From Acidomonas methanolica (GTDB lineage Bacteria; Pseudomonadota; Alphaproteobacteria; Acetobacterales; Acetobacteraceae): DNA of 64,000 nt. The translations under genes were made by a program, and so were the position numbers. Of this stretch, positions 1 through 64,000 are shown one piece after another. The stretch is from assembly GCF_004346035.1 (NCBI RefSeq), contig NZ_SLZN01000002.1, positions 124,001 to 188,000 of the forward strand, written 5' to 3'. The notes below the pieces were generated by a model that did no database searches, had not been told where the DNA came from, and saw only the letters and a list, made by a program, of their open reading frames with translations. How positions within the stretch are numbered: the stretch's first letter is position 1; each line of letters starts with the position of its first letter.

Positions 1-173
1 TCACCCTCGAAGGAGACCAGCCCGAGAATGGCCTCCAGCGTGGTCGTCTTGCCCGCGCCGTTGGGGCCGATCAGCCCGACGATGCGGCCCGGCGGAATCG
101 TCAGGTCGATCCCGTCCACGGCGACCTTGCCGCGATAGCGCTTCCGCAGCCCCCGCGCCTCGATGCAGGTCAT
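1..173 (-). CDS. ABC transporter ATP-binding subunit (N-terminal fragment)
   Basis: The visible 57 residues begin [15 protein letters not shown] and carry a Walker A motif, GPNGAGKTT, at about residues 36-44. This is the nucleotide-binding subunit of an ABC transporter, cut off by the window edge before the signature and Walker B motifs. The ATG overlaps the stop of the upstream GntR gene (ATGA), so the two are co-translated. In YtrA-type operons such ATPases pair with ABC-2-type permeases and often respond to cell-envelope stress or antibiotics. That role is inferred from context, and the transported substrate is unknown. Confidence 0.85.
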
Positions 174-532
174 GACCTCTCCTCCCCGTCCCGCAACAAG
201 GTCTCGACATCGAGCCCGAGCCGGCGGATCGTGGCGCGGATCTCCGGCCAGCGCCCGCTCAGGAACTGCTCCCGCTCACGCCGGCGCAACCGCCCGACGG
301 CCCCGGCCGCCACGAACAGGCCGAGCCCGCGCCGCTTCTCGACCAGCCCTTCTTCCGCCAGTTCCTGATACGCCTTCATGACGGTCAGCGGATTGACCTG
401 ACATTCCGCCGCCACCTGCCGCACCGAGGGAAGCGCCTCCCCCTCGCCCAGCCGTCCTTCGAGCATCATCGCGACCACCCGGTCCCGCAACTGCCGGTAG
501 ATCGGCTGCGTGTCGTTCCACGACCGCTCCAT
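170..532 (-). CDS. GntR family transcriptional regulator, YtrA subfamily
   Basis: A 120-residue protein. The N-terminal ~75 residues form a GntR winged helix ([56 protein letters not shown]). The C-terminal tail is only about 40 residues and has no ligand-binding domain. This short architecture defines the YtrA subfamily, whose members usually repress their own ABC transporter operon. It is the first gene of such an operon here and overlaps the ATPase gene by 4 nt. A symmetric GGTG-N16-CACC element lies about 75 bp upstream over a possible -10 box and is the likely operator. The effector is unknown. Confidence 0.88.
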
Positions 533-605
533 CCCGCACCCCGCTCACTCTCACGCATCTCGGCCATGCTCGTTCTTCCGTAAGACGCCTCGCTCCAGGC
601 GATAT

Positions 606-629
606 GGTGTCTTACATAACTACATCACC
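606..629. promoter_or_regulatory. Candidate YtrA-type operator, GGTG-N16-CACC
   Basis: The arms GGTG (606-609) and CACC (626-629) are separated by 16 bp. Three TA steps between them are also placed symmetrically (GGTG-N3-TA-N2-TA-N2-TA-N3-CACC), so 14 of 24 positions obey dyad symmetry. It sits 74 bp upstream of the GntR start and overlaps the candidate -10 box, as expected for an autorepressor. From memory, this arm sequence and spacing resemble operators reported for YtrA-type regulators; I could not check that here. Confidence 0.55.
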
Positions 630-642
630 GTGGCGACAGCAA
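614..642 (-). promoter_or_regulatory. Candidate promoter of the gntR-ABC operon
   Basis: On the minus strand a -35-like TTGCTG (642-637) is followed after 17 bp by a -10-like TTATGT (619-614). The -10 lies inside the GGTG-N16-CACC dyad. The match to sigma-70 consensus is only moderate, and the call rests mainly on the 17-bp spacing and the operator overlap. Confidence 0.35.
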
Positions 643-676
643 GAAATCTTCACGCGAGTCTTCGCCCTGCGCGAAG

Positions 677-1783
677 TCAAAGCGCCGGACGAAGCGCCGG
701 CCAGCCGCATTGCGCGTGATGGCGCAGGAGGTGATCGGCCAGCACGCAGGCCATCATGGCTTCGGCCACGGGAACGGCGCGGATGCCGATGCAGGGATCA
801 TGCCGCCCTTTCGTCGTCACCTCGATCTCCTGCCCCTCGCGATTGACCGAGGGAACCGGAACGAGGATCGAGCTTGTGGGCTTGATCGCAAAACGCGCCA
901 CGACGGGCTGGCCGGTGGAAATCCCGCCGAGAATCCCGCCCGCGTGATTGCTCTCGAAACGAACCGTCCCGCCGCTCATCCGCATCGGATCGGCATTCTG
1001 CTCCCCGCGCAGACCGGCGACCGCGAACCCGTCGCCGATCTCCACGCCCTTCACGCCGTTGATGCCCATCAGAGCCGCCGCCAGATCGGAATCCAGCTTG
1101 GCATAGATCGGCGCGCCAAGCCCGGGCGGCACGCCTTCGGCCACCACCTCCACGACCCCGCCGATGGACGAACCCTCCTTGCGGATAACGGTGAGCAACG
1201 TCTCCCAGGCATCGACCATGCCCGGATCGGGGCAGAAGAACGGGTTGCGCGCCACCTCGCTCCAGTCCCAGCGCGCGCGGTCCACGGCGATGTCGCCCAT
1301 CCGCACGAGCGCCGCCCGGATCGTCACGCTCTCGCCCAGCAGCACCGCCAGCAGTTTCCGCGCCACCGCTCCCGCCGCGACCCGCATCGCGGTCTCGCGC
1401 GCCGAGGACCGGCCGCCGCCGCGATAATCCCGATGCCCGTATTTCAGATCATAGGTCACATCCGCATGACCGGGGCGATAGCGCGTGGCGATCTCGGCAT
1501 AGTCCTTGGACCGCTGATCCGTATTCCGGATTTCGAGCGCGATCGGCGTGCCGGTCGTCCTGCCTTCGAAGACGCCGGACAGAATCCGCACCTCGTCCGC
1601 CTCGCGACGCTGGGTCGTGAATTTCGACTGGCCGGGCCTGCGCAGATCCAGCCAGGGCTGGATGTCAGCCTCGGACAGGGCGAGCCCCGGCGTACAGCCG
1701 TCGATCACGCAGCCGATGGCCGGGCCGTGGCTCTCTCCCCACGTCGTCACACGGAAGAGATGGCCGAAGCTGTTATGCGACAT
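677..1783 (-). CDS. aroC: Chorismate synthase
   Basis: Converts 5-enolpyruvylshikimate 3-phosphate to chorismate, the last shikimate-pathway step, using reduced FMN in the cytoplasm. The 368-residue product has the family length and hallmark segments: the start [20 protein letters not shown], then [37 protein letters not shown] and [17 protein letters not shown]. The gene begins 15 bp after the fabI stop on the same strand, so fabI-aroC is probably one transcript. The last residues ([14 protein letters not shown]) extend a little beyond the conserved core. The only gap before gntR is the 144-bp gntR promoter region. Confidence 0.97.
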
Positions 1784-1798
1784 GACGGCGCGCCGCGC

Positions 1799-2641
1799 TC
1801 ATTCGCCAGGTGACACGACGCTGATATCCGGCGCGGCCGGGTTCTTCATGCCGACGAGATGGTAGCCGCAATCGACGTGATGCACCTCGCCCGTGACGCC
1901 CGAGGAGAGACCGGACAGGAAATAGAGCCCGGCCCCGCCGACATCGGCGAGCGACACGTTCCGCTCCAGCGGCGCGTTCAGCTGGTTCCAGCGCAGGATG
2001 TAGCGGAAATCGCCGATACCATTGGCCGCCAGCGTCATGATCGGGCCGGCGGAGATGGCGTTCACACGAATATTATCGCTTCCCAGATCGGCGGCCATGT
2101 AGCGCACCGACGCCTCGAGCGCCGCCTTGGCCACACCCATGACGTTATAATGCGGCATCACGCGCTCCGCCCCGAGATAGGAGAGGGTCAGCAGCGACCC
2201 GCCATCCGGCATGAGGGCGGCCGCATGCTTCCCGACCACCGTGAAAGAGAAGCAGGAAATCTCCATCGCCTTGAGGAAGGCGTCCCGCGGCGTATCCAGA
2301 TACCGCCCGCGCAGATACTGCTTGTCCGCCCAGCCGATCGCGTGGACGAGGAAGTCTATCTTCCCCCATTCCTTCCTGATTTCGGCGAAAGTCGCCTCGA
2401 TCGCCGCGTCGTCCCCGACGTCGCACGGCAGCACCAGCGTCGAGCCGACACTCGCCGCCAGGGGAAGCACGCGCTTGCCCAGCGCCTCGCCCTGATAGGT
2501 GAAGGCGAGTTCCGCTCCCTGCGCCGCGCAGGCGGCCGCGATGGCCCAGGCGATGGAGCGGTCATTGGCGACACCCATGATAAGCCCGCGCTTTCCTGCC
2601 ATGAGCGAGCCTTTGGGCGGATCGGACAGCGAGCCGGACAT
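1799..2641 (-). CDS. fabI: Enoyl-[acyl-carrier-protein] reductase (NADH)
   Basis: Reduces trans-2-enoyl-ACP in the final step of each fatty acid elongation cycle. The 280-residue protein is a short-chain dehydrogenase-like FabI: a nucleotide-binding segment GLIMGVANDRSIAWAIA at about 19-35, and catalytic Y155, Y165 and K172 in SYLGAERVMPHYNVMGVAK. ATG at 2641 was chosen because it gives the usual FabI N terminus and has a G-rich ribosome-binding stretch about 10 nt upstream. The reading frame stays open much further upstream, but that extension lies antisense to pdxH and the stress-protein gene and has no family similarity. aroC follows 15 bp downstream. Confidence 0.96.
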   Translation of the reverse strand: MSGSLSDPPKGSLMAGKRGLIMGVANDRSIAWAIAAACAAQGAELAFTYQGEALGKRVLPLAASVGSTLVLPCDVGDDAAIEATFAEIRKEWGKIDFLVHAIGWADKQYLRGRYLDTPRDAFLKAMEISCFSFTVVGKHAAALMPDGGSLLTLSYLGAERVMPHYNVMGVAKAALEASVRYMAADLGSDNIRVNAISAGPIMTLAANGIGDFRYILRWNQLNAPLERNVSLADVGGAGLYFLSGLSSGVTGEVHHVDCGYHLVGMKNPAAPDISVVSPGE

Positions 2642-2700
2642 GAGAAATTCCCCCGATGACGTCAGATGTGCCGGATCAAGGCGGCCGGCAGGGTTCGACG

Positions 2701-2728
2701 AGAATAAAACTTCCCGTCCCTCGCACAA
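2701..2728 (-). promoter_or_regulatory. Candidate fabI-aroC promoter
   Basis: Minus-strand TTGTGC (2728-2723), 16-bp spacer, TATTCT (2706-2701), about 60 bp upstream of the fabI start in the fabI/pdxH divergent region. It resembles a sigma-70 promoter but was found only by eye. Confidence 0.4.
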
Positions 2729-2863
2729 GCGCGCGCGGCAAACAAGAGCGCGCCGGAGAGTTTTGCGCGGGCGGAGAACGGCATATGATCGCGCATGCGC
2801 TCGGGACCGCTCCGGCCGCCCGGAGCGCATGCCCCGGAAGATATGCCAAGGAGGTTCGCGCGG

Positions 2864-3490
2864 ATGACGGATAGAGCAGCTTCTCCCCTCATCGACCTTG
2901 CGGCCGATCCGTTCGACCTTTTCGCCGCCTGGATGCGGGAGGCGGAGGCGACGGAATCCATCGACCCCAACGCCATGGCGCTCGCCACGGCGACGCCGGA
3001 CGGCCGTCCCTCCGTCCGCATGATCCTGCTCAAGGGCGCGGACCGTCGCGGATTCGTGTTCTATACGAATCTCGAAAGCCGGAAGGGCCACGAACTGCTC
3101 GTCAATCCGCATGTCGCCCTGCTCTTTCACTGGAAGAGCCTCCGGCGGCAGATTCGCATCGAAGGCCCGGTCTCGCCCGTCACGCCCGAGGAAGCGGACG
3201 TGTATTTCGCCAGCCGCAGCCGGGAGTCGCGCATCGGGGCCGTCGCCTCGGATCAGTCCCGCCCGCTTCCCGACCGCGCGCTGTTCGAACGCCGCGTCGC
3301 CGAAGTGCGGGAACAGGTCGGCGACGGGCCGATTCCGCGCCCCGCGCACTGGTCCGGCTTCCGCTGCCGCCCTGAAATGATGGAATTCTGGCAGGACCGC
3401 CCCCACCGGATGCATGATCGCGCCACATGGACCCGTAACGACGCCGTGACCGGCGGAGATACGTGGCGCGTGACGCGTCTTTATCCCTGA
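2864..3490 (+). CDS. pdxH: Pyridoxamine 5'-phosphate oxidase
   Basis: FMN-dependent oxidase that makes pyridoxal 5'-phosphate from pyridoxine or pyridoxamine 5'-phosphate. The 208-residue product has the family segments DPNAMALATATPDGRPSVRM, VLLKG-like RMILLKGAD, FYTNLESRKGHEL, SRSRESRIGAVASDQSRP and a C terminus ending WRVTRLYP. Start ATG at 2864 follows AAGGAGG (2849-2855) at normal distance. An in-frame ATG 69 nt earlier adds residues not seen in the family. It is divergent from fabI across a 222-bp gap. Confidence 0.95.
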   Translation: MTDRAASPLIDLAADPFDLFAAWMREAEATESIDPNAMALATATPDGRPSVRMILLKGADRRGFVFYTNLESRKGHELLVNPHVALLFHWKSLRRQIRIEGPVSPVTPEEADVYFASRSRESRIGAVASDQSRPLPDRALFERRVAEVREQVGDGPIPRPAHWSGFRCRPEMMEFWQDRPHRMHDRATWTRNDAVTGGDTWRVTRLYP

Positions 3491-3532
3491 TCCTCCCACA
3501 TGTCGCTTCCGGCACCAGCAGGACCTCGCCCC

Positions 3533-4420
3533 ATGCCGAACGAAATCCGCAGGATTCTTTTGCCGCTCAATTGCGGTCAGATCATCGAGCCCGCTCTGGA
3601 TGTCGGCCTGCGTCTTGCCCGCGCCTTTCATGCGCATCTCGCGGCCGTGCTGATCGGCGACGACCCGACCGAGACGGCAACCCTCGCCGGAGAAGGGCTT
3701 TCCGGCGCGATGATCAACGACATGATCGTCAATGCCGAGCATGAAGCCCAGCGCAGGCTGCTCCAGACCCGCCTCGCCTTCAACCAGTTCCTGGCAACCC
3801 ACGATATCGCCTGGACGGGGCAGGACCCCTCTCCCGCAACCGCCGAGGACGCGCGGGTGACGACGAGTCTCGACGTGCTGTCCGACTCCCGGCTGGAGCA
3901 GATCACCTGGCTCGCGCGGCTCTCCGACCTCACGCTGATTCCCCATCTGGATAGCGGGGACGACCCCCGCGCCTCGGAAACCCTCCATGCGGCGCTGTTC
4001 GACAGCGGCCGCCCGGTGATCATCGCGCCTCCCGCGATACCGGAGACACTGGGACGGCGCATCTGCATCGCCTGGAACGGCACTGCGGAAGCGGCCGTCG
4101 CCCTGCGCGCCATTCTCCCTTGCGCGCGGCAGGCGGAGGCCGTCTCCGTGCTGTGCAGCCCCGACTACCAGCGTCGCGGCCCCGAGGGGGAAAAGGCCGT
4201 CGAGTATCTCGCCCGGCATGGCGTCAACGCGACGCTGCTCCGCTTCACGCCGCAGGATTGCAGCGTCGGCGTGGCGCTGCTGGGCGCCTGCGCCGATTTC
4301 GGAGCGGACATGCTCGCCATGGGCGCCTATTCCCATTCCCGCCTGCGTCAAATGATTCTCGGCGGGGTGACGCGCCATGTCCTCGAACACGCCCCGCTCA
4401 CCGTCATGATGACGCGCTGA
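3533..4420 (+). CDS. Universal stress protein, UspA family
   Basis: A 295-residue protein starting MPNEIRRILLPLNCG. The C-terminal half has a typical UspA ATP-binding pattern, MGAYSHSRLRQMILGGVTRHVLEHAPLTV (G-x2-H-S-x-R-x3-I-L-G-G-V-T-R). The N-terminal half is a diverged Usp-like domain, so this is a tandem-domain cytoplasmic Usp. Such proteins bind ATP or AMP and support survival under stress, but the target here is unknown. Start 3533 was preferred because conserved residues begin immediately after it; an upstream ATG at 3500 adds 11 Pro-rich residues. It lies 42 bp after pdxH on the same strand. Confidence 0.85.
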   Translation: MPNEIRRILLPLNCGQIIEPALDVGLRLARAFHAHLAAVLIGDDPTETATLAGEGLSGAMINDMIVNAEHEAQRRLLQTRLAFNQFLATHDIAWTGQDPSPATAEDARVTTSLDVLSDSRLEQITWLARLSDLTLIPHLDSGDDPRASETLHAALFDSGRPVIIAPPAIPETLGRRICIAWNGTAEAAVALRAILPCARQAEAVSVLCSPDYQRRGPEGEKAVEYLARHGVNATLLRFTPQDCSVGVALLGACADFGADMLAMGAYSHSRLRQMILGGVTRHVLEHAPLTVMMTR

Positions 4421-4534
4421 ACCGAAGCTTTCCAAGCCGGGTCCGGCGTGCTACCGGCGGCGCGATGCCGCACGCGCCGTCACCTGCCGCTGTCTTGTCC
4501 GCGCCATGCGCCGCTTCCCCGTGAGCGCGTTCCC

Positions 4535-6490
4535 GTGAGCCGTTTCCCCGCGAGACGCTTCATCGACGGTCTGCCCAGCCGCGCCGCACGCGCCTGGCTG
4601 GGCCTTGCCCTCCGCACCACGCGCTGGACCGTCACCGGCGCGCCCGCCGCCGTGCCGATCCTGCGACAGGAGAGCGCGCGGCACGGCGCCATCGTCGCAT
4701 TCTGGCACCATTCCCTGCTGCAACTCGCGGCCCTCTGGCACTGGGTGCGGGACCGCCACTCCCATCTGCATCTGCATGTCGTCGTCAGCCGCAATCGCGA
4801 CGGACGCCTCCTCGCGGACGCCATCGCCCCATGGGGGATCGTCGGCATCGCCGGATCGAGCGCCCGCAAAGGCAAGGAGAAGGGCGGATCGCGCGCCTTC
4901 CGTCAGGCGCTCACGGTGCTGAAAGACGGCTGCATGCTCGCCATCACGCCCGACGGCCCGCGCGGTCCCGCCCGTGTCGTGCAGCCCGGCGTCGTCGCGC
5001 TTTCCCGCCTGGCGCACCGTCCTGTCGTGCCGGTCGGCGCGGCCTGCCATGCCCTTCGCCTGCCGAGCTGGGATCGTCTGGCCATCCCCCTCCCCTTCGG
5101 GCGCGGCGAGATCGTCCTGGCTCCCCCGCTCGACCCTCCCGCCAGCACCGAAGATCTCGCCGCCGCCCTGAACGCCGCGCAGGCCGAGGCCGAGCGCCGC
5201 CACGCCACCTCCGGCTGGAGTGCTCCGGAACGGCTCTGGGCGCTCCTGGGCACGCTTCTGGCTCCGGCGCTGATCGTGATGCTGCGCATCCGCCTCGCAC
5301 GCGGACGGGAGCTGGAAGACAGGCTGCGCGAACGCCTCGGGCTGACGCGCGTCCGGCGTCCGCGCGGCGCGCTGCTCTGGGTCCATGCCGCGAGCGTGGG
5401 CGAATGCCGGTCCGCCCTGCCGCTGATCGACGCGCTGCTGGAACTGCGCCCCGGCCTGTCCGTCCTCATGACCACCGCAACGGTGACGGGCGCGGGAATC
5501 GCCGCCGCCCATTTCGCAGCGTCCCCGCCGGAGCGCGCGGCGCGGCTGCGGCATCAGTTCATTCCCTATGACGTGCCGCGCTGGAGCCGCCGCTTCCTGA
5601 ACCGCTGGCGGCCCGATGCGGCGCTTTTCGTCGAAAGCGAGATCTGGCCGGGGCTGATCGCCGCCTGCGACCGGCGCGGCATCCCGGTCGCGATCGTGAA
5701 CGGCCGCCTTTCCGATCGCTCGGCCCGGCGCTGGGCGCGGCTGAAGCGCCTCGCCACGCGGCTCTACGGGAGACTGTCCTTCGTCGCGGCGCGCGGCGCG
5801 GAGGATGCCGCGCGCTTCCGGACGCTCGGCGTGCGCGAATGCACGGAATATGGCGATCTCAAACAGGCGGCCCCGCCGCCGCCCGTTCCGCAGGACGCCA
5901 TGGCGGAATTGCGCGCCGCCATCGGCGCCCGCCCGGTGCTGCTGGCGGCCTCCACCCACCCCGGCGAGGAGGAGATGATCGCCGAAGCCGCCCGGCTGTT
6001 GCGCGAGACACGGCCCGACCTGCTCTGCATCATCGCGCCGCGCCATCCCGTTCGCGCCGGGGAGATCGCCGCCGGTCTCGGCCATCCGCCCCGCCGCTCA
6101 CAAGGGAGGCTTCCCGGTCGAAGCGATTCACTCTACCTCGCCGATACGCTGGGCGAACTCGGGCTGCTCTACCGACTCGCCACCGTCGCATGGCTGGGCA
6201 ACGCGCATCGGCCGCCCGGCGGCGGCCACAACCCCTACGAGCCCGTCCGCCTGGGCGTGCCGCTCGCCACGGGACCGCATATCGACAATTTCCGTCCCGC
6301 CTTCGCCCGGCTGGCAGGGCATGTCGCCGTCACCCATGATGCGGGCGCGCTGGCCGACTGGGCCGGACCGCTCCTCGGCGACGCCGCCCGCCGCCGGGAG
6401 ATCGCGGACGGCGCGCTGAACGCAATCGGCGCGCAGGAGGAGGTTCCTGCCCCACTCCTAACACGGATCGCCCTCATGTTGCCCGCATGA
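4535..6490 (+). CDS. waaA: Fused DUF374 acyltransferase and 3-deoxy-D-manno-octulosonic acid (Kdo) transferase
   Basis: One uninterrupted frame of 651 residues holds two enzymes that are usually separate. Residues ~1-215 match the DUF374 lysophospholipid-acyltransferase-like family (FWHHSLLQ at ~56, TPDGPRGP near 135). From ~245 to the end is a WaaA/KdtA Kdo transferase: a membrane anchor, WVHAASVGE, ESEIWPG and the C-terminal GGGHNPYEPV motif. WaaA transfers Kdo from CMP-Kdo to lipid IVA at the inner membrane. The lpxK ATG overlaps this stop (ATGA). The start is uncertain: GTG at 4535 is used, and GTG at 4448 would add 29 residues of doubtful coding character. Neither has a good ribosome-binding site. 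Confidence 0.88.
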   Translation: MSRFPARRFIDGLPSRAARAWLGLALRTTRWTVTGAPAAVPILRQESARHGAIVAFWHHSLLQLAALWHWVRDRHSHLHLHVVVSRNRDGRLLADAIAPWGIVGIAGSSARKGKEKGGSRAFRQALTVLKDGCMLAITPDGPRGPARVVQPGVVALSRLAHRPVVPVGAACHALRLPSWDRLAIPLPFGRGEIVLAPPLDPPASTEDLAAALNAAQAEAERRHATSGWSAPERLWALLGTLLAPALIVMLRIRLARGRELEDRLRERLGLTRVRRPRGALLWVHAASVGECRSALPLIDALLELRPGLSVLMTTATVTGAGIAAAHFAASPPERAARLRHQFIPYDVPRWSRRFLNRWRPDAALFVESEIWPGLIAACDRRGIPVAIVNGRLSDRSARRWARLKRLATRLYGRLSFVAARGAEDAARFRTLGVRECTEYGDLKQAAPPPPVPQDAMAELRAAIGARPVLLAASTHPGEEEMIAEAARLLRETRPDLLCIIAPRHPVRAGEIAAGLGHPPRRSQGRLPGRSDSLYLADTLGELGLLYRLATVAWLGNAHRPPGGGHNPYEPVRLGVPLATGPHIDNFRPAFARLAGHVAVTHDAGALADWAGPLLGDAARRREIADGALNAIGAQEEVPAPLLTRIALMLPA

Positions 6491-7485
6491 AGATCGGCTT
6501 CCCCAGGCTCCGGCCTCCATCTTTCTGGACGACGCCGCAGGTCGGGCTTCCCTCGCGCCTGCTGTCTCCCCTGTCCAACGTGACGGCGGGCGTAAGCGCC
6601 TGGCGCGCCTCACGCATGACGACCGCGCATGTCGATGTGCCCGTCATCTGCTGCGGCAATCTCACGATGGGCGGCGCGGGGAAAACGACCCTTGCGCTCG
6701 ATCTCGTCCGCCTGCTGACCGCGCAAGGCTATCGCCCCCATGTCCTCAGCCGCGGCTATCGCGGCAGCGCGCGTGGCCCGTTGCGGGTCGAGCCGGGGTA
6801 TCACAGCGCCGCGACGGTGGGCGACGAGCCGCTGCTTCTCGCCCGCGTCGCTCCCACCTGGATCGGGCGGGACCGGGGCGAAACCGCGCGGCTCGCCGTG
6901 GCAATGGGGGCCGATTGCCTGGTGATGGATGACGGGCTGCAAAACCTCACCTTGCATCAGGATCTGCGGATCGTGACCATCGACGGCGCGACAGGCTTCG
7001 GCAACGGCAAGCTCTTTCCCGCCGGCCCGTTGCGGCAGCTTCCGCGCCAGGGGCTCGCCGCCGCGGGGGCCGCGGTCGTGATCGGACCCGACCGCACGGG
7101 CGTCACGGCCCGGATTCCCGGCGGCCTGCCGCTCTTTCACGCCAGGCTGATTCCCGGGCCGGAAATCCGCCGCCTGCAAGGTCGGCGCATCATCGCCTTT
7201 GCCGGACTCGCCCGCCCGTCCAAATTCTTCACCACCCTGATCGAGTCGGGCGTGGTTCCCCTGCGCTGCCTCTCTTTCCCCGATCACCATCGCTACACGC
7301 GCGCGGATTGCGAGCGTCTGGCACGCTTGCGCCGGGAAGAGGGCGTCACGCTCGTCACCACGGCCAAGGACGCCGTGCGCCTGCCCTTCTGGCTGCACGA
7401 GCAGGTGACGGTGATTTCCGTCGAGCTGCTCTGGTCGGAGCCTGACGCCCCGTACCGGCTGCTCGATCTGCTGCGCTCCGCCTGA
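6487..7485 (+). CDS. lpxK: Tetraacyldisaccharide 4'-kinase
   Basis: Phosphorylates the 4' position of the lipid A disaccharide to form lipid IVA at the inner-membrane face. The 332-residue product has the LpxK P-loop GGAGKTT after VICCGNLTM at ~53-68, the LSRGYRG segment, GDEPLLLA and DDGLQN. The start overlaps the Kdo transferase stop by 4 nt, and the stop overlaps the next start (TGATG), so the three lipid A genes are translationally coupled. Confidence 0.96.
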   Translation: MKIGFPRLRPPSFWTTPQVGLPSRLLSPLSNVTAGVSAWRASRMTTAHVDVPVICCGNLTMGGAGKTTLALDLVRLLTAQGYRPHVLSRGYRGSARGPLRVEPGYHSAATVGDEPLLLARVAPTWIGRDRGETARLAVAMGADCLVMDDGLQNLTLHQDLRIVTIDGATGFGNGKLFPAGPLRQLPRQGLAAAGAAVVIGPDRTGVTARIPGGLPLFHARLIPGPEIRRLQGRRIIAFAGLARPSKFFTTLIESGVVPLRCLSFPDHHRYTRADCERLARLRREEGVTLVTTAKDAVRLPFWLHEQVTVISVELLWSEPDAPYRLLDLLRSA

Positions 7486-8417
7486 TGCCCGATCGCGACC
7501 CCGCCCGCCCCCGGTTCATCCATTATCTGGAAGCCGCGGCCGCGCGCGCGGCCCTTGGGTTATTGCGACGCCTGCCGCCCGCGACCGCCTCCAATCTCGG
7601 CGGCGCGGTGACACGCATCATCGGCCCGCTCCTTCCCGTTTCCCGCGTCGCGGAGCGCAATCTGCGCCTCGCCCTGCCGGAGCTGGACGCCACCGCCCGC
7701 CGCCGGATCGTCCGGCAGGTCTGGGACAATCTCGGCCGCACCGCCGCCGAATTCCCCCATCTCGCCCGGCTGAACGAATGCGAAGGCGACGAATGCGAGG
7801 ACAACGGGCCGGGCTGGCGCGTCATCAACGCCCATCATCTGCGCGACGTCGCGGCGCTCGATCGCCCCGCCCTCTTCATCTCGGGCCATATCGGCAACTG
7901 GGAGGTGCTTCCACCGGCCGTGGCGCGCTACGGGATGCCCTTCGCCTCCTTCTATCGCGCCGCCGCGAATCCCCTGGTGGACAGGCTGATCGCCGACATG
8001 CGGCGCGACGCCATGAAGCAGGACGTGCCGAATTTCCCGAAAGGCGCGCTGGGCGCGCGGCAGGCGCTGCGTCATGTCGCGCAGGGCGGCCATCTGGGCA
8101 TTCTCGCCGACCAGAAGATGAATGACGGGATCGAGGCGCGTTTCTTCGGCCTGCCGGCGATGACCCCCTCCGCCGCCGCGATCTTCGCCCTGCGTCATGA
8201 TTGCCCGATCGTCACAGGGCGCGTGCGTCGCGTCGGCCCCGCCCGATTCGAGGTCATCGTCGATCAGCCGCTCTTCCCGGATGCGAGCGGGGACCGCGCC
8301 GCCGATGTCGCGCGTCTCACACAGGCGATCAACGACCGTCTCGAAGCCGCCATCCGTGCCGAACCCGGCGCATGGCTCTGGCTGCACCGACGTTGGCCAA
8401 AACATCTTACACCCTGA
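7485..8417 (+). CDS. Lipid A biosynthesis (lauroyl-type) acyltransferase, LpxL/HtrB family
   Basis: A 310-residue LpxL/LpxM-family enzyme that would add a secondary acyl chain to Kdo2-lipid IVA. Visible family features are an N-terminal hydrophobic region, RNLRLALPEL, the catalytic-type segment SGHIGNWEV (the His with downstream acidic residue pattern), LADQKMNDGI and the C-terminal WLWLHRRWP. It is the third gene of the lipid A operon, overlapping lpxK by 1 nt. Which acyl chain and position it uses cannot be told from sequence, so no specific symbol is given. Confidence 0.92.
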   Translation: MPDRDPARPRFIHYLEAAAARAALGLLRRLPPATASNLGGAVTRIIGPLLPVSRVAERNLRLALPELDATARRRIVRQVWDNLGRTAAEFPHLARLNECEGDECEDNGPGWRVINAHHLRDVAALDRPALFISGHIGNWEVLPPAVARYGMPFASFYRAAANPLVDRLIADMRRDAMKQDVPNFPKGALGARQALRHVAQGGHLGILADQKMNDGIEARFFGLPAMTPSAAAIFALRHDCPIVTGRVRRVGPARFEVIVDQPLFPDASGDRAADVARLTQAINDRLEAAIRAEPGAWLWLHRRWPKHLTP

Positions 8418-8653
8418 TTTCAGAAGAAATTTACAATCCCGTTACCTTGCGAGTCATGCAAGGCGGATCGCTTTACCGTTCTGGTATGCATTTCGTGCAT
8501 GGAAGAAATGTGGTAATGAACCATTGCTTTTTTGCAACAGGGACAAAGCTTTGTGACCAAAAAAGGCAGTTTCGTGAATTTCAGCGTTGTGAGCCGGAAC
8601 TTCTGTTGGATAGCGTGAGCGACATCGCAGCCCCCAGAACGAGGATCCGACTG
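8418..8653. other. Intergenic leader, less G+C-rich than its surroundings
   Basis: Between the acyltransferase stop and the next start there are 236 bp with runs such as TTTTTT and AAAAAA that stand out from neighbouring coding DNA. It contains a short inverted repeat ATGCA-TTTCG-TGCAT (8486-8500) without a T-tract. No coding potential or clear promoter boxes were recognised. It probably carries the promoter and untranslated leader of the small gene at 8654. Confidence 0.45.
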
Positions 8654-9028
8654 ATGCCGCAGTTGCTTCCCCTGTCCAGCAGTTACAACGCCGCATGTCG
8701 GTCGCGGAATGTCGTTCCGTTCCGCTTGGGGATTCTACCGCGTCACCGGGAATATCTTTCGCGCTGGCTGGATGCCGGGCAGTGCATGGGCATTTTCGAC
8801 GCGGACATCGCCATTACGCGCCTGCGTGATACGTCCGAGGTGCTGGATCACGTGCTGATCTGGGTGCGCGAGAACGCCGACCCGGCCTATATGATTCGTC
8901 CTCAAGGCACGCATTGGGTGTTGATCGACCAGATTCGCGGCAACGCGCTCGGCAGCTACAGAAGCTTCGAGCTCGCCCTGCACACGATCCGCCCCGTCCT
9001 TCCCCTGAACGAGACGGCCGCCGCCTGA
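8654..9028 (+). CDS. Hypothetical protein, 124 residues
   Basis: I do not recognise this family. The frame encodes a soluble-looking protein with no signal peptide or membrane segment. It has a basic Ser/Asn-rich N terminus, then a mixed region (DADIAITRLRDTSEVLDHVLIWVRENADPAY, split here as charged and hydrophobic alternation) and a C terminus ending LNETAAA. Start ATG 8654 was chosen because codon use becomes normal from there; upstream the same frame runs through the lpxL-family gene in the wrong phase. It stands alone, and converges on the LpoA-like gene with an 18-bp gap. It may be lineage-restricted. Confidence 0.6.
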   Translation: MPQLLPLSSSYNAACRSRNVVPFRLGILPRHREYLSRWLDAGQCMGIFDADIAITRLRDTSEVLDHVLIWVRENADPAYMIRPQGTHWVLIDQIRGNALGSYRSFELALHTIRPVLPLNETAAA

Positions 9029-9046
9029 GAAGCCGTTTCCGCGCCG

Positions 9047-10339
9047 TCAGCTCGGCGTATCCGTCAATGTCCTCGGCGCAGGCTGGGCGATCGAAGCTCC
9101 GCCGTCCGGCTGGATGGTGAAGATCGCCAAAGCCCGCGCCACATGCCCGCCGGGCTTCAGGATAAACACCCCGTCCACACCCGCGAAACCATCCTCCCGC
9201 ATGAGCGAGGCAGGCGAGAACCTCTCCGGTTGCGCCGCGAGCGCCCCGGCCACGGCCGCCGTGTCATAGGCGACATCCGCCATCGGCGTCGGCGCCAGAC
9301 CATAGCGACGACGATAGGCCTGCACATAGCTCGCGCGACTCGCGGGGTCCGGCGCCGCGAACCAGGCCCCATGGAGCGCCCCCAGCTTGCTGGCGAAAGC
9401 GCCCCATAGGGCGGGGCCCATGATCCGCACCGTCGCGGGATCGATCTTGTCATCCCGCAACGCATTGATGACCGTCGCCAGTTGCAGGCCCGTGTCCCCG
9501 AGCAGCAGGGCGTCAAAGGGGGGCGGCGGCACAGGCGCGGAAGCAGCGGACGCCGACGGCCCGGACGTGTCGGGCGTCGCATCAGGCACCGGATTGACCG
9601 CGTTGGGCTCCCCCGCAGCGGGAGACGTCGCGGTCTGGGCCGGGCTCTGACCCTGGGCCTGACGCGCCTCGATCGCCGACAGGGTCTTCAACCCGTCCTG
9701 AATGCTCGCGGCATCGGACGCATGGTAGACAACATTCGGCGCCACAACCCCGTTCGCCGCGCAGGCAGCGACCAGACCCGCTCCCAGCGCATGGCCGAAC
9801 GCCGTGTCCGGCAGGAAGGCCGCGAAGGTCTTGCGTCCCTCCGCATGAGCGGCGGCGACCAGACGCGACACCTGCTGGTCCGGCGTCAGCCCCATGACCC
9901 ACACGCCCTCCCGCGCGCGGGAAGGATCGCTCGTATAGGCCAGTTCCGGAATACCTGCCGCCACGGCGAGGCCCGAGACTTCCGCCGTCTGCCCGGCCGT
10001 CAGCGGGCCAAGGAGAATCTGGTCGCCCGCGCCGATCGCCGCCCGCGCCGCCGCCGCCGCGCCGCCCGCGCCGTCACTGTCCTTCAGATCGATCTGCGCC
10101 GTCTTCTGGGTGGCCGGGACAGCCAGAATCGCGGCATTGGCCATCTGCCGCCCGAGACCCGCATTGCGTCCGCTGAGAGGCAGGAGCAGCCCGATCCGCA
10201 CCGGCCCTGTTGGAGCGGACTCCGCCGACCCGCTTGTCCCCGTGGCGGACGGCGAGGTGCCCTCGGAGCAGGCCGCCAGCGCCAGCGCCGCCCCCATGGA
10301 CAGGAGCAGCCCCTTGCGCCGCGCCGCCGCGCCGCGCAA
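9047..10339 (-). CDS. LpoA-like penicillin-binding protein activator lipoprotein
   Basis: Envelope lipoprotein with a type I periplasmic-binding fold (PRIGLLLPLSGRNAGLGRQMANAA, LLGPLTAGQT, LPDTAFGHALGAGL, ADVAYDTAAVAGAL). Gammaproteobacterial LpoA activates PBP1A from the outer membrane, and its gene also sits divergent to rsmI, which supports the assignment. TTG at 10339 is the working start because it gives a textbook lipoprotein signal (MRGAAARRKGLLLSMG..., lipobox LAAC with Cys 24). ATG at 10453 or 10507 would add a Gly/Ser-rich extension of 38 or 56 residues and overlap rsmI. A Pro/Ala-rich low-complexity insert lies in mid-protein. Whether it activates a PBP in this organism is inferred. 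Confidence 0.78.
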   Translation of the reverse strand: MRGAAARRKGLLLSMGAALALAACSEGTSPSATGTSGSAESAPTGPVRIGLLLPLSGRNAGLGRQMANAAILAVPATQKTAQIDLKDSDGAGGAAAAARAAIGAGDQILLGPLTAGQTAEVSGLAVAAGIPELAYTSDPSRAREGVWVMGLTPDQQVSRLVAAAHAEGRKTFAAFLPDTAFGHALGAGLVAACAANGVVAPNVVYHASDAASIQDGLKTLSAIEARQAQGQSPAQTATSPAAGEPNAVNPVPDATPDTSGPSASAASAPVPPPPFDALLLGDTGLQLATVINALRDDKIDPATVRIMGPALWGAFASKLGALHGAWFAAPDPASRASYVQAYRRRYGLAPTPMADVAYDTAAVAGALAAQPERFSPASLMREDGFAGVDGVFILKPGGHVARALAIFTIQPDGGASIAQPAPRTLTDTPS

Positions 10340-10382
10340 GCAGGAGGAAATCCGGAGCGCCGCGCCAGAGCCGGTCTCCGAG

Positions 10383-10430
10383 GAACCATCCTGAGAAGCG
10401 CCCAAAGACCCACCCAGAGAACCACCCCGA
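10383..10430. repeat. Degenerate 12-bp tandem repeat upstream of rsmI
   Basis: Four diverged 12-bp units begin at 10383, 10395, 10407 and 10419, each starting GA and C-rich: GAACCATCCTGA, GAAGCGCCCAAA, GACCCACCCAGA and GAACCACCCCGA. They end 7 bp before the rsmI ATG and would encode the Gly/Ser-rich extension if the LpoA-like gene started at the upstream ATG. Confidence 0.5.
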
Positions 10431-10437
10431 GAATTAA

Positions 10438-11391
10438 ATGTCCGACCCGTCATCGTCTGCTCATGCTCCGTCGTCATCGTCATCCGCACCGGACGCGCCG
10501 CCTCCATACGTCAAATCCGCCCCACCCGCGACTCCTGCCGGAAAAGCAGGGCTGCTGAGTCTCGTCGCCACGCCGATCGGCAATCTGGGCGACATCTCGC
10601 AGCGCGCGCTGGACACGCTGTCCCATGCGGACCTTATCCTATGCGAAGATACGCGCGTCACCGCCAAATTGCTCCGTCATTTCGGCATCGCGGCCGCGAC
10701 CCAGACCTTGCACGAACATAACGAAGAAGAACGCATCCCGTTTCTTCTCGGCCGTCTTCGCGAGGGCGCGCGGATCGCGGTGGTGTCCGACGCGGGCATG
10801 CCGCTCCTTTCCGATCCCGGTTATCGCCTCGCCCGCGCCGCCATCGCGGCTGGCGTGCAGGTGACAGGCATACCGGGGCCGAACGCCGCCTCGCTCGCCC
10901 TCGCCCTCTCCGGCCTGCCGCCCATCCCCTCGCTCTTTCTCGGTTTTCCACCGCCCCGATCCCAGGCGCGCCGCACCGCCTTCGCCACGCTGCGCGCCGC
11001 CGAACAGGCCGGGCTGAGCGCCACGCTGATCTGGTATGAGGCGCCGCATCGGCTGGTCGAGACCCTCGCCGATCTGACGGCCGTCTTCGGCGAGGCGCGC
11101 CCGGCGGCCGTCGGGCGCGAACTCACCAAGCGATTCGAGGAGATGGTGCGGGGCAGTCTCGCCGATCTGGCCGCGCATTTCGCCGCCATCGAGCCGCGGG
11201 GAGAAATCACGCTGCTGCTCGGTCCGCCGCCCGACGGGGATGACGGCGCTGAGACTCTCGACAACCACCTGCGCGCCGCACTGAAAACCCATTCCGTGAA
11301 GGACGCCGCGACGCTGGTGGCGGGGTTCGTCAACCTGCCCCGCCGCACCATCTACGCCCGCGCGCTCGAACTGTCGCGGGACGATGCGTGA
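10438..11391 (+). CDS. rsmI: 16S rRNA (cytidine(1402)-2'-O)-methyltransferase
   Basis: Uses S-adenosylmethionine to methylate the ribose of C1402 in the decoding centre of 16S rRNA. The 317-residue product has the tetrapyrrole-methylase fold of the RsmI family: SLVATPIGNLGDISQRAL at ~41-58, CEDTRVTAKLL, EHNEEERIP, SDAGMPLLSDPGYRL, GIPGPNAASLALALSGLP and GRELTKRFEE. The first ~35 residues are a Ser/Pro/Ala-rich extension outside the conserved domain, so a later start is possible. It is divergent from the LpoA-like gene and meets lolA tail to tail with no spacer. Confidence 0.94.
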   Translation: MSDPSSSAHAPSSSSSAPDAPPPYVKSAPPATPAGKAGLLSLVATPIGNLGDISQRALDTLSHADLILCEDTRVTAKLLRHFGIAAATQTLHEHNEEERIPFLLGRLREGARIAVVSDAGMPLLSDPGYRLARAAIAAGVQVTGIPGPNAASLALALSGLPPIPSLFLGFPPPRSQARRTAFATLRAAEQAGLSATLIWYEAPHRLVETLADLTAVFGEARPAAVGRELTKRFEEMVRGSLADLAAHFAAIEPRGEITLLLGPPPDGDDGAETLDNHLRAALKTHSVKDAATLVAGFVNLPRRTIYARALELSRDDA

Positions 11392-12048
11392 TCACCCGGC
11401 ATCCTTCGGCAACACGAAGAGCGAGTCAGGCAGCGATTCGGGCGTGGTGATGTCGAAGAGATCGACCTGCGTGTCCCGCCCCTGCGCGTCCCGCACCACC
11501 CAGCCGCGCAGGGTCAGCGGCTGCTCGTCGAACATCAGCGTCAGACTGCCCTCGGCGGGCGCGGCACTCCGCACCATGGTCAGGTTGACCCGGCCGCCGA
11601 CATGGCGCAGCGCCGTCACCGTCACATCGCCGGAAAGCTTGAGATCGGGCCGCAGCAGGAGACCGACCGGCGTGCGATCGACCGGGAGCGTCGTCACCTG
11701 ACCGAGGTCACGATCCACATAGACGATCTGTCCATCATTGGCGACGAGCAGCAGCGGGCTTGGCTTGTCGTAATCGAAGCGCATCCGGCCGGGACGATCC
11801 AGCCATGCCGTCCCCGTACTCCGTTTGCCGTCCGGCGCGATCTGCTGGAACCGCGCCTTGAAGAGCGTCGTCGCCGTCAGCGCATCCTGAATGCGGGCGA
11901 TCCAGCCCTGATCGGCGGGCGTCAAACGGGCCTGAGGCAGATCCTGGGCCGAACCGACCGTCGCGCTCCCCAAGCTTATGCCCGCGATCGCCAGCACCGC
12001 CGGAATCGCCTGTCGAATCGTCCGTCTCACCCTGTTCCTCATCGTCAT
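11392..12048 (-). CDS. lolA: LolA-type outer membrane lipoprotein carrier protein
   Basis: A 218-residue secreted protein: a signal peptide about 34 residues long (basic start [10 protein letters not shown], hydrophobic core, cleavage near GSAQD) followed by a LolA-like beta-sheet domain ([54 protein letters not shown]). LolA shuttles mature lipoproteins across the periplasm from LolCDE to the outer membrane. The start overlaps the mbfA stop (ATGA), so it is translated with the iron exporter and gshA upstream. The paralogue DUF1571/LolA-like family cannot be fully excluded. Confidence 0.88.
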
Positions 12049-13001
12049 CCTTGCCCGATCAGCACGCCCGCGGCGAAGACCAGCCCCCCGCCCAGCATGA
12101 TTTGCAGGATCGCGCTGACGAAGGGCGTATCCTGATATCTCCAGCGAATCCAGGAGATCGCCAGCAATTCGAACACCACCACGGCCGTCGCCGCCAGAAC
12201 GGCAAGATGGAACGCCGGAATCAGGAAGGGCAAGGTATGGCCGATGCCGCCCCCCATGGTCATCAACCCGCAGATCAGCCCGCGCAACAGCGGCCGCCCG
12301 CGTCCGGACAGCTTGCCGTCATCGGCCAGCGCCTCCGCGAAGCCCATCGAAATCCCCGCGCCCACCGAGGCGGCCAGCCCGACGAGAAAGGCGTTCCAGG
12401 AATCATGGGTCGCGTACGCCGCCGCGAAGACCGGCGCGAGCGTGGAGACGGACCCGTCCATGAGCCCGACCAGCCCCGGCTGGACGACCTGAAGCACGAA
12501 GCGCCGCCGCGCGCTTTCGTCCTCGCGCTCGCCACGCCCGCCGCCCAGCAGATCCGCGCGCAGGATCTGCGCATGATGCAGATGACCGTCCTCCACCACC
12601 GCGAGATCGCCCAGCAGCCTGCGCGTCTCCGCGTCGGTGCTGCGCGAGGCCGCCACGCGATAGAAGCGCGCGGCGTCACGCTCCATCTCCTCAGTCTGGT
12701 CACGGATCGCGTCGAGCCGCAGCGTCTTCATCCGCCAGGCGGGCAGGCGCATCGGGAACCCCCGGATATCCTGCCGCCTCACCAGCGGGATATGGGCGCC
12801 GAAACGCCGGGAGAAGAGGTCGATCAGATTGCGGCGATGACTTTCCTCCTCCGCCGCCATGGCCCGGAAGACCGCCGCGCTGTCGGGATAGTTCTCCGCC
12901 AGCATCTGCGCGAAATCGGCGTAGATGCGGCCGTCCTCTTCCTCATTCGCGATGGCGAGCGCGAGGATTTCCCGCTCGCCGAGATCGGAGAGACGCGGCA
13001 T
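12045..13001 (-). CDS. mbfA: Membrane-bound ferritin MbfA (ferritin-like domain plus VIT1/CCC1 iron transporter)
   Basis: The 318-residue protein combines two domains. Residues ~1-150 are rubrerythrin/ferritin-like with iron-ligand patterns [35 protein letters not shown] and [11 protein letters not shown]. Residues ~165-318 form a VIT1-type transporter ([21 protein letters not shown], about five membrane spans). MbfA of Bradyrhizobium and Agrobacterium exports iron and protects against iron and peroxide stress. gshA lies immediately upstream with no spacer and lolA downstream overlaps by 4 nt, tying iron export to glutathione synthesis. No iron-responsive operator was recognised upstream. Confidence 0.9.
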
Positions 13002-14384
13002 TCAGATCGCGGCGGCCGCGAAGATCGGCGTCACGTCGCCCTGCCACGCGCCATGATAGAGGGAGAGCCAGTGCTCGGCCTGGGTCGGCCCCCCTTCGGC
13101 GATCGCGAAAAGCGGGTCGAGATAACGGTCCTCGCCCAGCCCTCGCGCCGCCAGTCCCTGCGCCGCCAGCGTCACCACGCGCCGCGCCAACGCCCGCAAT
13201 CCGCCCGGAAAACCTGCCTCCATCGCCCGCGCGGGCACCTCGCCGCGCAGCGTCCGATAGACGTCCCAGGGCTGCTCGCGCACGAGCGCCTCCGCGGCCA
13301 TGAGCGTCGGCGCGTCATAGAGCAGCCCGACCCAAAGCGCGGATTGCGCCACCATCATGTCCGGCGTGCCCGCGTCGGCCCCCCGCATTTCGAGAAACTG
13401 CTTGAGCCGGACATCCGGGAAGACGGTCGTCAGATGATCCTCGAAATCGCCGACCGTCGGCGTCAGCTCTGCCAGAACGCCCGTCTCCCGCCCGTCGAGC
13501 CAGGCGCGGAAGGACCGGCCCGCCACGTCGATCAGCGTCCCGTCCCGCACGACGAAATACATGGGCACGTCGAGCACCCACTCCACATAGCGGGCGAAGC
13601 CGAATCCGTCCTCGAACACGCATTCCGGCATCCCGCTGCGGGCATTGTCCGTATCCGTCCAGATTCGCGCGCGGTTGGACAGATAGCCGTTCGGACGGCC
13701 GTCGCAGAACGGCGAATTGGCGAAAAGCGCGGTCGCCAGCGGTTGAAGCGCGAGCGAAACGCACATCTTGCGCGCCATGTCCGCCTCATCGGCGAAATCC
13801 AGATTCACCTGAACCGTGCAGGTCCGCTTCATCATGTCGAGGCCGAGCGCGCCGACTTCCGGCATGTAGCGGCGCATGATCGCATAGCGGCTCTTGGGCA
13901 TCATCGGCATGGCGTCGCGCGGCCAGAGCGGCTGGAAACCGAGCGGCGCGAAACCCAGCCCGAGCGCCTCGGACGGCGCGCGCAGGGCGGCGAAATGCGC
14001 CGCCATCTCGGCGGCCGTCTCATGGAGCGTGGCAAGCGGCGCGCCGGAAAGTTCGAATTGCCCGGCCGGTTCGAGCGAGATGGAGCGCCCCGCCTCGGCC
14101 CCGCGCCCCTTCAGCCCGATCAGCGCGCCGCGATCCTCGATCGCCTGCCAGGCCGATCCGTCGTCCAGCAGCGCCCGCAGGATCGCCTCGATCCCGTCCG
14201 GACTGTAGGGCGGCGGCGAGAACGGGGTGCGACCCCGCGCCGCCTCGGGGCGGACGAAACCGAATTTCTCGTGCTCCGTGCCGATTCGCCACGCGCTCTC
14301 CGGCTTGCAGCCGCGCGACAGCACCTCGACAAGCTGCTCCATGTTTTCAATGGGGTGATCGTTCGTTTCGCCGGGATTGGACAT
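13002..14384 (-). CDS. gshA: Glutamate-cysteine ligase, plant/alphaproteobacterial type
   Basis: ATP-dependent formation of gamma-glutamylcysteine, the first step of glutathione synthesis. The 460-residue protein fits the plant-type GCS2-like family: WRIGTEHEKFGF, EPAGQFELSGAPLATLHET, MPKSRYAIMRRYMPEVG, MKRTCTVQVNLDFADE and LFANSPFCDGRPNGYLSNRA. ATG 14384 (MSNPGETNDHPIENME) was chosen as the closest start before conserved sequence; a frame extension to 14477 adds residues without family resemblance. The stop abuts the mbfA start directly, so the three downstream genes gshA-mbfA-lolA look like one operon. Confidence 0.94.
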   Translation of the reverse strand: MSNPGETNDHPIENMEQLVEVLSRGCKPESAWRIGTEHEKFGFVRPEAARGRTPFSPPPYSPDGIEAILRALLDDGSAWQAIEDRGALIGLKGRGAEAGRSISLEPAGQFELSGAPLATLHETAAEMAAHFAALRAPSEALGLGFAPLGFQPLWPRDAMPMMPKSRYAIMRRYMPEVGALGLDMMKRTCTVQVNLDFADEADMARKMCVSLALQPLATALFANSPFCDGRPNGYLSNRARIWTDTDNARSGMPECVFEDGFGFARYVEWVLDVPMYFVVRDGTLIDVAGRSFRAWLDGRETGVLAELTPTVGDFEDHLTTVFPDVRLKQFLEMRGADAGTPDMMVAQSALWVGLLYDAPTLMAAEALVREQPWDVYRTLRGEVPARAMEAGFPGGLRALARRVVTLAAQGLAARGLGEDRYLDPLFAIAEGGPTQAEHWLSLYHGAWQGDVTPIFAAAAI

Positions 14385-14546
14385 GAACGCGGCAGAGTCC
14401 TTCAAAATCGCCGCGAATGTTCGCAGCCCGTAAATTTCGCACGTTCGCCGCCACGGCGACAAACGATGAGCCCCCAAGAATACTTACGAGGATATGCGCG
14501 GGACCACCCACCCGCCAGATTTCCCTTATGCTCCGGATTCGCCCTC

Positions 14547-15296
14547 TTACTTCAAGAGTCGATGAGAGTCGAACAATACGCCTTGCGCGCCGAGAAGCGC
14601 CAGGGCCGCGCAGGCCGCCGTATCCGCGCGCAGCACGAGCGCACCGAGAGAAAGGGGCGTCACCCCGCTCCGCCCTTCGATCCAGCGCCGTTCTTCGGGC
14701 GCGAAACCGCCTTCCGGCCCGATCAGCACGCCATATCCGGCCGCCCATTCGCGCGGGAGGGCCGCCGCGCCGTCGAACCGCTCCATGGCCGCGAAAAGAG
14801 GCAGCTCAGCCGGCCACGCCTCCATGGCCTGAACAAGAGGCACGGGATCGTCGATCCGCGGCACGTCCAGCCGTTCGCATTGTTCCGCCGCCTCTATCGC
14901 GATCGCCCGCAGACGCTCCGCATTCAGCCGATGCGTATTGGTCCGCGCCGTCATCACCGGCGCGAAACACGACACCCCGAGTTCGGTGCCCATCCGGATC
15001 ACCAGATCGGTCGCGTCCCGCTTGAGCGGCGCGAAGAACAGCGTCGCCCCCACGCGGATGTCCGGCATGCGCCGCCGCTCCGCGAGCCGCAGCGTCCCCC
15101 GGTCCTTCCGCACTCCGGTCAGGACGGCGTCCCATTCCCCGTCCCGCGCGTTGAAGACGCTCACCGCGTCGCCCGGACCGAGACGCAGCACCGTGCCGAG
15201 ATAGCGCGCATGATCGGGCGACAGCGCCAGTTCCGCGTCCGGGCGGAAGAGAGAAGCGTGACCGGGGTCGATATAGAGGCGTGGCGCGTCCTGCAT
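14547..15296 (-). CDS. rsmE: 16S rRNA (uracil(1498)-N(3))-methyltransferase
   Basis: SAM-dependent SPOUT-class enzyme that methylates U1498 near the ribosomal decoding site. The 249-residue product shows the RsmE order: N-terminal PUA-like domain (RLYIDPGHA, HARYLGTVLRLGPGDAVSVFNARDGEW), then RMGTELGVSCFAPVMTART, EAAEQCERLDVP and the knot motif VLIGPEGGFAPEER with a downstream LSLGALVLRADTA segment. It is divergent from ubiA (96 bp apart) and 162 bp upstream of gshA on the same strand. Confidence 0.95.
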   Translation of the reverse strand: MQDAPRLYIDPGHASLFRPDAELALSPDHARYLGTVLRLGPGDAVSVFNARDGEWDAVLTGVRKDRGTLRLAERRRMPDIRVGATLFFAPLKRDATDLVIRMGTELGVSCFAPVMTARTNTHRLNAERLRAIAIEAAEQCERLDVPRIDDPVPLVQAMEAWPAELPLFAAMERFDGAAALPREWAAGYGVLIGPEGGFAPEERRWIEGRSGVTPLSLGALVLRADTAACAALALLGAQGVLFDSHRLLK

Positions 15297-15392
15297 GCCG
15301 CCGCTCTAGCATGACGGGCGCATGAAGGCGATTGACGCGCCGTCGGGGGCGGGACATCAGGGATCAGCACGGCTCAAGGAGGACGATGCCAG

Positions 15393-16316
15393 ATGACGCC
15401 AGTCGCCCTGCCCCATTCCGATATTCACGCCGAAGGCTGGATCAGCCGTCTGCCGCCCGGTTTCCGCCCCTATGCCCTGCTCGCGCGGCTGGACCGTCCC
15501 GTCGGCACATGGCTGCTGCTGCTGCCGGGCATCTGGGGGATCATTCTCGGCGCTCCGGGCGATCTCCGGCGGCAGATCGGTCTTTCCATTCTCTTCGCCG
15601 TCGGCTCGCTGGTCATGCGTTCGGCGGGCTGCGTCATCAACGATATCTGGGATCGCGATATCGACGCGCAGGTCGCCCGCACCGCCGGACGGCCTCTCGC
15701 CAGCGGGGCGCTGACCGTGCGTCAGGCGCTCGCGGCACTTGCCCTGCTCCTGCTCGCCGGGCTCGCCGTGCTGCTCTGCCTGCCGCCGCTCTGCTGGGCG
15801 CTCGCACCGCTGGCGATGGCGCTGGTGATCCTCTATCCGCTGGCCAAGCGGGTGACATGGTGGCCGCAACTCGTCATGGGCTTCACCTTCGGCTTCGGCG
15901 CGCCCATGGGCTACGCCGCCGCGGCCGACCGGATCGACTCCGTCCTGCTGCTGCTCTATGGCGGCACGATTCTCTGGCAACTGGGCTTCGACACGATCTA
16001 CGGTTTTCAGGACATGGAGGACGACGCGCGCATCGGCGTGCGCTCAACCTCCCGGCTGATGCGCGACCATGCGAAGCTCTTCATCGCGCTCTGCTATGCG
16101 GGCGCCGTGACGCTCTTCGCGCTCGCGGGATGGAAAAGCGAAGAGGGACCGGGTTTCTGGCTCGGCGGGACCTTCGCCGCCCTCATGCTCGCGCGGCAGA
16201 TCGTCCTGCTCGATCCGGGCCAGCCGCGACTCTGCCTCACTCTGTTCCGGCAGAACGTCCCCTTCGGCATGGTGCTCGCCCTCGCCCTGCTGGCGGGACA
16301 ACTGGTGCGCGGATGA
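15393..16316 (+). CDS. ubiA: 4-hydroxybenzoate polyprenyltransferase
   Basis: Integral membrane prenyltransferase that attaches the polyprenyl tail to 4-hydroxybenzoate in ubiquinone synthesis. The 307-residue protein has about eight hydrophobic spans. The Mg-diphosphate-binding first motif is NDIWDRDID near residue 87 and the second is DMEDDARIG near 209. ATG 15393 lies 10 nt after AAGGAGG (15376-15382). The stop overlaps the start of the next gene (ATGA). Confidence 0.95.
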   Translation: MTPVALPHSDIHAEGWISRLPPGFRPYALLARLDRPVGTWLLLLPGIWGIILGAPGDLRRQIGLSILFAVGSLVMRSAGCVINDIWDRDIDAQVARTAGRPLASGALTVRQALAALALLLLAGLAVLLCLPPLCWALAPLAMALVILYPLAKRVTWWPQLVMGFTFGFGAPMGYAAAADRIDSVLLLLYGGTILWQLGFDTIYGFQDMEDDARIGVRSTSRLMRDHAKLFIALCYAGAVTLFALAGWKSEEGPGFWLGGTFAALMLARQIVLLDPGQPRLCLTLFRQNVPFGMVLALALLAGQLVRG

Positions 16317-16966
16317 ACGCGGCGGAAGCGTTCATCACGGCCCAGACCGCGCCGGGTCGCGCCCCGCTCGTCCCGGAAATCACCCTCCATCTCGCCGGCG
16401 AAATCACGCCCATCTGGCAGGCGACCGAAGCCCTGCTGGCGGAGCACGGCATGGAGCCGCCTTTCTGGGCCTTCGCCTGGCCCGGCAGCCAACTGCTCGC
16501 GCGGCATATTCTCGATCATCCGGAACTGGTGCGTGGCAAACGCGTGCTGGATTTCGCCTGCGGCAGCGGTCTGGCCGCCATCGCCGCCGCATACGCCGGC
16601 GCGTCGGAGGTTCTGGTCAACGACATCGACCCCATGGCATTGACGGCGGCGATCCTCAACGCCGGGCTGAACGGCGTCACCCTGACATCGCTGCCGGGCG
16701 ATCTCGTCGGCACCGCGCCATCCTGCGATCTCATCGTCTCCGGCGATGTCTGTTACAGCCGAAGCATGGCGGAGTCCCTTCTCCCCTGGCTCCGCGCCCG
16801 CGCCGCGCATCATCCGGTCCTGCTGGCCGATCCCGGCCGCGCCTACGCCCCGCGCGACGGCCTGACCCTCGTGACGCGCGCCGAGATCCCGACGACGCTG
16901 GAACTCGAGGACCGCACCTCGCGCACCACCACGCTCTACCTGCTGCATCCGGAGGTCGAGGGATAG
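16313..16966 (+). CDS. Class I SAM-dependent methyltransferase (ETFB-lysine-methyltransferase-like)
   Basis: A 217-residue Rossmann-fold methyltransferase with motif I VLDFACGSGLAAIAAA at ~75-90, acidic motif VNDIDPMAL and post-motif DLIVSGDVCYS. The N terminus (PLVPEITLHLA, PFWAFAWPGSQLLARH) matches the Nnt1/COG3897 group, which includes bacterial enzymes that trimethylate lysines of electron-transfer flavoprotein beta. That substrate is plausible but not shown by the sequence. It is coupled to ubiA by a 4-nt overlap. Confidence 0.82.
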   Translation: MNAAEAFITAQTAPGRAPLVPEITLHLAGEITPIWQATEALLAEHGMEPPFWAFAWPGSQLLARHILDHPELVRGKRVLDFACGSGLAAIAAAYAGASEVLVNDIDPMALTAAILNAGLNGVTLTSLPGDLVGTAPSCDLIVSGDVCYSRSMAESLLPWLRARAAHHPVLLADPGRAYAPRDGLTLVTRAEIPTTLELEDRTSRTTTLYLLHPEVEG

Positions 16967-17026
16967 GCAGACCCGTCGCGCATCCCTAATATTCCGGCAA
17001 CAACATAATGTGCCGGAGTATCTTTC

Positions 17027-18625
17027 GTGACCCGTCTTCTCCTCTGCGCGACGGTGGCCTGCCTGGTTTCGCCGCTGACCCCGCTCCATGCCGAATCCGC
17101 CTCACACGCACCCGCCGCACACAGCCCCATCCCGGACAGCATCACCACAGGCAGCGTCGCCCTGCCCGGCGGCACGGTCGCCTACAAGGCCATCGCCGGA
17201 ACGATTCTCGTCCATGCCCGGCACTATGACGATTCCAGCAGCGTGATCGCCTCCCGGACGGAGCAGCCGCCCGCGAGCGACAAACATGAAGGGGAAGACA
17301 AGGACGACGCCGTCGCCTCGATGTTCTACGTCGCCTATTTCAAGCAGGGCGTACCCGCCGGGAAGCGCCCTGTCACCTTCCTCTATAATGGCGGTCCCGG
17401 ATCGGCGACGGTCTGGCTGCATATGGGCTCCGTCGGCCCGCTGCGGCTCGACACGCCGGGCGACACCCATCTTCCCGCGCCCCCTTACACGCTCATCGTC
17501 AACCCGCAATCCCTGCTGGACGTCACCGATCTCGTCTTCATCGACGCGCCCGGCACGGGATTTTCCCGCATTGCGGGCCATGATGCCGACAAGGCCTTCT
17601 ATGGCGTGGACGCGGACGGGCACGCCTTCACCGATTTCATCGTCCAGTTCCTCGCCAAATATGATCGCTTCAATTCGCCGAGATATCTGTTCGGCGAAAG
17701 CTACGGCACGACCCGTTCGGCCGTCGTGGCAAACGATCTGGAGGACCGCTCCATCGACCTCAACGGCGTGATCCTGCTTTCGCAGATCCTGAATTACGAC
17801 AACAGCGTCGACGAACCCGAGGCCAATCCCGGAATCGACGATCCCTACATCCTCGCCCTGCCGACCTATGCGGCGACGGCCTGGTATCACAAGCGCCTCT
17901 CGCCCATGCCCGCCGATCTGCCCGCCTTCCTGCGCGAGGTCGAGCATTTCGCCCTCACGGACTACAGTGCGGCGTTGCGTCAGGGAGCGGATCTGCCCGC
18001 CGATCAACGCAAGGCGATCGCAGCGAAACTCGCCGCCTATACCGGCCTGCCCGCGCCCTACATCCTGCGCAGCGGCCTGCGCGTCAATGGCGGCCAGTTC
18101 ACCAAGGAACTGCTCGCCGATGCCGGCATGACGACGGGCCGCCTCGACACCCGCTTCTCCGGCCCGACCCTTGATCCGGTCAGCCGCGAGGCCGGTTACG
18201 ATCCGCAATCCACCGCCCTGTCCTCCGCCTATGTCTCCGCCTTCAACGTCTATGTCCGCCAGACCCTCCATTACGGCGAGGGCGTGACCTACAAGGAGGG
18301 GATCGAGGTGAACTGGGACTTCAAACACCACCGGCCGGGCCCGGACTCGGACAATCCCGGCACCAATGTCATGCCGGACCTCGCCCGCGTCATGAAGGAA
18401 GACCCGAAGCTCAAGATCATGCTCAACAGCGGGTATTATGACCTCGCGACCCCCTATTTCGAAGGGGTGTATGAGATGAAGCACCTGCCGATCCCCGCCT
18501 CGCTATACGGCAACATTGAATTCAAGCAATATGCGTCCGGCCATATGGTCTATGTGAAGCCGGATGCGCTGCAACGCCTGCACGACAATGTGGCCGACTT
18601 CATCCGGCGCACGGACAACCTGTGA
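17027..18625 (+). CDS. Secreted S10 family serine carboxypeptidase-like protein
   Basis: A 532-residue exported peptidase of the serine carboxypeptidase (S10) family. Residues 1-23 form a signal peptide ending ...LHA. The oxyanion-hole segment NGGPGS is at 121-126 and the nucleophile elbow GESYG has Ser 225. A likely catalytic Asp is in SGYYDLATP near 475 and His in ASGHMVY near 514. Such enzymes remove C-terminal residues at acidic pH, which suits an acid-producing host, although the substrate is unknown. The start is GTG 17027, supported by GGAG about 9 nt upstream. It is a single gene, 60 bp after the methyltransferase. Confidence 0.88.
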   Translation: MTRLLLCATVACLVSPLTPLHAESASHAPAAHSPIPDSITTGSVALPGGTVAYKAIAGTILVHARHYDDSSSVIASRTEQPPASDKHEGEDKDDAVASMFYVAYFKQGVPAGKRPVTFLYNGGPGSATVWLHMGSVGPLRLDTPGDTHLPAPPYTLIVNPQSLLDVTDLVFIDAPGTGFSRIAGHDADKAFYGVDADGHAFTDFIVQFLAKYDRFNSPRYLFGESYGTTRSAVVANDLEDRSIDLNGVILLSQILNYDNSVDEPEANPGIDDPYILALPTYAATAWYHKRLSPMPADLPAFLREVEHFALTDYSAALRQGADLPADQRKAIAAKLAAYTGLPAPYILRSGLRVNGGQFTKELLADAGMTTGRLDTRFSGPTLDPVSREAGYDPQSTALSSAYVSAFNVYVRQTLHYGEGVTYKEGIEVNWDFKHHRPGPDSDNPGTNVMPDLARVMKEDPKLKIMLNSGYYDLATPYFEGVYEMKHLPIPASLYGNIEFKQYASGHMVYVKPDALQRLHDNVADFIRRTDNL

Positions 18626-18698
18626 GCCTCTCCAACGTATCTTCCGGTTGCGGAATACCTCCGCAACCTTCCCCACTTTCCGCACGGAGCGTCATTCC

Positions 18699-18956
18699 AT
18701 GCATCTGATCTGGACCATCATCGTCGGTTTTGTTGTCGGACTGATCGCCAAGTTCCTCATGCCGGGACGCGATCCGGGCGGCTTCATCATCACCGTCCTG
18801 CTCGGCATCGCCGGCTCGCTGGTCGCGGGCTGGATCGGGCAACATCTGCATTTCTATGCGCCGGGCCAGCCTGCGGGCTTCATCGCCTCCATCCTCGGCG
18901 CGATTCTCCTGCTGATCCTCTACCGGGTCATTTTCCGCCCGAACACTAACGCCTGA
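18699..18956 (+). CDS. GlsB/YeaQ/YmgE family small membrane protein
   Basis: An 85-residue protein made almost entirely of three membrane segments with Gly-rich turns: IWTIIVGFVVGLIAKFLMPG, then GFIITVLLGIAGSLVAGWIG and a third near SILGAILLLILYRV. This is the transglycosylase-associated/GlsB family, linked to stress responses, with no known enzymatic activity. ATG 18699 has GGAG 10 nt upstream. Transcription ends at the hairpin terminator at 18991-19024. Confidence 0.88.
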   Translation: MHLIWTIIVGFVVGLIAKFLMPGRDPGGFIITVLLGIAGSLVAGWIGQHLHFYAPGQPAGFIASILGAILLLILYRVIFRPNTNA

Positions 18957-18990
18957 GGCGAATGCCGACAGCACCTCAGCCAAACAAAAA

Positions 18991-19024
18991 GGCCGGTCTC
19001 CACTTGGGAGACCGGCCTTTTTTT
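18991..19024. terminator. Bidirectional rho-independent terminator between glsB-type gene and fusA
   Basis: A perfect 10-bp stem GGCCGGTCTC (18991-19000) / GAGACCGGCC (19008-19017) has a 7-nt loop. It is flanked by five A on the left and seven T on the right, so it can stop rightward transcription of the membrane-protein gene and leftward transcription of fusA. Confidence 0.9.
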
Positions 19025-19043
19025 GAACCGCGGGGACGGAGGA

Positions 19044-21158
<2,115 letters not shown>

Positions 21159-21412
21159 GGAATTACCTCCAGAATGAGGGCGGAATGACAAAAAGGCGCT
21201 ATCAGAGCGAAACGGACCGTCGCGCCGCAGCCTTCACTCACCAGGCCCGCCGCATGAAGCGCACACAGACGGGGAATCAGGCTGCGCTGGACGAACGGTA
21301 CGGGCTGAACTCACGAAACCGCCTCCATAACAGTGCGGCCGCACGGCTCAAAACCAATCTTCTATGACCACACGTGCCGGAAGCGAGTCGCCGCCTCCGG
21401 ACGGGCCGACCC

Positions 21413-21715
21413 TCAGGCCGGCTGCGCGGCCTTGTGTTCCTGCACACGCAGGATGCGGCGCTTGATGACCTTCGCCTCTTCCGGCAATTTGCGGTCCGGC
21501 GTACCGAGCAGGAAGGCGTCGAGACCGCCATTATGCTCGATGGTACGCAGGCCGTGCGTGGTCAGACGCAGGCGGACGCCCGCGCCCAGCACGTCGGACA
21601 GCAGCGTCGTCTCCTGCAGATTGGGCAGGAAACGGCGACGAGACTTGTTGTTGGCGTGGCTGACATTGTTGCCCGTCAGCACGGCCTTGCCTGTAACCTG
21701 GCAGCGGCGTGACAT
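21413..21715 (-). CDS. rpmB: 50S ribosomal protein L28
   Basis: A 100-residue ribosomal protein with the L28 pattern [34 protein letters not shown] and [21 protein letters not shown] 21715 gives the family N terminus; the open frame extends 34 codons further upstream without similarity. The C terminus ([16 protein letters not shown]) is slightly extended. No terminator was recognised between it and fusA. Confidence 0.96.
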
Positions 21716-21829
21716 CGTATCGATCCTCGGAACTGGTTTATTCGGCCGGGCGCAGGAGCCCAACGCAGGACTATCCGTTAAGGCGCGGCTTATGACCGAG
21801 AGCCCCTCCCGCGTCAAGCCGAAAGCGAC

Positions 21830-22174
21830 TCAGCCGGGACGCGACGCGCCGTCCGGCCCGGAAACGGAGAGTTCGCCGGCCTTGATGCTGGCGATCGCCG
21901 TCTCCAGCATCCGCACCATGGTCGACGCATCCGCCGTGCGGGCAAGAATCCCCAGGCTCCCCGCGAGCAGGGCGGAGGCGATCATCTCCGGCGGCAGTTC
22001 CTTGCCCACCAGATACTCTATGGCGTTGTCCACCACCGCTCCGCATTTCCGCAATTCTTCCGGAATCTGCAAAACGGAGGGATCGAAACTCGCCGCCACA
22101 TCCTCGCGCACCGCGTCTTCCATCGCGCGATCCGGCTCGAAAGCCTTTTCCGTCTCCGTCATGCCGACGCTCAT
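21830..22174 (-). CDS. Hypothetical protein, 114 residues
   Basis: I do not recognise a named family. The protein is acidic at the N terminus (TETEKAFEPDRAMEDAVRED). It then has a helical region, CGAVVDNAIEYLVGKELPPE followed by MIASALLAGSLGILARTADA, with no signal peptide. It is probably a soluble helical protein. ATG 22174 is used; ATG 22162, with AGGGA upstream, is equally likely. It lies just downstream of the Atm1-type ABC exporter gene and a possible 26-codon frame, so it may be part of that transcript. Confidence 0.65.
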   Translation of the reverse strand: MSVGMTETEKAFEPDRAMEDAVREDVAASFDPSVLQIPEELRKCGAVVDNAIEYLVGKELPPEMIASALLAGSLGILARTADASTMVRMLETAIASIKAGELSVSGPDGASRPG

Positions 22175-22181
22175 TCCCTGT

Positions 22182-22262
22182 TCAGTCTTTGCGAAGGTAC
22201 TTGGGCCGCAAACGCCGCCCTGTCCAGCCCCCTTCGCGCGCCAGCCCCTTGCGGATTTTCAC
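22182..22262 (-). CDS. Possible 26-residue basic microprotein
   Basis: A GTG overlaps the stop of the ABC exporter gene (GTGA) and opens a 26-codon frame rich in Lys, Arg and Gly, beginning VKIRKGLAREGGWTGRRL and ending RKD. The overlap mirrors the coupling used by verified genes throughout this window, and the next gene starts 7 bp later. Length alone cannot exclude chance, and no family is recognised. Confidence 0.3.
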   Translation of the reverse strand: MKIRKGLAREGGWTGRRLRPKYLRKD

Positions 22263-24073
22263 GCCGCCTCCGCGGCTTCGCGCGCCTGCGCGAGCCACAT
22301 GCGGGCATATTCTCCCCCCAGCGCCATCAGCGCGGCATGCCCGCCGCGCTCGACGATCCGCCCTTTTTCCAGCAGCAGGATCTCGTCGCATCCCACGACA
22401 GTGGAGAGACGATGGGCGATCATGACGGTCGTGCGTTCCCGCGCTAGGCGATCCAGCGCCGCCTGAATGCGCCGCTCCGTGCGCGTGTCGAGCGCGCTCG
22501 TCGCCTCGTCCAGCAGCAACAGCCGGGGATTGCGCAGCACGATGCGCGCGATCGCCACGCGCTGCTTCTCGCCGCCGGAGAGCTTGAGTCCCCGTTCGCC
22601 CACGACCGTTTCATACCCCTGAGGCAGAGCGGCGATGAAATCATGCAGCTCCGCCGCCCGCGCCGCCGCCTCGATCTCGCCGAGCGTCGCGCCGAGACGC
22701 CCATAGCCGATATTATAGGCGAGCGTGTCGTTGAACAGCATGGTCTCCTGCGGCACCACCCCGATCAGCGCCGCCAGATCCTCCGGATCGAGCGCCGGAA
22801 GCGGCACGCCGTCCAGCCTGATCTCGCCCCGGTCCGGATCGTAGGCGCGCATCATCAGCTTGCCGATCGTCGTCTTGCCCGAGCCCGTCGCCCCGACGAT
22901 CCCGATCCGCGCACCGGGCCGGGCGGCGAAACTGATGCCCCTCAGCACAGGCCGTTCCGGCAGGTAATGGAAACGCACATCGTCGAAGACCAGATCCGCC
23001 GCGCCGGCCGCCGCCAGCGTCGTCGGCAGATGCACCGGCCGCTCCGGCGGCGCGACATCGGAGGGTTGCGCCAGCAGTTCCAGCCAGTTCTCCAGATCGA
23101 CCCGCGCCGTCCGCCACCCCGCATGCACCGTGTTCAGCCCGAATACCGCCATGTAGAGCGATCGCATATAGGTGCCGATCAGCACGAAATCCGCCACGCT
23201 CTGCCGATGCGCGCCGATGTCCCTCATCGCCAGCCACAACACGATGCCGGTCATGCTCGCAATGATCGCATTCCGCAAAATACCGGCCAGCGCCACGATC
23301 CGCGTCAGCTTCAGACTGGCCGTTTCCAGCCGCCGCCGCGCCGCGCGATACAGCGACACCTCGTGCCCCGCGGCGCCGAAATGCCGCACGGCCTCGAAAT
23401 TCAGCAGGGAATCCACCAGACGGTGCTGCACGGCCCCGCTCGCCTCGTTCCGCACCCGGCGCGCGGCCACCCGTCGCAGCGTGGACCAGCGCGCCACGGC
23501 CGCGTAACCCAGCAGGCCCGCCAGAATCACCAGCGCATAGAGTCCGCCGAAGACCCGCCAGATGACACCCAGCGTCAGGCCGCAATTCAGCAGGGCGGGA
23601 CCGATATTGAACAGACACAACCGCAACAGCGTGTCGACCGCGTCCGTCGCGCGGTCGAGCACCCGGGTCAGCGCGCCCGTCTGACGCTCCAGATGGAAGC
23701 GCAGCGAAAGCGCATGCACCTGCCGCAGCCCCTCTTCCGCCACTGCGCTTTGCAGCCGCAGGCTGATCGGCTGATACGCCACCTCCTGCAGGCTGGAACA
23801 GCTCGCCCGCACCAGCATCAGCAGCGCATAAAGCCCCACCAGCCCGACCGGCAGCGCCATGACCGCCACATCCGGCGTCATCCGCGCCACCATGCGGCTG
23901 AACAGCCAGGGCAGCACGACCTGCGCACCATTCTCTCCCAGCAACAGCAGGAGCGTCAGCGCCGCCAGCGCGCAGATCCGTCTTTCCCGTCCTTCGAAGG
24001 CCGGACGCAGGCGCAGCAGCGCCGCCAGAAGAGTCAGGCGCGGCGGCGAGTCGCTTTGGGATCGGAGCGTCAT
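22259..24073 (-). CDS. Atm1-type ABC exporter (fused permease and ATPase)
   Basis: A 604-residue half-transporter. Residues ~30-320 hold six membrane spans. The nucleotide-binding domain follows with Walker A GIVGATGSGKTT, Q-loop GVVPQETMLFND, signature LSGGEKQRVAIAR, Walker B LLLLDEATSALD and switch His in MIAHRLST. The permease sequence (RFHLERQTGALTRVLDRAT, NFEAVRHFGAAGHE) places it in the ABCB7/Atm1/HMT1 group, which moves glutathione-linked persulfides or metal-glutathione complexes. It would act as a homodimer in the inner membrane. The substrate is inferred from family only. Confidence 0.9.
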   Translation of the reverse strand: MTLRSQSDSPPRLTLLAALLRLRPAFEGRERRICALAALTLLLLLGENGAQVVLPWLFSRMVARMTPDVAVMALPVGLVGLYALLMLVRASCSSLQEVAYQPISLRLQSAVAEEGLRQVHALSLRFHLERQTGALTRVLDRATDAVDTLLRLCLFNIGPALLNCGLTLGVIWRVFGGLYALVILAGLLGYAAVARWSTLRRVAARRVRNEASGAVQHRLVDSLLNFEAVRHFGAAGHEVSLYRAARRRLETASLKLTRIVALAGILRNAIIASMTGIVLWLAMRDIGAHRQSVADFVLIGTYMRSLYMAVFGLNTVHAGWRTARVDLENWLELLAQPSDVAPPERPVHLPTTLAAAGAADLVFDDVRFHYLPERPVLRGISFAARPGARIGIVGATGSGKTTIGKLMMRAYDPDRGEIRLDGVPLPALDPEDLAALIGVVPQETMLFNDTLAYNIGYGRLGATLGEIEAAARAAELHDFIAALPQGYETVVGERGLKLSGGEKQRVAIARIVLRNPRLLLLDEATSALDTRTERRIQAALDRLARERTTVMIAHRLSTVVGCDEILLLEKGRIVERGGHAALMALGGEYARMWLAQAREAAEAA

Positions 24074-24176
24074 ACCTTATCTTTTACCCCCATCCCGCTC
24101 CGGCCTCGCATCCAGCCGGTGCCCCACCCGTCGGGCGGCCCGCAAACCGCGGGGCGCCTCGTTCCCGGAGTTTCTC

Positions 24177-25007
24177 TTGCCGCATTCGCCATCCGCCGCT
24201 CCTTTCCTCGCCCATATCGCGCGCTGCCACAACATCACGCTTCCCGGCGCCTATCGTCCGTTCTTCTGCGGGATGACCGGCATCGGCTGGGTACACCCTG
24301 GACATTTCGAGTCCCTGACGGCGTTCGGCTGCGCGCGCGACACCGGATTCGGCGTCGATCGCGGCGCGGACATCCACCTGCTCGGCGAGAAAATGGCCGA
24401 AGCGGGGCTGTATCGCTCCCATGCCGAACTCTTCGACGTCATCACCCCGGAGGGCGCCGTCATCGGCCGGATCGACCGTGGAGCGCTGCCGATTCTCGGT
24501 CTCGCGGCGCAGGGCGTCCATATGAACGGGCTGGTGCGAAAGCCGGACGGGCTCCATCTCTGGATGGGTCATCGCGCCCGGAACAAACGCCTCGATCCCG
24601 GCAAGCTGGACCATCTCGTGGCGGGCGGCGTCTGCGCCGGCCTTACCCCGCGCGATGCCCTGGCGAAGGAAGCCGCGGAAGAGGCCGCCATTCCCCCCGC
24701 TCTCATCGCCCAGGCCAGACCGGTCAGCCATTTGCGCTATACGATGGAGCGCCCCGAAGGATTGCGCCGCGACCTGCTGCACTGCTTCGACCTGTATCTG
24801 CCCGAGGCGTTCACCCCCGTTCCGGTCGATGGCGAGGTCGAACGCTTCGAACTGGTCCCCATCGCGACCGCCTTCGCCCTGGTGCGCGATACGGAGCGGC
24901 TGAAATTCAACGTCAATCTGGTCCTGATCGATCTCTTTCTGAGGCTCGGCATGGTCCCGGACGAAGACGCATCGGCGCTGCGGCAGGCGCTGGACGCCGT
25001 GTCATGA
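24177..25007 (+). CDS. DUF4743 / Nudix hydrolase
   Basis: A 276-residue protein with an N-terminal DUF4743 domain (NITLPGAYRPFFCGMTGIGWV, LFDVITPEGAVIGRIDRGALP) and a C-terminal Nudix domain. The Nudix box is GGVCAGLTPRDALAKEAAEEA, with Lys in place of the usual Arg of the REUXEE core. Eukaryotic relatives act on thiamine diphosphate derivatives, but the bacterial substrate is not established. The start is taken as TTG 24177, six nt after GGAG (24167-24170), since no ATG precedes the conserved region at a suitable place. The stop overlaps the next start (ATGA). Confidence 0.82.
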   Translation: MPHSPSAAPFLAHIARCHNITLPGAYRPFFCGMTGIGWVHPGHFESLTAFGCARDTGFGVDRGADIHLLGEKMAEAGLYRSHAELFDVITPEGAVIGRIDRGALPILGLAAQGVHMNGLVRKPDGLHLWMGHRARNKRLDPGKLDHLVAGGVCAGLTPRDALAKEAAEEAAIPPALIAQARPVSHLRYTMERPEGLRRDLLHCFDLYLPEAFTPVPVDGEVERFELVPIATAFALVRDTERLKFNVNLVLIDLFLRLGMVPDEDASALRQALDAVS

Positions 25008-25411
25008 AGCGCCTTTCCTTTCCCGCCATTCTCCTGCTCGCCGGTTGCGCGGCCACGCCGCCCGCCGCCTGCCCGCTTCCCGGTATGCGGTCCATGCTCG
25101 ATATTCACCTGATGTTCGGTCTCACCCGCCCGGATCATTCCCGGGTCAGCGAGGCGGAGTGGGACCGCTTCCTCGCCGCCACGATCACTCCCGCCTTTCC
25201 CGACGGGCTGAGCGTTCTGACGGCGGAAGGGCAATGGCGCGACCGGCGGAGCGACGTCATCGGGCGTGAGGCGTCGCGTCTCGTCCGGATCGTCACCCCG
25301 CCGGACGCCGCTCTCGCCGGAAAGATCGAGGCCATCCGCGCGGCCTACAAGGCGCAATTCGCCCAGCAATCAGTCGGACTCGTGATCGAACGCGGCTGCG
25401 CGGATTTCTGA
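25004..25411 (+). CDS. DUF3574 domain lipoprotein
   Basis: A 135-residue predicted lipoprotein: short signal MKRLSFPAILLLAGC with lipobox LAGC (Cys 15), then a DUF3574-like domain (SMLDIHLMFGLTRPDHSRVSE, WDRFLAATITPAFPDGLSVL, GQWRDRRSDVIGREASRLV). The function of the family is unknown. Its start overlaps the Nudix gene stop by 4 nt. Confidence 0.85.
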   Translation: MKRLSFPAILLLAGCAATPPAACPLPGMRSMLDIHLMFGLTRPDHSRVSEAEWDRFLAATITPAFPDGLSVLTAEGQWRDRRSDVIGREASRLVRIVTPPDAALAGKIEAIRAAYKAQFAQQSVGLVIERGCADF

Positions 25412-25497
25412 TCGCGGCGCTACCGGGAGACCCGCGCCGCACGGCATGCTATGAGGACATATCGCGGCTGGCACACGCCGCGCCGAAGAGGATCTCG

Positions 25498-26640
25498 ATG
25501 AAGGACGAAAAAGGGCGCATGACGAGGGGCGAAGCCTATATGGAAGACGATGCATTCCCCCTCGTGCTTGACGAACCCGACCCGCCGACGGGAAGTCCGG
25601 CGCGCAACAGCCAGCGTCTGGCGCGCACCCTCCTGGCGGTCTTCGTGGTGGGAATCGCGCTCTATACGCAGTGGAATTTCGTCCCCGCCCTGCTCTGGGG
25701 CGGCGTGTTCGCGATCGCCGCATGGCCGCTCTATGACCGGGCCGAACGGCGCTTCGGGCGCAGCGACTGGCTCCCGCTGATCTTCACCCTCATCATCGCG
25801 CTCATCTTCCTGATTCCGCTGGCCATCGTCGGCGTGAAGGCCGCGGAGGAAATGCGGGGGCTGATCATCTGGATCGACCAGGTGCGGCATACCGGCATCC
25901 CCATGCCTGAGGCCCTGAACCGCCTCCCCTTCCGCCATGGCTGGCTTACGGCATGGTGGCAGGAGAATCTGGTCCAGCCCGACCGGCTCTCGGAACTCGT
26001 CCACTCCTTCGATTCCGCCCGGGGCATGGCCATGACGCGCCAGGTGGGCTCGCAGATGGTCCGCCGGACCACGCTTTTCCTTTTCTCCCTCCTCACCCTC
26101 TTCTTCCTGCTGCGCGACGGGCACGAAATCACCCGGCGCTCACTCATCGCCTCGCACCGCACCTTCGGCGCGCGGGGCGAGACGCTGGGCCGCCAGATCA
26201 TCTCCTCGGTTCATGGCACCGTCGCGGGGCTGATCTTCGTGGGGCTGGGGGAAGGCGTGATCATGGGCGTGGCCTACGCCATCTTCCACGCGCCGCAGCC
26301 GCTCCTCTTCGCCATGGTGACGGCGGTCGCGGCCATGGTGCCTTTTCTCGCCCTGCCGACCATCATCTTCGCCGCGATTCTGGTGATGCTTCAGGGCAGC
26401 ATGATCAGCGCCATAGCGCTGGTAGCGATCGGGTCCGTCGTCATCTTCGTGGCGGACCATTTCGTCCGCCCCTTCCTGATCGGCGGCAGCACGCGGATGC
26501 CTTTCCTCTGGGTTCTGCTGGGCATCATCGGGGGGGCGGAAACCTGGGGCCTGCTGGGCCTCTTCCTCGGCCCGGCCATCATGGCGGCGCTGCACATGCT
26601 CTGGCGCATATGGAGTTCGGAGCAGCCGATCAGCGACTGA
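25498..26640 (+). CDS. AI-2E family transporter (PerM-type permease)
   Basis: A 380-residue membrane protein of the AI-2E transporter/PerM superfamily. It has paired N-terminal spans (LARTLLAVFVVGIALYTQW, PALLWGGVFAIAAWPLYDR), a central hydrophilic stretch, and a C-terminal bundle with GLGEGVIMGVAYAIF, MVPFLALP and FLWVLLGIIGGAETWGLLGLFLGP. Members range from autoinducer exporters to Na+/H+ antiporters, so substrate is open. ATG 25498 follows AGAGGA; later in-frame ATGs (25516, 25540) are possible. It converges with tRNA-Pro. Confidence 0.85.
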   Translation: MKDEKGRMTRGEAYMEDDAFPLVLDEPDPPTGSPARNSQRLARTLLAVFVVGIALYTQWNFVPALLWGGVFAIAAWPLYDRAERRFGRSDWLPLIFTLIIALIFLIPLAIVGVKAAEEMRGLIIWIDQVRHTGIPMPEALNRLPFRHGWLTAWWQENLVQPDRLSELVHSFDSARGMAMTRQVGSQMVRRTTLFLFSLLTLFFLLRDGHEITRRSLIASHRTFGARGETLGRQIISSVHGTVAGLIFVGLGEGVIMGVAYAIFHAPQPLLFAMVTAVAAMVPFLALPTIIFAAILVMLQGSMISAIALVAIGSVVIFVADHFVRPFLIGGSTRMPFLWVLLGIIGGAETWGLLGLFLGPAIMAALHMLWRIWSSEQPISD

Positions 26641-26654
26641 CGGGGAAGGGAACG

Positions 26655-26759
26655 ACCGCAGGACAGGACATATCGGGCAGGCGGGATTCGAACCCACGAC
26701 CCCCAGTCCCCCAGACTGATGCGCTACCAGGCTGCGCTACTGCCCGTCCGTCCTGCGGT
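26655..26759. repeat. Perfect 10-bp inverted repeat enclosing the tRNA-Pro gene
   Basis: ACCGCAGGAC at 26655-26664 and its exact complement GTCCTGCGGT at 26750-26759 flank the tRNA. They leave 3 nt on the 5' side and 8 nt on the 3' side of the mature tRNA. In the transcript they could form a stem stacked beyond the acceptor arm. There is no T-tract, so it is not an intrinsic terminator. Confidence 0.6.
26673..26746 (-). tRNA. tRNA-Pro, anticodon GGG
   Basis: The minus strand folds into a full cloverleaf: acceptor arm CGGGCAG/CTGCCCG, D arm GCGC/GCGC with GG in the loop, anticodon arm TCAGT/ACTGG around loop CTGGGGG (anticodon GGG), variable region GGGTC, and T arm GTGGG/CCCGC with TTCGAAT. 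The discriminator base is A. The CCA end is not encoded. It reads CCC and CCU proline codons. Confidence 0.96.
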
Positions 26760-26851
26760 GGTGGCCGTTTAGCAGTGCGGCCCCCGTCCGGCAAGCCCGG
26801 GACAGGTATTTCGGAAAGGTTTTTCCATCTCCGGATTCCGGCCCGCGAAAT

Positions 26852-27400
26852 TCAGAAGGGCAGAAGCCGGCGAATGGCGTCGAGCTCTTCCAGCACGGCC
26901 CGCAATTCGGCACGCAGCCGCCCTTGCTCCTCGATCGCCGTCCGCAAGGCGAAAGCCGCCTGCTCATCAGAGGCCGCCGTTTGCGCCACGGGAGAATCCG
27001 CCGTTGGAACCACTTCCGTCCGGACGACGGGCGCGGGATCGCCCTCTTCCTCCCCAGATGGCTCCGCCCCGACATCCTCGGACGGCGCGACTGCGTCCCC
27101 GTCCTCGGTTTCGCCGTCGCGCAAGACACGCTGCACGCCCTTGATCGTATAGCCGCGCACATAGAGCAGATCGGAAATCCGCTTCAGAATCGCGATATCT
27201 TCGGGCCGGTAATAGCGCCGGCCGCCGCCCCGCTTGAGCGGGCGCACCTGCGGAAAGCGCGTCTCCCAGAAACGCAGCACATGCTGCGGCACGTGGAGTT
27301 CGTCCGCCACCTCGCTGATGGTCCGATAGGCGTGGGGCGCCTTCTTCAGGCGATCCGCAGTCGGGACATCCTCGTCGAACGCCTCATTGTCGTCCTCCAT
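26852..27400 (-). CDS. MerR family transcriptional regulator downstream of ihfA
   Basis: A 182-residue protein with an N-terminal MerR helix-turn-helix: AYRTISEVADELHVPQHVLR, FWETRFPQVRPLKRGGGRRYYRPEDI, then LLYVRGYTIKGVQRVL. An acidic linker follows, and a C-terminal helix (LRAELRAVLEELDAIRRLL) that may dimerise. There are no effector-binding cysteines as in metal-sensing MerR proteins. Genes of this type follow ihfA in many alphaproteobacteria, but their targets are poorly known. The start overlaps the ihfA stop (ATGA). Confidence 0.9.
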   Translation of the reverse strand: MEDDNEAFDEDVPTADRLKKAPHAYRTISEVADELHVPQHVLRFWETRFPQVRPLKRGGGRRYYRPEDIAILKRISDLLYVRGYTIKGVQRVLRDGETEDGDAVAPSEDVGAEPSGEEEGDPAPVVRTEVVPTADSPVAQTAASDEQAAFALRTAIEEQGRLRAELRAVLEELDAIRRLLPF

Positions 27401-27717
27401 CAGAGATCGCCCTCATCCATCCCTTCCGTCGTATCCCCGTTCACTTTCGCCTTGAGAATCTGGCTGGGACGAAAAATCAGGACCGATCGCGGCAGAATGG
27501 GCACTTCCACGCCGGTCTTGGGATTGCGCCCGATTCGTCGCCCCTTCTGACGGACGGAAAATGTTCCGAATCCACTGAGCTTGACGGAATCGCCCTGCTC
27601 CAGAACCCGCATGATCTGCTCGAGTACGCTTTCCAGCAACTCCGCCGATTCGTGCCGGGAGAGGCCCACCTGGCTATAGATGTGTTCCGCGAGGGTCGCG
27701 CGCGTGACTGTGGTCAT
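27400..27717 (-). CDS. ihfA: Integration host factor subunit alpha
   Basis: A 105-residue DNA-bending protein of the HU/IHF family. It has an N-terminal helical part (TRATLAEHIYSQVGLSRHESAELLESVL) and the beta-arm motif VKLSGFGTFSVRQKGRRIGRNPKTG, continuing EVPILPRSVLIFRPS as in IHF-alpha. It pairs with IhfB, encoded at 44758-45078. It lies 80 bp downstream of fabH in the same direction and overlaps merR by 3 nt. Confidence 0.95.
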   Translation of the reverse strand: MTTVTRATLAEHIYSQVGLSRHESAELLESVLEQIMRVLEQGDSVKLSGFGTFSVRQKGRRIGRNPKTGVEVPILPRSVLIFRPSQILKAKVNGDTTEGMDEGDL

Positions 27718-27797
27718 GACGTCATCGTATCATGGCATGCAGAAGCGTCAAATGAATCAAGCATCAAGCTGCGCCTTCTCCTCCAAATGGAGAGGAA

Positions 27798-28754
27798 TCA
27801 CATCCGCAGCAGCGCAGATCCCCAGGTGAGACCGCCGCCCAGCGCCTCCATCAGCACCAGATCCCCCGTCCGAATCCGCCCGTCCCGCACCGCCTCGTTG
27901 AGGGCGAGCGGAATGGAGGCCGCCGAGGTATTGGCATGACGATCGACCGTCACCACCACGCGCTCCTGGGGTAGCCCGAGCTTGCGCGCCATGCCGTCGA
28001 TGATGCGCAGATTGGCCTGATGCGGCACCAGCCAGCGTACATCCTCGGCCTTGAGCCCGTTCGCCGCGAGCGCCTCGTCCACCGCCTCGGCCAGCTTGAC
28101 CACGGCATGGCGGAACACCTCGCGCCCCTGCATCCGCAGCACGGCCGGCTGCTCTTCCCCGTGCGGCGAGACATAGAGAATATCGCCGAAGCGCCCATCC
28201 GAATGCAGATGGGTGGACAGAATCCCGCGCGCCTCTCCGTCCTCGGCCTCCAGCAGCACCGCGCCCGCGCCGTCGCCGAAGAGGACGCAGGTCGTGCGGT
28301 CGTTCCAGTCGAGAATACGGGAATAGACCTCGGTCCCGATCACCAGCACACGCCGGGCATGACGGCTGCGAATGAACGACTCCGCCGTGGCGAGAGCGAA
28401 GACGAAGCCGGAACATGCGGCGCTGACATCGAAGCCGAAGCCGTGCGTGATGCCCAGCTCCCCCATGATCCGCACCGCGACGGACGGAAAGGGATTGTCC
28501 GGCGTCGCCGTCGCCACGATCACGGCGTCCACCTCCGAGGCCGCGACCTTCGCCCAGTCGAGCGCGGCGCGCGCCGCAGCGGCCCCCATGGAGGCGGCCG
28601 TTTCCCCCGCGTCGGCGATATGCCGTTGCGCGATTCCCGTCCGCTCGCGAATCCATTCGTCCGACGTATCGATCCGTTCGGCGAGCTCGGCATTGGTGAG
28701 GATTCGCGAAGGCAGATAGCCCCCCACACCCGTCAGACATGCGCGAAGAGTCAT
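27798..28754 (-). CDS. fabH: 3-oxoacyl-[acyl-carrier-protein] synthase III
   Basis: Condenses acetyl-CoA with malonyl-ACP to start fatty acid synthesis. The 318-residue product has the FabH triad: Cys 114 in DVSAACSGF, His 245 in WLVPHQANLR and Asn 275 in DRHANTSAAS. Other family segments are DTSDEWIRERTGI and GDGAGAVLLE. ATG 28754 is favoured by AGAGGA about 9 nt upstream over a start 9 codons earlier. It follows plsX by 36 bp in the fatty-acid block rpmF-plsX-fabH-ihfA. Confidence 0.96.
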   Translation of the reverse strand: MTLRACLTGVGGYLPSRILTNAELAERIDTSDEWIRERTGIAQRHIADAGETAASMGAAAARAALDWAKVAASEVDAVIVATATPDNPFPSVAVRIMGELGITHGFGFDVSAACSGFVFALATAESFIRSRHARRVLVIGTEVYSRILDWNDRTTCVLFGDGAGAVLLEAEDGEARGILSTHLHSDGRFGDILYVSPHGEEQPAVLRMQGREVFRHAVVKLAEAVDEALAANGLKAEDVRWLVPHQANLRIIDGMARKLGLPQERVVVTVDRHANTSAASIPLALNEAVRDGRIRTGDLVLMEALGGGLTWGSALLRM

Positions 28755-28790
28755 TCCATTCCTCTCAACATGCCCGCTCACAGCGAGCCT

Positions 28791-29882
28791 TCAGACGTCG
28801 GCGGGGACCGCAGCGCCTTGCGTTTCGTCAGAGCTGAGCGTCAGCGTCGCGATCTGACCGAGACGAGCGCGGATCTTCTCGTTAATTCCATGCGTGACCG
28901 CATCCATGGCGACGTCGATCGCCGCCGCGAATCCTTCGGCGTCGGCCCCGCCATGGGATTTCACCACGATTCCGTTGAGCCCCACCAGCACCGCGCCGTT
29001 GTAGCGGCGCGGATCGATCCATTCGCGCATGCGCTCCAATCCGGGCCGAACCAGAAGATAACCCAGCCTCGTCAGCAGGTTGGTGCGGAAGACACGCCGC
29101 AGAAGCAGGGAGGCCAGCTTGAGCGCGCCCTCCCCGGTCTTCAACGCGACATTGCCGGTGAATCCGTCCGTCACCACCACGTCGGTCGTGCCCGCGGTGA
29201 TGTCATGCCCTTCGACGAAGCCATGAAACTGCGCCGCCAGCGGCGAATCCCGCAGCGCGTCGGCCGCGAGACGCAGACGCTCGTCGCCCTTGAGTTCCTC
29301 GACGCCCACATTGAGCAGCCCAATCCGCGGCGCGGGCAATCCGAGCACCGCCTTGGCGAAAGCCTCGCCCATGACGGCGAATTCGACGAGATTGCGGGTG
29401 TCGCAGGAAATATTGGCGCCCAGATCGAGCATCACCACATCCCCGCGCGCCGAGGGATTCACGGCGGCCAGAGCGGGACGGGAAATTCCCGGCAGCGTTT
29501 TCAGGACGATCTTCGCCAGGGCCAGCATCGCGCCGCTGTTTCCCGCGGAAACGACACCTCCCGCTTCCCCGCGCGCCACGGCGTCGATCGCCACGCGCAG
29601 GGACGAATCACGCAGGCGGAGAGCGGCTGTCGGCTTCATCTCCATCGAGACGAGTCCGGGCGCATGGCGCACCGTGCAAATCTTCGCGGCCTTGGGAAAA
29701 CGCATCAACGCGACGCGCAGGACCTCTTCGTCCCCGACCAGCAGAAAGCGGCAGCCGGGATGCCGGTCCGCAGCCCGTTCAAGCCCGCCCAGAACAATCT
29801 CCGGGGCGTTGTCCCCGCCCATCGCATCGATCGCCAGGCTGAACGGAACCGCCGGATCAGCCGCCGCGTTGTCTTCGCTCAT
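28791..29882 (-). CDS. plsX: Phosphate acyltransferase PlsX
   Basis: Makes acyl-phosphate from acyl-ACP for phospholipid synthesis. The 363-residue protein has the PlsX hallmarks FSLAIDAMGGDNAPEIVLGG, VSAGNSGAMLALA, LGANISCDTRNLVEFAVMG, LLNVGVEELKGDE and DVVVTDGFTGNVALKTGEG. ATG 29882 (MSEDNAAA) is preferred to an in-frame TTG 12 nt upstream because the GAGGCGGC stretch then serves as ribosome-binding site. rpmF lies 57 bp upstream. Confidence 0.96.
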   Translation of the reverse strand: MSEDNAAADPAVPFSLAIDAMGGDNAPEIVLGGLERAADRHPGCRFLLVGDEEVLRVALMRFPKAAKICTVRHAPGLVSMEMKPTAALRLRDSSLRVAIDAVARGEAGGVVSAGNSGAMLALAKIVLKTLPGISRPALAAVNPSARGDVVMLDLGANISCDTRNLVEFAVMGEAFAKAVLGLPAPRIGLLNVGVEELKGDERLRLAADALRDSPLAAQFHGFVEGHDITAGTTDVVVTDGFTGNVALKTGEGALKLASLLLRRVFRTNLLTRLGYLLVRPGLERMREWIDPRRYNGAVLVGLNGIVVKSHGGADAEGFAAAIDVAMDAVTHGINEKIRARLGQIATLTLSSDETQGAAVPADV

Positions 29883-29939
29883 ACGCCGCCTCAAACCGAT
29901 TTCGGACGCGCCGGACCAGGAGCCCGGCCAGACTCCGTT

Positions 29940-30143
29940 TCAGACTCGGACGGCTGTCTTCAGCGTCTTGCCGGCGGCCACCACCTCGCGTCCGTCATAA
30001 TGGCCGCAATGGGCGCAGACATGGTGCGGGCGCTTCAGCTCGCCGCAATTCCCGCATTCGGCATGGGCCTCGACGGTGACGGCATGGTGGCTGCGACGCA
30101 TTCCACGGCGGGACGGGGACGTTTTTCTCTTCGGAACGGCCAT
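29940..30143 (-). CDS. rpmF: 50S ribosomal protein L32
   Basis: A 67-residue ribosomal protein: [20 protein letters not shown], then [20 protein letters not shown], which keeps the four-cysteine zinc ribbon. The C-terminal part ([18 protein letters not shown]) is typical. The conserved linkage yceD-rpmF-plsX-fabH is preserved here. Confidence 0.97.
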
Positions 30144-30353
30144 TTCAGGAGCCTCTTTATCGGTTACATGCCACGTTCAGTTCCGGGAAGCCCCCGGACA
30201 CACCGACCGCGTTCCATCATCAGGATCAGGCGGGGGGCTCTAGCAGACACCGCGCCCGCTCGCAAGCATGACGTGATTTCACGCCATCGTAAAAAATCCG
30301 CAACCCGCTTTCCCCCGCCCGATCGCGCCCGGCGCCCTTATCTGGCGCGGGAG
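30144..30353. other. Intergenic region between yceD and rpmF
   Basis: 210 bp with no coding potential recognised. It contains a short dyad CGTG-ATTT-CACG around 30271-30282 and an A6 run (T6 on the minus strand). These might hold an rpmF promoter or an attenuator, but I see no convincing terminator hairpin followed by a T-tract. Confidence 0.35.
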
Positions 30354-30908
30354 TCAGTTCTCCTTCCCGCGCAGATGCGCCAGAGCGGCGAAAGGATTCG
30401 GGCGGGAATCCTCCGGCTCGCCCGATTCATCGCGCGGCGCCTCGTCAACGGCCTCGTCGAGAAACGCGCCCGGCGCCCGGGGAAAGGGCGGCAGGGCAAG
30501 AGCGAACTGCTCCGCCGTCGCCTCGCCGAGATCGATCTCCCTCCCTTCATAAGGTACTTCGTCCACCGCCTCGATCTCCAGCGCCGCCTCCTCGCGGAAG
30601 CGGCGCATGGGCACGAAGCGCAAGGTGAACGCCTCCGAAACAACGTCCTCGAAGGGCTCGGCCGTCACCACGCAGTCCAGCGTCACGCGCGCCGTCAGCC
30701 ACCCTTCGGCCAGCACCGCTCCCTCTTCGCCCGCCGTCAGACGATAGCGGCAGACGAGACTCGCTATCTCCGGCAGGCCGAAGCGACGCGCCAGGGCCGC
30801 GCATTCCGCCGGCCGCGCCTCCACTGTTTCCGTCGTGCCGTCCCGTGTCAGGCGGCTGAGCGGCATGCGACGGGAAAACTCCGCGTGCCCTGCCTCGGTC
30901 AACGCCAT
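30354..30908 (-). CDS. YceD/DUF177 family protein
   Basis: A 184-residue protein of the DUF177 (YceD) family, found upstream of rpmF in most bacteria. YceD proteins have been connected with large-subunit rRNA accumulation. Visible features are the paired motifs LTARVTLDCVVTAEPFEDVV (with the conserved single Cys) and EVPYEGREIDLGEATAEQFALALPPFPR, and the C-terminal NPFAALAHL. It is divergent from bamE, which is the standard alphaproteobacterial arrangement. Confidence 0.9.
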   Translation of the reverse strand: MALTEAGHAEFSRRMPLSRLTRDGTTETVEARPAECAALARRFGLPEIASLVCRYRLTAGEEGAVLAEGWLTARVTLDCVVTAEPFEDVVSEAFTLRFVPMRRFREEAALEIEAVDEVPYEGREIDLGEATAEQFALALPPFPRAPGAFLDEAVDEAPRDESGEPEDSRPNPFAALAHLRGKEN

Positions 30909-31114
30909 GCGTCTCTCCCTGGAAATCCTGGTGCCGCCCCTCTATGCTGCCACAGCGTGGTTGACAGCACCCTCTCACTGGGGCAGGCGATCAAAAGCAC
31001 CGCCATGATGGCCGATCGACCGCCCCAAAGGCAACCAAGGACCGGAAAGACAGACGCAGGATGCAGAGCAGCACGAGTTCGCTCCGTGACGTGAACCGCG
31101 ACAGGGCCCGTGCC

Positions 31115-31672
31115 ATGCGCTTCTCCGCCGTCGCGCGCCACAAGCCCCTCCGGCGGCTGGCGGCGCTGGCCCTCTTGCCGGCTCTCCTCGGCGGCTGCGC
31201 CATCTTCCGCCCGATTCCGATCTCGCGCGGTTCGCTGATCGAGAAATCCGACTACGTCCAGCTCAAGCCCGGCACGAGCACACGCTCCGACGTGCTCGAC
31301 CTGCTGGGCTCGCCCACCGCCAAGAGCACGTTCAACGACAATACCTGGATCTATATTTCACTGGTCACGGCGCCGACGCCTCTCGGCTTCCCGCATATCG
31401 AAAAGCAGCAGGTGGTCGTTCTCGCCTTCGATAATGGCGGCGTCCTGCGTCATCTCGAGACGCTGCACAAGAAAGACGCCATCGATGTCGGCATGGTGAG
31501 CCAGACCACGCCGACGCCCGGCAGCCACAACAATCTGCTCCAGCAACTGCTGGGCAATGTGGGCCGGTACAACCCGATGGCGAATATGGGCAGCACCTTC
31601 GCCGGCAGCCAGGGACCGCTCGGCGGAAGCATCGGCACCGGCAATGGCGGCCAGGGCAACTCGCTGCCCTGA
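31115..31672 (+). CDS. bamE: Outer membrane protein assembly factor BamE (SmpA/OmlA lipoprotein)
   Basis: Lipoprotein of the BAM complex that folds outer-membrane beta-barrel proteins. With ATG 31115 the 185-residue product has a basic start, a hydrophobic core and lipobox LGGC with Cys 28. The BamE domain follows: LIEKSDYVQLKPGTSTRSDV, LDLLGSPTAKSTFNDNTWIY, then VVVLAFDNGGVLRHLE. The C-terminal ~60 residues form a Gly/Asn-rich tail beyond the usual domain. An ATG at 31061 would add 18 polar residues before the signal peptide. Confidence 0.92.
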   Translation: MRFSAVARHKPLRRLAALALLPALLGGCAIFRPIPISRGSLIEKSDYVQLKPGTSTRSDVLDLLGSPTAKSTFNDNTWIYISLVTAPTPLGFPHIEKQQVVVLAFDNGGVLRHLETLHKKDAIDVGMVSQTTPTPGSHNNLLQQLLGNVGRYNPMANMGSTFAGSQGPLGGSIGTGNGGQGNSLP

Positions 31673-31699
31673 TCCGTTCGGCCTGACGACCCGTTCTCG

Positions 31700-33070
31700 T
31701 CACACCGGAATCGTCAGAACCACACGCAGTCCGCCCAACGGGCTGTCAGTCAGGCTGATCGCTCCCCCATGGGCGTGAACGATATCGCGCGCGATCGTCA
31801 GCCCCAGCCCGTTGCCTCCGCTCGGCCCGGCCGCGTCATAGGCGCGAAAGACCTGACGCCGCCGCGCGGGCGCAATGCCCGGCCCGTCATCATCCAATAT
31901 GATTTCCGCCTCTCGCCCGGTCCGACGGACGGAAAACGCCATCCGGCCGCCGTGACGCCGCGCATTCTCAGCCAGATTCGTCAGAACCCGGCGCATCGCA
32001 TCGGGCCGCACGCACGCCACCACGGCATCTTCCGCATGAATGGCGATCACCTGCCCCCCGGCGCGCTGCGCCGCCTGCGCCACCTCCTCCACCAGAGCAC
32101 GCAGATCGGTCGGCACAGGCGTCTCCGCCCCCTCACCCCGCGCGAAGGACAGATAGCTCCCGATCAGGCGTTCCATCTCCGCAATGTCGCTGACCATGTC
32201 CTCGACATCCTCGCGAAGGATTTCGGCCGGCACCTGCCCTTGAGTCGGCAGCATCGCAAGCGTCAGCCGCAGGCGGGTCAGCGGCGTCCGCAGATCATGC
32301 GACACGCCCGCCAGAACCGCCGTGCGCTGTGCCACGAAGCGGTTGACGCGCGCCTGCATGCGGTTGAAGGCGACCGCCGCCTTGCGGATTTCCAGAGCCC
32401 CCTGCGGCTCGATCGGTCCGGGATCGCGCCCCTGCCCGAAGGATTCCGCGGCCTCCGCCAGCCGCCGCACCGCCCGCACCTGCTTGCCCGTAAACCATGT
32501 CGCCAGCAGAAACAGCGCCAGCGCACTCCCCGACGCCCAGGCGACGAACAGCCAGATCGGCTCGGTGTCCAGCCTCTTGCGCGGAATGGTCGCGGTCAGC
32601 ACGCCACCTTCCACGAGCGGCACCTCCACGCGAATCAATTGCGCCGCATCATCCCATTCCAGCCGACACGGCTCCCCGAACGCCGCCGACACAGCGCGCC
32701 GCAGATCGTCATCCACCGGCCCCAGGACATGACTCGACGGCCCGGCGGGAAAAGGAGCATGCGGCGCGATCGACAGGCTGACCTGCGTGTGCTCCCGCAA
32801 GTCCGCGAAGATCCGCGCCTGATCCTGCGGATTGCGCCGCACCGCGTCCATGGCGAGCGCCATTTCCGCCGCCACCGAATCCGACAGGCGGCGCGACACC
32901 GTGTGAAGATGAGTGCCATAGAACAGGCCGAGCGCCACACCCTGCGTCACCAGCAGGGGAATGAGCACGATCAGCAGGGAACGCCCCATGAAGGAACGCG
33001 GCAAGACGCGCCGCACCAGCCGCTCCCCGCGCCGCAGCCATCCGTTCCGCCTCTCCGCCATCGGGGTCAC
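31700..33070 (-). CDS. Sensor histidine kinase, EnvZ-like
   Basis: A 456-residue membrane kinase: transmembrane segments at ~31-53 and ~172-194, a ~118-residue periplasmic sensor loop, then HAMP and a dimerisation domain with phospho-acceptor His 258 in LAGVSHDLRTPLTRLRL. The ATPase domain has N-box NLAENARRHGG, DDDGPGIAPARR and GLGLTIARDIVHAHGG. It is the last gene of a four-gene operon and its start overlaps the response regulator stop (ATGA). The stimulus is unknown; the EnvZ label rests on architecture and the OmpR-type partner. Confidence 0.92.
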   Translation of the reverse strand: MTPMAERRNGWLRRGERLVRRVLPRSFMGRSLLIVLIPLLVTQGVALGLFYGTHLHTVSRRLSDSVAAEMALAMDAVRRNPQDQARIFADLREHTQVSLSIAPHAPFPAGPSSHVLGPVDDDLRRAVSAAFGEPCRLEWDDAAQLIRVEVPLVEGGVLTATIPRKRLDTEPIWLFVAWASGSALALFLLATWFTGKQVRAVRRLAEAAESFGQGRDPGPIEPQGALEIRKAAVAFNRMQARVNRFVAQRTAVLAGVSHDLRTPLTRLRLTLAMLPTQGQVPAEILREDVEDMVSDIAEMERLIGSYLSFARGEGAETPVPTDLRALVEEVAQAAQRAGGQVIAIHAEDAVVACVRPDAMRRVLTNLAENARRHGGRMAFSVRRTGREAEIILDDDGPGIAPARRRQVFRAYDAAGPSGGNGLGLTIARDIVHAHGGAISLTDSPLGGLRVVLTIPV

Positions 33071-33756
33071 GCTCCAGGCTTCAGCACATAACCCTTGCCG
33101 CGCACGGTCTGAAGAAAGCGCGGCTCCCGCGAATCCGGCTCGATCCGGCGACGAAGCCGCGTCACCTGCACATCCACGGCGCGCTCGCCGATCTCGTCGA
33201 GTTCCAGCGTTTCGGCGATCTCTTCGCGCGTCATCACCTCGCCCAGCCGGCGCGTCATCGCACCGAGAAGAGCCGCCTCGCCCCCGGTGAGATGCACCGA
33301 CCCGTCCGGTCCCGTCAGCAGTCCCCGTTCCGTATCGAACTCCAGCCTGCCGAGCCGCACCAGACGCGGCGCCCCGACGGAGACAGGCGCGCGCCGCCGC
33401 AAATGCGCCCGCAGACGCAACGCCAGTTCGCGTGGTTCGAAGGGCTTGCCCAGATAATCATCCGCTCCCGCCTCCAGCCCCTCGATCCGGTCGGCCGGCT
33501 CTCCTCGGGCGGTCAGCAGCAGCACGGGCAGAACATGGCCCGCCTCGCGCAGGAAGCGCGTGAGTTCGAGGCCGGTTTCCCCCGGCATCGTCACATCCAG
33601 CACCAGCGCGTCGGGCGCCATCACGGAAAGGATCTGCCGCGCCTGCTCCGCCCCTTCGGCGGTGGTCACACGATATCCCTGTTCGCCGAGATAGCGCTGC
33701 AACAGACGCAGGAGCCGCCGGTCGTCATCCACGACGAGCACATGTTCGCCGCTCAT
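33067..33756 (-). CDS. OmpR/PhoB-type response regulator (PetR-like)
   Basis: A 229-residue regulator with an N-terminal receiver domain (acidic pocket DDD at 10-12, phospho-acceptor Asp 54 in LVLDVTMPG, Lys 104 in LGKPFEPRE) and a C-terminal winged helix (RLGRLEFDTERGLL, VDVQVTRLRRRIEPD, FLQTVRGKGYVL). It is preceded by a MarR gene and followed by the kinase, all with 4-nt overlaps. This MarR-OmpR order matches petP-petR of Rhodobacter, where PetR is needed for respiratory growth. Equivalence is suggested by synteny, not proven. Confidence 0.92.
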   Translation of the reverse strand: MSGEHVLVVDDDRRLLRLLQRYLGEQGYRVTTAEGAEQARQILSVMAPDALVLDVTMPGETGLELTRFLREAGHVLPVLLLTARGEPADRIEGLEAGADDYLGKPFEPRELALRLRAHLRRRAPVSVGAPRLVRLGRLEFDTERGLLTGPDGSVHLTGGEAALLGAMTRRLGEVMTREEIAETLELDEIGERAVDVQVTRLRRRIEPDSREPRFLQTVRGKGYVLKPGA

Positions 33757-34241
33757 CCGCCTTTCGCCTCCCCGTCGAGTTGCGCCAGCACGCGCCGGAA
33801 TCCTTCCACCGCCGGACCGCCTGAAGCGAGATAGGCCTGCGTCAGCCGCTCGCGTTGCAGGGCGAAGAGCTTCCCCTCCAGCGCCTGCCCCGCCTCGGTC
33901 AGATAGAGCAGCTTCAACCTCCGGTCGGAGGGCTTCGACCGTCGTTCGATCAGGCCCCGCTCCGTCAAATCCTGCAAGACCCGATTCAGGCTCTGCTTGC
34001 TGATATGCAGGGCGCGCAGGAGGCCGCTCATAGTGATCGCCGGATGGCTCGCGATCAGGAACAGGCAGCGATGATGCGCGGCTCCCAGATTCTGCTCTCC
34101 CAGCGTTTCGTCGCATAGCCGCGCCAGCGCCCGGCCCGCGCGCAGCAGGGCTTCATACCCCTGCCGCAGTTGCTCCTCGCGCAAATAGAGATGCGCTTGC
34201 CCCGGCGCATCCTGTCCACGCGCGGAAAAACCGTCTCTCAC
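33753..34241 (-). CDS. MarR family transcriptional regulator (PetP-like)
   Basis: A 162-residue winged-helix regulator: ARLCDETLGEQNLGAAHHRC, ITMSGLLRALHISKQSLNRVLQDL (recognition region), LIERRSKPSDRRLKLLYLTEAG (wing). The start is GTG, overlapping the def stop (GTGA), and the stop overlaps the response regulator start. A MarR protein coupled to a two-component system is the petP-petR pattern of alphaproteobacteria. Confidence 0.9.
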   Translation of the reverse strand: MRDGFSARGQDAPGQAHLYLREEQLRQGYEALLRAGRALARLCDETLGEQNLGAAHHRCLFLIASHPAITMSGLLRALHISKQSLNRVLQDLTERGLIERRSKPSDRRLKLLYLTEAGQALEGKLFALQRERLTQAYLASGGPAVEGFRRVLAQLDGEAKGG

Positions 34242-34762
34242 GTCGCATTCTCCCGCGTGAGTTCGTCCGTGTATCCGAAGCTGCGGAAATCATCGATTCT
34301 CATCGTATAGAGAATACCGTCGAGGTGATCGTTCTCATGCTGCAGCACGTTGGCATGAAAGCCGCGGGCCTCGCCACTCACCGCTTCGCCCCGCTCGTTC
34401 CACCCTTCATACCGCACGCAGGCATGCCGACGCACGACTCCACGCAAGCCGGGAAGCGAGAGGCACCCTTCCACGCAGTCCATCCGCTCCTCGCCGACCG
34501 GGGAGATGACCGGGTTGATGAGCGCGCGCGGCGCAAGCGCCTCCTCCCCGTCGTCACGCCGCGCCGCGGGAACGTGATAAACGAAGAGCCGCAGCGAATG
34601 ATGCACCTGCGGCGCGGCCAGCCCGGCACCGGACGCATCCAGCATGGTTTCGATCATGTCCTGCACGAGCGAGGCGATCTCGGGCGCGCCCGGACTCTCC
34701 ACGGGAAGAGCCGGGCGTAGCAGCACCGGATGACCCATCCGCGCGATTTTCAGCAGTGCCAA
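34238..34762 (-). CDS. def: Peptide deformylase
   Basis: Removes the formyl group from the N-terminal methionine of new proteins. The 174-residue product has all three motifs: GAGLAAPQ at ~45-52, EGCLS with metal-binding Cys 100, and QHENDH with His 142, Glu 143 and His 146. The start is TTG 34762, directly supported by AGGAGG (34773-34768) 5 nt upstream; frame further upstream lies antisense and is unlike the family. It heads a MarR/two-component operon rather than pairing with fmt, so it may be a second deformylase of the genome. Confidence 0.92.
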
Positions 34763-34973
34763 GATGTCCTCCTTCCTCCGGCTTGCCCCGGCGAACCATG
34801 CGGGCTCGTCAAAACTCCCATGTTTTTCGTCGTCCCCGATGCAAAAAAATTGTGCTCCGGCGTTGAGCGTGCTATGGGCGTCCGCCTTGACGGCAGGGTT
34901 GCGCGAGTATGCCTTGTCGGGATGCGAAATCATACAGCACGGCCCGTTGGGCCAGACAGGAGATAACAGACCC

Positions 34974-35177
34974 GTGCAGGTTCTGGTTCGTGACAACAAT
35001 GTCGATCAGGCGCTGAAGGCGCTTAAGAAGAAGATGCAGCGTGAAGGCGTGTTCCGCGAGATGAAGCTGCGGCGCCATTTCGAGAAGCCCTCCGAGCGCC
35101 GCGCCCGCGAAGCCGCCGAGGCCGTCCGCCGCGCGCGCAAGATGGAGCGCAAGCGTCTGGAGCGCGAAGGGTTCTGA
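34974..35177 (+). CDS. rpsU: 30S ribosomal protein S21
   Basis: A 67-residue S21: [20 protein letters not shown] (read with initiator Met), [20 protein letters not shown], then an Arg-rich C terminus. The start is GTG 34974, preceded by AGGAG at 34958-34962 and matching family N termini. It has its own terminator at 35208-35237. Confidence 0.96.
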
Positions 35178-35207
35178 ACCCTTCCCGAAGCGTCCCTTCA
35201 GCTTCCG

Positions 35208-35237
35208 AAAAAAACCGCCGTTCCCGGCGGTTTTTTT
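35208..35237. terminator. Bidirectional rho-independent terminator after rpsU
   Basis: Stem CCGCCG (35215-35220) / CGGCGG (35225-35230) with a TTCC tetraloop, extended by A7 on the left pairing with T7 on the right. It can end rpsU rightward and the prolyl oligopeptidase gene leftward. Confidence 0.92.
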
Positions 35238-35261
35238 ATGCCCTTTCGGCGGGGCCGACGC

Positions 35262-37385
35262 TCAATGCGCCGGCTTGTCCATGACCGCGCGGGTCAAATA
35301 GACAGCTTCGAGCGCCCGTTCATGAGCGATTTCCCGCGCATTGACCGTGCCCGCATGTCCCCCTTCCGTATCCTCGTAATAGTAAAACGGCTTGCCATAG
35401 GCTTCGAGCTTCGCCGCGAAGAGCCGGGCATGAACGGGCCCGACACGATCATCCTTGGTCGACGTGAAAATGAAAGGCATCGGATATCGCGTATCGGGCT
35501 TCAGGGCCTGCAACGGAGAGATCCGCTCGAGAAAGCTGCGCTCCTCCGGAACACTCGTGCGCCCGTATTCCGCGGCCCAGGACGCACCCGCCGCCATATG
35601 CTCGAAATTCAGCATGTCGAGCAGCGGCACACCGATGACGACCGCCTTCCACATCTCCGGATGCTGGGTGAATTCGACCCCCATCAGCAGACCGCCATTC
35701 GACCGGCCACGTATGGCGAGATGCGCCGCGTCCGTGATCTTCCGAGCGAAAAGATCGCGGCCGATCGAGGCGAAATCGTCATAGGCGCGCTGTCGCCCGG
35801 ACTTCATTCCGGCCTCATGCCAGGCCGGGCCGAATTCGCCGCCTCCCCTGATATTGCCGACGACATAAACCCCGCCGTGCTCGAACCAAGTTTTGCCGAG
35901 ATCGGGATAATAAGTCGGCAGATAGGACAGATCGAACCCGCCATATGCCGTGAAAAGAACCGGATTCCGCCCATCCAGATGCCAGTTCCGGCGATGCACG
36001 ACGAAATAGGGAATGGCCGTGCCGTCCGTCGAATGGGTCCAATATTGCTCGGTGACGAGATCGGCGGCCCTAAACAGATCCGGCGTGTGACTCACAGGAC
36101 GAGTCTTGAACGACTTCGTATCCACGCTCATGAGGGCCGGCGCACGGATGTAACCTTGACTCTCGACATAGGCCGTCCGGTCATCCACGCTGGCGGAGAC
36201 AATGGTCGCTGACGTGTTCGCCGGCAGCTTGACCTTATGTTCGCTCCATTTACCGTCATGCGGGGTGAAGACGGAGAGGCGCGGCTGAACGTTTTCATAC
36301 ACGACCGCCAGAACGCCGCCTTTCCCGATGTCGATATCGCCGGTGCTCTCACGAGAATTCGGGACAAATATCGTCTGGACCGCCTGCTCGGGCTGCGACG
36401 GATCGACGGCAACGATGCTGCCCCGCTGAAAATGCGCGCTCCCGGCTTGCCAGTCCTGATCCAGCCGGAGGACAAGTCTGCCGCCGAAATAGCCCAGAAA
36501 ACCGATCCGCGACGGCAAGGCGAGCGGCGTCACCGCCGCGCTCACAGGATCAAAGCGGCTATATGTGACCGTGAAGAAATCCTTCGAACGCTCGATCAGC
36601 AACAAGCGCCGGCCGCTTTCGTCTCTCAAGGTGACCGGAGCGACCGACATGTCGTCCACACTGCCGCGGGCGACTTCAATGGCCTGATTCAAGGGCGCGC
36701 CGCGCCGGACCAGACGGACGATATAAGGATACCCGGATTTCGTCAGGCTGTCCGGCAGGTCATCCCAGGCGCGCGCCACCAGCAGGGACTCACGGTCGAC
36801 CCAGACCGCCGTCTGCTTCGAATGTGGCAGCAGGAATCCGCCGGGCACGAAACGATGACGACGCAGGTCGAACTCCCGTAGCGTATTCGCATCCTCCCCG
36901 GAAATCGAAAGAGCGATCAGACAGCGTTCCGCATGGGGTTCGAGACACTCCGCACCCTGGAACACCCAGTCCGCGTGATCGATCAGGGCGAGGCGATCGA
37001 CGTCGAATATGGTGGTCCATTCCGGCGCGCCGCTATTGAAAGCGGCGGGTTTGCTCACCCGCCAGATACCACGCGGATGCTCGGCGTCCTGCCAGAAATT
37101 GTAGATGCTGCCGTCAATCTGCTCCGGCAACGCAAGACGTTGCGGCGACTGCTCCACCTTGAGCACCTCATTATAGAAGTGCTTGTATCGCATGTCGGAC
37201 TGCAGATCGGCCGTCGTTCTGGCATTCTGGGCACGAACCCAGCCCAGCGCCGCGTTGCCTTCCACGTCTTCAAGTTGAACACGCGATGGAATATCCGCAG
37301 CCCGCGCCAGCCCGAACGCGCTGCAGACGACAAGAAAAAGACCCCAATAACGCTTCACTTTCCACCCGCTCGTCTGATCGATCAT
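35262..37385 (-). CDS. Secreted prolyl oligopeptidase family (S9A) serine peptidase
   Basis: A 707-residue exported enzyme. An N-terminal signal segment (KRYWGLFLVVCSAFGLARA) is followed by a long beta-propeller-type domain and a C-terminal alpha/beta hydrolase domain. The nucleophile is in GRSNGG near residue 560, Asp in STKDDRVGP and His in EGGHAGT. Family members cut small peptides after proline. Base composition looks slightly less G+C-rich than adjacent genes. The start is not settled: ATG 37385 is used, while a GTG nine codons later would give a shorter signal peptide. It is a single gene between the rpsU terminator and motA. Confidence 0.9.
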   Translation of the reverse strand: MIDQTSGWKVKRYWGLFLVVCSAFGLARAADIPSRVQLEDVEGNAALGWVRAQNARTTADLQSDMRYKHFYNEVLKVEQSPQRLALPEQIDGSIYNFWQDAEHPRGIWRVSKPAAFNSGAPEWTTIFDVDRLALIDHADWVFQGAECLEPHAERCLIALSISGEDANTLREFDLRRHRFVPGGFLLPHSKQTAVWVDRESLLVARAWDDLPDSLTKSGYPYIVRLVRRGAPLNQAIEVARGSVDDMSVAPVTLRDESGRRLLLIERSKDFFTVTYSRFDPVSAAVTPLALPSRIGFLGYFGGRLVLRLDQDWQAGSAHFQRGSIVAVDPSQPEQAVQTIFVPNSRESTGDIDIGKGGVLAVVYENVQPRLSVFTPHDGKWSEHKVKLPANTSATIVSASVDDRTAYVESQGYIRAPALMSVDTKSFKTRPVSHTPDLFRAADLVTEQYWTHSTDGTAIPYFVVHRRNWHLDGRNPVLFTAYGGFDLSYLPTYYPDLGKTWFEHGGVYVVGNIRGGGEFGPAWHEAGMKSGRQRAYDDFASIGRDLFARKITDAAHLAIRGRSNGGLLMGVEFTQHPEMWKAVVIGVPLLDMLNFEHMAAGASWAAEYGRTSVPEERSFLERISPLQALKPDTRYPMPFIFTSTKDDRVGPVHARLFAAKLEAYGKPFYYYEDTEGGHAGTVNAREIAHERALEAVYLTRAVMDKPAH

Positions 37386-37539
37386 TAAGAAGCCACTCTA
37401 CCCAATCATAGCGCCAGCGAAAAGAATCCATCTCGGATGGCTGCTCCAGATATCCCGATGCCGGGCGGGAACAGGCGGACAACAAACATCGTGTCACACC
37501 CCGAGGGACTGCCCGCGGCGTACCTCGCGAAACAGGCCA

Positions 37540-38403
37540 TCAGGCGGCTCGCCCGGCAAGCGCCTCTTCCGTCTGCTGAAAACTGGGCATGAAATCGCCA
37601 GGAACTTCCTTGCGGCCGATCTCGATCGCGACCTGCGGCGGATTGCCTTGCAGATGCGCGACGAGAACGGAGCGGATGAGGTTGTGATATCCCGCGTCTT
37701 CCCCCACGACTGAGCCGATGCGCGCGGCGAGCGGCCCGACGATTCCATAGGCCAGAAGAACGCCCAGAAATGTCCCGACGAGCGCACCCGCAATCATCTC
37801 TCCGAGGACGATGGGCGGCTTGCTGATCGACGCCATGGTCTTGATGACGCCGAGAACCGCGGCGACGATTCCCAGCGCCGGCAACGCATCGGCGATCGAC
37901 TGCAAGGCGTGCGAAATATGTAAATCCTCCGACAGGTTCTTTTTCAGCTCCCGGGTCATGATCTCGTCAAGTTGGAAGGGATCTTCGACGTTCATCCCGA
38001 TCATTCGCAGATAATCGCAAATCAGCAGACGCGTCGTCTCGTCGTCGCGTATCCTCGGAAAGGCCGCGAAGACGGAACTGCTCATCGGCTCCTCGATATG
38101 GCTTTCGATCGCCATGATCCCCTTCCCCTGAACGAGCCGCAGCAACTGGTAGAGAAGGTCGAGCAGGTCGAGATAATCCTGCTTCCCATAGCGCGGCCCT
38201 TTGAAAGCGCGGCCGACAGCCTCGATGAGATGCCTGATCGCCTTGGCCGAGTTCGCCATCAGGAAGGTCCCGGCCGCCGCCCCCAGGATGGTCAGCAATT
38301 CGAACGGCATGGACGCGACGAGCGGGCCGATCGCCCCGCCTGACGCAACGAAGGAACCAAAGACGCAGGCCAGAACCACGCCAAATCCGATCAGCAACAT
38401 CAT
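37540..38403 (-). CDS. motA: Flagellar motor stator protein MotA
   Basis: A 287-residue inner-membrane protein with four membrane spans: two near the N terminus (IGFGVVLACVFGSFV, PFELLTILGAAAGTFL) and two after a large cytoplasmic loop (ALPALGIVAAVLGVIKTM, MIAGALVGTFLGVLLAYGIV). The loop carries charged residues that contact FliG. With MotB it forms the ion channel that drives flagellar rotation. Unusually it is downstream of motB, with its ATG overlapping the motB stop. Confidence 0.95.
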   Translation of the reverse strand: MMLLIGFGVVLACVFGSFVASGGAIGPLVASMPFELLTILGAAAGTFLMANSAKAIRHLIEAVGRAFKGPRYGKQDYLDLLDLLYQLLRLVQGKGIMAIESHIEEPMSSSVFAAFPRIRDDETTRLLICDYLRMIGMNVEDPFQLDEIMTRELKKNLSEDLHISHALQSIADALPALGIVAAVLGVIKTMASISKPPIVLGEMIAGALVGTFLGVLLAYGIVGPLAARIGSVVGEDAGYHNLIRSVLVAHLQGNPPQVAIEIGRKEVPGDFMPSFQQTEEALAGRAA

Positions 38404-39413
38404 GGCTGAGCACCTGCGTTTTCATTTGGAGAACCGGAAGGCGGGATTGCCTTGCGCGTCATCGTCAGCACGATGCGCCGATTCACCGGCGAGAGCGGAT
38501 GCTCCGGGTCCGCCAGACTGCGATCGGCCATGCCCATCACGCCGCCGAAGCGATCCGAAGGAAATCCGCTCTTTTCCAGCACGCCGCGCGCCGCATCGGC
38601 CCGCAACGCGGACAAGGACCAGTTATTGACCGGACCCGGACCATAACCGCTGGAATCCGTATAGCCGCTGATCGTGAGCGTGCCCGGCAACTGCTCGACC
38701 ACCGGCACAATGGCCTCGAGCATCGCAACGACATGCGCGTCCGGCATGGTCTGCCCACGTGCGAACATCGGCTCGTGATCGCTGTCCTCTATGGAAATCC
38801 TGATGTCATCCGACGTACCCCCGACACGCACCCGCGCCAGGGCGGCCTTCCCGTCCGGCAACGCCGAAAGCGCCCGTCGCAACCGCTCCCGAACGGCGGC
38901 GACCTTGGTCGCGGCTGCCTGCCTGCCGCCGGACGACGCAGTCGCGCCGGGCGGCATCTCCTGCGGAGGCGCAGTCGGACTCACGCCTTGCGGTTTCCAT
39001 TGACCGATGGAATCGTAGGGCTGTTCCCCCAGTGCGACCCTGCCGTCTCCACGCCGTGCGCCGCGTGTGACGACGCCTCCCGCAGCTCCCGGAGACCGTC
39101 CGGGCGGCGACTCGACCGGAGATTTCCTCATGGACCGGGCCAGCACACTGGGATCGGGCGGCGTCATCGCATCGAGCGGCTGGGACATGTTCGTCGCCAG
39201 CGGATCGAAGAAATTCGCGATTCCGCGCCGTTGCTCCTCGGTCGTGGCATTGATCAGCCACATCACGAGGAAGAACGCCATCATGGCGGTCACAAAATCC
39301 CCGTAAGCGATCTTCCACGCACCGCCATGATGCGCCGCCGCTCCGTCGCCGCCACGCCGGACGATGATCGTGCGTCCTGAGTTGTCGCCACGCCGCGTTG
39401 CGCCTCGTGCCAT
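38400..39413 (-). CDS. motB: Flagellar motor protein MotB
   Basis: A 337-residue protein with a short cytoplasmic N terminus, one membrane span (WKIAYGDFVTAMMAFFLVMW) holding the conserved proton-binding Asp 39, a Pro/Gly-rich linker, and a C-terminal OmpA-like peptidoglycan-binding domain (TISGYTDSSGYGPGPV, NRRIVLTMTR). It anchors MotA to the cell wall. It is transcribed before motA, the reverse of the usual order, and starts 50 bp after a glycosyltransferase gene on the same strand. Confidence 0.95.
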   Translation of the reverse strand: MARGATRRGDNSGRTIIVRRGGDGAAAHHGGAWKIAYGDFVTAMMAFFLVMWLINATTEEQRRGIANFFDPLATNMSQPLDAMTPPDPSVLARSMRKSPVESPPGRSPGAAGGVVTRGARRGDGRVALGEQPYDSIGQWKPQGVSPTAPPQEMPPGATASSGGRQAAATKVAAVRERLRRALSALPDGKAALARVRVGGTSDDIRISIEDSDHEPMFARGQTMPDAHVVAMLEAIVPVVEQLPGTLTISGYTDSSGYGPGPVNNWSLSALRADAARGVLEKSGFPSDRFGGVMGMADRSLADPEHPLSPVNRRIVLTMTRKAIPPSGSPNENAGAQP

Positions 39414-39463
39414 CCTGCCCCCCTGTTCTGCGGGCAGTCTGGGGGAAAGAGCTTAAGCTCTCG

Positions 39464-40864
39464 TTAATGGCGCCAAGGCAAAATCGTGACGATCTGCGGC
39501 GCCGCCCCGCCGCCGAGACGATAGACGTCGTAGCAGGCGCCGCGAAAACGGCATGCCGTCCCGATACGTTGCCCAACCCTGAGCCCCGCCACATCTTCCG
39601 GCGGCCGGCGATCGGCGCGCAGGAGAAAGACGCCCGGTGTCGCGCGAGTCTGCGGCAAGCCCGTCGCGCTCCAGCGGGTCTCGACCCCGCGCACCTGCAA
39701 CACCCCGCCGTAATAGGCCAGTTCGGAGGCCACGCCGTAATCCTCGGCGTAGATCGCGTCACCGGGCGAGGCCGTCGCGCGCAGTGTCGCCGCGAGTTGC
39801 TCCCATCCCCCGGTCTGGCGCGCGATCACATCCAGCCGGGGCGGCAGAGGAAGCAGATGCGTGAGCGCCTGCACACACACCAGCAAACCCAGACCGATTC
39901 CAAGACCCGCCGCCGCGCCGACGGGACGCGCCAGTCGCGCCGCCGCCAACGCCAGAGCGGGATAGAGCACGACAGGCCAGTTCGCCTGCACGCGATCCCC
40001 CAACGCATGCTCAAGAAACACGGCGGCGGGAATGATCGTCCAGAACGCAAGAAACCGCGCGGCCTCGTTCCGGCGCGCCTCGCGCGCCACGTGCCACGCC
40101 CCGATCACGAAGAGCAGAAAGATCAGCGGCGTCGCGAGCGCGAATTGTCCCCCCAGCAACTCGCCGAGAAACTGCATCGCGCGCGCCGGACGCCACATGC
40201 CCGCACGCCCGCCCTGCTTGAGGAAACTGATCCAGCCATGTTCAACGTTCCAACAGACCACCGGCAGAACGAACAGCGTGCCCACGCCGCCCGCGACGAG
40301 CGTCCAAGCCCATTTCCGCCCGCCGCCGCGCGCCGTCACCACCCAGAGAATCGTGGCGAGACTCGTCAACGCCGCCGTATATTTGCTTGAAAACGCCAGA
40401 CCGAGCGCCGCCGCGACCGGCACGAGCCAACGCCAGTCGGCGCCGGCAATGAGGCGAGCGGCGGCCCAGAGCGCGCAGGCCGTGAAGAACACCAGCGGCG
40501 TGTCCGGCGTCATGGTGATCGCGCCGAGGCCGATCATCAGCGTCCCGTTCAGCAACAGCGCCGCGCGCATGCCGCCCCGTCGTCCCGGCGCGAAGACACG
40601 CGCGGCGTCCCAGACCAGCGCCGTGCCGAGAAGCGCGGAGACCGGCCCCATCCAGCGCACGCCGAAAGGCGAGTCTCCGGCCAGGGCGGTGCCGATCCGA
40701 ATCCACAGCGCCACCATTCCGGGATGGTCCAGATACCCGCCCTGAAGATGGTGCGACCACGTCCAGTAATAGGCCTCGTCCGGCGTCAGGGGCAGCACCG
40801 CCGCCATGACGAGGCGCAGAGCCGTCAGGGCGACGAACAGGATTATCAGCCAGGGTGCGGCCAT
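39464..40864 (-). CDS. GT39/ArnT-like membrane glycosyltransferase
   Basis: A 466-residue polytopic protein of the PMT/ArnT superfamily (dolichyl/polyprenyl-phosphate sugar-dependent transferases). The first loop has the catalytic-type acidic motif LTPDEAYYW followed by HHLQGGYLDHPGMVALWI, and about ten hydrophobic spans follow. Such enzymes move a sugar from a polyprenyl-phosphate carrier to lipid A or another envelope acceptor on the periplasmic side. The gene for a polyprenyl-phosphate sugar synthase-like GT2 ends 6 bp upstream, so the two likely act in sequence. Sugar and acceptor are unknown. Confidence 0.87.
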   Translation of the reverse strand: MAAPWLIILFVALTALRLVMAAVLPLTPDEAYYWTWSHHLQGGYLDHPGMVALWIRIGTALAGDSPFGVRWMGPVSALLGTALVWDAARVFAPGRRGGMRAALLLNGTLMIGLGAITMTPDTPLVFFTACALWAAARLIAGADWRWLVPVAAALGLAFSSKYTAALTSLATILWVVTARGGGRKWAWTLVAGGVGTLFVLPVVCWNVEHGWISFLKQGGRAGMWRPARAMQFLGELLGGQFALATPLIFLLFVIGAWHVAREARRNEAARFLAFWTIIPAAVFLEHALGDRVQANWPVVLYPALALAAARLARPVGAAAGLGIGLGLLVCVQALTHLLPLPPRLDVIARQTGGWEQLAATLRATASPGDAIYAEDYGVASELAYYGGVLQVRGVETRWSATGLPQTRATPGVFLLRADRRPPEDVAGLRVGQRIGTACRFRGACYDVYRLGGGAAPQIVTILPWRH

Positions 40865-40870
40865 CCCGCC

Positions 40871-41977
40871 TCAGCGCCAGACCAGCGTGGAAGCGATCGC
40901 ATAATTCCAGACCACGCCGATCAGCGCGCCAATGGCCGAAGAGCGCGTCCAGTGATGCCCGTCCGCGGCGAAAATGACCTGCGCCACCCCGATATTGGCG
41001 ATATTGCCCAGCGCGCAACCCGTGACGAACACCGCCAGACCCGGCAGCCAACGTGAGCCCCGCAAACGACGGTCGTGATAGGTCAGCCGGTTATTCAATT
41101 GAAAATTCGCGAGAATGGCGCATGCCGTGCCGAGAATCTGGGCATTCTTGAAGCCGAGCCCCATGCCGCGCCCGATTTCCATCGCGACGATATTCACGAT
41201 CACGCCGATGAGCCCGACCAGGGCGAACACCACGAAGCGCGTCGGCAACCAGCCGCCGCACAGGCGCTCCGCCAGCATGCCGGCGAATTGCAGCATGATG
41301 ACCGGACTCAGTTTGCTTTCACCCGCCAGACGCGGACGGAACACGGCGGGGATTTCCGTCACGCGCACCGTTTCCGGCACGGACAACACGAGTTCGAGCA
41401 GGATCTTGAAGCCGGTTCCCACCAGCTTCGGCGCCGCCGCCTCGAAGACATCCCGCCGCACCGCGAAGAATCCGCTCATGGGGTCGGTCAGCCGGGCGGG
41501 CAGCACCGTCTGCGCCAGCCGGATGCCGTTCCGGGAGAGCGCGTGACGCCATTTTCCGTTCAGGCCCGCCGCGCTGCCGCCTGCGAGATGACGGCTGGCC
41601 ACGACGATGTCCGCCTCGCCCGCCAGAATGCGACGCGCCATCTCCGGCAGCACGGATTCGTCATGCTGCAAATCACCGTCCATGACGGCGACCACGCGCG
41701 CGGAAGAGGACATCGCCCCCTCGATGACGGCCGAAGACAGACCGCGCCGCCCGACCCGCTTGATGACGCGCACGCGCGGATCGCGACGGGCGATCTCGCG
41801 CGCAACGGCGGCCGTGCCGTCGGGAGAGTTGTCGTCGACGAAAACCACCTCCCAGCGCCATCCGGCGAGCGCGCGCGTCAGCGCCTCCACCATCGGCCCG
41901 ACATTCGGCGCTTCGTCATAGCACGGCACCACGACGGTAAGATCGGCGGGAGCGAAATCGGGAAACGAGACCATCAT
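40871..41977 (-). CDS. GT2 polyprenyl-phosphate glycosyltransferase fused to GtrA domain
   Basis: A 368-residue protein. Residues ~10-235 are a DPM1-like GT2 domain (LTVVVPCYDEAPNVGPMVEA, VDDNSPDGT, VMDGDLQHDES, MSGFFAVRRDVF). Residues ~245-368 form a four-span GtrA domain (FVVFALVGLIGVIVNIVAME, ANFQLNNRLTYHDRR). It would transfer a sugar from a nucleotide donor to undecaprenyl phosphate and help flip the product. ATG 41977 (MMVSFPDF) is used. The Lrp gene ends 26 bp upstream and the GT39 gene starts 6 bp downstream. Confidence 0.9.
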   Translation of the reverse strand: MMVSFPDFAPADLTVVVPCYDEAPNVGPMVEALTRALAGWRWEVVFVDDNSPDGTAAVAREIARRDPRVRVIKRVGRRGLSSAVIEGAMSSSARVVAVMDGDLQHDESVLPEMARRILAGEADIVVASRHLAGGSAAGLNGKWRHALSRNGIRLAQTVLPARLTDPMSGFFAVRRDVFEAAAPKLVGTGFKILLELVLSVPETVRVTEIPAVFRPRLAGESKLSPVIMLQFAGMLAERLCGGWLPTRFVVFALVGLIGVIVNIVAMEIGRGMGLGFKNAQILGTACAILANFQLNNRLTYHDRRLRGSRWLPGLAVFVTGCALGNIANIGVAQVIFAADGHHWTRSSAIGALIGVVWNYAIASTLVWR

Positions 41978-42003
41978 GACGTCCGCGAAAACCTGCTCAC
42001 CCT

Positions 42004-42525
42004 TCAAAGCGGCACACCGGCGCGATCCAGACTCGTGCGGATGGTCTGCAAGGTCTGCACACGCACGACATGCGGCACTTCCGTCAGACGCCGGGTCAGG
42101 AGATTCTGATGGGCGGCGTCGCGCGCCACGAGACGCACGAGGAAATCCCCGCCGCCCCGGATCATATGACACTCCCGCACTTCAGGCCATTCCGCCACCT
42201 CGGCCTCGAACGCCTCCAGCACGCTGCCCTTCTGGCTCTCCAGCCCGATCAGCGCGAAGAGCATCAATGACCAACCGAGGAGAGACGCATCCACTTCGGC
42301 GTGGAAGCCGCGGATGATCCCGGCTTCCTCCAGCCGCCTGACACGCCGCAGACAGGGCGGCGCGGAAATGCCCGTGCGCCGCGCCAGTTCGACATTGGTC
42401 ATCCGCCCGTCGCGCTGGAGTTCGTCGACGATCTGCCGGTCGATGACATCCAGTTCGATGACTGCACCGCCGCCCGGGGCACCGCGCTGAAGGGCAGGAC
42501 GATCTTCGGAGTCGCGGTCAATCAT
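42004..42525 (-). CDS. Lrp/AsnC family transcriptional regulator
   Basis: A 173-residue regulator: N-terminal helix-turn-helix (ELDVIDRQIVDELQRDGRMT, NVELARRTGISAPPCLRRVRRLEEAGII) and a C-terminal RAM domain (LESQKGSVLEAFEAEVAEWP, GGGDFLVRLVARD). ATG 42525 is chosen; ATG 42570 would add 15 residues. It is divergent from trxB, as is common in alphaproteobacteria. The glycosyltransferase genes follow within 26 bp, so it may be cotranscribed with them. The ligand is unknown. Confidence 0.92.
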   Translation of the reverse strand: MIDRDSEDRPALQRGAPGGGAVIELDVIDRQIVDELQRDGRMTNVELARRTGISAPPCLRRVRRLEEAGIIRGFHAEVDASLLGWSLMLFALIGLESQKGSVLEAFEAEVAEWPEVRECHMIRGGGDFLVRLVARDAAHQNLLTRRLTEVPHVVRVQTLQTIRTSLDRAGVPL

Positions 42526-42656
42526 TCGTAGTCCGTCAAACAAATGCGCAGGGCCTATGGCATGAGCCACGGCCTATCCTATATCGGCATCTGACAGCGA
42601 GGGCCATCATCCGCCTCTCTCTCCTCCTTCCAGCGGCCCAGGGACCGGACATACCG

Positions 42657-43607
42657 ATGAGCGATACCTTCCACACCGACCTTCTCGTCGTCGGAGCCGG
42701 ACCGGCTGGCTATACGGCGGCGATCTATGCGGCGCGCGCCAATCTGCGCCCGATTCTCGTCGCCGGCCTTCAACCGGGCGGCCAGTTGACCATTACGACG
42801 GAGGTCGAGAACTTCCCCGGTTTCGCCGAGCCGATCCAGGGACCCTGGCTGATGGACCAGATGCGCGCCCAGGCCGAGAATGTCGGCACGCGCATCGTCT
42901 ACGATCTCGTCACCGCCTGCGCTGAAGAAGACGGCGCGGCGTATCCATTTGTCCTCACCGGCGATTCCGGCGATCGCTACCACGCGCGCAGCGTCGTCAT
43001 CGCGACGGGGGCGCAGGCCCGCTGGCTGGGAATCGAATCGGAGCAGCGGCTCCAGGGCGCCGGCGTTTCAGCCTGCGCGACCTGCGACGGCTTCTTCTAT
43101 CGCGGCAAGAAGGTCGCCGTCGTCGGAGGCGGCAACACCGCGGTCGAGGAAGCGCTCTATCTCACCCATCACGCCGAACACGTGATGCTGATCCATCGGC
43201 GGGACAGTTTGCGCGCCGAGAAGATTCTCCAGGATCGCCTTCTGGCCCACCCGAAGATCTCGGTTTTCTGGAATCGCGAAATCGAGGAGATTCTGGCGGA
43301 GGGCACGCCGCCCGTCGTATCCGGCGTCAGGCTGCGCGATACGCGGGACGGCCATATCGAGACCGTCGCGCTGGACGGCGTGTTCATCGCCATCGGCCAC
43401 TCCCCCAATGCCGGACCGTTCCGCGACTGGGTGGCGTGCGATGAAGAGGGCTATATCCGCACCGTCCCAGGCAGCACCCGCACCTCACGGGCCGGTGTGT
43501 TCGCCGCGGGAGATATCCAGGACAAGGTCTTCCGCCAGGCGGTGACCGCCGCCGGAACGGGTTGCATGGCCGCCCTGGAAGCCGAACGCTATCTTGCCGC
43601 CTCCTGA
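42657..43607 (+). CDS. trxB: Thioredoxin-disulfide reductase
   Basis: NADPH-dependent flavoenzyme that reduces thioredoxin. The 316-residue product has an FAD motif VVGAGPAGYTAAIYAARA at ~11-28, the redox-active CATC with Cys 140 and Cys 143, an NADPH motif VAVVGGGNTAVEEALYL and the C-terminal FAAGDIQDKVFRQAVTAAG. ATG 42657 follows GGGACCGGAC. It is divergent from the Lrp gene. Confidence 0.97.
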   Translation: MSDTFHTDLLVVGAGPAGYTAAIYAARANLRPILVAGLQPGGQLTITTEVENFPGFAEPIQGPWLMDQMRAQAENVGTRIVYDLVTACAEEDGAAYPFVLTGDSGDRYHARSVVIATGAQARWLGIESEQRLQGAGVSACATCDGFFYRGKKVAVVGGGNTAVEEALYLTHHAEHVMLIHRRDSLRAEKILQDRLLAHPKISVFWNREIEEILAEGTPPVVSGVRLRDTRDGHIETVALDGVFIAIGHSPNAGPFRDWVACDEEGYIRTVPGSTRTSRAGVFAAGDIQDKVFRQAVTAAGTGCMAALEAERYLAAS

Positions 43608-43713
43608 CGTTTCGCGAAACCTTGACGAGGGATTGACGCACAGCCCAAATTCGTTCGTTAAATACCAAGAATGATTCGAGTGAGGCGCTTCAGCCTGACT
43701 CAGGGAAACGGGA

Positions 43714-44661
43714 ATGGATTGGGACAAGCTGCGCATCTTTCACGCGGTCGCGGAAGCAGGGTCGTTCACCCACGCGGGTGAACGTCTGAATCTGAGCCAA
43801 TCCGCCGTATCACGGCAGATATCGGCTCTGGAAGAGTCCCTGCGCGTCCCGCTCTTCCATCGCCATGCGCGCGGTCTGATCCTGACCGAGCAGGGCGAGA
43901 CGCTGAATCGTACCGTGCGCGAGATGTTCGCCAAGCTTTCCCTCACCCAGGCCTTCCTGAGCGAGAGCAAGCTGAAGGCGGCCGGGCAGATCAAAATCAC
44001 CACGACGACGGGTTTCGGCCTCTGCTGGCTGACGCCGCGCCTGAATCGTTTCATCGAGGCGCATCCGGAGATCGACGTCACCCTGCTGCTGGAGGATGAC
44101 GAACTCGATCTCGGCATGAGGGAAGCGGATGTCGCCATCCGGATGCACCCGCCCAAGCAGCCGGACCTCATCCAGAGGCATCTCACCAATTTTCCCATGC
44201 CCATCTATGCGAGTCGCAGCTATCTGGACAAGCACGGCGTACCGACCGACCTCGCCTCGCTCGAACGTCACCAACTGATCGGCTTTTCAGGCTGGCATCC
44301 TCCATTGCCGAACGCCAACTGGCTGATCGAACTCAGCCACAAGAAATGTCACAGCCTTCTGCACAACCGGGTCGAGATCAACAGCCTGCCCGCGATCGCA
44401 CACGCGATCTCTTCAGGCATGGGAGTGGGGTCGCTCCCCGTCTATATTGCAAATTACTATCCGGGGCTGGTTCAGATCATGCATGACCAGTCCCTGCCGG
44501 TCGTGGAAGCCTATTTCGTCTATCCGGAAGAACTGCGCACGTCCAAGCGCATCGCCGTCTTCCGCGACTTCCTGCTGGCCGAAATCGCCAGCTATCAGGG
44601 GCAGCACGGCTCGTCCGCCGCTTATGCCGAAACTGTCGCGGGTCAAGCCAGGGAAATGTGA
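43714..44661 (+). CDS. LysR family transcriptional regulator
   Basis: A 315-residue regulator with an N-terminal winged helix-turn-helix (MDWDKLRIFHAVAEAGSFTH, AGERLNLSQSAVSRQISALE) and a LysR substrate-binding domain (TPRLNRFIEAHPEIDVTLLL, READVAIRMHPP, MGVGSLPVYIA). It lies 106 bp after trxB in the same direction but probably has its own promoter. Target genes are unknown; no obvious divergent partner is present, since ihfB converges on it. Confidence 0.93.
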   Translation: MDWDKLRIFHAVAEAGSFTHAGERLNLSQSAVSRQISALEESLRVPLFHRHARGLILTEQGETLNRTVREMFAKLSLTQAFLSESKLKAAGQIKITTTTGFGLCWLTPRLNRFIEAHPEIDVTLLLEDDELDLGMREADVAIRMHPPKQPDLIQRHLTNFPMPIYASRSYLDKHGVPTDLASLERHQLIGFSGWHPPLPNANWLIELSHKKCHSLLHNRVEINSLPAIAHAISSGMGVGSLPVYIANYYPGLVQIMHDQSLPVVEAYFVYPEELRTSKRIAVFRDFLLAEIASYQGQHGSSAAYAETVAGQAREM

Positions 44662-44757
44662 GCAGGCCGGCAGCGTCTCGGCATAATCGCACGGGCCGCT
44701 TGCCGGCTCACATGTATTCAGCCCGACCGCTGCGAGATCGGTCCCAAGCCGCCCGAC

Positions 44758-45078
44758 TCAGGTCGTCGGGGCTTTCTCGCCGCGTCGCCGCCGCCCGCCA
44801 TTGCGGTTCACGCGCTCGCGCAACTCCTTGCCTGCCTTGAAGAACGGGACGGTCTTTTCAAGCACGTCGACGGTCTCTCCCGTGCGCGGATTGCGACCGG
44901 TCCGCGCTTCGCGCGTCTTGACCACGAACGCGCCGAAGCCTCGCAACTCGATACGTTCGCCGCGCGCAAGCGCCGCAGTGATCTCATCAAATATCGTTTG
45001 AACGATCAACTCGATATCGCGGCCGAGAAGATGCGGGTTGGCCGCGGCAAGATCAGCGATCAGCTCCGACTTGGTCAC
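44758..45078 (-). CDS. ihfB: Integration host factor subunit beta
   Basis: A 106-residue HU/IHF protein: [20 protein letters not shown], then [20 protein letters not shown] and [20 protein letters not shown] as in IHF-beta. It ends in an Arg-rich basic tail ([14 protein letters not shown]). The start is GTG 45078 (VTKSELIA), which fits the family N terminus though no strong ribosome-binding site is seen. Its partner IhfA is encoded 17 kb away in this window. Confidence 0.94.
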
Positions 45079-45198
45079 GACGGCAGCACATCTGACGATA
45101 CCGGAGCGCGCGCCCCGCACGCAATCCCGCTGCCGATCATCAGCCCCTCCGCCATGCCACGCCAAACGCGATGAAGTTGCAATGCTGCAACGGACACG

Positions 45199-45678
45199 TC
45201 AAGAGGCGGATCGACTCGAAGGATTACGCCGTGCCGGAGCGGGTTCCGCCGCTTTGGCGACCGCCGTCTCGCCCTTGGCGCTGATCTTGCGCCCCAGGCC
45301 GATCTCTCGTGCGAGATGGGAACGGCGCTCGGCATAATTCGGCGCCACCAGCGGATAATCGGCGGACAAACCCCAGCGCTCGCGATATTGTTCCGGCGTC
45401 ATGCCATAAGCGCTCTGCAAATGGCGCTTGAGCATTTTCAGTTTCTTCCCGTCCTCCAGACAGACGATATAATCGGGGAAGACGGAACGCTTGATGGGAA
45501 CGGCCGGCTGAGGCCGCTCCGGTTCCGGCGCCGGACGCGCCACGCCCTTCAGCGCGTCGTAAACCTGCCGGATGAGCGTCACGAGCCCTTCGACAGGCAC
45601 CGAATTTTTCGTGGTATGGGCCGAAACGATTTGTGCCGTGAGTTCCAGGAGCGCATCGTTGGGCTGGTTTTCCGACAT
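45199..45678 (-). CDS. Ros/MucR family transcriptional regulator
   Basis: A 159-residue regulator of the Ros/MucR family. The zinc-finger-like region CLEDGKKLKMLKRHL continues YGMTPEQYRERWGL. Of the classical Ros ligands, Cys 73 and His 86 remain, Asp 76 replaces the second Cys (as in many MucR proteins), and the last His is replaced in the segment SAYG. MucR proteins repress many genes, including exopolysaccharide and motility genes, and often themselves. A 434-bp gap with lower G+C lies upstream. Whether this finger binds zinc is uncertain. Confidence 0.9.
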   Translation of the reverse strand: MSENQPNDALLELTAQIVSAHTTKNSVPVEGLVTLIRQVYDALKGVARPAPEPERPQPAVPIKRSVFPDYIVCLEDGKKLKMLKRHLQSAYGMTPEQYRERWGLSADYPLVAPNYAERRSHLAREIGLGRKISAKGETAVAKAAEPAPARRNPSSRSAS

Positions 45679-45977
45679 TCTTCGCCTCGCTATTTAGGAA
45701 TTCGGGAAATATTGCGCATGAATACATCGTTTCCAAGACAGACGCAAATGACAAGCCTCACATAAGGGATCATTTTTTCTCTCGACGGAATGCAGCCCTT
45801 CAATTTGCGCGCCTGAAAGGACCGAAGAGAACACTCCCTCTCATCATGTGCACGCACGCTTTTCGCTCGGAATTATTTTTTCCGTCAGATTTTATATTAT
45901 AAATTCTTGTTTATACCTTCCGCGCAGCGGCAATCGAGGACCGGAAGACACGATCAGGTCCAGTCTCCCTGATCAGA
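45679..45977. other. Intergenic region upstream of mucR
   Basis: 299 bp clearly less G+C-rich than the rest of the window, with T6 runs and the stretch TTTTATATTATAAATT around 45888-45903. It should hold the mucR promoter; a weak TTGGAA-N17-CAATAT pair is visible on the minus strand. No gene was recognised; a plus-strand frame from 45848 has no coding character. Confidence 0.4.
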
Positions 45978-46106
45978 ATGAGCATGAGCAACCGCCGGTA
46001 CAGACGACACAACCATATCGGGATTATGCCCGCGCGCTTGAAAGATGGGCGCCACGTCGCCACCCGCTACGACCGACGAGGCCCGATCCTTCGCTGGAGA
46101 CGGTAA
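45978..46106 (+). pseudogene. IS5-family transposase C-terminal remnant
   Basis: The 42-codon frame contains YRRHNHIGIMPARLKD and then GRHVATRYDRR. This closely follows the conserved C-terminal block of IS5-family transposases, typically YRRRNRIEIMFGRLKD and WRRVATRYDRC. The upstream transposase body with most of the DDE site and the final hydrophobic helix are missing, and several conserved residues are substituted. It is therefore a decayed fragment. Terminal inverted repeats were not found. It lies in the low-G+C gap between mucR and a receiver-domain gene. Confidence 0.65.
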
Positions 46107-46112
46107 AACCGT

Positions 46113-46559
46113 TCAGTGCATGAGACGCTTCAGCGCAGCCTCGACATCGTCCGCCAGATAGGGCTTGTTCAGGAAAACGCCATTCGGAGGCACCCGGCTC
46201 GAATCCCGAGGCGTCACGCCGGACGTCAATACGATGCCGATCGGCGGCCAGCGACGCGTGACCTCGTGCGCGAGATCGTATCCGTTCATCGCCCCGGGCA
46301 TATCGATGTCGGAAAAGATGAGCGCGATATCCTGACGCTGGTCGAGAAGCCTGAGCGCCTCCTGCGCATGCGCGGCCTCAATGGTCCGGAAGCCCGCCTC
46401 CTCGACCATCTCGACCGCCACCAGACGAACCAGAGCCTGATCCTCGACGATCAACACCACAGGCGGGGCGCCTAGCGGAGCGGGTCTTTCACAAGGGCCG
46501 ACATGCGTCATCATACCGATGATATCGCGGGCCACACCGTCCGGTTGCCCATAAACCAC
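46113..46559 (-). CDS. Single-domain response regulator
   Basis: A 148-residue protein that is essentially one receiver domain: VVLIVEDQALVRLVAVEMVE, phospho-acceptor Asp in LIFSDIDMPG, Thr/Ser in VLTSGV and Lys in FLNKPY. It has no output domain, so it acts through protein contacts. GTG 46559 overlaps the stop of the protease gene by 1 nt; ATG 46514 is an alternative that removes 15 residues outside the domain. No kinase is adjacent. Confidence 0.85.
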   Translation of the reverse strand: MVYGQPDGVARDIIGMMTHVGPCERPAPLGAPPVVLIVEDQALVRLVAVEMVEEAGFRTIEAAHAQEALRLLDQRQDIALIFSDIDMPGAMNGYDLAHEVTRRWPPIGIVLTSGVTPRDSSRVPPNGVFLNKPYLADDVEAALKRLMH

Positions 46560-47308
46560 TATCTTTCATGCATCTGACGAAGAGCTTTTCCAGACAGTGC
46601 CTCGGATGGCGCATCGATGTGCGTCATTATTCCCGTAAGCGTTGCAAATCCGCCACGCCCCGCGCGCGCCAGCACGGCCAACCCGGCGATCCGCCAGCGT
46701 CCCGCACCGTCCCGCGCCAGCAGCGGCGCGCCGCTGACCCCGCGCGTCCCGGCGCAATCATGCGCCAGGAGCGGACCCGGCAGCACCGCCGTCACATGAC
46801 AGGCAAGATCGCCCGCCGCCTGCTCGGGCCGATCCTGCTCATACCCCGCCAGCATCGCTGCCGCGCCGGCCTGGACCCGACCGGCCGGCACGAGATCCTG
46901 CTCACGGCCAACGGCTTCGGCAAGCACGACCACGGCACGATCGGCGAACGGCGTGGCCTGTGGATCACGCGGATCATATCCCGCCGCAATCACATAGCGC
47001 CGTGCCACGGTATGGGCGCGAAACGCGCCGTCCCGATAGCCAAGCAGAAAATGAATGTCCTGCGCGGGAATGAAGCGCCCGGTCCGCGCGATGAACAGGC
47101 AATGGGCGGCGGTCTCGATCACCGCTGGCGCGATCAGAAACCCGGTGCATCGCGTGCCGAGCGGCGTCTGGACGCGCCCCAGAATGCGCCATGGCGCGGC
47201 ATTCACGTCCACGGGAGTCCGTGTCCCGTCGCCCAGCCCTGGCAATTCCGCCCGAGCCGGCCCTGCGGTCAGGCAGCACGCCACGAGAAGGAGGGCAGCG
47301 CGCCTCAC
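46559..47308 (-). CDS. Secreted trypsin-like (S1 family) serine protease
   Basis: A 249-residue exported protein: signal peptide to about residue 20 (LLLVACCLTAGPARA), then a chymotrypsin-fold domain with the triad His 69 in TAAHC, Asp 123 in FADRAVVVL and Ser 192 in GVSGAP. GVSGAP departs from the usual GDSGGP but keeps the nucleophile. Start GTG 47308 overlaps the cdd stop (GTGA), and the receiver gene overlaps its stop, giving a chain cdd-protease-receiver. Confidence 0.85.
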   Translation of the reverse strand: MRRAALLLVACCLTAGPARAELPGLGDGTRTPVDVNAAPWRILGRVQTPLGTRCTGFLIAPAVIETAAHCLFIARTGRFIPAQDIHFLLGYRDGAFRAHTVARRYVIAAGYDPRDPQATPFADRAVVVLAEAVGREQDLVPAGRVQAGAAAMLAGYEQDRPEQAAGDLACHVTAVLPGPLLAHDCAGTRGVSGAPLLARDGAGRWRIAGLAVLARAGRGGFATLTGIMTHIDAPSEALSGKALRQMHER

Positions 47309-47727
47309 CCCCGAACCGAAGAATCCGGAGCCAGATGATCCGGCCCGAACGAATCGGGCAGCAACTCGCCCAGCGTCCGCACCAGCCGCGCGCCGCCATC
47401 CACCCCGACCATGCGGATCACAAGTTCCGGCGCGCCGAACTCCCGCAGGCGCTGCCGACACCCGCCGCACGGCGTCACCGGCGTGGCGCCGTCCCCCGCG
47501 ATCACCACCTCGCGAATCTGGCGCCCTCCCGCCGCCACCATGGCCGAGATCGCCCCCGCCTCCGCGCAATTCCCCTGCGGATAGGCGGCGTTCTCGACAT
47601 TGCAGCCGGCATGAATCCCCACCTCGCTGCGGATCGCCGCTCCGACGAAAAAGCCCGAATAAGGGGCATAGGCGCACAGGCGAACGGCGACGGCCGCAGC
47701 CACGAGATCATCGGCATATTCTGTCAT
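47305..47727 (-). CDS. cdd: Cytidine deaminase
   Basis: Zinc enzyme that deaminates cytidine and deoxycytidine for pyrimidine salvage. The 140-residue protein fits the small tetrameric class: substrate motif GCNVENAAY, zinc ligands Cys 54 (with catalytic Glu 56, CAE), Cys 87 and Cys 90 in PCGGCRQ. It is divergent from lysA across 74 bp and overlaps the protease gene downstream by 4 nt. Confidence 0.95.
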   Translation of the reverse strand: MTEYADDLVAAAVAVRLCAYAPYSGFFVGAAIRSEVGIHAGCNVENAAYPQGNCAEAGAISAMVAAGGRQIREVVIAGDGATPVTPCGGCRQRLREFGAPELVIRMVGVDGGARLVRTLGELLPDSFGPDHLAPDSSVRG

Positions 47728-47801
47728 GGTTCCCGCTTATATCGCCTTCTTCCCGCAGGAGCACGCTTGGAAGCGCGGCGAAGCCCCGATAATCTGGCCG
47801 G

Positions 47802-49130
47802 ATGACCCGACCCGACCCCGATCCTCTCAACCTCCTCGCCTCGCGCCCCTCCCTCCGGATGGACGCGCAGGCCGGACTGTCGTTCGAGGACGTCCCGCTG
47901 CACCTCGTCGCCCGCACGCTCGGCACGCCCTGCTGGGTGACGGGAGCCGGCACGCTGCGCCGGCGCACGCGCAATCTGAAAACCGCCTTCGTCGAGGCCG
48001 GGCTCGATGTGGCGATCCATTATGCGCTCAAGGCCAACGATCATCTGGCGACCCTGACCGTCCTGCGCGAGGAGGGATGCGGCGCCGACGTGGTCAGCGG
48101 CGGTGAACTCCACCGCGCCATCCATGCCGGACTCGCGCCCGAAGACATCGTCTTTTCCGGCGTCGGCAAGACGCGCGAGGAAATGGCGCTCGCCCTGCGT
48201 CTCGGAGTCGGCCAGATCAATGTAGAAAGCGCCGAGGAACTCCACCGCCTGTCGCGGGTCGCGACCGGCGCCGACCGGTCGGCGCGCGTCGCCTTGCGTG
48301 TCAATCCGGACATCGACGCCGGAACGCATGACAAGATCAGCACTGGACGCGCCGGCGACAAGTTCGGCATCGCCTGGGATCAGGCCGCCACTCTCTATGC
48401 CGAGGCGGCGGCCCTGCCGGGACTCGAGCCGGTCGGACTGGCCGTTCATATCGGCAGCCAGATTCTTTCTCCGGCCCCGTTCCGCGCGGCCTTCGCCCGC
48501 GTGGCGGCGCTCGTCCGCCAGCTGCGCGCCGAAGGAATGACGGTGCGCACCGTGGATTGCGGCGGCGGGCTCGGCATCCGCTATCGCGACGAGATCGCAC
48601 CGCCTCCCGCCGCGCTCGCGGGCGCCATCAAGGAAACGCTGGGCACGCTGGACGTCGCCCTCGCCGTCGAACCCGGACGCTGGATCGCTGCACCCGCCGG
48701 GGTGCTGCTGAGTTCGGTCATCGACGTGAAGCGCACGCCGGATGGCGCGCCGGACTTCCTCATTCTCGACGCCGCGATGAACGATCTGGCCCGACCGGCG
48801 CTCTATGAGTCCTGGCACGGGATTCTTCCCCTCTCTCCGGAGCGCCTGCACGTCGACCCCACGCCCCAGACCGTGGTCGGCCCGGTCTGCGAAAGCAGCG
48901 ACGTCTTCGCCGAAGCGCGTCCGCTTCCGCCGCTGCGCGAAGGTGATCTGGTGGCGATCCTCGACACGGGCGCCTATGGTTCGGTCATGAGTTCGACCTA
49001 TAATTCCCGCCCCTTCGCCGCCCAGGCGATGGTAGAAAACGGCGTCTGGCAGCCGATCCGCGCCCGCCAGCCCGTCGAGGCCCTCTGGGCGGACGAGACC
49101 CTCCCCGACTGGCTCCGGCGGGTATCATGA
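47802..49130 (+). CDS. lysA: Diaminopimelate decarboxylase
   Basis: PLP enzyme that makes L-lysine from meso-diaminopimelate. The 442-residue product has the PLP-binding Lys 77 in HYALKAND, the HIGSQI segment, the phosphate-binding glycine loop DCGGGLGIRY and the second-subunit motif GPVCESSDVFAE with active-site Cys. The end of the gene includes DTGAYGSVMSSTYNSRP. The neighbouring DUF4175 gene lies 130 bp downstream, a usual pair in alphaproteobacteria. Confidence 0.97.
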   Translation: MTRPDPDPLNLLASRPSLRMDAQAGLSFEDVPLHLVARTLGTPCWVTGAGTLRRRTRNLKTAFVEAGLDVAIHYALKANDHLATLTVLREEGCGADVVSGGELHRAIHAGLAPEDIVFSGVGKTREEMALALRLGVGQINVESAEELHRLSRVATGADRSARVALRVNPDIDAGTHDKISTGRAGDKFGIAWDQAATLYAEAAALPGLEPVGLAVHIGSQILSPAPFRAAFARVAALVRQLRAEGMTVRTVDCGGGLGIRYRDEIAPPPAALAGAIKETLGTLDVALAVEPGRWIAAPAGVLLSSVIDVKRTPDGAPDFLILDAAMNDLARPALYESWHGILPLSPERLHVDPTPQTVVGPVCESSDVFAEARPLPPLREGDLVAILDTGAYGSVMSSTYNSRPFAAQAMVENGVWQPIRARQPVEALWADETLPDWLRRVS

Positions 49131-49260
49131 AAGCGCAAGGCGGCCGTTCCGCTGAACGCCGGAGCCAGATCGACAAAGTTCCTCGGTTCATTTTTACAAA
49201 AAAGAACGAAGACGCCCCTGAGCATGAACGCGATACCCGCACCACATGCGGGACATGCCC

Positions 49261-51951
49261 ATGAGCGCCACCACCCTTCCCTCGCCCGATGCACTCGCCG
49301 CGCGGATCGCACGCGCCCGGCGGCAGGCGCGGCGCGTCCTGCTGCTGGAACGGTGCTGGCCCGCCCTGCGCCTGCCGCTGCTGATCCTCGGCCTTTACCT
49401 GCTCGCCAGCCTCTGGCGCATCCCGCAATCCCTGCCCGACTGGCTCCATGCCGTTCTGGAAGCCGGGCTCGCGGCCCTTGGCGGCACGCTTGCCCTGCGC
49501 GCCCTGCGCCGGATCGCCGTGCCCGGGGAAGGCGAGACGGATCGCCGCGTCGAGCACGCCTCCCGCCTGCCGTTCCAGCCGCTTCTGACCCTGACCGACC
49601 ATGCATCTGGATCGGGCGACGCGCTCTGGTCCGTCCATGCCCGGCGCGTCGCCCGGACGCTCGGACCGCTGCGTGCCGGTTGGCCCCGTCCCGCCCTGAC
49701 CCGCCCCGAACGCTGGACGGCCGCCACGCTGCTCGCCGCGCTCGCCTTGTCGGCCCTTGTCGCGGGATCGCACGCGCCATCCCGCATCTATGCCGGTTTC
49801 GTGCCCGGACAGGATGATGCCGACGTACCGCTGCCGCAGATTCAGGCCTGGATCGACATGCCTGACTACGCACCCGGCGCGCCCGTTTTCCTGAACGACC
49901 GCGACAGCCATGCCGAGGTTCCCCAAGGCGCAAGGCTCACGGCGACCGTCACCGACGCGAACGGCAGGCCTTATCTCTCAGGCGCCCCCATCGCCGCGCC
50001 TGAGACAGATCGACTCGATTCCCGAAGCTGGTCTCTGAAAGCCGCGCTCGAAGGCTCGGGAACGCTGGCTCTCCGCGTGCGTGGGCGCGACGTCGCAGAC
50101 TGGCGCCTCACGGTCCAACCCGACCTCCCGCCCGCCGTCACCTGGAACGGCACACCGGGCAAGGCGGAGGAAGGCTGGGCGACTGAATTCCGCTGGAAAG
50201 CGTCCCAGGCTCATGGCGTCCGCGCGCTTGAAGCTGAAATTCGTCTGAAATCAATCAATTCAAAAAAAGTCCTTCGCGTCCCCCTGAAGTTGGACGGCAC
50301 ACCGAAAGACGCCACGGGCGATGAGGCCGTGGATCTTTCCGCCAACCCCTGGGCGGGCGAAGAGGTGTCCGCCGTGCTGCGCGCCACCAGCGTGAGCGGC
50401 CTTGACGGGCGCAGCCGCGCGGTCACCTTCCGCCTCCCTGCGCGCACGTTCCATGACCCCATCGCGCGTGCGCTCGTCGCTTTGCGGCGGCGTCTCGCGC
50501 TCGGGCAGGAGAACCGCATCACGGCCGCGAACGAATTGCGCGCCCTCACGGACGTCACGCCCGTTCATGAGACCGGCGTGCTTCTCGCCATGCTGCTTTC
50601 CGCCTCGGCCCTGACCGACAGCGACGAACCCGACGCGCCGGAAGAGGTGATCGGCCTCACCTGGGCTGCCGCCCTCTATCTGGAGGATATCCGCGAGTCG
50701 GGCCGCGACACCGCCCTCGCCAATCTCGATATCCGCGCAGCACAGGCCGCCGTTCAGGCGCAGATCGAGCATATGCGGCAACTGGGCGCGGCCGGTCAGA
50801 AGGAAGCGGAACAGGAAGAACTGTCCCGCCGCATGAAGACCCTGCGCGACGCGCTCGATCGCCGCATGCAGTTGCTGATGCGGGACGCCCTGAGTTCCGG
50901 CCTGATCATGCCCGACATGGGCGACGCGCAGGAAGACGCCGACGACGCATTTTCCCGCCTCATGCAACGCCTCCAGTCGGACGCGGCGAACGGTCACGAG
51001 GACGACGCGCTCAAACGCCTCCAGCAGCTTCAATCCATGACCCAGGCGATGCGGAAGGCGACACCGCAGGATCTCATGGCGCTCGCACACCAGCTTCGCG
51101 CGCAGCAGCGGGCCGCGCTTCAGCGTCAGGCCCTGCATGACCTCGTCCGGCATGAGACCGGCCTGCTCGACCACGCGCAGTCCCGACTGTCCGCCGCGCG
51201 CCGCGCCACCGCGACCGATCAGGAAGAGGACGCGATGCCTGACCGGGGGGAGCGCGATCTGGCGACCATGTCCACCGCCGAATTGCTGCGCCGCCTCGGC
51301 ATTCGCCCTCCCGCCGACATGGAGCAGCCTCAGGCCGAGCCGCAAGCCCCCGCCGGCCCGCTGCCGGCCGAATTGCAGGCGAAACAGTCGGAGCAGCGGC
51401 GCGCCGATCACGCTCTCCAGCGCAGCCTGCAACACGCTTCCGGCGTTCTCAACGACGACGTGAAGGATCTCGTCGGGAAGAAGATCGAGGGGCTGACGAA
51501 GGCCGGCAAGGACATGGCCAAGGCCCGCAAGGCTCTCGCCGCCGCCAAGGACATCGACGCCCAGACGGCCGAAATCCAAGTGCTCAAGGATCTGGCCGAA
51601 GCCGGCAAGCAGATGCGCAAGGCGCAGCAGGGCAAGTCCCATGGCGGCGGTCCGCTTGCCCTGTTGCCAAGCATGGGACGAGGCAGCAAAAGCCATGGCG
51701 GCAAGCCCGGCAAGGGCCAGGGCGAAGGCGAGGCGGCCCAGGGCAGTGACGCGCAGACGAAGAATCTCGATCCGCTGGGCCGCAAGCTGGGCGAGGGCGA
51801 CACCGCGACCGATTCCGACGGTCACATCCCGGAAGCCAGCCAGCGTGACCGCGCGAGGGAGATCGAACGCGAACTGCGCCGCCGCGATTCCGACCGCACC
51901 CGGCCGCAAAGCGAACTGGATTATCTCGACCGACTGCTGAAATCCTACTGA
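49261..51951 (+). CDS. DUF4175 / TIGR02302 family large membrane protein
   Basis: An 896-residue protein of unknown function. There are two N-terminal membrane spans at ~35-80, a third near 160-180 (TAATLLAALALSALVAG), then a long periplasmic region. The C-terminal half is helical and rich in Gln, Ala, Lys and charged residues (LKRLQQLQSMTQAMRKATPQ, AKARKALAAAKDIDAQTAEI), likely coiled coil, ending in an acidic/basic tail (SELDYLDRLLKSY). The family sits beside lysA in many alphaproteobacteria. ATG 49261 is preferred over 49246 or 49255 because GCGGGAC then lies upstream. Confidence 0.88.
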   Translation: MSATTLPSPDALAARIARARRQARRVLLLERCWPALRLPLLILGLYLLASLWRIPQSLPDWLHAVLEAGLAALGGTLALRALRRIAVPGEGETDRRVEHASRLPFQPLLTLTDHASGSGDALWSVHARRVARTLGPLRAGWPRPALTRPERWTAATLLAALALSALVAGSHAPSRIYAGFVPGQDDADVPLPQIQAWIDMPDYAPGAPVFLNDRDSHAEVPQGARLTATVTDANGRPYLSGAPIAAPETDRLDSRSWSLKAALEGSGTLALRVRGRDVADWRLTVQPDLPPAVTWNGTPGKAEEGWATEFRWKASQAHGVRALEAEIRLKSINSKKVLRVPLKLDGTPKDATGDEAVDLSANPWAGEEVSAVLRATSVSGLDGRSRAVTFRLPARTFHDPIARALVALRRRLALGQENRITAANELRALTDVTPVHETGVLLAMLLSASALTDSDEPDAPEEVIGLTWAAALYLEDIRESGRDTALANLDIRAAQAAVQAQIEHMRQLGAAGQKEAEQEELSRRMKTLRDALDRRMQLLMRDALSSGLIMPDMGDAQEDADDAFSRLMQRLQSDAANGHEDDALKRLQQLQSMTQAMRKATPQDLMALAHQLRAQQRAALQRQALHDLVRHETGLLDHAQSRLSAARRATATDQEEDAMPDRGERDLATMSTAELLRRLGIRPPADMEQPQAEPQAPAGPLPAELQAKQSEQRRADHALQRSLQHASGVLNDDVKDLVGKKIEGLTKAGKDMAKARKALAAAKDIDAQTAEIQVLKDLAEAGKQMRKAQQGKSHGGGPLALLPSMGRGSKSHGGKPGKGQGEGEAAQGSDAQTKNLDPLGRKLGEGDTATDSDGHIPEASQRDRAREIERELRRRDSDRTRPQSELDYLDRLLKSY

Positions 51952-51974
51952 CGCCCGGCCTTCGGGCTGGAGCC

Positions 51975-52307
51975 TCAACTCCCCCGATAGGTCGAATAAC
52001 CATAGGGAGCGACGAGCAGGGGCACATGATAATGCCCCTCCGCTCCCAGACCGAAAACGATCGGCACGACATCGAGAAATGGCAGCCCGGCGATCTCCGT
52101 GCCGATCGCGCGGAAATAGGCGGCGACACCGAAATCCAGCCGGTAGGTCCCGGCGGGCAAGACCATCTCCCGCAAGGCGGGACACCGCCCGTCGGCATCG
52201 GCCGCGCCCTGAAACAGCAGCGTCTCCCCGCTCCAGAGCGAGACCGCCATGCCCGTGGCGGGACGGCCCGAAACGGTGTCGAGCACATGGGTCGAAAGTG
52301 TCGTCAT
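51975..52307 (-). CDS. uraH: 5-hydroxyisourate hydrolase (transthyretin-like)
   Basis: Opens 5-hydroxyisourate to OHCU in urate breakdown. The 110-residue protein has the transthyretin-like signature: N-terminal LSTHVLDTVSGRPA and C-terminal HYHVPLLVAPYGYSTYRGS, with the conserved catalytic His, Arg and the YRGS terminus. It is the last gene of the leftward catabolic operon, and its ATG overlaps the uraD stop. Confidence 0.95.
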   Translation of the reverse strand: MTTLSTHVLDTVSGRPATGMAVSLWSGETLLFQGAADADGRCPALREMVLPAGTYRLDFGVAAYFRAIGTEIAGLPFLDVVPIVFGLGAEGHYHVPLLVAPYGYSTYRGS

Positions 52308-52801
52308 GATGCCAGCCTGCCTTTCAGCCTCAGCGCCGCGATCCTGTCGATCTGCCGCAGCGCCTCGTCGCATTCCTCCCGCGCCGTATGCGTCAGCCGC
52401 CGCTCCAGCGCCGCACGGATCGCCGCCTTGCCGCCCGCCTCGCCCACGCAGATGACGAACGGCATGTCGAACCGGGCGCGATACGCCTCGTTCAACGCCC
52501 GGAATTCCGCGAATTCCCGCTCCGTCAGCCGGTCCAGCCCCGCCCCGGCCTGCTCTGCCGCGGAAAGCGCGCCGAGTTGCGGGTCCACGCCGAATCTGCG
52601 CGCGAGTTCCGGATGGGCGCGGATGAGGGAGAGTTGTGCCGCCTCCCCCGCCTCGCGCACGATGCGCGCCGTCGCGGCGATGAAGGCCGCCGCATCGGCG
52701 TAGGGCCGCCCCGCCCACGCCGCGCGAACGATCCAGGACGAATTCTCGTACAGATCGCCGAACCGGGCGACGAAGCTCTCCTCGTCAGGCGCGTCGATCA
52801 T
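52304..52801 (-). CDS. uraD: 2-oxo-4-hydroxy-4-carboxy-5-ureidoimidazoline (OHCU) decarboxylase
   Basis: Decarboxylates OHCU to S-allantoin. The 165-residue product shows the OHCU decarboxylase pattern: YENSSWIVRAAWAGRPYAD, catalytic-type RAHPELA, LNEAYRARFDMPFVICVGEA and a C-terminal ERRLTHTAREECDEALRQID. It overlaps puuE and uraH by 4 nt each. Confidence 0.95.
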   Translation of the reverse strand: MIDAPDEESFVARFGDLYENSSWIVRAAWAGRPYADAAAFIAATARIVREAGEAAQLSLIRAHPELARRFGVDPQLGALSAAEQAGAGLDRLTEREFAEFRALNEAYRARFDMPFVICVGEAGGKAAIRAALERRLTHTAREECDEALRQIDRIAALRLKGRLAS

Positions 52802-53706
52802 GCGGGATATGTCTCCAGCCAGTGACGGGCGATCTCGATCCGCCGCGCGACCCAGACCCTCTCATGCGCCGCGACGTGATCGAGAAACCGCCGCACGGCC
52901 AGCGCCCGCGCCGGTTTCCCCGCCAACCGGCAATGCAGCCCGACGGACATCATCCGCGGCGTCCGCGCGCCCTCTTCATAGAGCATGTCGAACGTGTCGC
53001 GCAGATAACGGAAGAACTGTTCGCCTTCCGTGAAGCCGTTCAACGCGGCGAATTTCATGTCGTTGGCATCGAGCGTGTACGGCACGATCAACTGCGCGCG
53101 CCCATGGCGGCGGTCGTAATATGGCACTTCGTCCGCATAGGAATCGGCGTCATAGACGAACCCCCCTTCCTCAGCCACCAGACGCGCCGTGTTCGGGCTC
53201 GTTCGCCCCTGATACCAGCCCAGCGGCCGCTCCCCCGTCACCCGCTCATGCAGGGCGACGGCCTCCGCGATATGGGCGCGCTCGACCGCCTCGGGAACGT
53301 CCTGATAGTCGACCCAGCGCAGCCCGTGGCTGGCGATCTCCCATTCCTCTTCCTTCATGGCCGCGACCGCTTCCGGATGGCGCGCCAGCGCCAGCGCCAC
53401 GCCGAACACCGTCAGCGGCATCCCGGCCTCGGTGAAGATCCGGTGCAGCCGCCAGAATCCGACGCGCGAGCCGTATTCGTAAAGGCTCTCCATCTGCATG
53501 CAGCGCGCGCCCATGACCGGCCGCGCACCGATCATCTCGGACAGGAACGCCTCGGACCCCGCATCGCCGTGCAGGACCGTGTTCTCGGCCCCTTCCTCGT
53601 AATTCAGCACGAACTGCACGGCCACACGCGCCCCGCCCGGCCATGCGGCCCGCGGCGGCGTGCGGCCATAGCCGATCATGTCGCGCGGATAATCGGGCGT
53701 CACCAT
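52798..53706 (-). CDS. puuE: Allantoinase PuuE (polysaccharide deacetylase fold)
   Basis: Metal-independent allantoinase that converts allantoin to allantoate. The 302-residue protein begins DYPRDMIGYGRTPPRAAWPGG and contains VQFVLNYEEGAENTVLHGDA, ASHGLRWVDYQDVPEA, GWYQGRTSPNTARL and DANDMKFAALNGFTEGEQF, all characteristic of PuuE rather than a chitin deacetylase. The start overlaps the end of the transpeptidase-like gene by 7 nt; GTG one codon later is also possible. Confidence 0.94.
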   Translation of the reverse strand: MVTPDYPRDMIGYGRTPPRAAWPGGARVAVQFVLNYEEGAENTVLHGDAGSEAFLSEMIGARPVMGARCMQMESLYEYGSRVGFWRLHRIFTEAGMPLTVFGVALALARHPEAVAAMKEEEWEIASHGLRWVDYQDVPEAVERAHIAEAVALHERVTGERPLGWYQGRTSPNTARLVAEEGGFVYDADSYADEVPYYDRRHGRAQLIVPYTLDANDMKFAALNGFTEGEQFFRYLRDTFDMLYEEGARTPRMMSVGLHCRLAGKPARALAVRRFLDHVAAHERVWVARRIEIARHWLETYPA

Positions 53707-55283
53707 GCCGCCACGCCGCCATCGCTGCGCGGATCGGTCGCGCCCTCGAAACGCCCGTCCGGAAAGCGGCGGATCGCCCCGGCATGGCCCATGGCGTCGG
53801 AGAAATCGGACAGCACCTCCACATCGTGCCCCCGCGCGCGCAGCCCCTCGACCACCGCCGCCGGATAGCGCGATTCCAGCTTGAGCGTCGTCGTCGTCTC
53901 GCCCCAGGTGCGCCCCAGCAGCCAGCGCGGCGCGGTGATGGCGGGCTGAAGCGCCATGCCCGCGCGAATGGCGCGCGCGATCACCGCGCTCTGCGTTTGC
54001 GGCTGCCCCTCGCCCCCCATCGTCCCGTAGGTCAGCACGCTGCCGTCGCGCAGTTCCGCCATCGCCGGATTGAGCGTGTGGAACGGTTTCCGCCCCGGCG
54101 CGAGGCTGCGCAGACGCCCGGGACACAGATCGAAGCTCGCGCCGCGATTCTGCCAGTTGATGCCGGTCCGGGGCAGCACGACGCCCGAGCCGAACTCGAA
54201 ATAGACGCTCTGGATCATGCTGACGACCCAGCCTTTCGCGTCCGCCACGCCGAACCACGTCGTGTCGCCCTGCTGCGGCACGTGCGGCCAGGGCGCGGCG
54301 CGCTGCGGGTCGACTCCCGCGATCATCCGGTCCAGCGCGGCGGAATCGTCGAGCAGTTCCTGCGGATCGGCTTCCATCAGCGCCGGATCGGTGACGTGGG
54401 AATCGCGCCAGATGAAGGCGCGCTTGGTCGCCTCGATCCAGGCATGAATATCCTCGACCGTATCCGCGCCCCCCGCGCCCAGACGCTCGGACAGGGCAAG
54501 AATGAGCAGCGACGCGATGCCCTGGGTCGGCGGCGGCATGTTGAGGAAGCGCCCATGTTCGAGATCGACGGAAAGCGGCGCGACGACGGACGCCTCATGC
54601 GTCCGGAGGTCCGCCAGCCGCACCGGCGATCCCGCCGCTTCCAGATCGGCGGCGATGTCCTCCGCCAGCGCGCCCCGATAGAAATCCTCCAGCCCGTCCG
54701 CCGCCAGCCGCCGGAAGGTCCGCGCCAGAGCGGGATTGCGATGCCGCTGGCCCATTTCGATCGGCGCGCCCTCCGTGAGGAGACAGGCGGCGAAACCCGG
54801 CACGTCCTTCAACACCGCGAAATGACGGCGCATCAGCGTCGCCATGCTCTCCGTGGCGAGCACGCCTTCCTCGGCATAGGCAGCCGCCGGAGCCAGCAGC
54901 GTCGAGAGCGGCACTTCGCCTCCCGCGTGACGGAGGGCCAGCGCCCAGCCGGAAATCGTCCCCGCCACCGTATTGGCCGCCAGCGGCCCGCGCCAGGGAA
55001 TCGTCTCCCGCCCCGCATAAAGCTCCGGCGTGGCGAGCCCCGCCGCGCGCCCGCAGGCATCGATGGCGATCGTCCCGCCCTCCGGCGCACGGATCAGCCA
55101 GAATCCGTCCCCGCCGATCCCCGTCATATGCGGATAGACCGCCGTCAGCGTCGCGGCGACCGTCACCGCCGCCTCGACCGCGTTGCCGCCCGCCTTGAGC
55201 ACGTCGAGCCCCGCCTGCGCGGCAAGATGATGCGGCGCCGTGACCATCCCCCGCAGGGAGCGGGCGCTATGCAACATCGGCAT
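53700..55283 (-). CDS. Gamma-glutamyltranspeptidase-fold hydrolase, probable oxamate amidohydrolase (HpxW-like)
   Basis: A 527-residue Ntn hydrolase of the gamma-glutamyltranspeptidase family. The self-cleavage site and nucleophile is Thr 341 in QQGDTTWFGVAD, and GGNAVEAAV and MPPPTQG are family segments. It has no signal peptide, unlike periplasmic Ggt. The Klebsiella relative HpxW is an oxamate amidohydrolase of the purine pathway, and here the gene sits next to puuE, uraD, uraH and the AtzE/AtzG-like pair. Oxamate is therefore a better guess than glutathione. It overlaps the amidase gene by 17 nt; ATG 55277 or 55247 are alternative starts. Confidence 0.88.
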   Translation of the reverse strand: MPMLHSARSLRGMVTAPHHLAAQAGLDVLKAGGNAVEAAVTVAATLTAVYPHMTGIGGDGFWLIRAPEGGTIAIDACGRAAGLATPELYAGRETIPWRGPLAANTVAGTISGWALALRHAGGEVPLSTLLAPAAAYAEEGVLATESMATLMRRHFAVLKDVPGFAACLLTEGAPIEMGQRHRNPALARTFRRLAADGLEDFYRGALAEDIAADLEAAGSPVRLADLRTHEASVVAPLSVDLEHGRFLNMPPPTQGIASLLILALSERLGAGGADTVEDIHAWIEATKRAFIWRDSHVTDPALMEADPQELLDDSAALDRMIAGVDPQRAAPWPHVPQQGDTTWFGVADAKGWVVSMIQSVYFEFGSGVVLPRTGINWQNRGASFDLCPGRLRSLAPGRKPFHTLNPAMAELRDGSVLTYGTMGGEGQPQTQSAVIARAIRAGMALQPAITAPRWLLGRTWGETTTTLKLESRYPAAVVEGLRARGHDVEVLSDFSDAMGHAGAIRRFPDGRFEGATDPRSDGGVAAW

Positions 55284-56607
55284 TCTCCCTCGGCAGCGCC
55301 GTCATACCGTCCGCCTCGAGACGCGCGGCAAGAGCGAAAAGCTGGTCCTCCCGCCCCGGACGGGCAACGAGTTGCGCGCCGAGGGGCAGTCCCGGCACAC
55401 GCATCGGCAGGGAAAGCACCGGGAAGCCCGCAAGCGTCAGGGGCTGGGTGAACAGCCCGAGATTGGCGCGCGCCGAAACCTGCTCGCCGCCGATCTCGAT
55501 CAGCGGCGCGTCGATGCGCGGCGCCGCGCAGGGCACGGCAGGCGCCAGCAGAATATCGACTCCGGCGAAGGCCGCATGCATCTGCCGCCTGAACCAGCCG
55601 CGCAGGCGATGCGCGCGGAAAATCAGACTCGCAGGCAATAACGCGCCCGCCAGCAGCCGGTCCCTCACCGCGGGATCGTAGGCCATGGCCCGATCGTTGA
55701 GGCGGTCCCGATGAAGCGCCCCGCCCTCCGACGCGCTGATGACGAAAGCGGCGGCGCGCGCCCGCGCCACCTCGGGCAGTTCGACGATCGCGGACACGCC
55801 GAGATGCGCCGCCAGCGCCTCCATGGCGTCCGCCATGTCGCGCGACATCGAGTCCATGAACCACCCGCCGAGCCGCGCGACGCGCAGGCCGGACGCCGCG
55901 ACCGGCGCCAGCGCCGCGCCGTCCAGCGCCTCGAACGCCGCCCGCAGATCCCCCAGCGTCGCGCCGAACGGTCCGACCACATCGAAACTCGTAACGAAAG
56001 GATAGCTCCCCGCCACCGGCAGACGCCCCTGCGTCGCGCGCAATCCCCATACGCCGCACAGCGAGGCCGGAACGCGGATCGACCCGTTCGTGTCCGAGCC
56101 GAGGCCGAGCGGAAAGAACCCCGCCGCCACACCCGCCGCCGATCCGCCGGACGATCCTCCAGCCAGCCGCGCGGGATCGTGCGGATTGCGGGTGACGCCG
56201 TAATGCGCGTTGTCGGTGGCGAACCCGTAGGCGAACTCGTCCATGTTCGTCGTCGCCACCGGGATCGCCCCCGCCGCCACGAGCCGCGCCACCAGCGCCG
56301 CGTCCCGCCGCGCGGGTGGATCGGCGGCAAGGACCATCGACCCCGCCGTTGTCACCTCCCCTTCGAGATCGAAAAGATCCTTCACCCCGAAGGGCACGCC
56401 CGCCAGCGGGCCCGGATCGCGCCCCCGCGCGACGGCCGCGTCAACCGCCCGCGCCAGATCGAGCGCGCGCGTTTCCAGCACCCTTGTCACGGCGTTCCAG
56501 CGTCGGTTCCCGTCCGCGATCCGCGCGAAGGACGTCTCGACCGCCGCGCGCGCCGACAACACCCCCGCGCGGACCGCCGCCGCAATCTCAAGCGCGCCCC
56601 GGCTCAC
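55267..56607 (-). CDS. AtzE-family amidase (HpxY-like)
   Basis: A 446-residue amidase-signature enzyme with catalytic Lys 76 in GVPFGVKDLFD, cis-Ser 152 in AGGSSGGSAAG and nucleophile Ser 176 in DTNGSIRVPAS, in correct spacing. The sequence and the adjacent small DUF4089 gene place it with AtzE (1-carboxybiuret hydrolase) and HpxY. Its substrate is probably a ureido or carbamoyl intermediate of purine breakdown, but none is established for HpxY. GTG 56607 overlaps the stop of the small gene (GTGA), fixing the start. Confidence 0.88.
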   Translation of the reverse strand: MSRGALEIAAAVRAGVLSARAAVETSFARIADGNRRWNAVTRVLETRALDLARAVDAAVARGRDPGPLAGVPFGVKDLFDLEGEVTTAGSMVLAADPPARRDAALVARLVAAGAIPVATTNMDEFAYGFATDNAHYGVTRNPHDPARLAGGSSGGSAAGVAAGFFPLGLGSDTNGSIRVPASLCGVWGLRATQGRLPVAGSYPFVTSFDVVGPFGATLGDLRAAFEALDGAALAPVAASGLRVARLGGWFMDSMSRDMADAMEALAAHLGVSAIVELPEVARARAAAFVISASEGGALHRDRLNDRAMAYDPAVRDRLLAGALLPASLIFRAHRLRGWFRRQMHAAFAGVDILLAPAVPCAAPRIDAPLIEIGGEQVSARANLGLFTQPLTLAGFPVLSLPMRVPGLPLGAQLVARPGREDQLFALAARLEADGMTALPRENADVA

Positions 56608-56801
56608 GCCTCCGCTCCGGGATCGTAGGTGAAGGCGGCTTCCTCCCGGTCGTCCAGTTCCAGACCCTCGACCAACGCCGCGTAGCGCTCCAGCAGCGCC
56701 AAATTCTCCCGCATGCCGGGCAGGCAGGCCCCATCGACCGTCACCCCGCAATGACGGGCGAGCAGCGCGATCTCCGCATCCGTCCGCGCGAACCCGCTCA
56801 T
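56604..56801 (-). CDS. DUF4089 / AtzG-like small subunit (HpxX-like)
   Basis: A 65-residue helical protein (ARTDAEIALLARHCGVTVDG, NLALLERYAALVEGLELDDR) with the DUF4089 pattern. AtzG, the small partner that stabilises the amidase AtzE, and HpxX of Klebsiella belong here; the fold resembles GatC. It should form a complex with the amidase encoded immediately downstream with a 4-nt overlap. The end is acidic (TYDPGAEA). Confidence 0.88.
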   Translation of the reverse strand: MSGFARTDAEIALLARHCGVTVDGACLPGMRENLALLERYAALVEGLELDDREEAAFTYDPGAEA

Positions 56802-58230
56802 GCGACCGTCCCCGGCGGCGCGTCGAGGCTGGTCAGTTCCTCGGTGTCATAGGCGAGCAGGTTCTCCAGATGCGCCTCCCCGTCCTCGACGAACAGGTCG
56901 TTGGCGATGCCGCGCGCCAGACGCTCGACCCCGAAACGCATCCCGCTGATCGACGCGCCGGACAATCCCATGCTCATCGTGGCGGAAAAGGTAAAATTAT
57001 GGATCGCCGCCAGCAGCGGCGCTTCCGGCGCCAGGGCGCTGCGCGGCAGGAACTGGCTGTGCGCCCCGAGATAGGGATAGGACGACAGCACCGCGCTCTC
57101 CTCCCCGCCGGGCGGGGCGAAGCGATGCGTCCAGAGCGCCACGGCGGAGGCGAAACTCGCGGTCTCGGGCCGCGCGGCGAGGTCGATCACGAACCCCGTG
57201 CCGATGATGAGGAAATCGAAGCGCATCTCCCCCTGCGGCGTAACGATGACGATCTCCTCCCCGTCCATCCGCGCATCCAGCCACGGCGTACCGCCATGGA
57301 AGGAGAAAGTCGGATGAACGCTGCACCGCCAGAACGTATCCTGCGGCGGCGGCTGGTTGAGATCGAAGATCCGCCGCATGAAGCGCCAGCGCGTCAGATC
57401 CGGCAAGGCATGGAAAGATCCGAGAAAACCGGCATTCTCCATCCAGCGATAGGGATTGATGCGCGGCAGGGTCTCGCGCCGGATGCAGAGCGCGACGGAC
57501 GCGACTCCCGCCTCCAGCGCGGTCGCGGCGTTGTCGAACGCCGACGCGCCCCCGCCGAGCACGCCGATCCGCCTGCCCTTCAGCGCCTCGAAATCGATGG
57601 CCTCATGCGTATGGGCGTAGCGCGCCTTCGGAATGGCCGCCTCGATGAAGGGCGGCACGAACCAGCGTCCGCCGCCATTGATTCCCGTGGCCAGCACCAT
57701 CCGCCGCGCCAGCACGCTCGTCCGCTTGCCATCCGCCGTCGCGAAGCCCAGGCGCAGCAGCCCGTCCTCCCATGCGACGGAGTCCAGCGCATGCTCATGC
57801 GTCACGGGCAGGTCGAGCGTATCGCGAAACCAGTCGAGATAGGCCTGCCAGTCCTCCTTGCCGATCTTGTCCAGCGCCCGCCATTTTTCCGCGCCATAGC
57901 GTGCCTCGAACCAGCTTTGCGGTGTCAGCGACGGAATCCCGAGATCCGGTCCGGTCACGTGTTTCGGCGTCCGCAGCGTGATCATGCGCGCATACGTGAC
58001 CCACGGCCCCGCGCCGCCCGGAGATTCGCGTTCGAAGATGCGCACGTTCGACAGCCCCAGCCGCCACAACGCGAAGGTCGTGGCGAGACCGCTCTGCCCG
58101 CCGCCGATGACGGCGACGTCCAGCACACGCTCGCCGTCCCGATGGCACGGCAGCGACCACGGCTTCGTCGCATAGGCGATCCGGTCGAGATCACGACGAA
58201 CCTGTCGGGCGAGGGAATCGAGCTGGTCTG

Positions 58231-58234
<4 letters not shown>
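56798..58234 (-). CDS. FAD/NAD(P)-binding flavoprotein, flavin-containing monooxygenase-like
   Basis: A 478-residue protein with two Rossmann motifs: FAD site DVAVIGGGQSGLATTFAL at ~39-56 and NAD(P) site IGVLGGGASAFDNAA near 240. Between them are VLATGINGGGRWFVPP and, later, FLIIGTGFVID, a pattern of COG2072/flavin-containing monooxygenase-like enzymes. There is no membrane segment. It sits between the phosphatase and the HpxX-like gene with 4-nt overlaps on both sides, so a role in purine or pyrimidine catabolism is likely. The substrate is unknown. Because no urate oxidase is recognised here, an oxidation in that pathway is a reasonable hypothesis. Confidence 0.85.
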
Positions 58235-60380
<2,146 letters not shown>

Positions 60381-60382
60381 TC

Positions 60383-60411
60383 ATTTTGTGCAACGATAAG
60401 CGTCAGGTCAA
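60383..60411 (-). promoter_or_regulatory. Candidate promoter of the leftward purine/pyrimidine operon
   Basis: Minus-strand TTGACC (60411-60406), 17-bp spacer, CAAAAT (60388-60383), 36 bp upstream of the hydA start. The -35 TTGACC also equals one half of the RutR operator TTGACCA-N2-TGGTCAA, but the second half is not present in palindromic register. The whole divergent gap is only 99 bp (60348-60446), so the regulator probably controls both directions. Confidence 0.5.
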
Positions 60412-60446
60412 GTGTTGGAAACAGCGCCGGAAGAAGGAGGTTCGTT

Positions 60447-61109
60447 TTGGGCATGCCACGTGAGATGGCGGAAGCGCAGATTCTCGAGGCGGCGGAGCTG
60501 GAATTCGGACGCTCGGGCTTCGACGGGGCGAGCATGGCCGGAATCGCCCGCGCCGCCGGATTGCCGAAGGCCAATCTGCATTATTATTTCGGAACGAAAG
60601 AGGCGCTCTACCGCGCCGTGCTGGAAAACACGCTGACGGACTGGCTGGCTGACGCCGAACTCTGGCTCACCCCCGCCCGCGCCGCGCGCGAGGGGCTGCG
60701 CGGCTATGTGCTGGCGAAGCTCGTCTTCTCGCGCGACCGCCCGCATGCCTCGCGCCTCTTCGCCCATGAAATGCTCCAGGGCGCGCATCATATCCGCTTC
60801 TACCTCTCCACCACCCTGCGCGCCCATGTCGCGCTGATCGGGCGCACCTTCGCCCTCTGGGCCCAGCGCGGACAGATGCACAAGGTGGACACGCCGCATT
60901 TCATGTTCGCTCTCTGGGCCATGACACAGGCCTATGCCGATATGAGCGCCCAGATGGCGGCGGTGCTGGACCGTCCCGCACTCCTTCCGGAGGATTTCGA
61001 GCGCGGCGCGGCCACGATTCTCGGCCTGCTGCTGAACGAACCGTCTCTCGGGATGGCCGCCGGGGAGACGGGCGCAGGAACGTGGATGGAGCTTCGGGAG
61101 AAAAATTGA
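60447..61109 (+). CDS. TetR family regulator, RutR-like
   Basis: A 220-residue TetR protein. The N-terminal domain has AEAQILEAAELEFGRSGFDG and IARAAGLPKANLHYYFGTKE. The C-terminal domain (SRLFAHEMLQGAHHIRFYLS) resembles the RutR/YcdC ligand-binding domain, which senses uracil or thymine. Start: TTG 60447 lies 6 nt after AAGGAGG (60434-60440); ATG 60453 is 12 nt away and would remove two residues. It is divergent from hydA and upstream of preT-preA, so it likely controls both arms in response to a pyrimidine. The ligand is inferred. Confidence 0.87.
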   Translation: MGMPREMAEAQILEAAELEFGRSGFDGASMAGIARAAGLPKANLHYYFGTKEALYRAVLENTLTDWLADAELWLTPARAAREGLRGYVLAKLVFSRDRPHASRLFAHEMLQGAHHIRFYLSTTLRAHVALIGRTFALWAQRGQMHKVDTPHFMFALWAMTQAYADMSAQMAAVLDRPALLPEDFERGAATILGLLLNEPSLGMAAGETGAGTWMELREKN

Positions 61110-61120
61110 CTCATGAGTCA
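61107..61120. promoter_or_regulatory. Perfect 14-bp palindrome TGACTCATGAGTCA upstream of preT
   Basis: The dyad begins at the tetR stop codon (TGA 61107-61109) and continues into the 79-bp tetR-preT gap. It is followed by T5 and by a second, spaced inverted repeat AATTGC (61128-61133) / GCAATT (61151-61156). With no loop it would make a poor terminator, so an operator for the preT-preA transcript is more likely. The binding protein is unknown. Confidence 0.5.
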
Positions 61121-61188
61121 GCTTTTTAATTGCATCCCGCAACGAAACCCGCAATTCTCCGGTCATCGACTGCAAGGGAGGGGTTGTC

Positions 61189-62490
61189 GTGACCGAGCGT
61201 ATCGCCTGTGCACGCCTCGAGTCCGAAACGCTGCGGCACAATTTCAGCGACATCCATCCTCCCCTGTCCGCCCCGCAAGCCGTGATCGAAGCGGAACGGT
61301 GTCTGCGCTGCCATGACGCCCCCTGCATCGAGGCCTGCCCGACGGGGATCGACATCCCCGCCTTCATCAACCGTATCGCGACCGGCGACGTGAAAGGGGC
61401 GGCCTCCGCCATCCTTTCCTCCAATATCCTCGGCGGCTCCTGCGCCCGCGTCTGCCCGACCGAAATCCTCTGCGAGGGCGTCTGCGTTCGCGTGACGCTC
61501 GGCGAACCGGCCGTCGAGATCGCCGCGCTGCAACGTCACGCCACGGACTGGCAGATGGCGCATGGCCCGGCCTTCACCCGCGCCGCCGCGACCGGAAAGC
61601 GAGTTGCCGTGATCGGCACCGGACCCGCCGGTCTCGCCTGCGCCCACCGTCTGGCCCTGCTCGGCCATGAGGTGACACTGTTCGAGAAAGCCGCGCGGCC
61701 CGGCGGGCTGAACGAATATGGGATCGCCGCCTACAAGCTGGTGGACGATTTCGCCCGGCGAGAGATCGACTTCGTGCTCGCCATCGGCGGCATCACGCTC
61801 CACACCGGCATGGCACTCGGCAAGGACATGAGTCTGGAGGATCTGCGCGAGGCGTTCGATGCGGTGTTCCTCGGCCTCGGCCTGTCCGGCGTGCGCGCGC
61901 TGGGCCTTCCGGGAGAAACGCTTCCCCATGTCCGCGACGCCGTCGCCTTCATCGCCGAGCTGCGTCAGGCAACGGATCTGGGCGAGATCGCCGTGGGCCG
62001 GCGCGTGGTCGTGATCGGCGGCGGCAACACGGCGATCGACGCGGCGGTGCAATGCCGCAAGCTCGGGGCCGAGGAGGTGACGCTCGTCTATCGCCGCGGT
62101 CCCGAATCGATGTCCGCCACGCGGGACGAGCAGGATTTCGCCCTCCGGAACGGCGTCGTCATCCGCCATAACGCCCGCCCCCAGCACTTCGAGGGCGGAC
62201 CGGGCGGCGTCACGGCGGCGGTGTTCCTCCGTGCGGACGGCGAGACTCTCACCCTCCCCGCCGATCTGGTGCTGAAGGCGGTCGGCCAACTCTACGAGGA
62301 TGGCCCGCCCGCCCTCGAAACGGGGTCCGGACGCATCTGGACCGACGGGTTCGGCCGTACCTCCCTGCCGCGCGTCTATGCGGGAGGCGATTGCGTGGGC
62401 GGGCAGGAGCTGACCGTCGCCGCCGTCGCCATGGGGCGTGACGCCGCCATGACCATTCACCGTGATCTGGAGGAGCCGCGCCATGGCTGA
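61189..62490 (+). CDS. preT: NAD(P)-dependent dihydropyrimidine dehydrogenase subunit PreT
   Basis: The electron-input subunit of dihydropyrimidine dehydrogenase. The 433-residue protein has N-terminal Fe-S cysteines Cys 38, 41, 46 and 50 (CLRCHDAPCIEACP) and Cys 85, 89, 95 and 99. An FAD site VAVIGTGPAGLACAHRLA and an NAD(P) site VVVIGGGNTAIDAAVQ follow, as in the glutamate synthase small-subunit fold. GTG 61189 is supported by AAGGGAGGGG 6 nt upstream. It overlaps preA by 8 nt. Confidence 0.95.
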   Translation: MTERIACARLESETLRHNFSDIHPPLSAPQAVIEAERCLRCHDAPCIEACPTGIDIPAFINRIATGDVKGAASAILSSNILGGSCARVCPTEILCEGVCVRVTLGEPAVEIAALQRHATDWQMAHGPAFTRAAATGKRVAVIGTGPAGLACAHRLALLGHEVTLFEKAARPGGLNEYGIAAYKLVDDFARREIDFVLAIGGITLHTGMALGKDMSLEDLREAFDAVFLGLGLSGVRALGLPGETLPHVRDAVAFIAELRQATDLGEIAVGRRVVVIGGGNTAIDAAVQCRKLGAEEVTLVYRRGPESMSATRDEQDFALRNGVVIRHNARPQHFEGGPGGVTAAVFLRADGETLTLPADLVLKAVGQLYEDGPPALETGSGRIWTDGFGRTSLPRVYAGGDCVGGQELTVAAVAMGRDAAMTIHRDLEEPRHG

Positions 62491-63763
62491 CCTGCGCTGC
62501 GACCTTGCGGGCATCCGGTCCCCGAACCCGTTCTGGCTCGCCTCCGCCCCACCGACGGACAAGGCCTATAACGTCCGCCGCGCCTTCGCCGCCGGCTGGG
62601 GCGGAGTGGTGTGGAAGACGCTCGGCGAAGACCCGCCCGTGGTCAATCTCAGCAGCCGCTACGGCGCGATCGGCTTTGAGGGCAGGCGCATGGCCGGGCT
62701 GAACAATATCGAGCTGATCTCCGACCGGCCGCTCGCCACCAATCTGGCGGAAATCAAGGAGGTGAAGCGCGACTTCCCCGACCGGGCGCTGGTCGTCAGC
62801 CTCATGGTGCCCTGCGTCGAGGAAAGCTGGAAAGCGATCCTCCCGCTGGTGGAGGAAACCGGCGCGGACGGGGTGGAACTCAATTTCGGCTGTCCGCACG
62901 GCATGTCCGAGCGCAACATGGGCGCGGCGGTCGGGCAGGTTCCCGAATATGTCGAAATGGTCACGCGCTGGGTCAAGGCCGGCACGCGGATGCCCGTCAT
63001 CGTCAAGCTGACGCCCAACGTCACCAGCATCCTGCCGCCCGCCCACGCGGCGCTCGCGGGCGGCGCGGATGCGGTCTCGCTCATCAACACCATCCAGTCC
63101 GTCATCGGCGTCGATCTCGACCGCATGGCGCCCGAGCCCGTGGTGGACGGAATGGGCACGCATGGCGGCTATTGCGGTCCCGCCGTCAAACCCGTCGCGC
63201 TGCGGATGGTCGGCGAGATCGCCCGTGATCCGGAACTCTCCGGCCTGCCCGTTTCCGGTATCGGCGGAATCTCCACCTGGCGCGACGCGGCGGAATTCCT
63301 CGCCATGGGCGCGACGTCGCTCCAGGTCTGCACCGCGGCGATGCATCACGGCTTCCGCATCGTGGAAGACATGATTTCCGGCCTTTCCAACTGGATGGAC
63401 GGGAAGGGCTACGCGCGGATCGCCGATGTCACGGGCCGCGCCGTGCCGAATTTCGTGCCGTGGAACCGGCTCAACATGAACTTCCACACGCTCGCCCATA
63501 TCGACCAGGAGCGCTGCATCGGCTGCGGCCTTTGCTACATCGCCTGCGAGGATACCTCGCATCAGGCCATCGCCGCCCTGCGCATCGACGGAGCGCGACG
63601 ATATGAGGTGATCGAGGCGGAGTGCGTCGGCTGCAATCTCTGCGCCCATGTCTGCCCGGTCCCGGACTGCATCGAGATGCGTCCGCAGCCGGTCGACGGC
63701 GTGCTGACCTGGCCGGACCATCCCGCCAACCCCCGGCGGCGGGAAAGCGAGAGGGCGGGATGA
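62483..63763 (+). CDS. preA: NAD-dependent dihydropyrimidine dehydrogenase subunit PreA
   Basis: Reduces uracil or thymine to the dihydro form. The 426-residue subunit has an N-terminal FMN-binding TIM barrel like dihydroorotate dehydrogenase (SPNPFWLASAPPTDKAYN, VELNFGCPHGMSERNMG, VSGIGGISTWRDAAEF). A C-terminal 2[4Fe-4S] ferredoxin domain follows (CIGCGLCYIAC, CVGCNLCAHVCPVPDC). ATG 62483 has AGGAG upstream. The stop overlaps the next gene (ATGA). Confidence 0.95.
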   Translation: MADLRCDLAGIRSPNPFWLASAPPTDKAYNVRRAFAAGWGGVVWKTLGEDPPVVNLSSRYGAIGFEGRRMAGLNNIELISDRPLATNLAEIKEVKRDFPDRALVVSLMVPCVEESWKAILPLVEETGADGVELNFGCPHGMSERNMGAAVGQVPEYVEMVTRWVKAGTRMPVIVKLTPNVTSILPPAHAALAGGADAVSLINTIQSVIGVDLDRMAPEPVVDGMGTHGGYCGPAVKPVALRMVGEIARDPELSGLPVSGIGGISTWRDAAEFLAMGATSLQVCTAAMHHGFRIVEDMISGLSNWMDGKGYARIADVTGRAVPNFVPWNRLNMNFHTLAHIDQERCIGCGLCYIACEDTSHQAIAALRIDGARRYEVIEAECVGCNLCAHVCPVPDCIEMRPQPVDGVLTWPDHPANPRRRESERAG

Positions 63764-64000
63764 AGAAGACGGACGGCAGCTTCGGCAACATGACGATCGA
63801 CCCGGGCGCGCTCTGGGACGACATCCTGACGACGGCGCGGTTCGGCGCCACGCCGAAGGGCGGCCTCCGGCGTCTCGCCCTGACGGAAGAGGACCGTCAG
63901 GTCCGCGCCTGGTTCACGCGCACCTGCACGGCGCTGGGCGCGACCGTCTGGACCGACACGCTGGGCAACCAGTTCGCCCGCGTGTCGGGAACGGACGCAT
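63760..64000 (+). CDS. M20-family Zn-dependent amidohydrolase (N-carbamoyl-beta-alanine or allantoate type), N-terminal fragment
   Basis: The first 80 residues visible (MTIDPGALWDDILTTARFGA, then GGLRRLALTEEDRQVRAWF and TDTLGNQFARVSG) match the hydantoinase/carbamoylase family of M20 peptidases; the metal-binding part lies beyond the window. Next to PreT, PreA and dihydropyrimidinase, beta-ureidopropionase is the natural third enzyme. Allantoate amidohydrolases belong to the same family, and the allantoate made by PuuE also needs an enzyme. The start overlaps the preA stop by 4 nt. Confidence 0.85.
   Translation, partial: MKKTDGSFGNMTIDPGALWDDILTTARFGATPKGGLRRLALTEEDRQVRAWFTRTCTALGATVWTDTLGNQFARVSGTDA

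What the first reader, a model, noticed from the sequence alone, without database searches (positions are those of the whole stretch)
4535..6490. DUF374 acyltransferase fused to Kdo transferase in one polypeptide
A single continuous frame of about 650 codons encodes a DUF374 domain with the FWH motif and then a complete WaaA. In other bacteria these are separate neighbouring genes. A fusion would couple acyl transfer and Kdo addition physically during lipid A assembly and implies that DUF374 has a lipid A role.
Basis: partly seen in the sequence, partly recalled or inferred. Interest (0 to 1): 0.6.

Follow-up and report, generated by a model that had tools for sequence, protein, structure and literature searches.

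The report
LpxJ–WaaA lipid A enzyme fusion
Acetic acid bacteria make one protein that joins two enzymes of lipid A (endotoxin anchor) assembly, an LpxJ-type (DUF374) acyltransferase and the Kdo transferase WaaA, which most relatives make from two neighbouring genes; the join is real, conserved and arose again independently in Hyphomicrobium relatives, but both enzymes are of known kinds.

Summary
Window 4535-6490 (+; the frame is open from GTG 4448) is one frame encoding DUF374 followed by a complete WaaA. It is not a sequencing artefact. The same in-frame fusion occurs in 14 of 120 sampled Acetobacteraceae genomes and in named Acetobacter, Gluconobacter, Gluconacetobacter and Asaia. The join is usually 95 codons long, evolves like coding DNA, and contains no possible start codon where separate WaaA proteins begin. 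Most relatives carry the two genes side by side, often with 4-base or 1-base stop-start overlaps. A second fusion clade exists in Hyphomicrobiaceae; a single origin with the acetic acid bacteria is rejected. Some acetic acid bacteria (Bombella, Saccharibacter relatives) later lost the DUF374 part. All catalytic residues of both halves are intact, and AlphaFold predicts one compact two-domain protein (pLDDT 94, pTM 0.90). Most likely it is a bifunctional membrane-surface enzyme that adds Kdo and a secondary acyl chain to lipid IVA. I found no paper describing the fusion. Verdict: real new variant of a known kind; activity and coupling untested.

The parts
4448..6490 (+). whole open reading frame of the fusion (GTG 4448 or GTG 4535 start; stop TGA 6488-6490)
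   Evidence: relatives' N-termini
4535..5212 (+). DUF374/LpxJ acyltransferase domain (residues about 1-226; Pfam match residues 75-146 = 4757-4972); catalytic residues W57 H58 D89 D140 W179 D180
   Evidence: Pfam; residue table; model
5213..5299 (+). junction: 3-residue turn then WaaA N-terminal membrane-anchor helix (residues 230-255); no in-frame start codon at the native WaaA start
5318..6487 (+). WaaA (KdtA) GT-B Kdo transferase domain, complete (residues 262-651)
6487..7485 (+). lpxK (lipid A 4'-kinase), start overlaps the fusion's stop by 4 bases (ATGA)
7485..8417 (+). LpxL/HtrB-type late acyltransferase, start overlaps lpxK stop by 1 base (TGATG)

Best explanation
The gene encodes a bifunctional lipid A enzyme, LpxJ-WaaA. 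The N-terminal DUF374 domain is an LpxJ-type late acyltransferase that puts a secondary acyl chain on the 3'-linked hydroxyacyl chain of the lipid A precursor. The C-terminal domain is WaaA, which transfers Kdo from CMP-Kdo to the 6' position. The two were adjacent, translationally coupled genes in the ancestral operon. They were joined in frame in the ancestor of most acetic acid bacteria, keeping the WaaA membrane-anchor helix directly after the last LpxJ helix, so both active sites are expected at the same cytoplasmic membrane surface in 1:1 ratio. Shown here: the frame, the domains, intact catalytic residues, conservation, independent second origin and compact predicted fold. Inferred: both activities, the acylation position, and any benefit from proximity (matched stoichiometry or hand-over of substrate).
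For: Both domains score far above cut-off. The LpxJ residues that mutagenesis in R. typhi showed to be required (W60, H61, D86, D132, W172, D173; PMC6148475) are matched by motif at W57, H58, D89, D140, W179, D180 and are invariant in all 21 fused rows from Acetobacteraceae. WaaA E290 (general base), K443, R503, N566 and E569 are conserved (roles from PMC6286764). The operon continues with overlapping lpxK and an LpxL homologue. The genome has a single DUF374, the one in the fusion, and only one full-length LpxL/LpxM-family match. The linker evolves as coding sequence and there is no internal WaaA start. The AlphaFold model has pLDDT 94.3 and pTM 0.90, and Foldseek finds WaaA 2XCI first.
Against: No activity has been measured for any fused protein here. 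Acyl position and Kdo requirement vary among characterised LpxJ enzymes. Post-translational cleavage at the junction cannot be excluded. The DUF374 half was lost in several acetic acid bacteria that keep WaaA, so coupling is not essential.
Confidence: 0.82

Rival explanations
1. Operon compaction only: the fusion is a neutral consequence of stop loss between overlapping genes; the two domains work independently, without coupling or channelling. (This competes with the coupling part of the best explanation, not with bifunctionality itself.)
For: Adjacent pairs are usually overlapping: 39 of 68 examined have a start codon 4 or 1 bases into the stop, so fusion needs only a small indel. Fused and unfused forms coexist in one family. 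The DUF374 half is lost in some lineages.
Against: Fusion fixed and retained across many genera with constant linker length, and gained independently in Hyphomicrobiaceae. The predicted domain arrangement is confident rather than floppy (pTM 0.90).
Confidence: 0.5
2. Sequencing or assembly error, or internal initiation, so that WaaA is really made as a separate protein.
For: The two genes are separate in most relatives.
Against: Same arrangement in many independent genomes. No start codon in the window between 37 and 95 codons upstream of HAASVGE, while real WaaA starts lie 52-66 codons upstream. Coding-type substitutions across the join.
Confidence: 0.03
3. The DUF374 domain acylates something other than lipid A (for example a phospholipid or ornithine-lipid type acceptor).
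For: A weak match, below cut-off, to the general acyltransferase family PF01553 (E 0.039).
Against: Lipid A operon context in other alphaproteobacteria (MsbA-like ABC transporter, DUF374, lpxK), fusion to WaaA, and LpxJ catalytic residues conserved.
Confidence: 0.1

Closest known systems
LpxJ (DUF374, PF04028) lipid A late acyltransferase of Helicobacter, Campylobacter, Wolinella and Rickettsia
   Same: Pfam family, W-H, D and W-D catalytic residues, lipid A operon context
   Different: Characterised LpxJ proteins are stand-alone; this one is the N-terminal domain of a larger protein; its acyl position and donor are unknown
WaaA/KdtA Kdo transferase (Aquifex aeolicus 2XCI, E. coli)
   Same: Complete GT-B Kdo transferase with N-terminal membrane-anchor helix and catalytic residues
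   Different: Anchor helix is internal, preceded by an acyltransferase domain; number of Kdo units transferred is unknown
Adjacent lpxJ-waaA gene pairs of other alphaproteobacteria
   Same: Same two enzymes in the same order
   Different: Two polypeptides, often with overlapping stop and start codons, instead of one
LpxJ-WaaA fusion of Hyphomicrobiaceae (found here)
   Same: Same domain order and similar length (about 655-690 aa)
   Different: Independent origin (AU test p 9e-46); DUF374 half belongs to a divergent branch in which the D of the W-D motif is S in all 11

Membership tests
LpxJ / DUF374 late acyltransferase | Pfam PF04028 match above gathering score | tested here: met
   71.5 bits against 26.8
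LpxJ / DUF374 late acyltransferase | Catalytic and required residues W60 H61 D86 D132 W172 D173 (R. typhi numbering, PMC6148475) | tested here: met
   W57 H58 D89 D140 W179 D180, invariant in 21 fused Acetobacteraceae rows; correspondence made by motif order and spacing, the R. typhi sequence itself was not aligned
[quoted passage not shown]
   needs enzyme assay and mass spectrometry
WaaA / KdtA Kdo transferase (GT30) | Full-length match including N-terminal anchor and CMP-Kdo domain | tested here: met
   Glycos_transf_N 196 bits, NCBIfam models over residues 234-645; PDB hits 2XCI and 4BFC
WaaA / KdtA Kdo transferase (GT30) | General base E, and R, N, E of the CMP site (A. aeolicus E31, R212, N273, E276) | tested here: met
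   E290, R503, N566, E569 conserved; A. aeolicus E98 equivalent is D in several fused rows
WaaA / KdtA Kdo transferase (GT30) | Kdo transfer activity | not testable with these tools
   needs assay or complementation
Single fused polypeptide | One frame without stop and without an alternative WaaA start | tested here: met
Single fused polypeptide | One protein of about 70 kDa in cells, not cleaved | not testable with these tools
   needs proteomics or blot

The most novel reading that the evidence does not exclude
[quoted passage not shown] selection for this coupling produced the fusion at least twice in alphaproteobacteria.
Probability: 0.3. Interest if true: 0.6.

Novelty: new variant of a known kind. 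Interest (0 to 1): 0.4.

Why it matters
The fusion ties DUF374/LpxJ to a specific partner step (Kdo transfer) in lipid A assembly, which is Rosetta-stone evidence that the two act together even where they are separate genes. It gives a ready natural construct to test whether late acylation and Kdo addition are coordinated. It also predicts that acetic acid bacteria lacking the DUF374 part (Bombella, Komagataeibacter) make less acylated lipid A than relatives that keep it.

Tried and rejected
Long DUF374 frames in other alphaproteobacteria (G232 698 aa, G146 923 aa, G467, G481, G278) looked like further fusions but are GC-rich read-through of the open frame; waaA lies in another frame or was not found in the stretch fetched. 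Of three more candidates, only G719 (680 aa, Hyphomicrobiaceae-like) is a true fusion; G765 and G644 are not. Asaia astilbis appeared separate, but this is a frameshift inside DUF374; its join to WaaA is in frame. G012 (stop at the join) shows an ATGATG overlap at the stop, with waaA then continuing in another frame, probably a frameshift error in a fragmented assembly. Structure prediction of the DUF374 half alone without an alignment failed (pLDDT 40) and was not used. Foldseek with the whole model listed only GT-B folds (WaaA and relatives) among its best 50, so the acyltransferase fold was not tested separately. Literature searches for a described fusion found none; the library is open-access only, so this is weak. 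The Acetobacter pasteurianus lipid A structure paper (PMC5076526) is not held.

Full report
Observation. Pfam finds DUF374 at residues 75-146 and Glycos_transf_N (WaaA) at residues 263-444, both far above cut-off. NCBIfam Kdo transferase models cover residues 234-645. The frame is followed by lpxK, whose ATG overlaps the stop by four bases, and an LpxL-type acyltransferase overlapping lpxK by one base. So this is a lipid A operon.

Not an error. In 120 Acetobacteraceae genomes (the window's included), 13 carry the full-length fusion in one frame without stops, at 41-62% identity to the window in alignment. A fourteenth (G070) was found on inspection. A scan of named genomes finds it in Acetobacter pasteurianus, A. 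fabarum, A. lambici, A. nitrogenifigens, Gluconobacter, Gluconacetobacter liquefaciens and Asaia. The stretch between the DUF374 motif P-x-P-F and the WaaA motif HAASVGE is 95 codons in the window and in most of its nearest relatives. Across this stretch, differences between five pairs of relatives fall mostly on third codon positions (245, against 129 and 93 at positions 1 and 2), and length differences are multiples of three.

No internal start. Stand-alone WaaA proteins begin 52-66 codons (median 55.5) before HAASVGE. The window has no ATG, GTG or TTG in frame between 37 and 95 codons before it. Its only candidates (36 and 35 codons before) lie inside the membrane-anchor helix and lack a Shine-Dalgarno-like sequence.

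Distribution and origin. Of 130 loci examined, 35 were fused, 71 adjacent but separate, and 24 had waaA only. Among 68 separate pairs, 39 have a possible waaA start overlapping the DUF374 stop by four or one bases. In a WaaA tree of 73 rows, the acetic acid bacterial fusions fall in one clade (94/86) with some waaA-only members, and the Hyphomicrobiaceae fusions form another (100/99) far away among Rhizobiales. Holding the two fused groups together is rejected (p-AU 9e-46). A DUF374 tree gives the same two clades, each at 100% bootstrap. Two lone fusions, G042 and G070, may be further origins; the two trees disagree on G070, so I claim at least two origins, not four. Both also have in-frame starts near the native WaaA position, so they are weaker cases.

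Loss. All 12 waaA-only Acetobacteraceae genomes tested have no DUF374 anywhere. The Bombella/Saccharibacter group is nested inside fused lineages, so the acyltransferase half was lost there. For Komagataeibacter, which branches at the base, loss before or after fusion cannot be told apart.

Mechanism. DUF374 is LpxJ, a published late acyltransferase that adds the 3' secondary acyl chain and, in the cases tested, does not need Kdo (PMC6148475, PMC6286764). The residues required in R. typhi LpxJ correspond to W57, H58, D89, D140, W179 and D180 here, invariant in the 21 fused Acetobacteraceae rows of the alignment. WaaA's general base and CMP-site residues are conserved. The AlphaFold model, made from an alignment of 85 sequences, has pLDDT 94.3 and pTM 0.90, which suggests a defined domain arrangement. 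The last LpxJ helix (205-226) is joined by a three-residue turn to the WaaA anchor helix (230-255). Foldseek puts A. aeolicus WaaA first. The genome has no other DUF374 and only one full-length LpxL/LpxM-family match, so the fusion is its only LpxJ candidate. That the protein does both reactions, and that joining them matters, is inference.

Verdict. Observation confirmed. I found no description of the fusion in the open-access library, and subscription papers and domain-architecture databases could not be searched. New variant of a known kind, moderate interest.

Noticed in passing
L078, L080, L081, L083, L084, L088, L090, L093, L095, L096, L099: In all 11 Hyphomicrobiaceae fusions aligned, the aspartate of the W-D motif (required in R. 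typhi LpxJ, D173) is serine, so their acyltransferase half may use a changed active site or be impaired.
   Followed up: partly
G059, G072, G013, G031, G032, G060, G069, G029, G065, G100, G117, G115: Twelve Acetobacteraceae genomes (at least 98% complete) with a stand-alone WaaA have no DUF374 gene at all; the Bombella/Saccharibacter group among them sits inside fused lineages, suggesting loss of the acyltransferase half.
   Followed up: yes
L073:2501-3091: Asaia astilbis JCM 15831 has a frameshift inside the DUF374 part of the fusion; draft error or pseudogene not distinguished.
   Followed up: partly
G000:C2:328813-329169 (outside the window): A second, partial and weak match (33 bits) to the LpxL/LpxM acyltransferase family in the window's genome.
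   Followed up: no
L063, L065, L066: In three other alphaproteobacterial genomes DUF374 lies directly after an MsbA-like ABC transporter and close before lpxK, whereas in the window the upstream gene is a universal stress protein (3500-4420).
   Followed up: no
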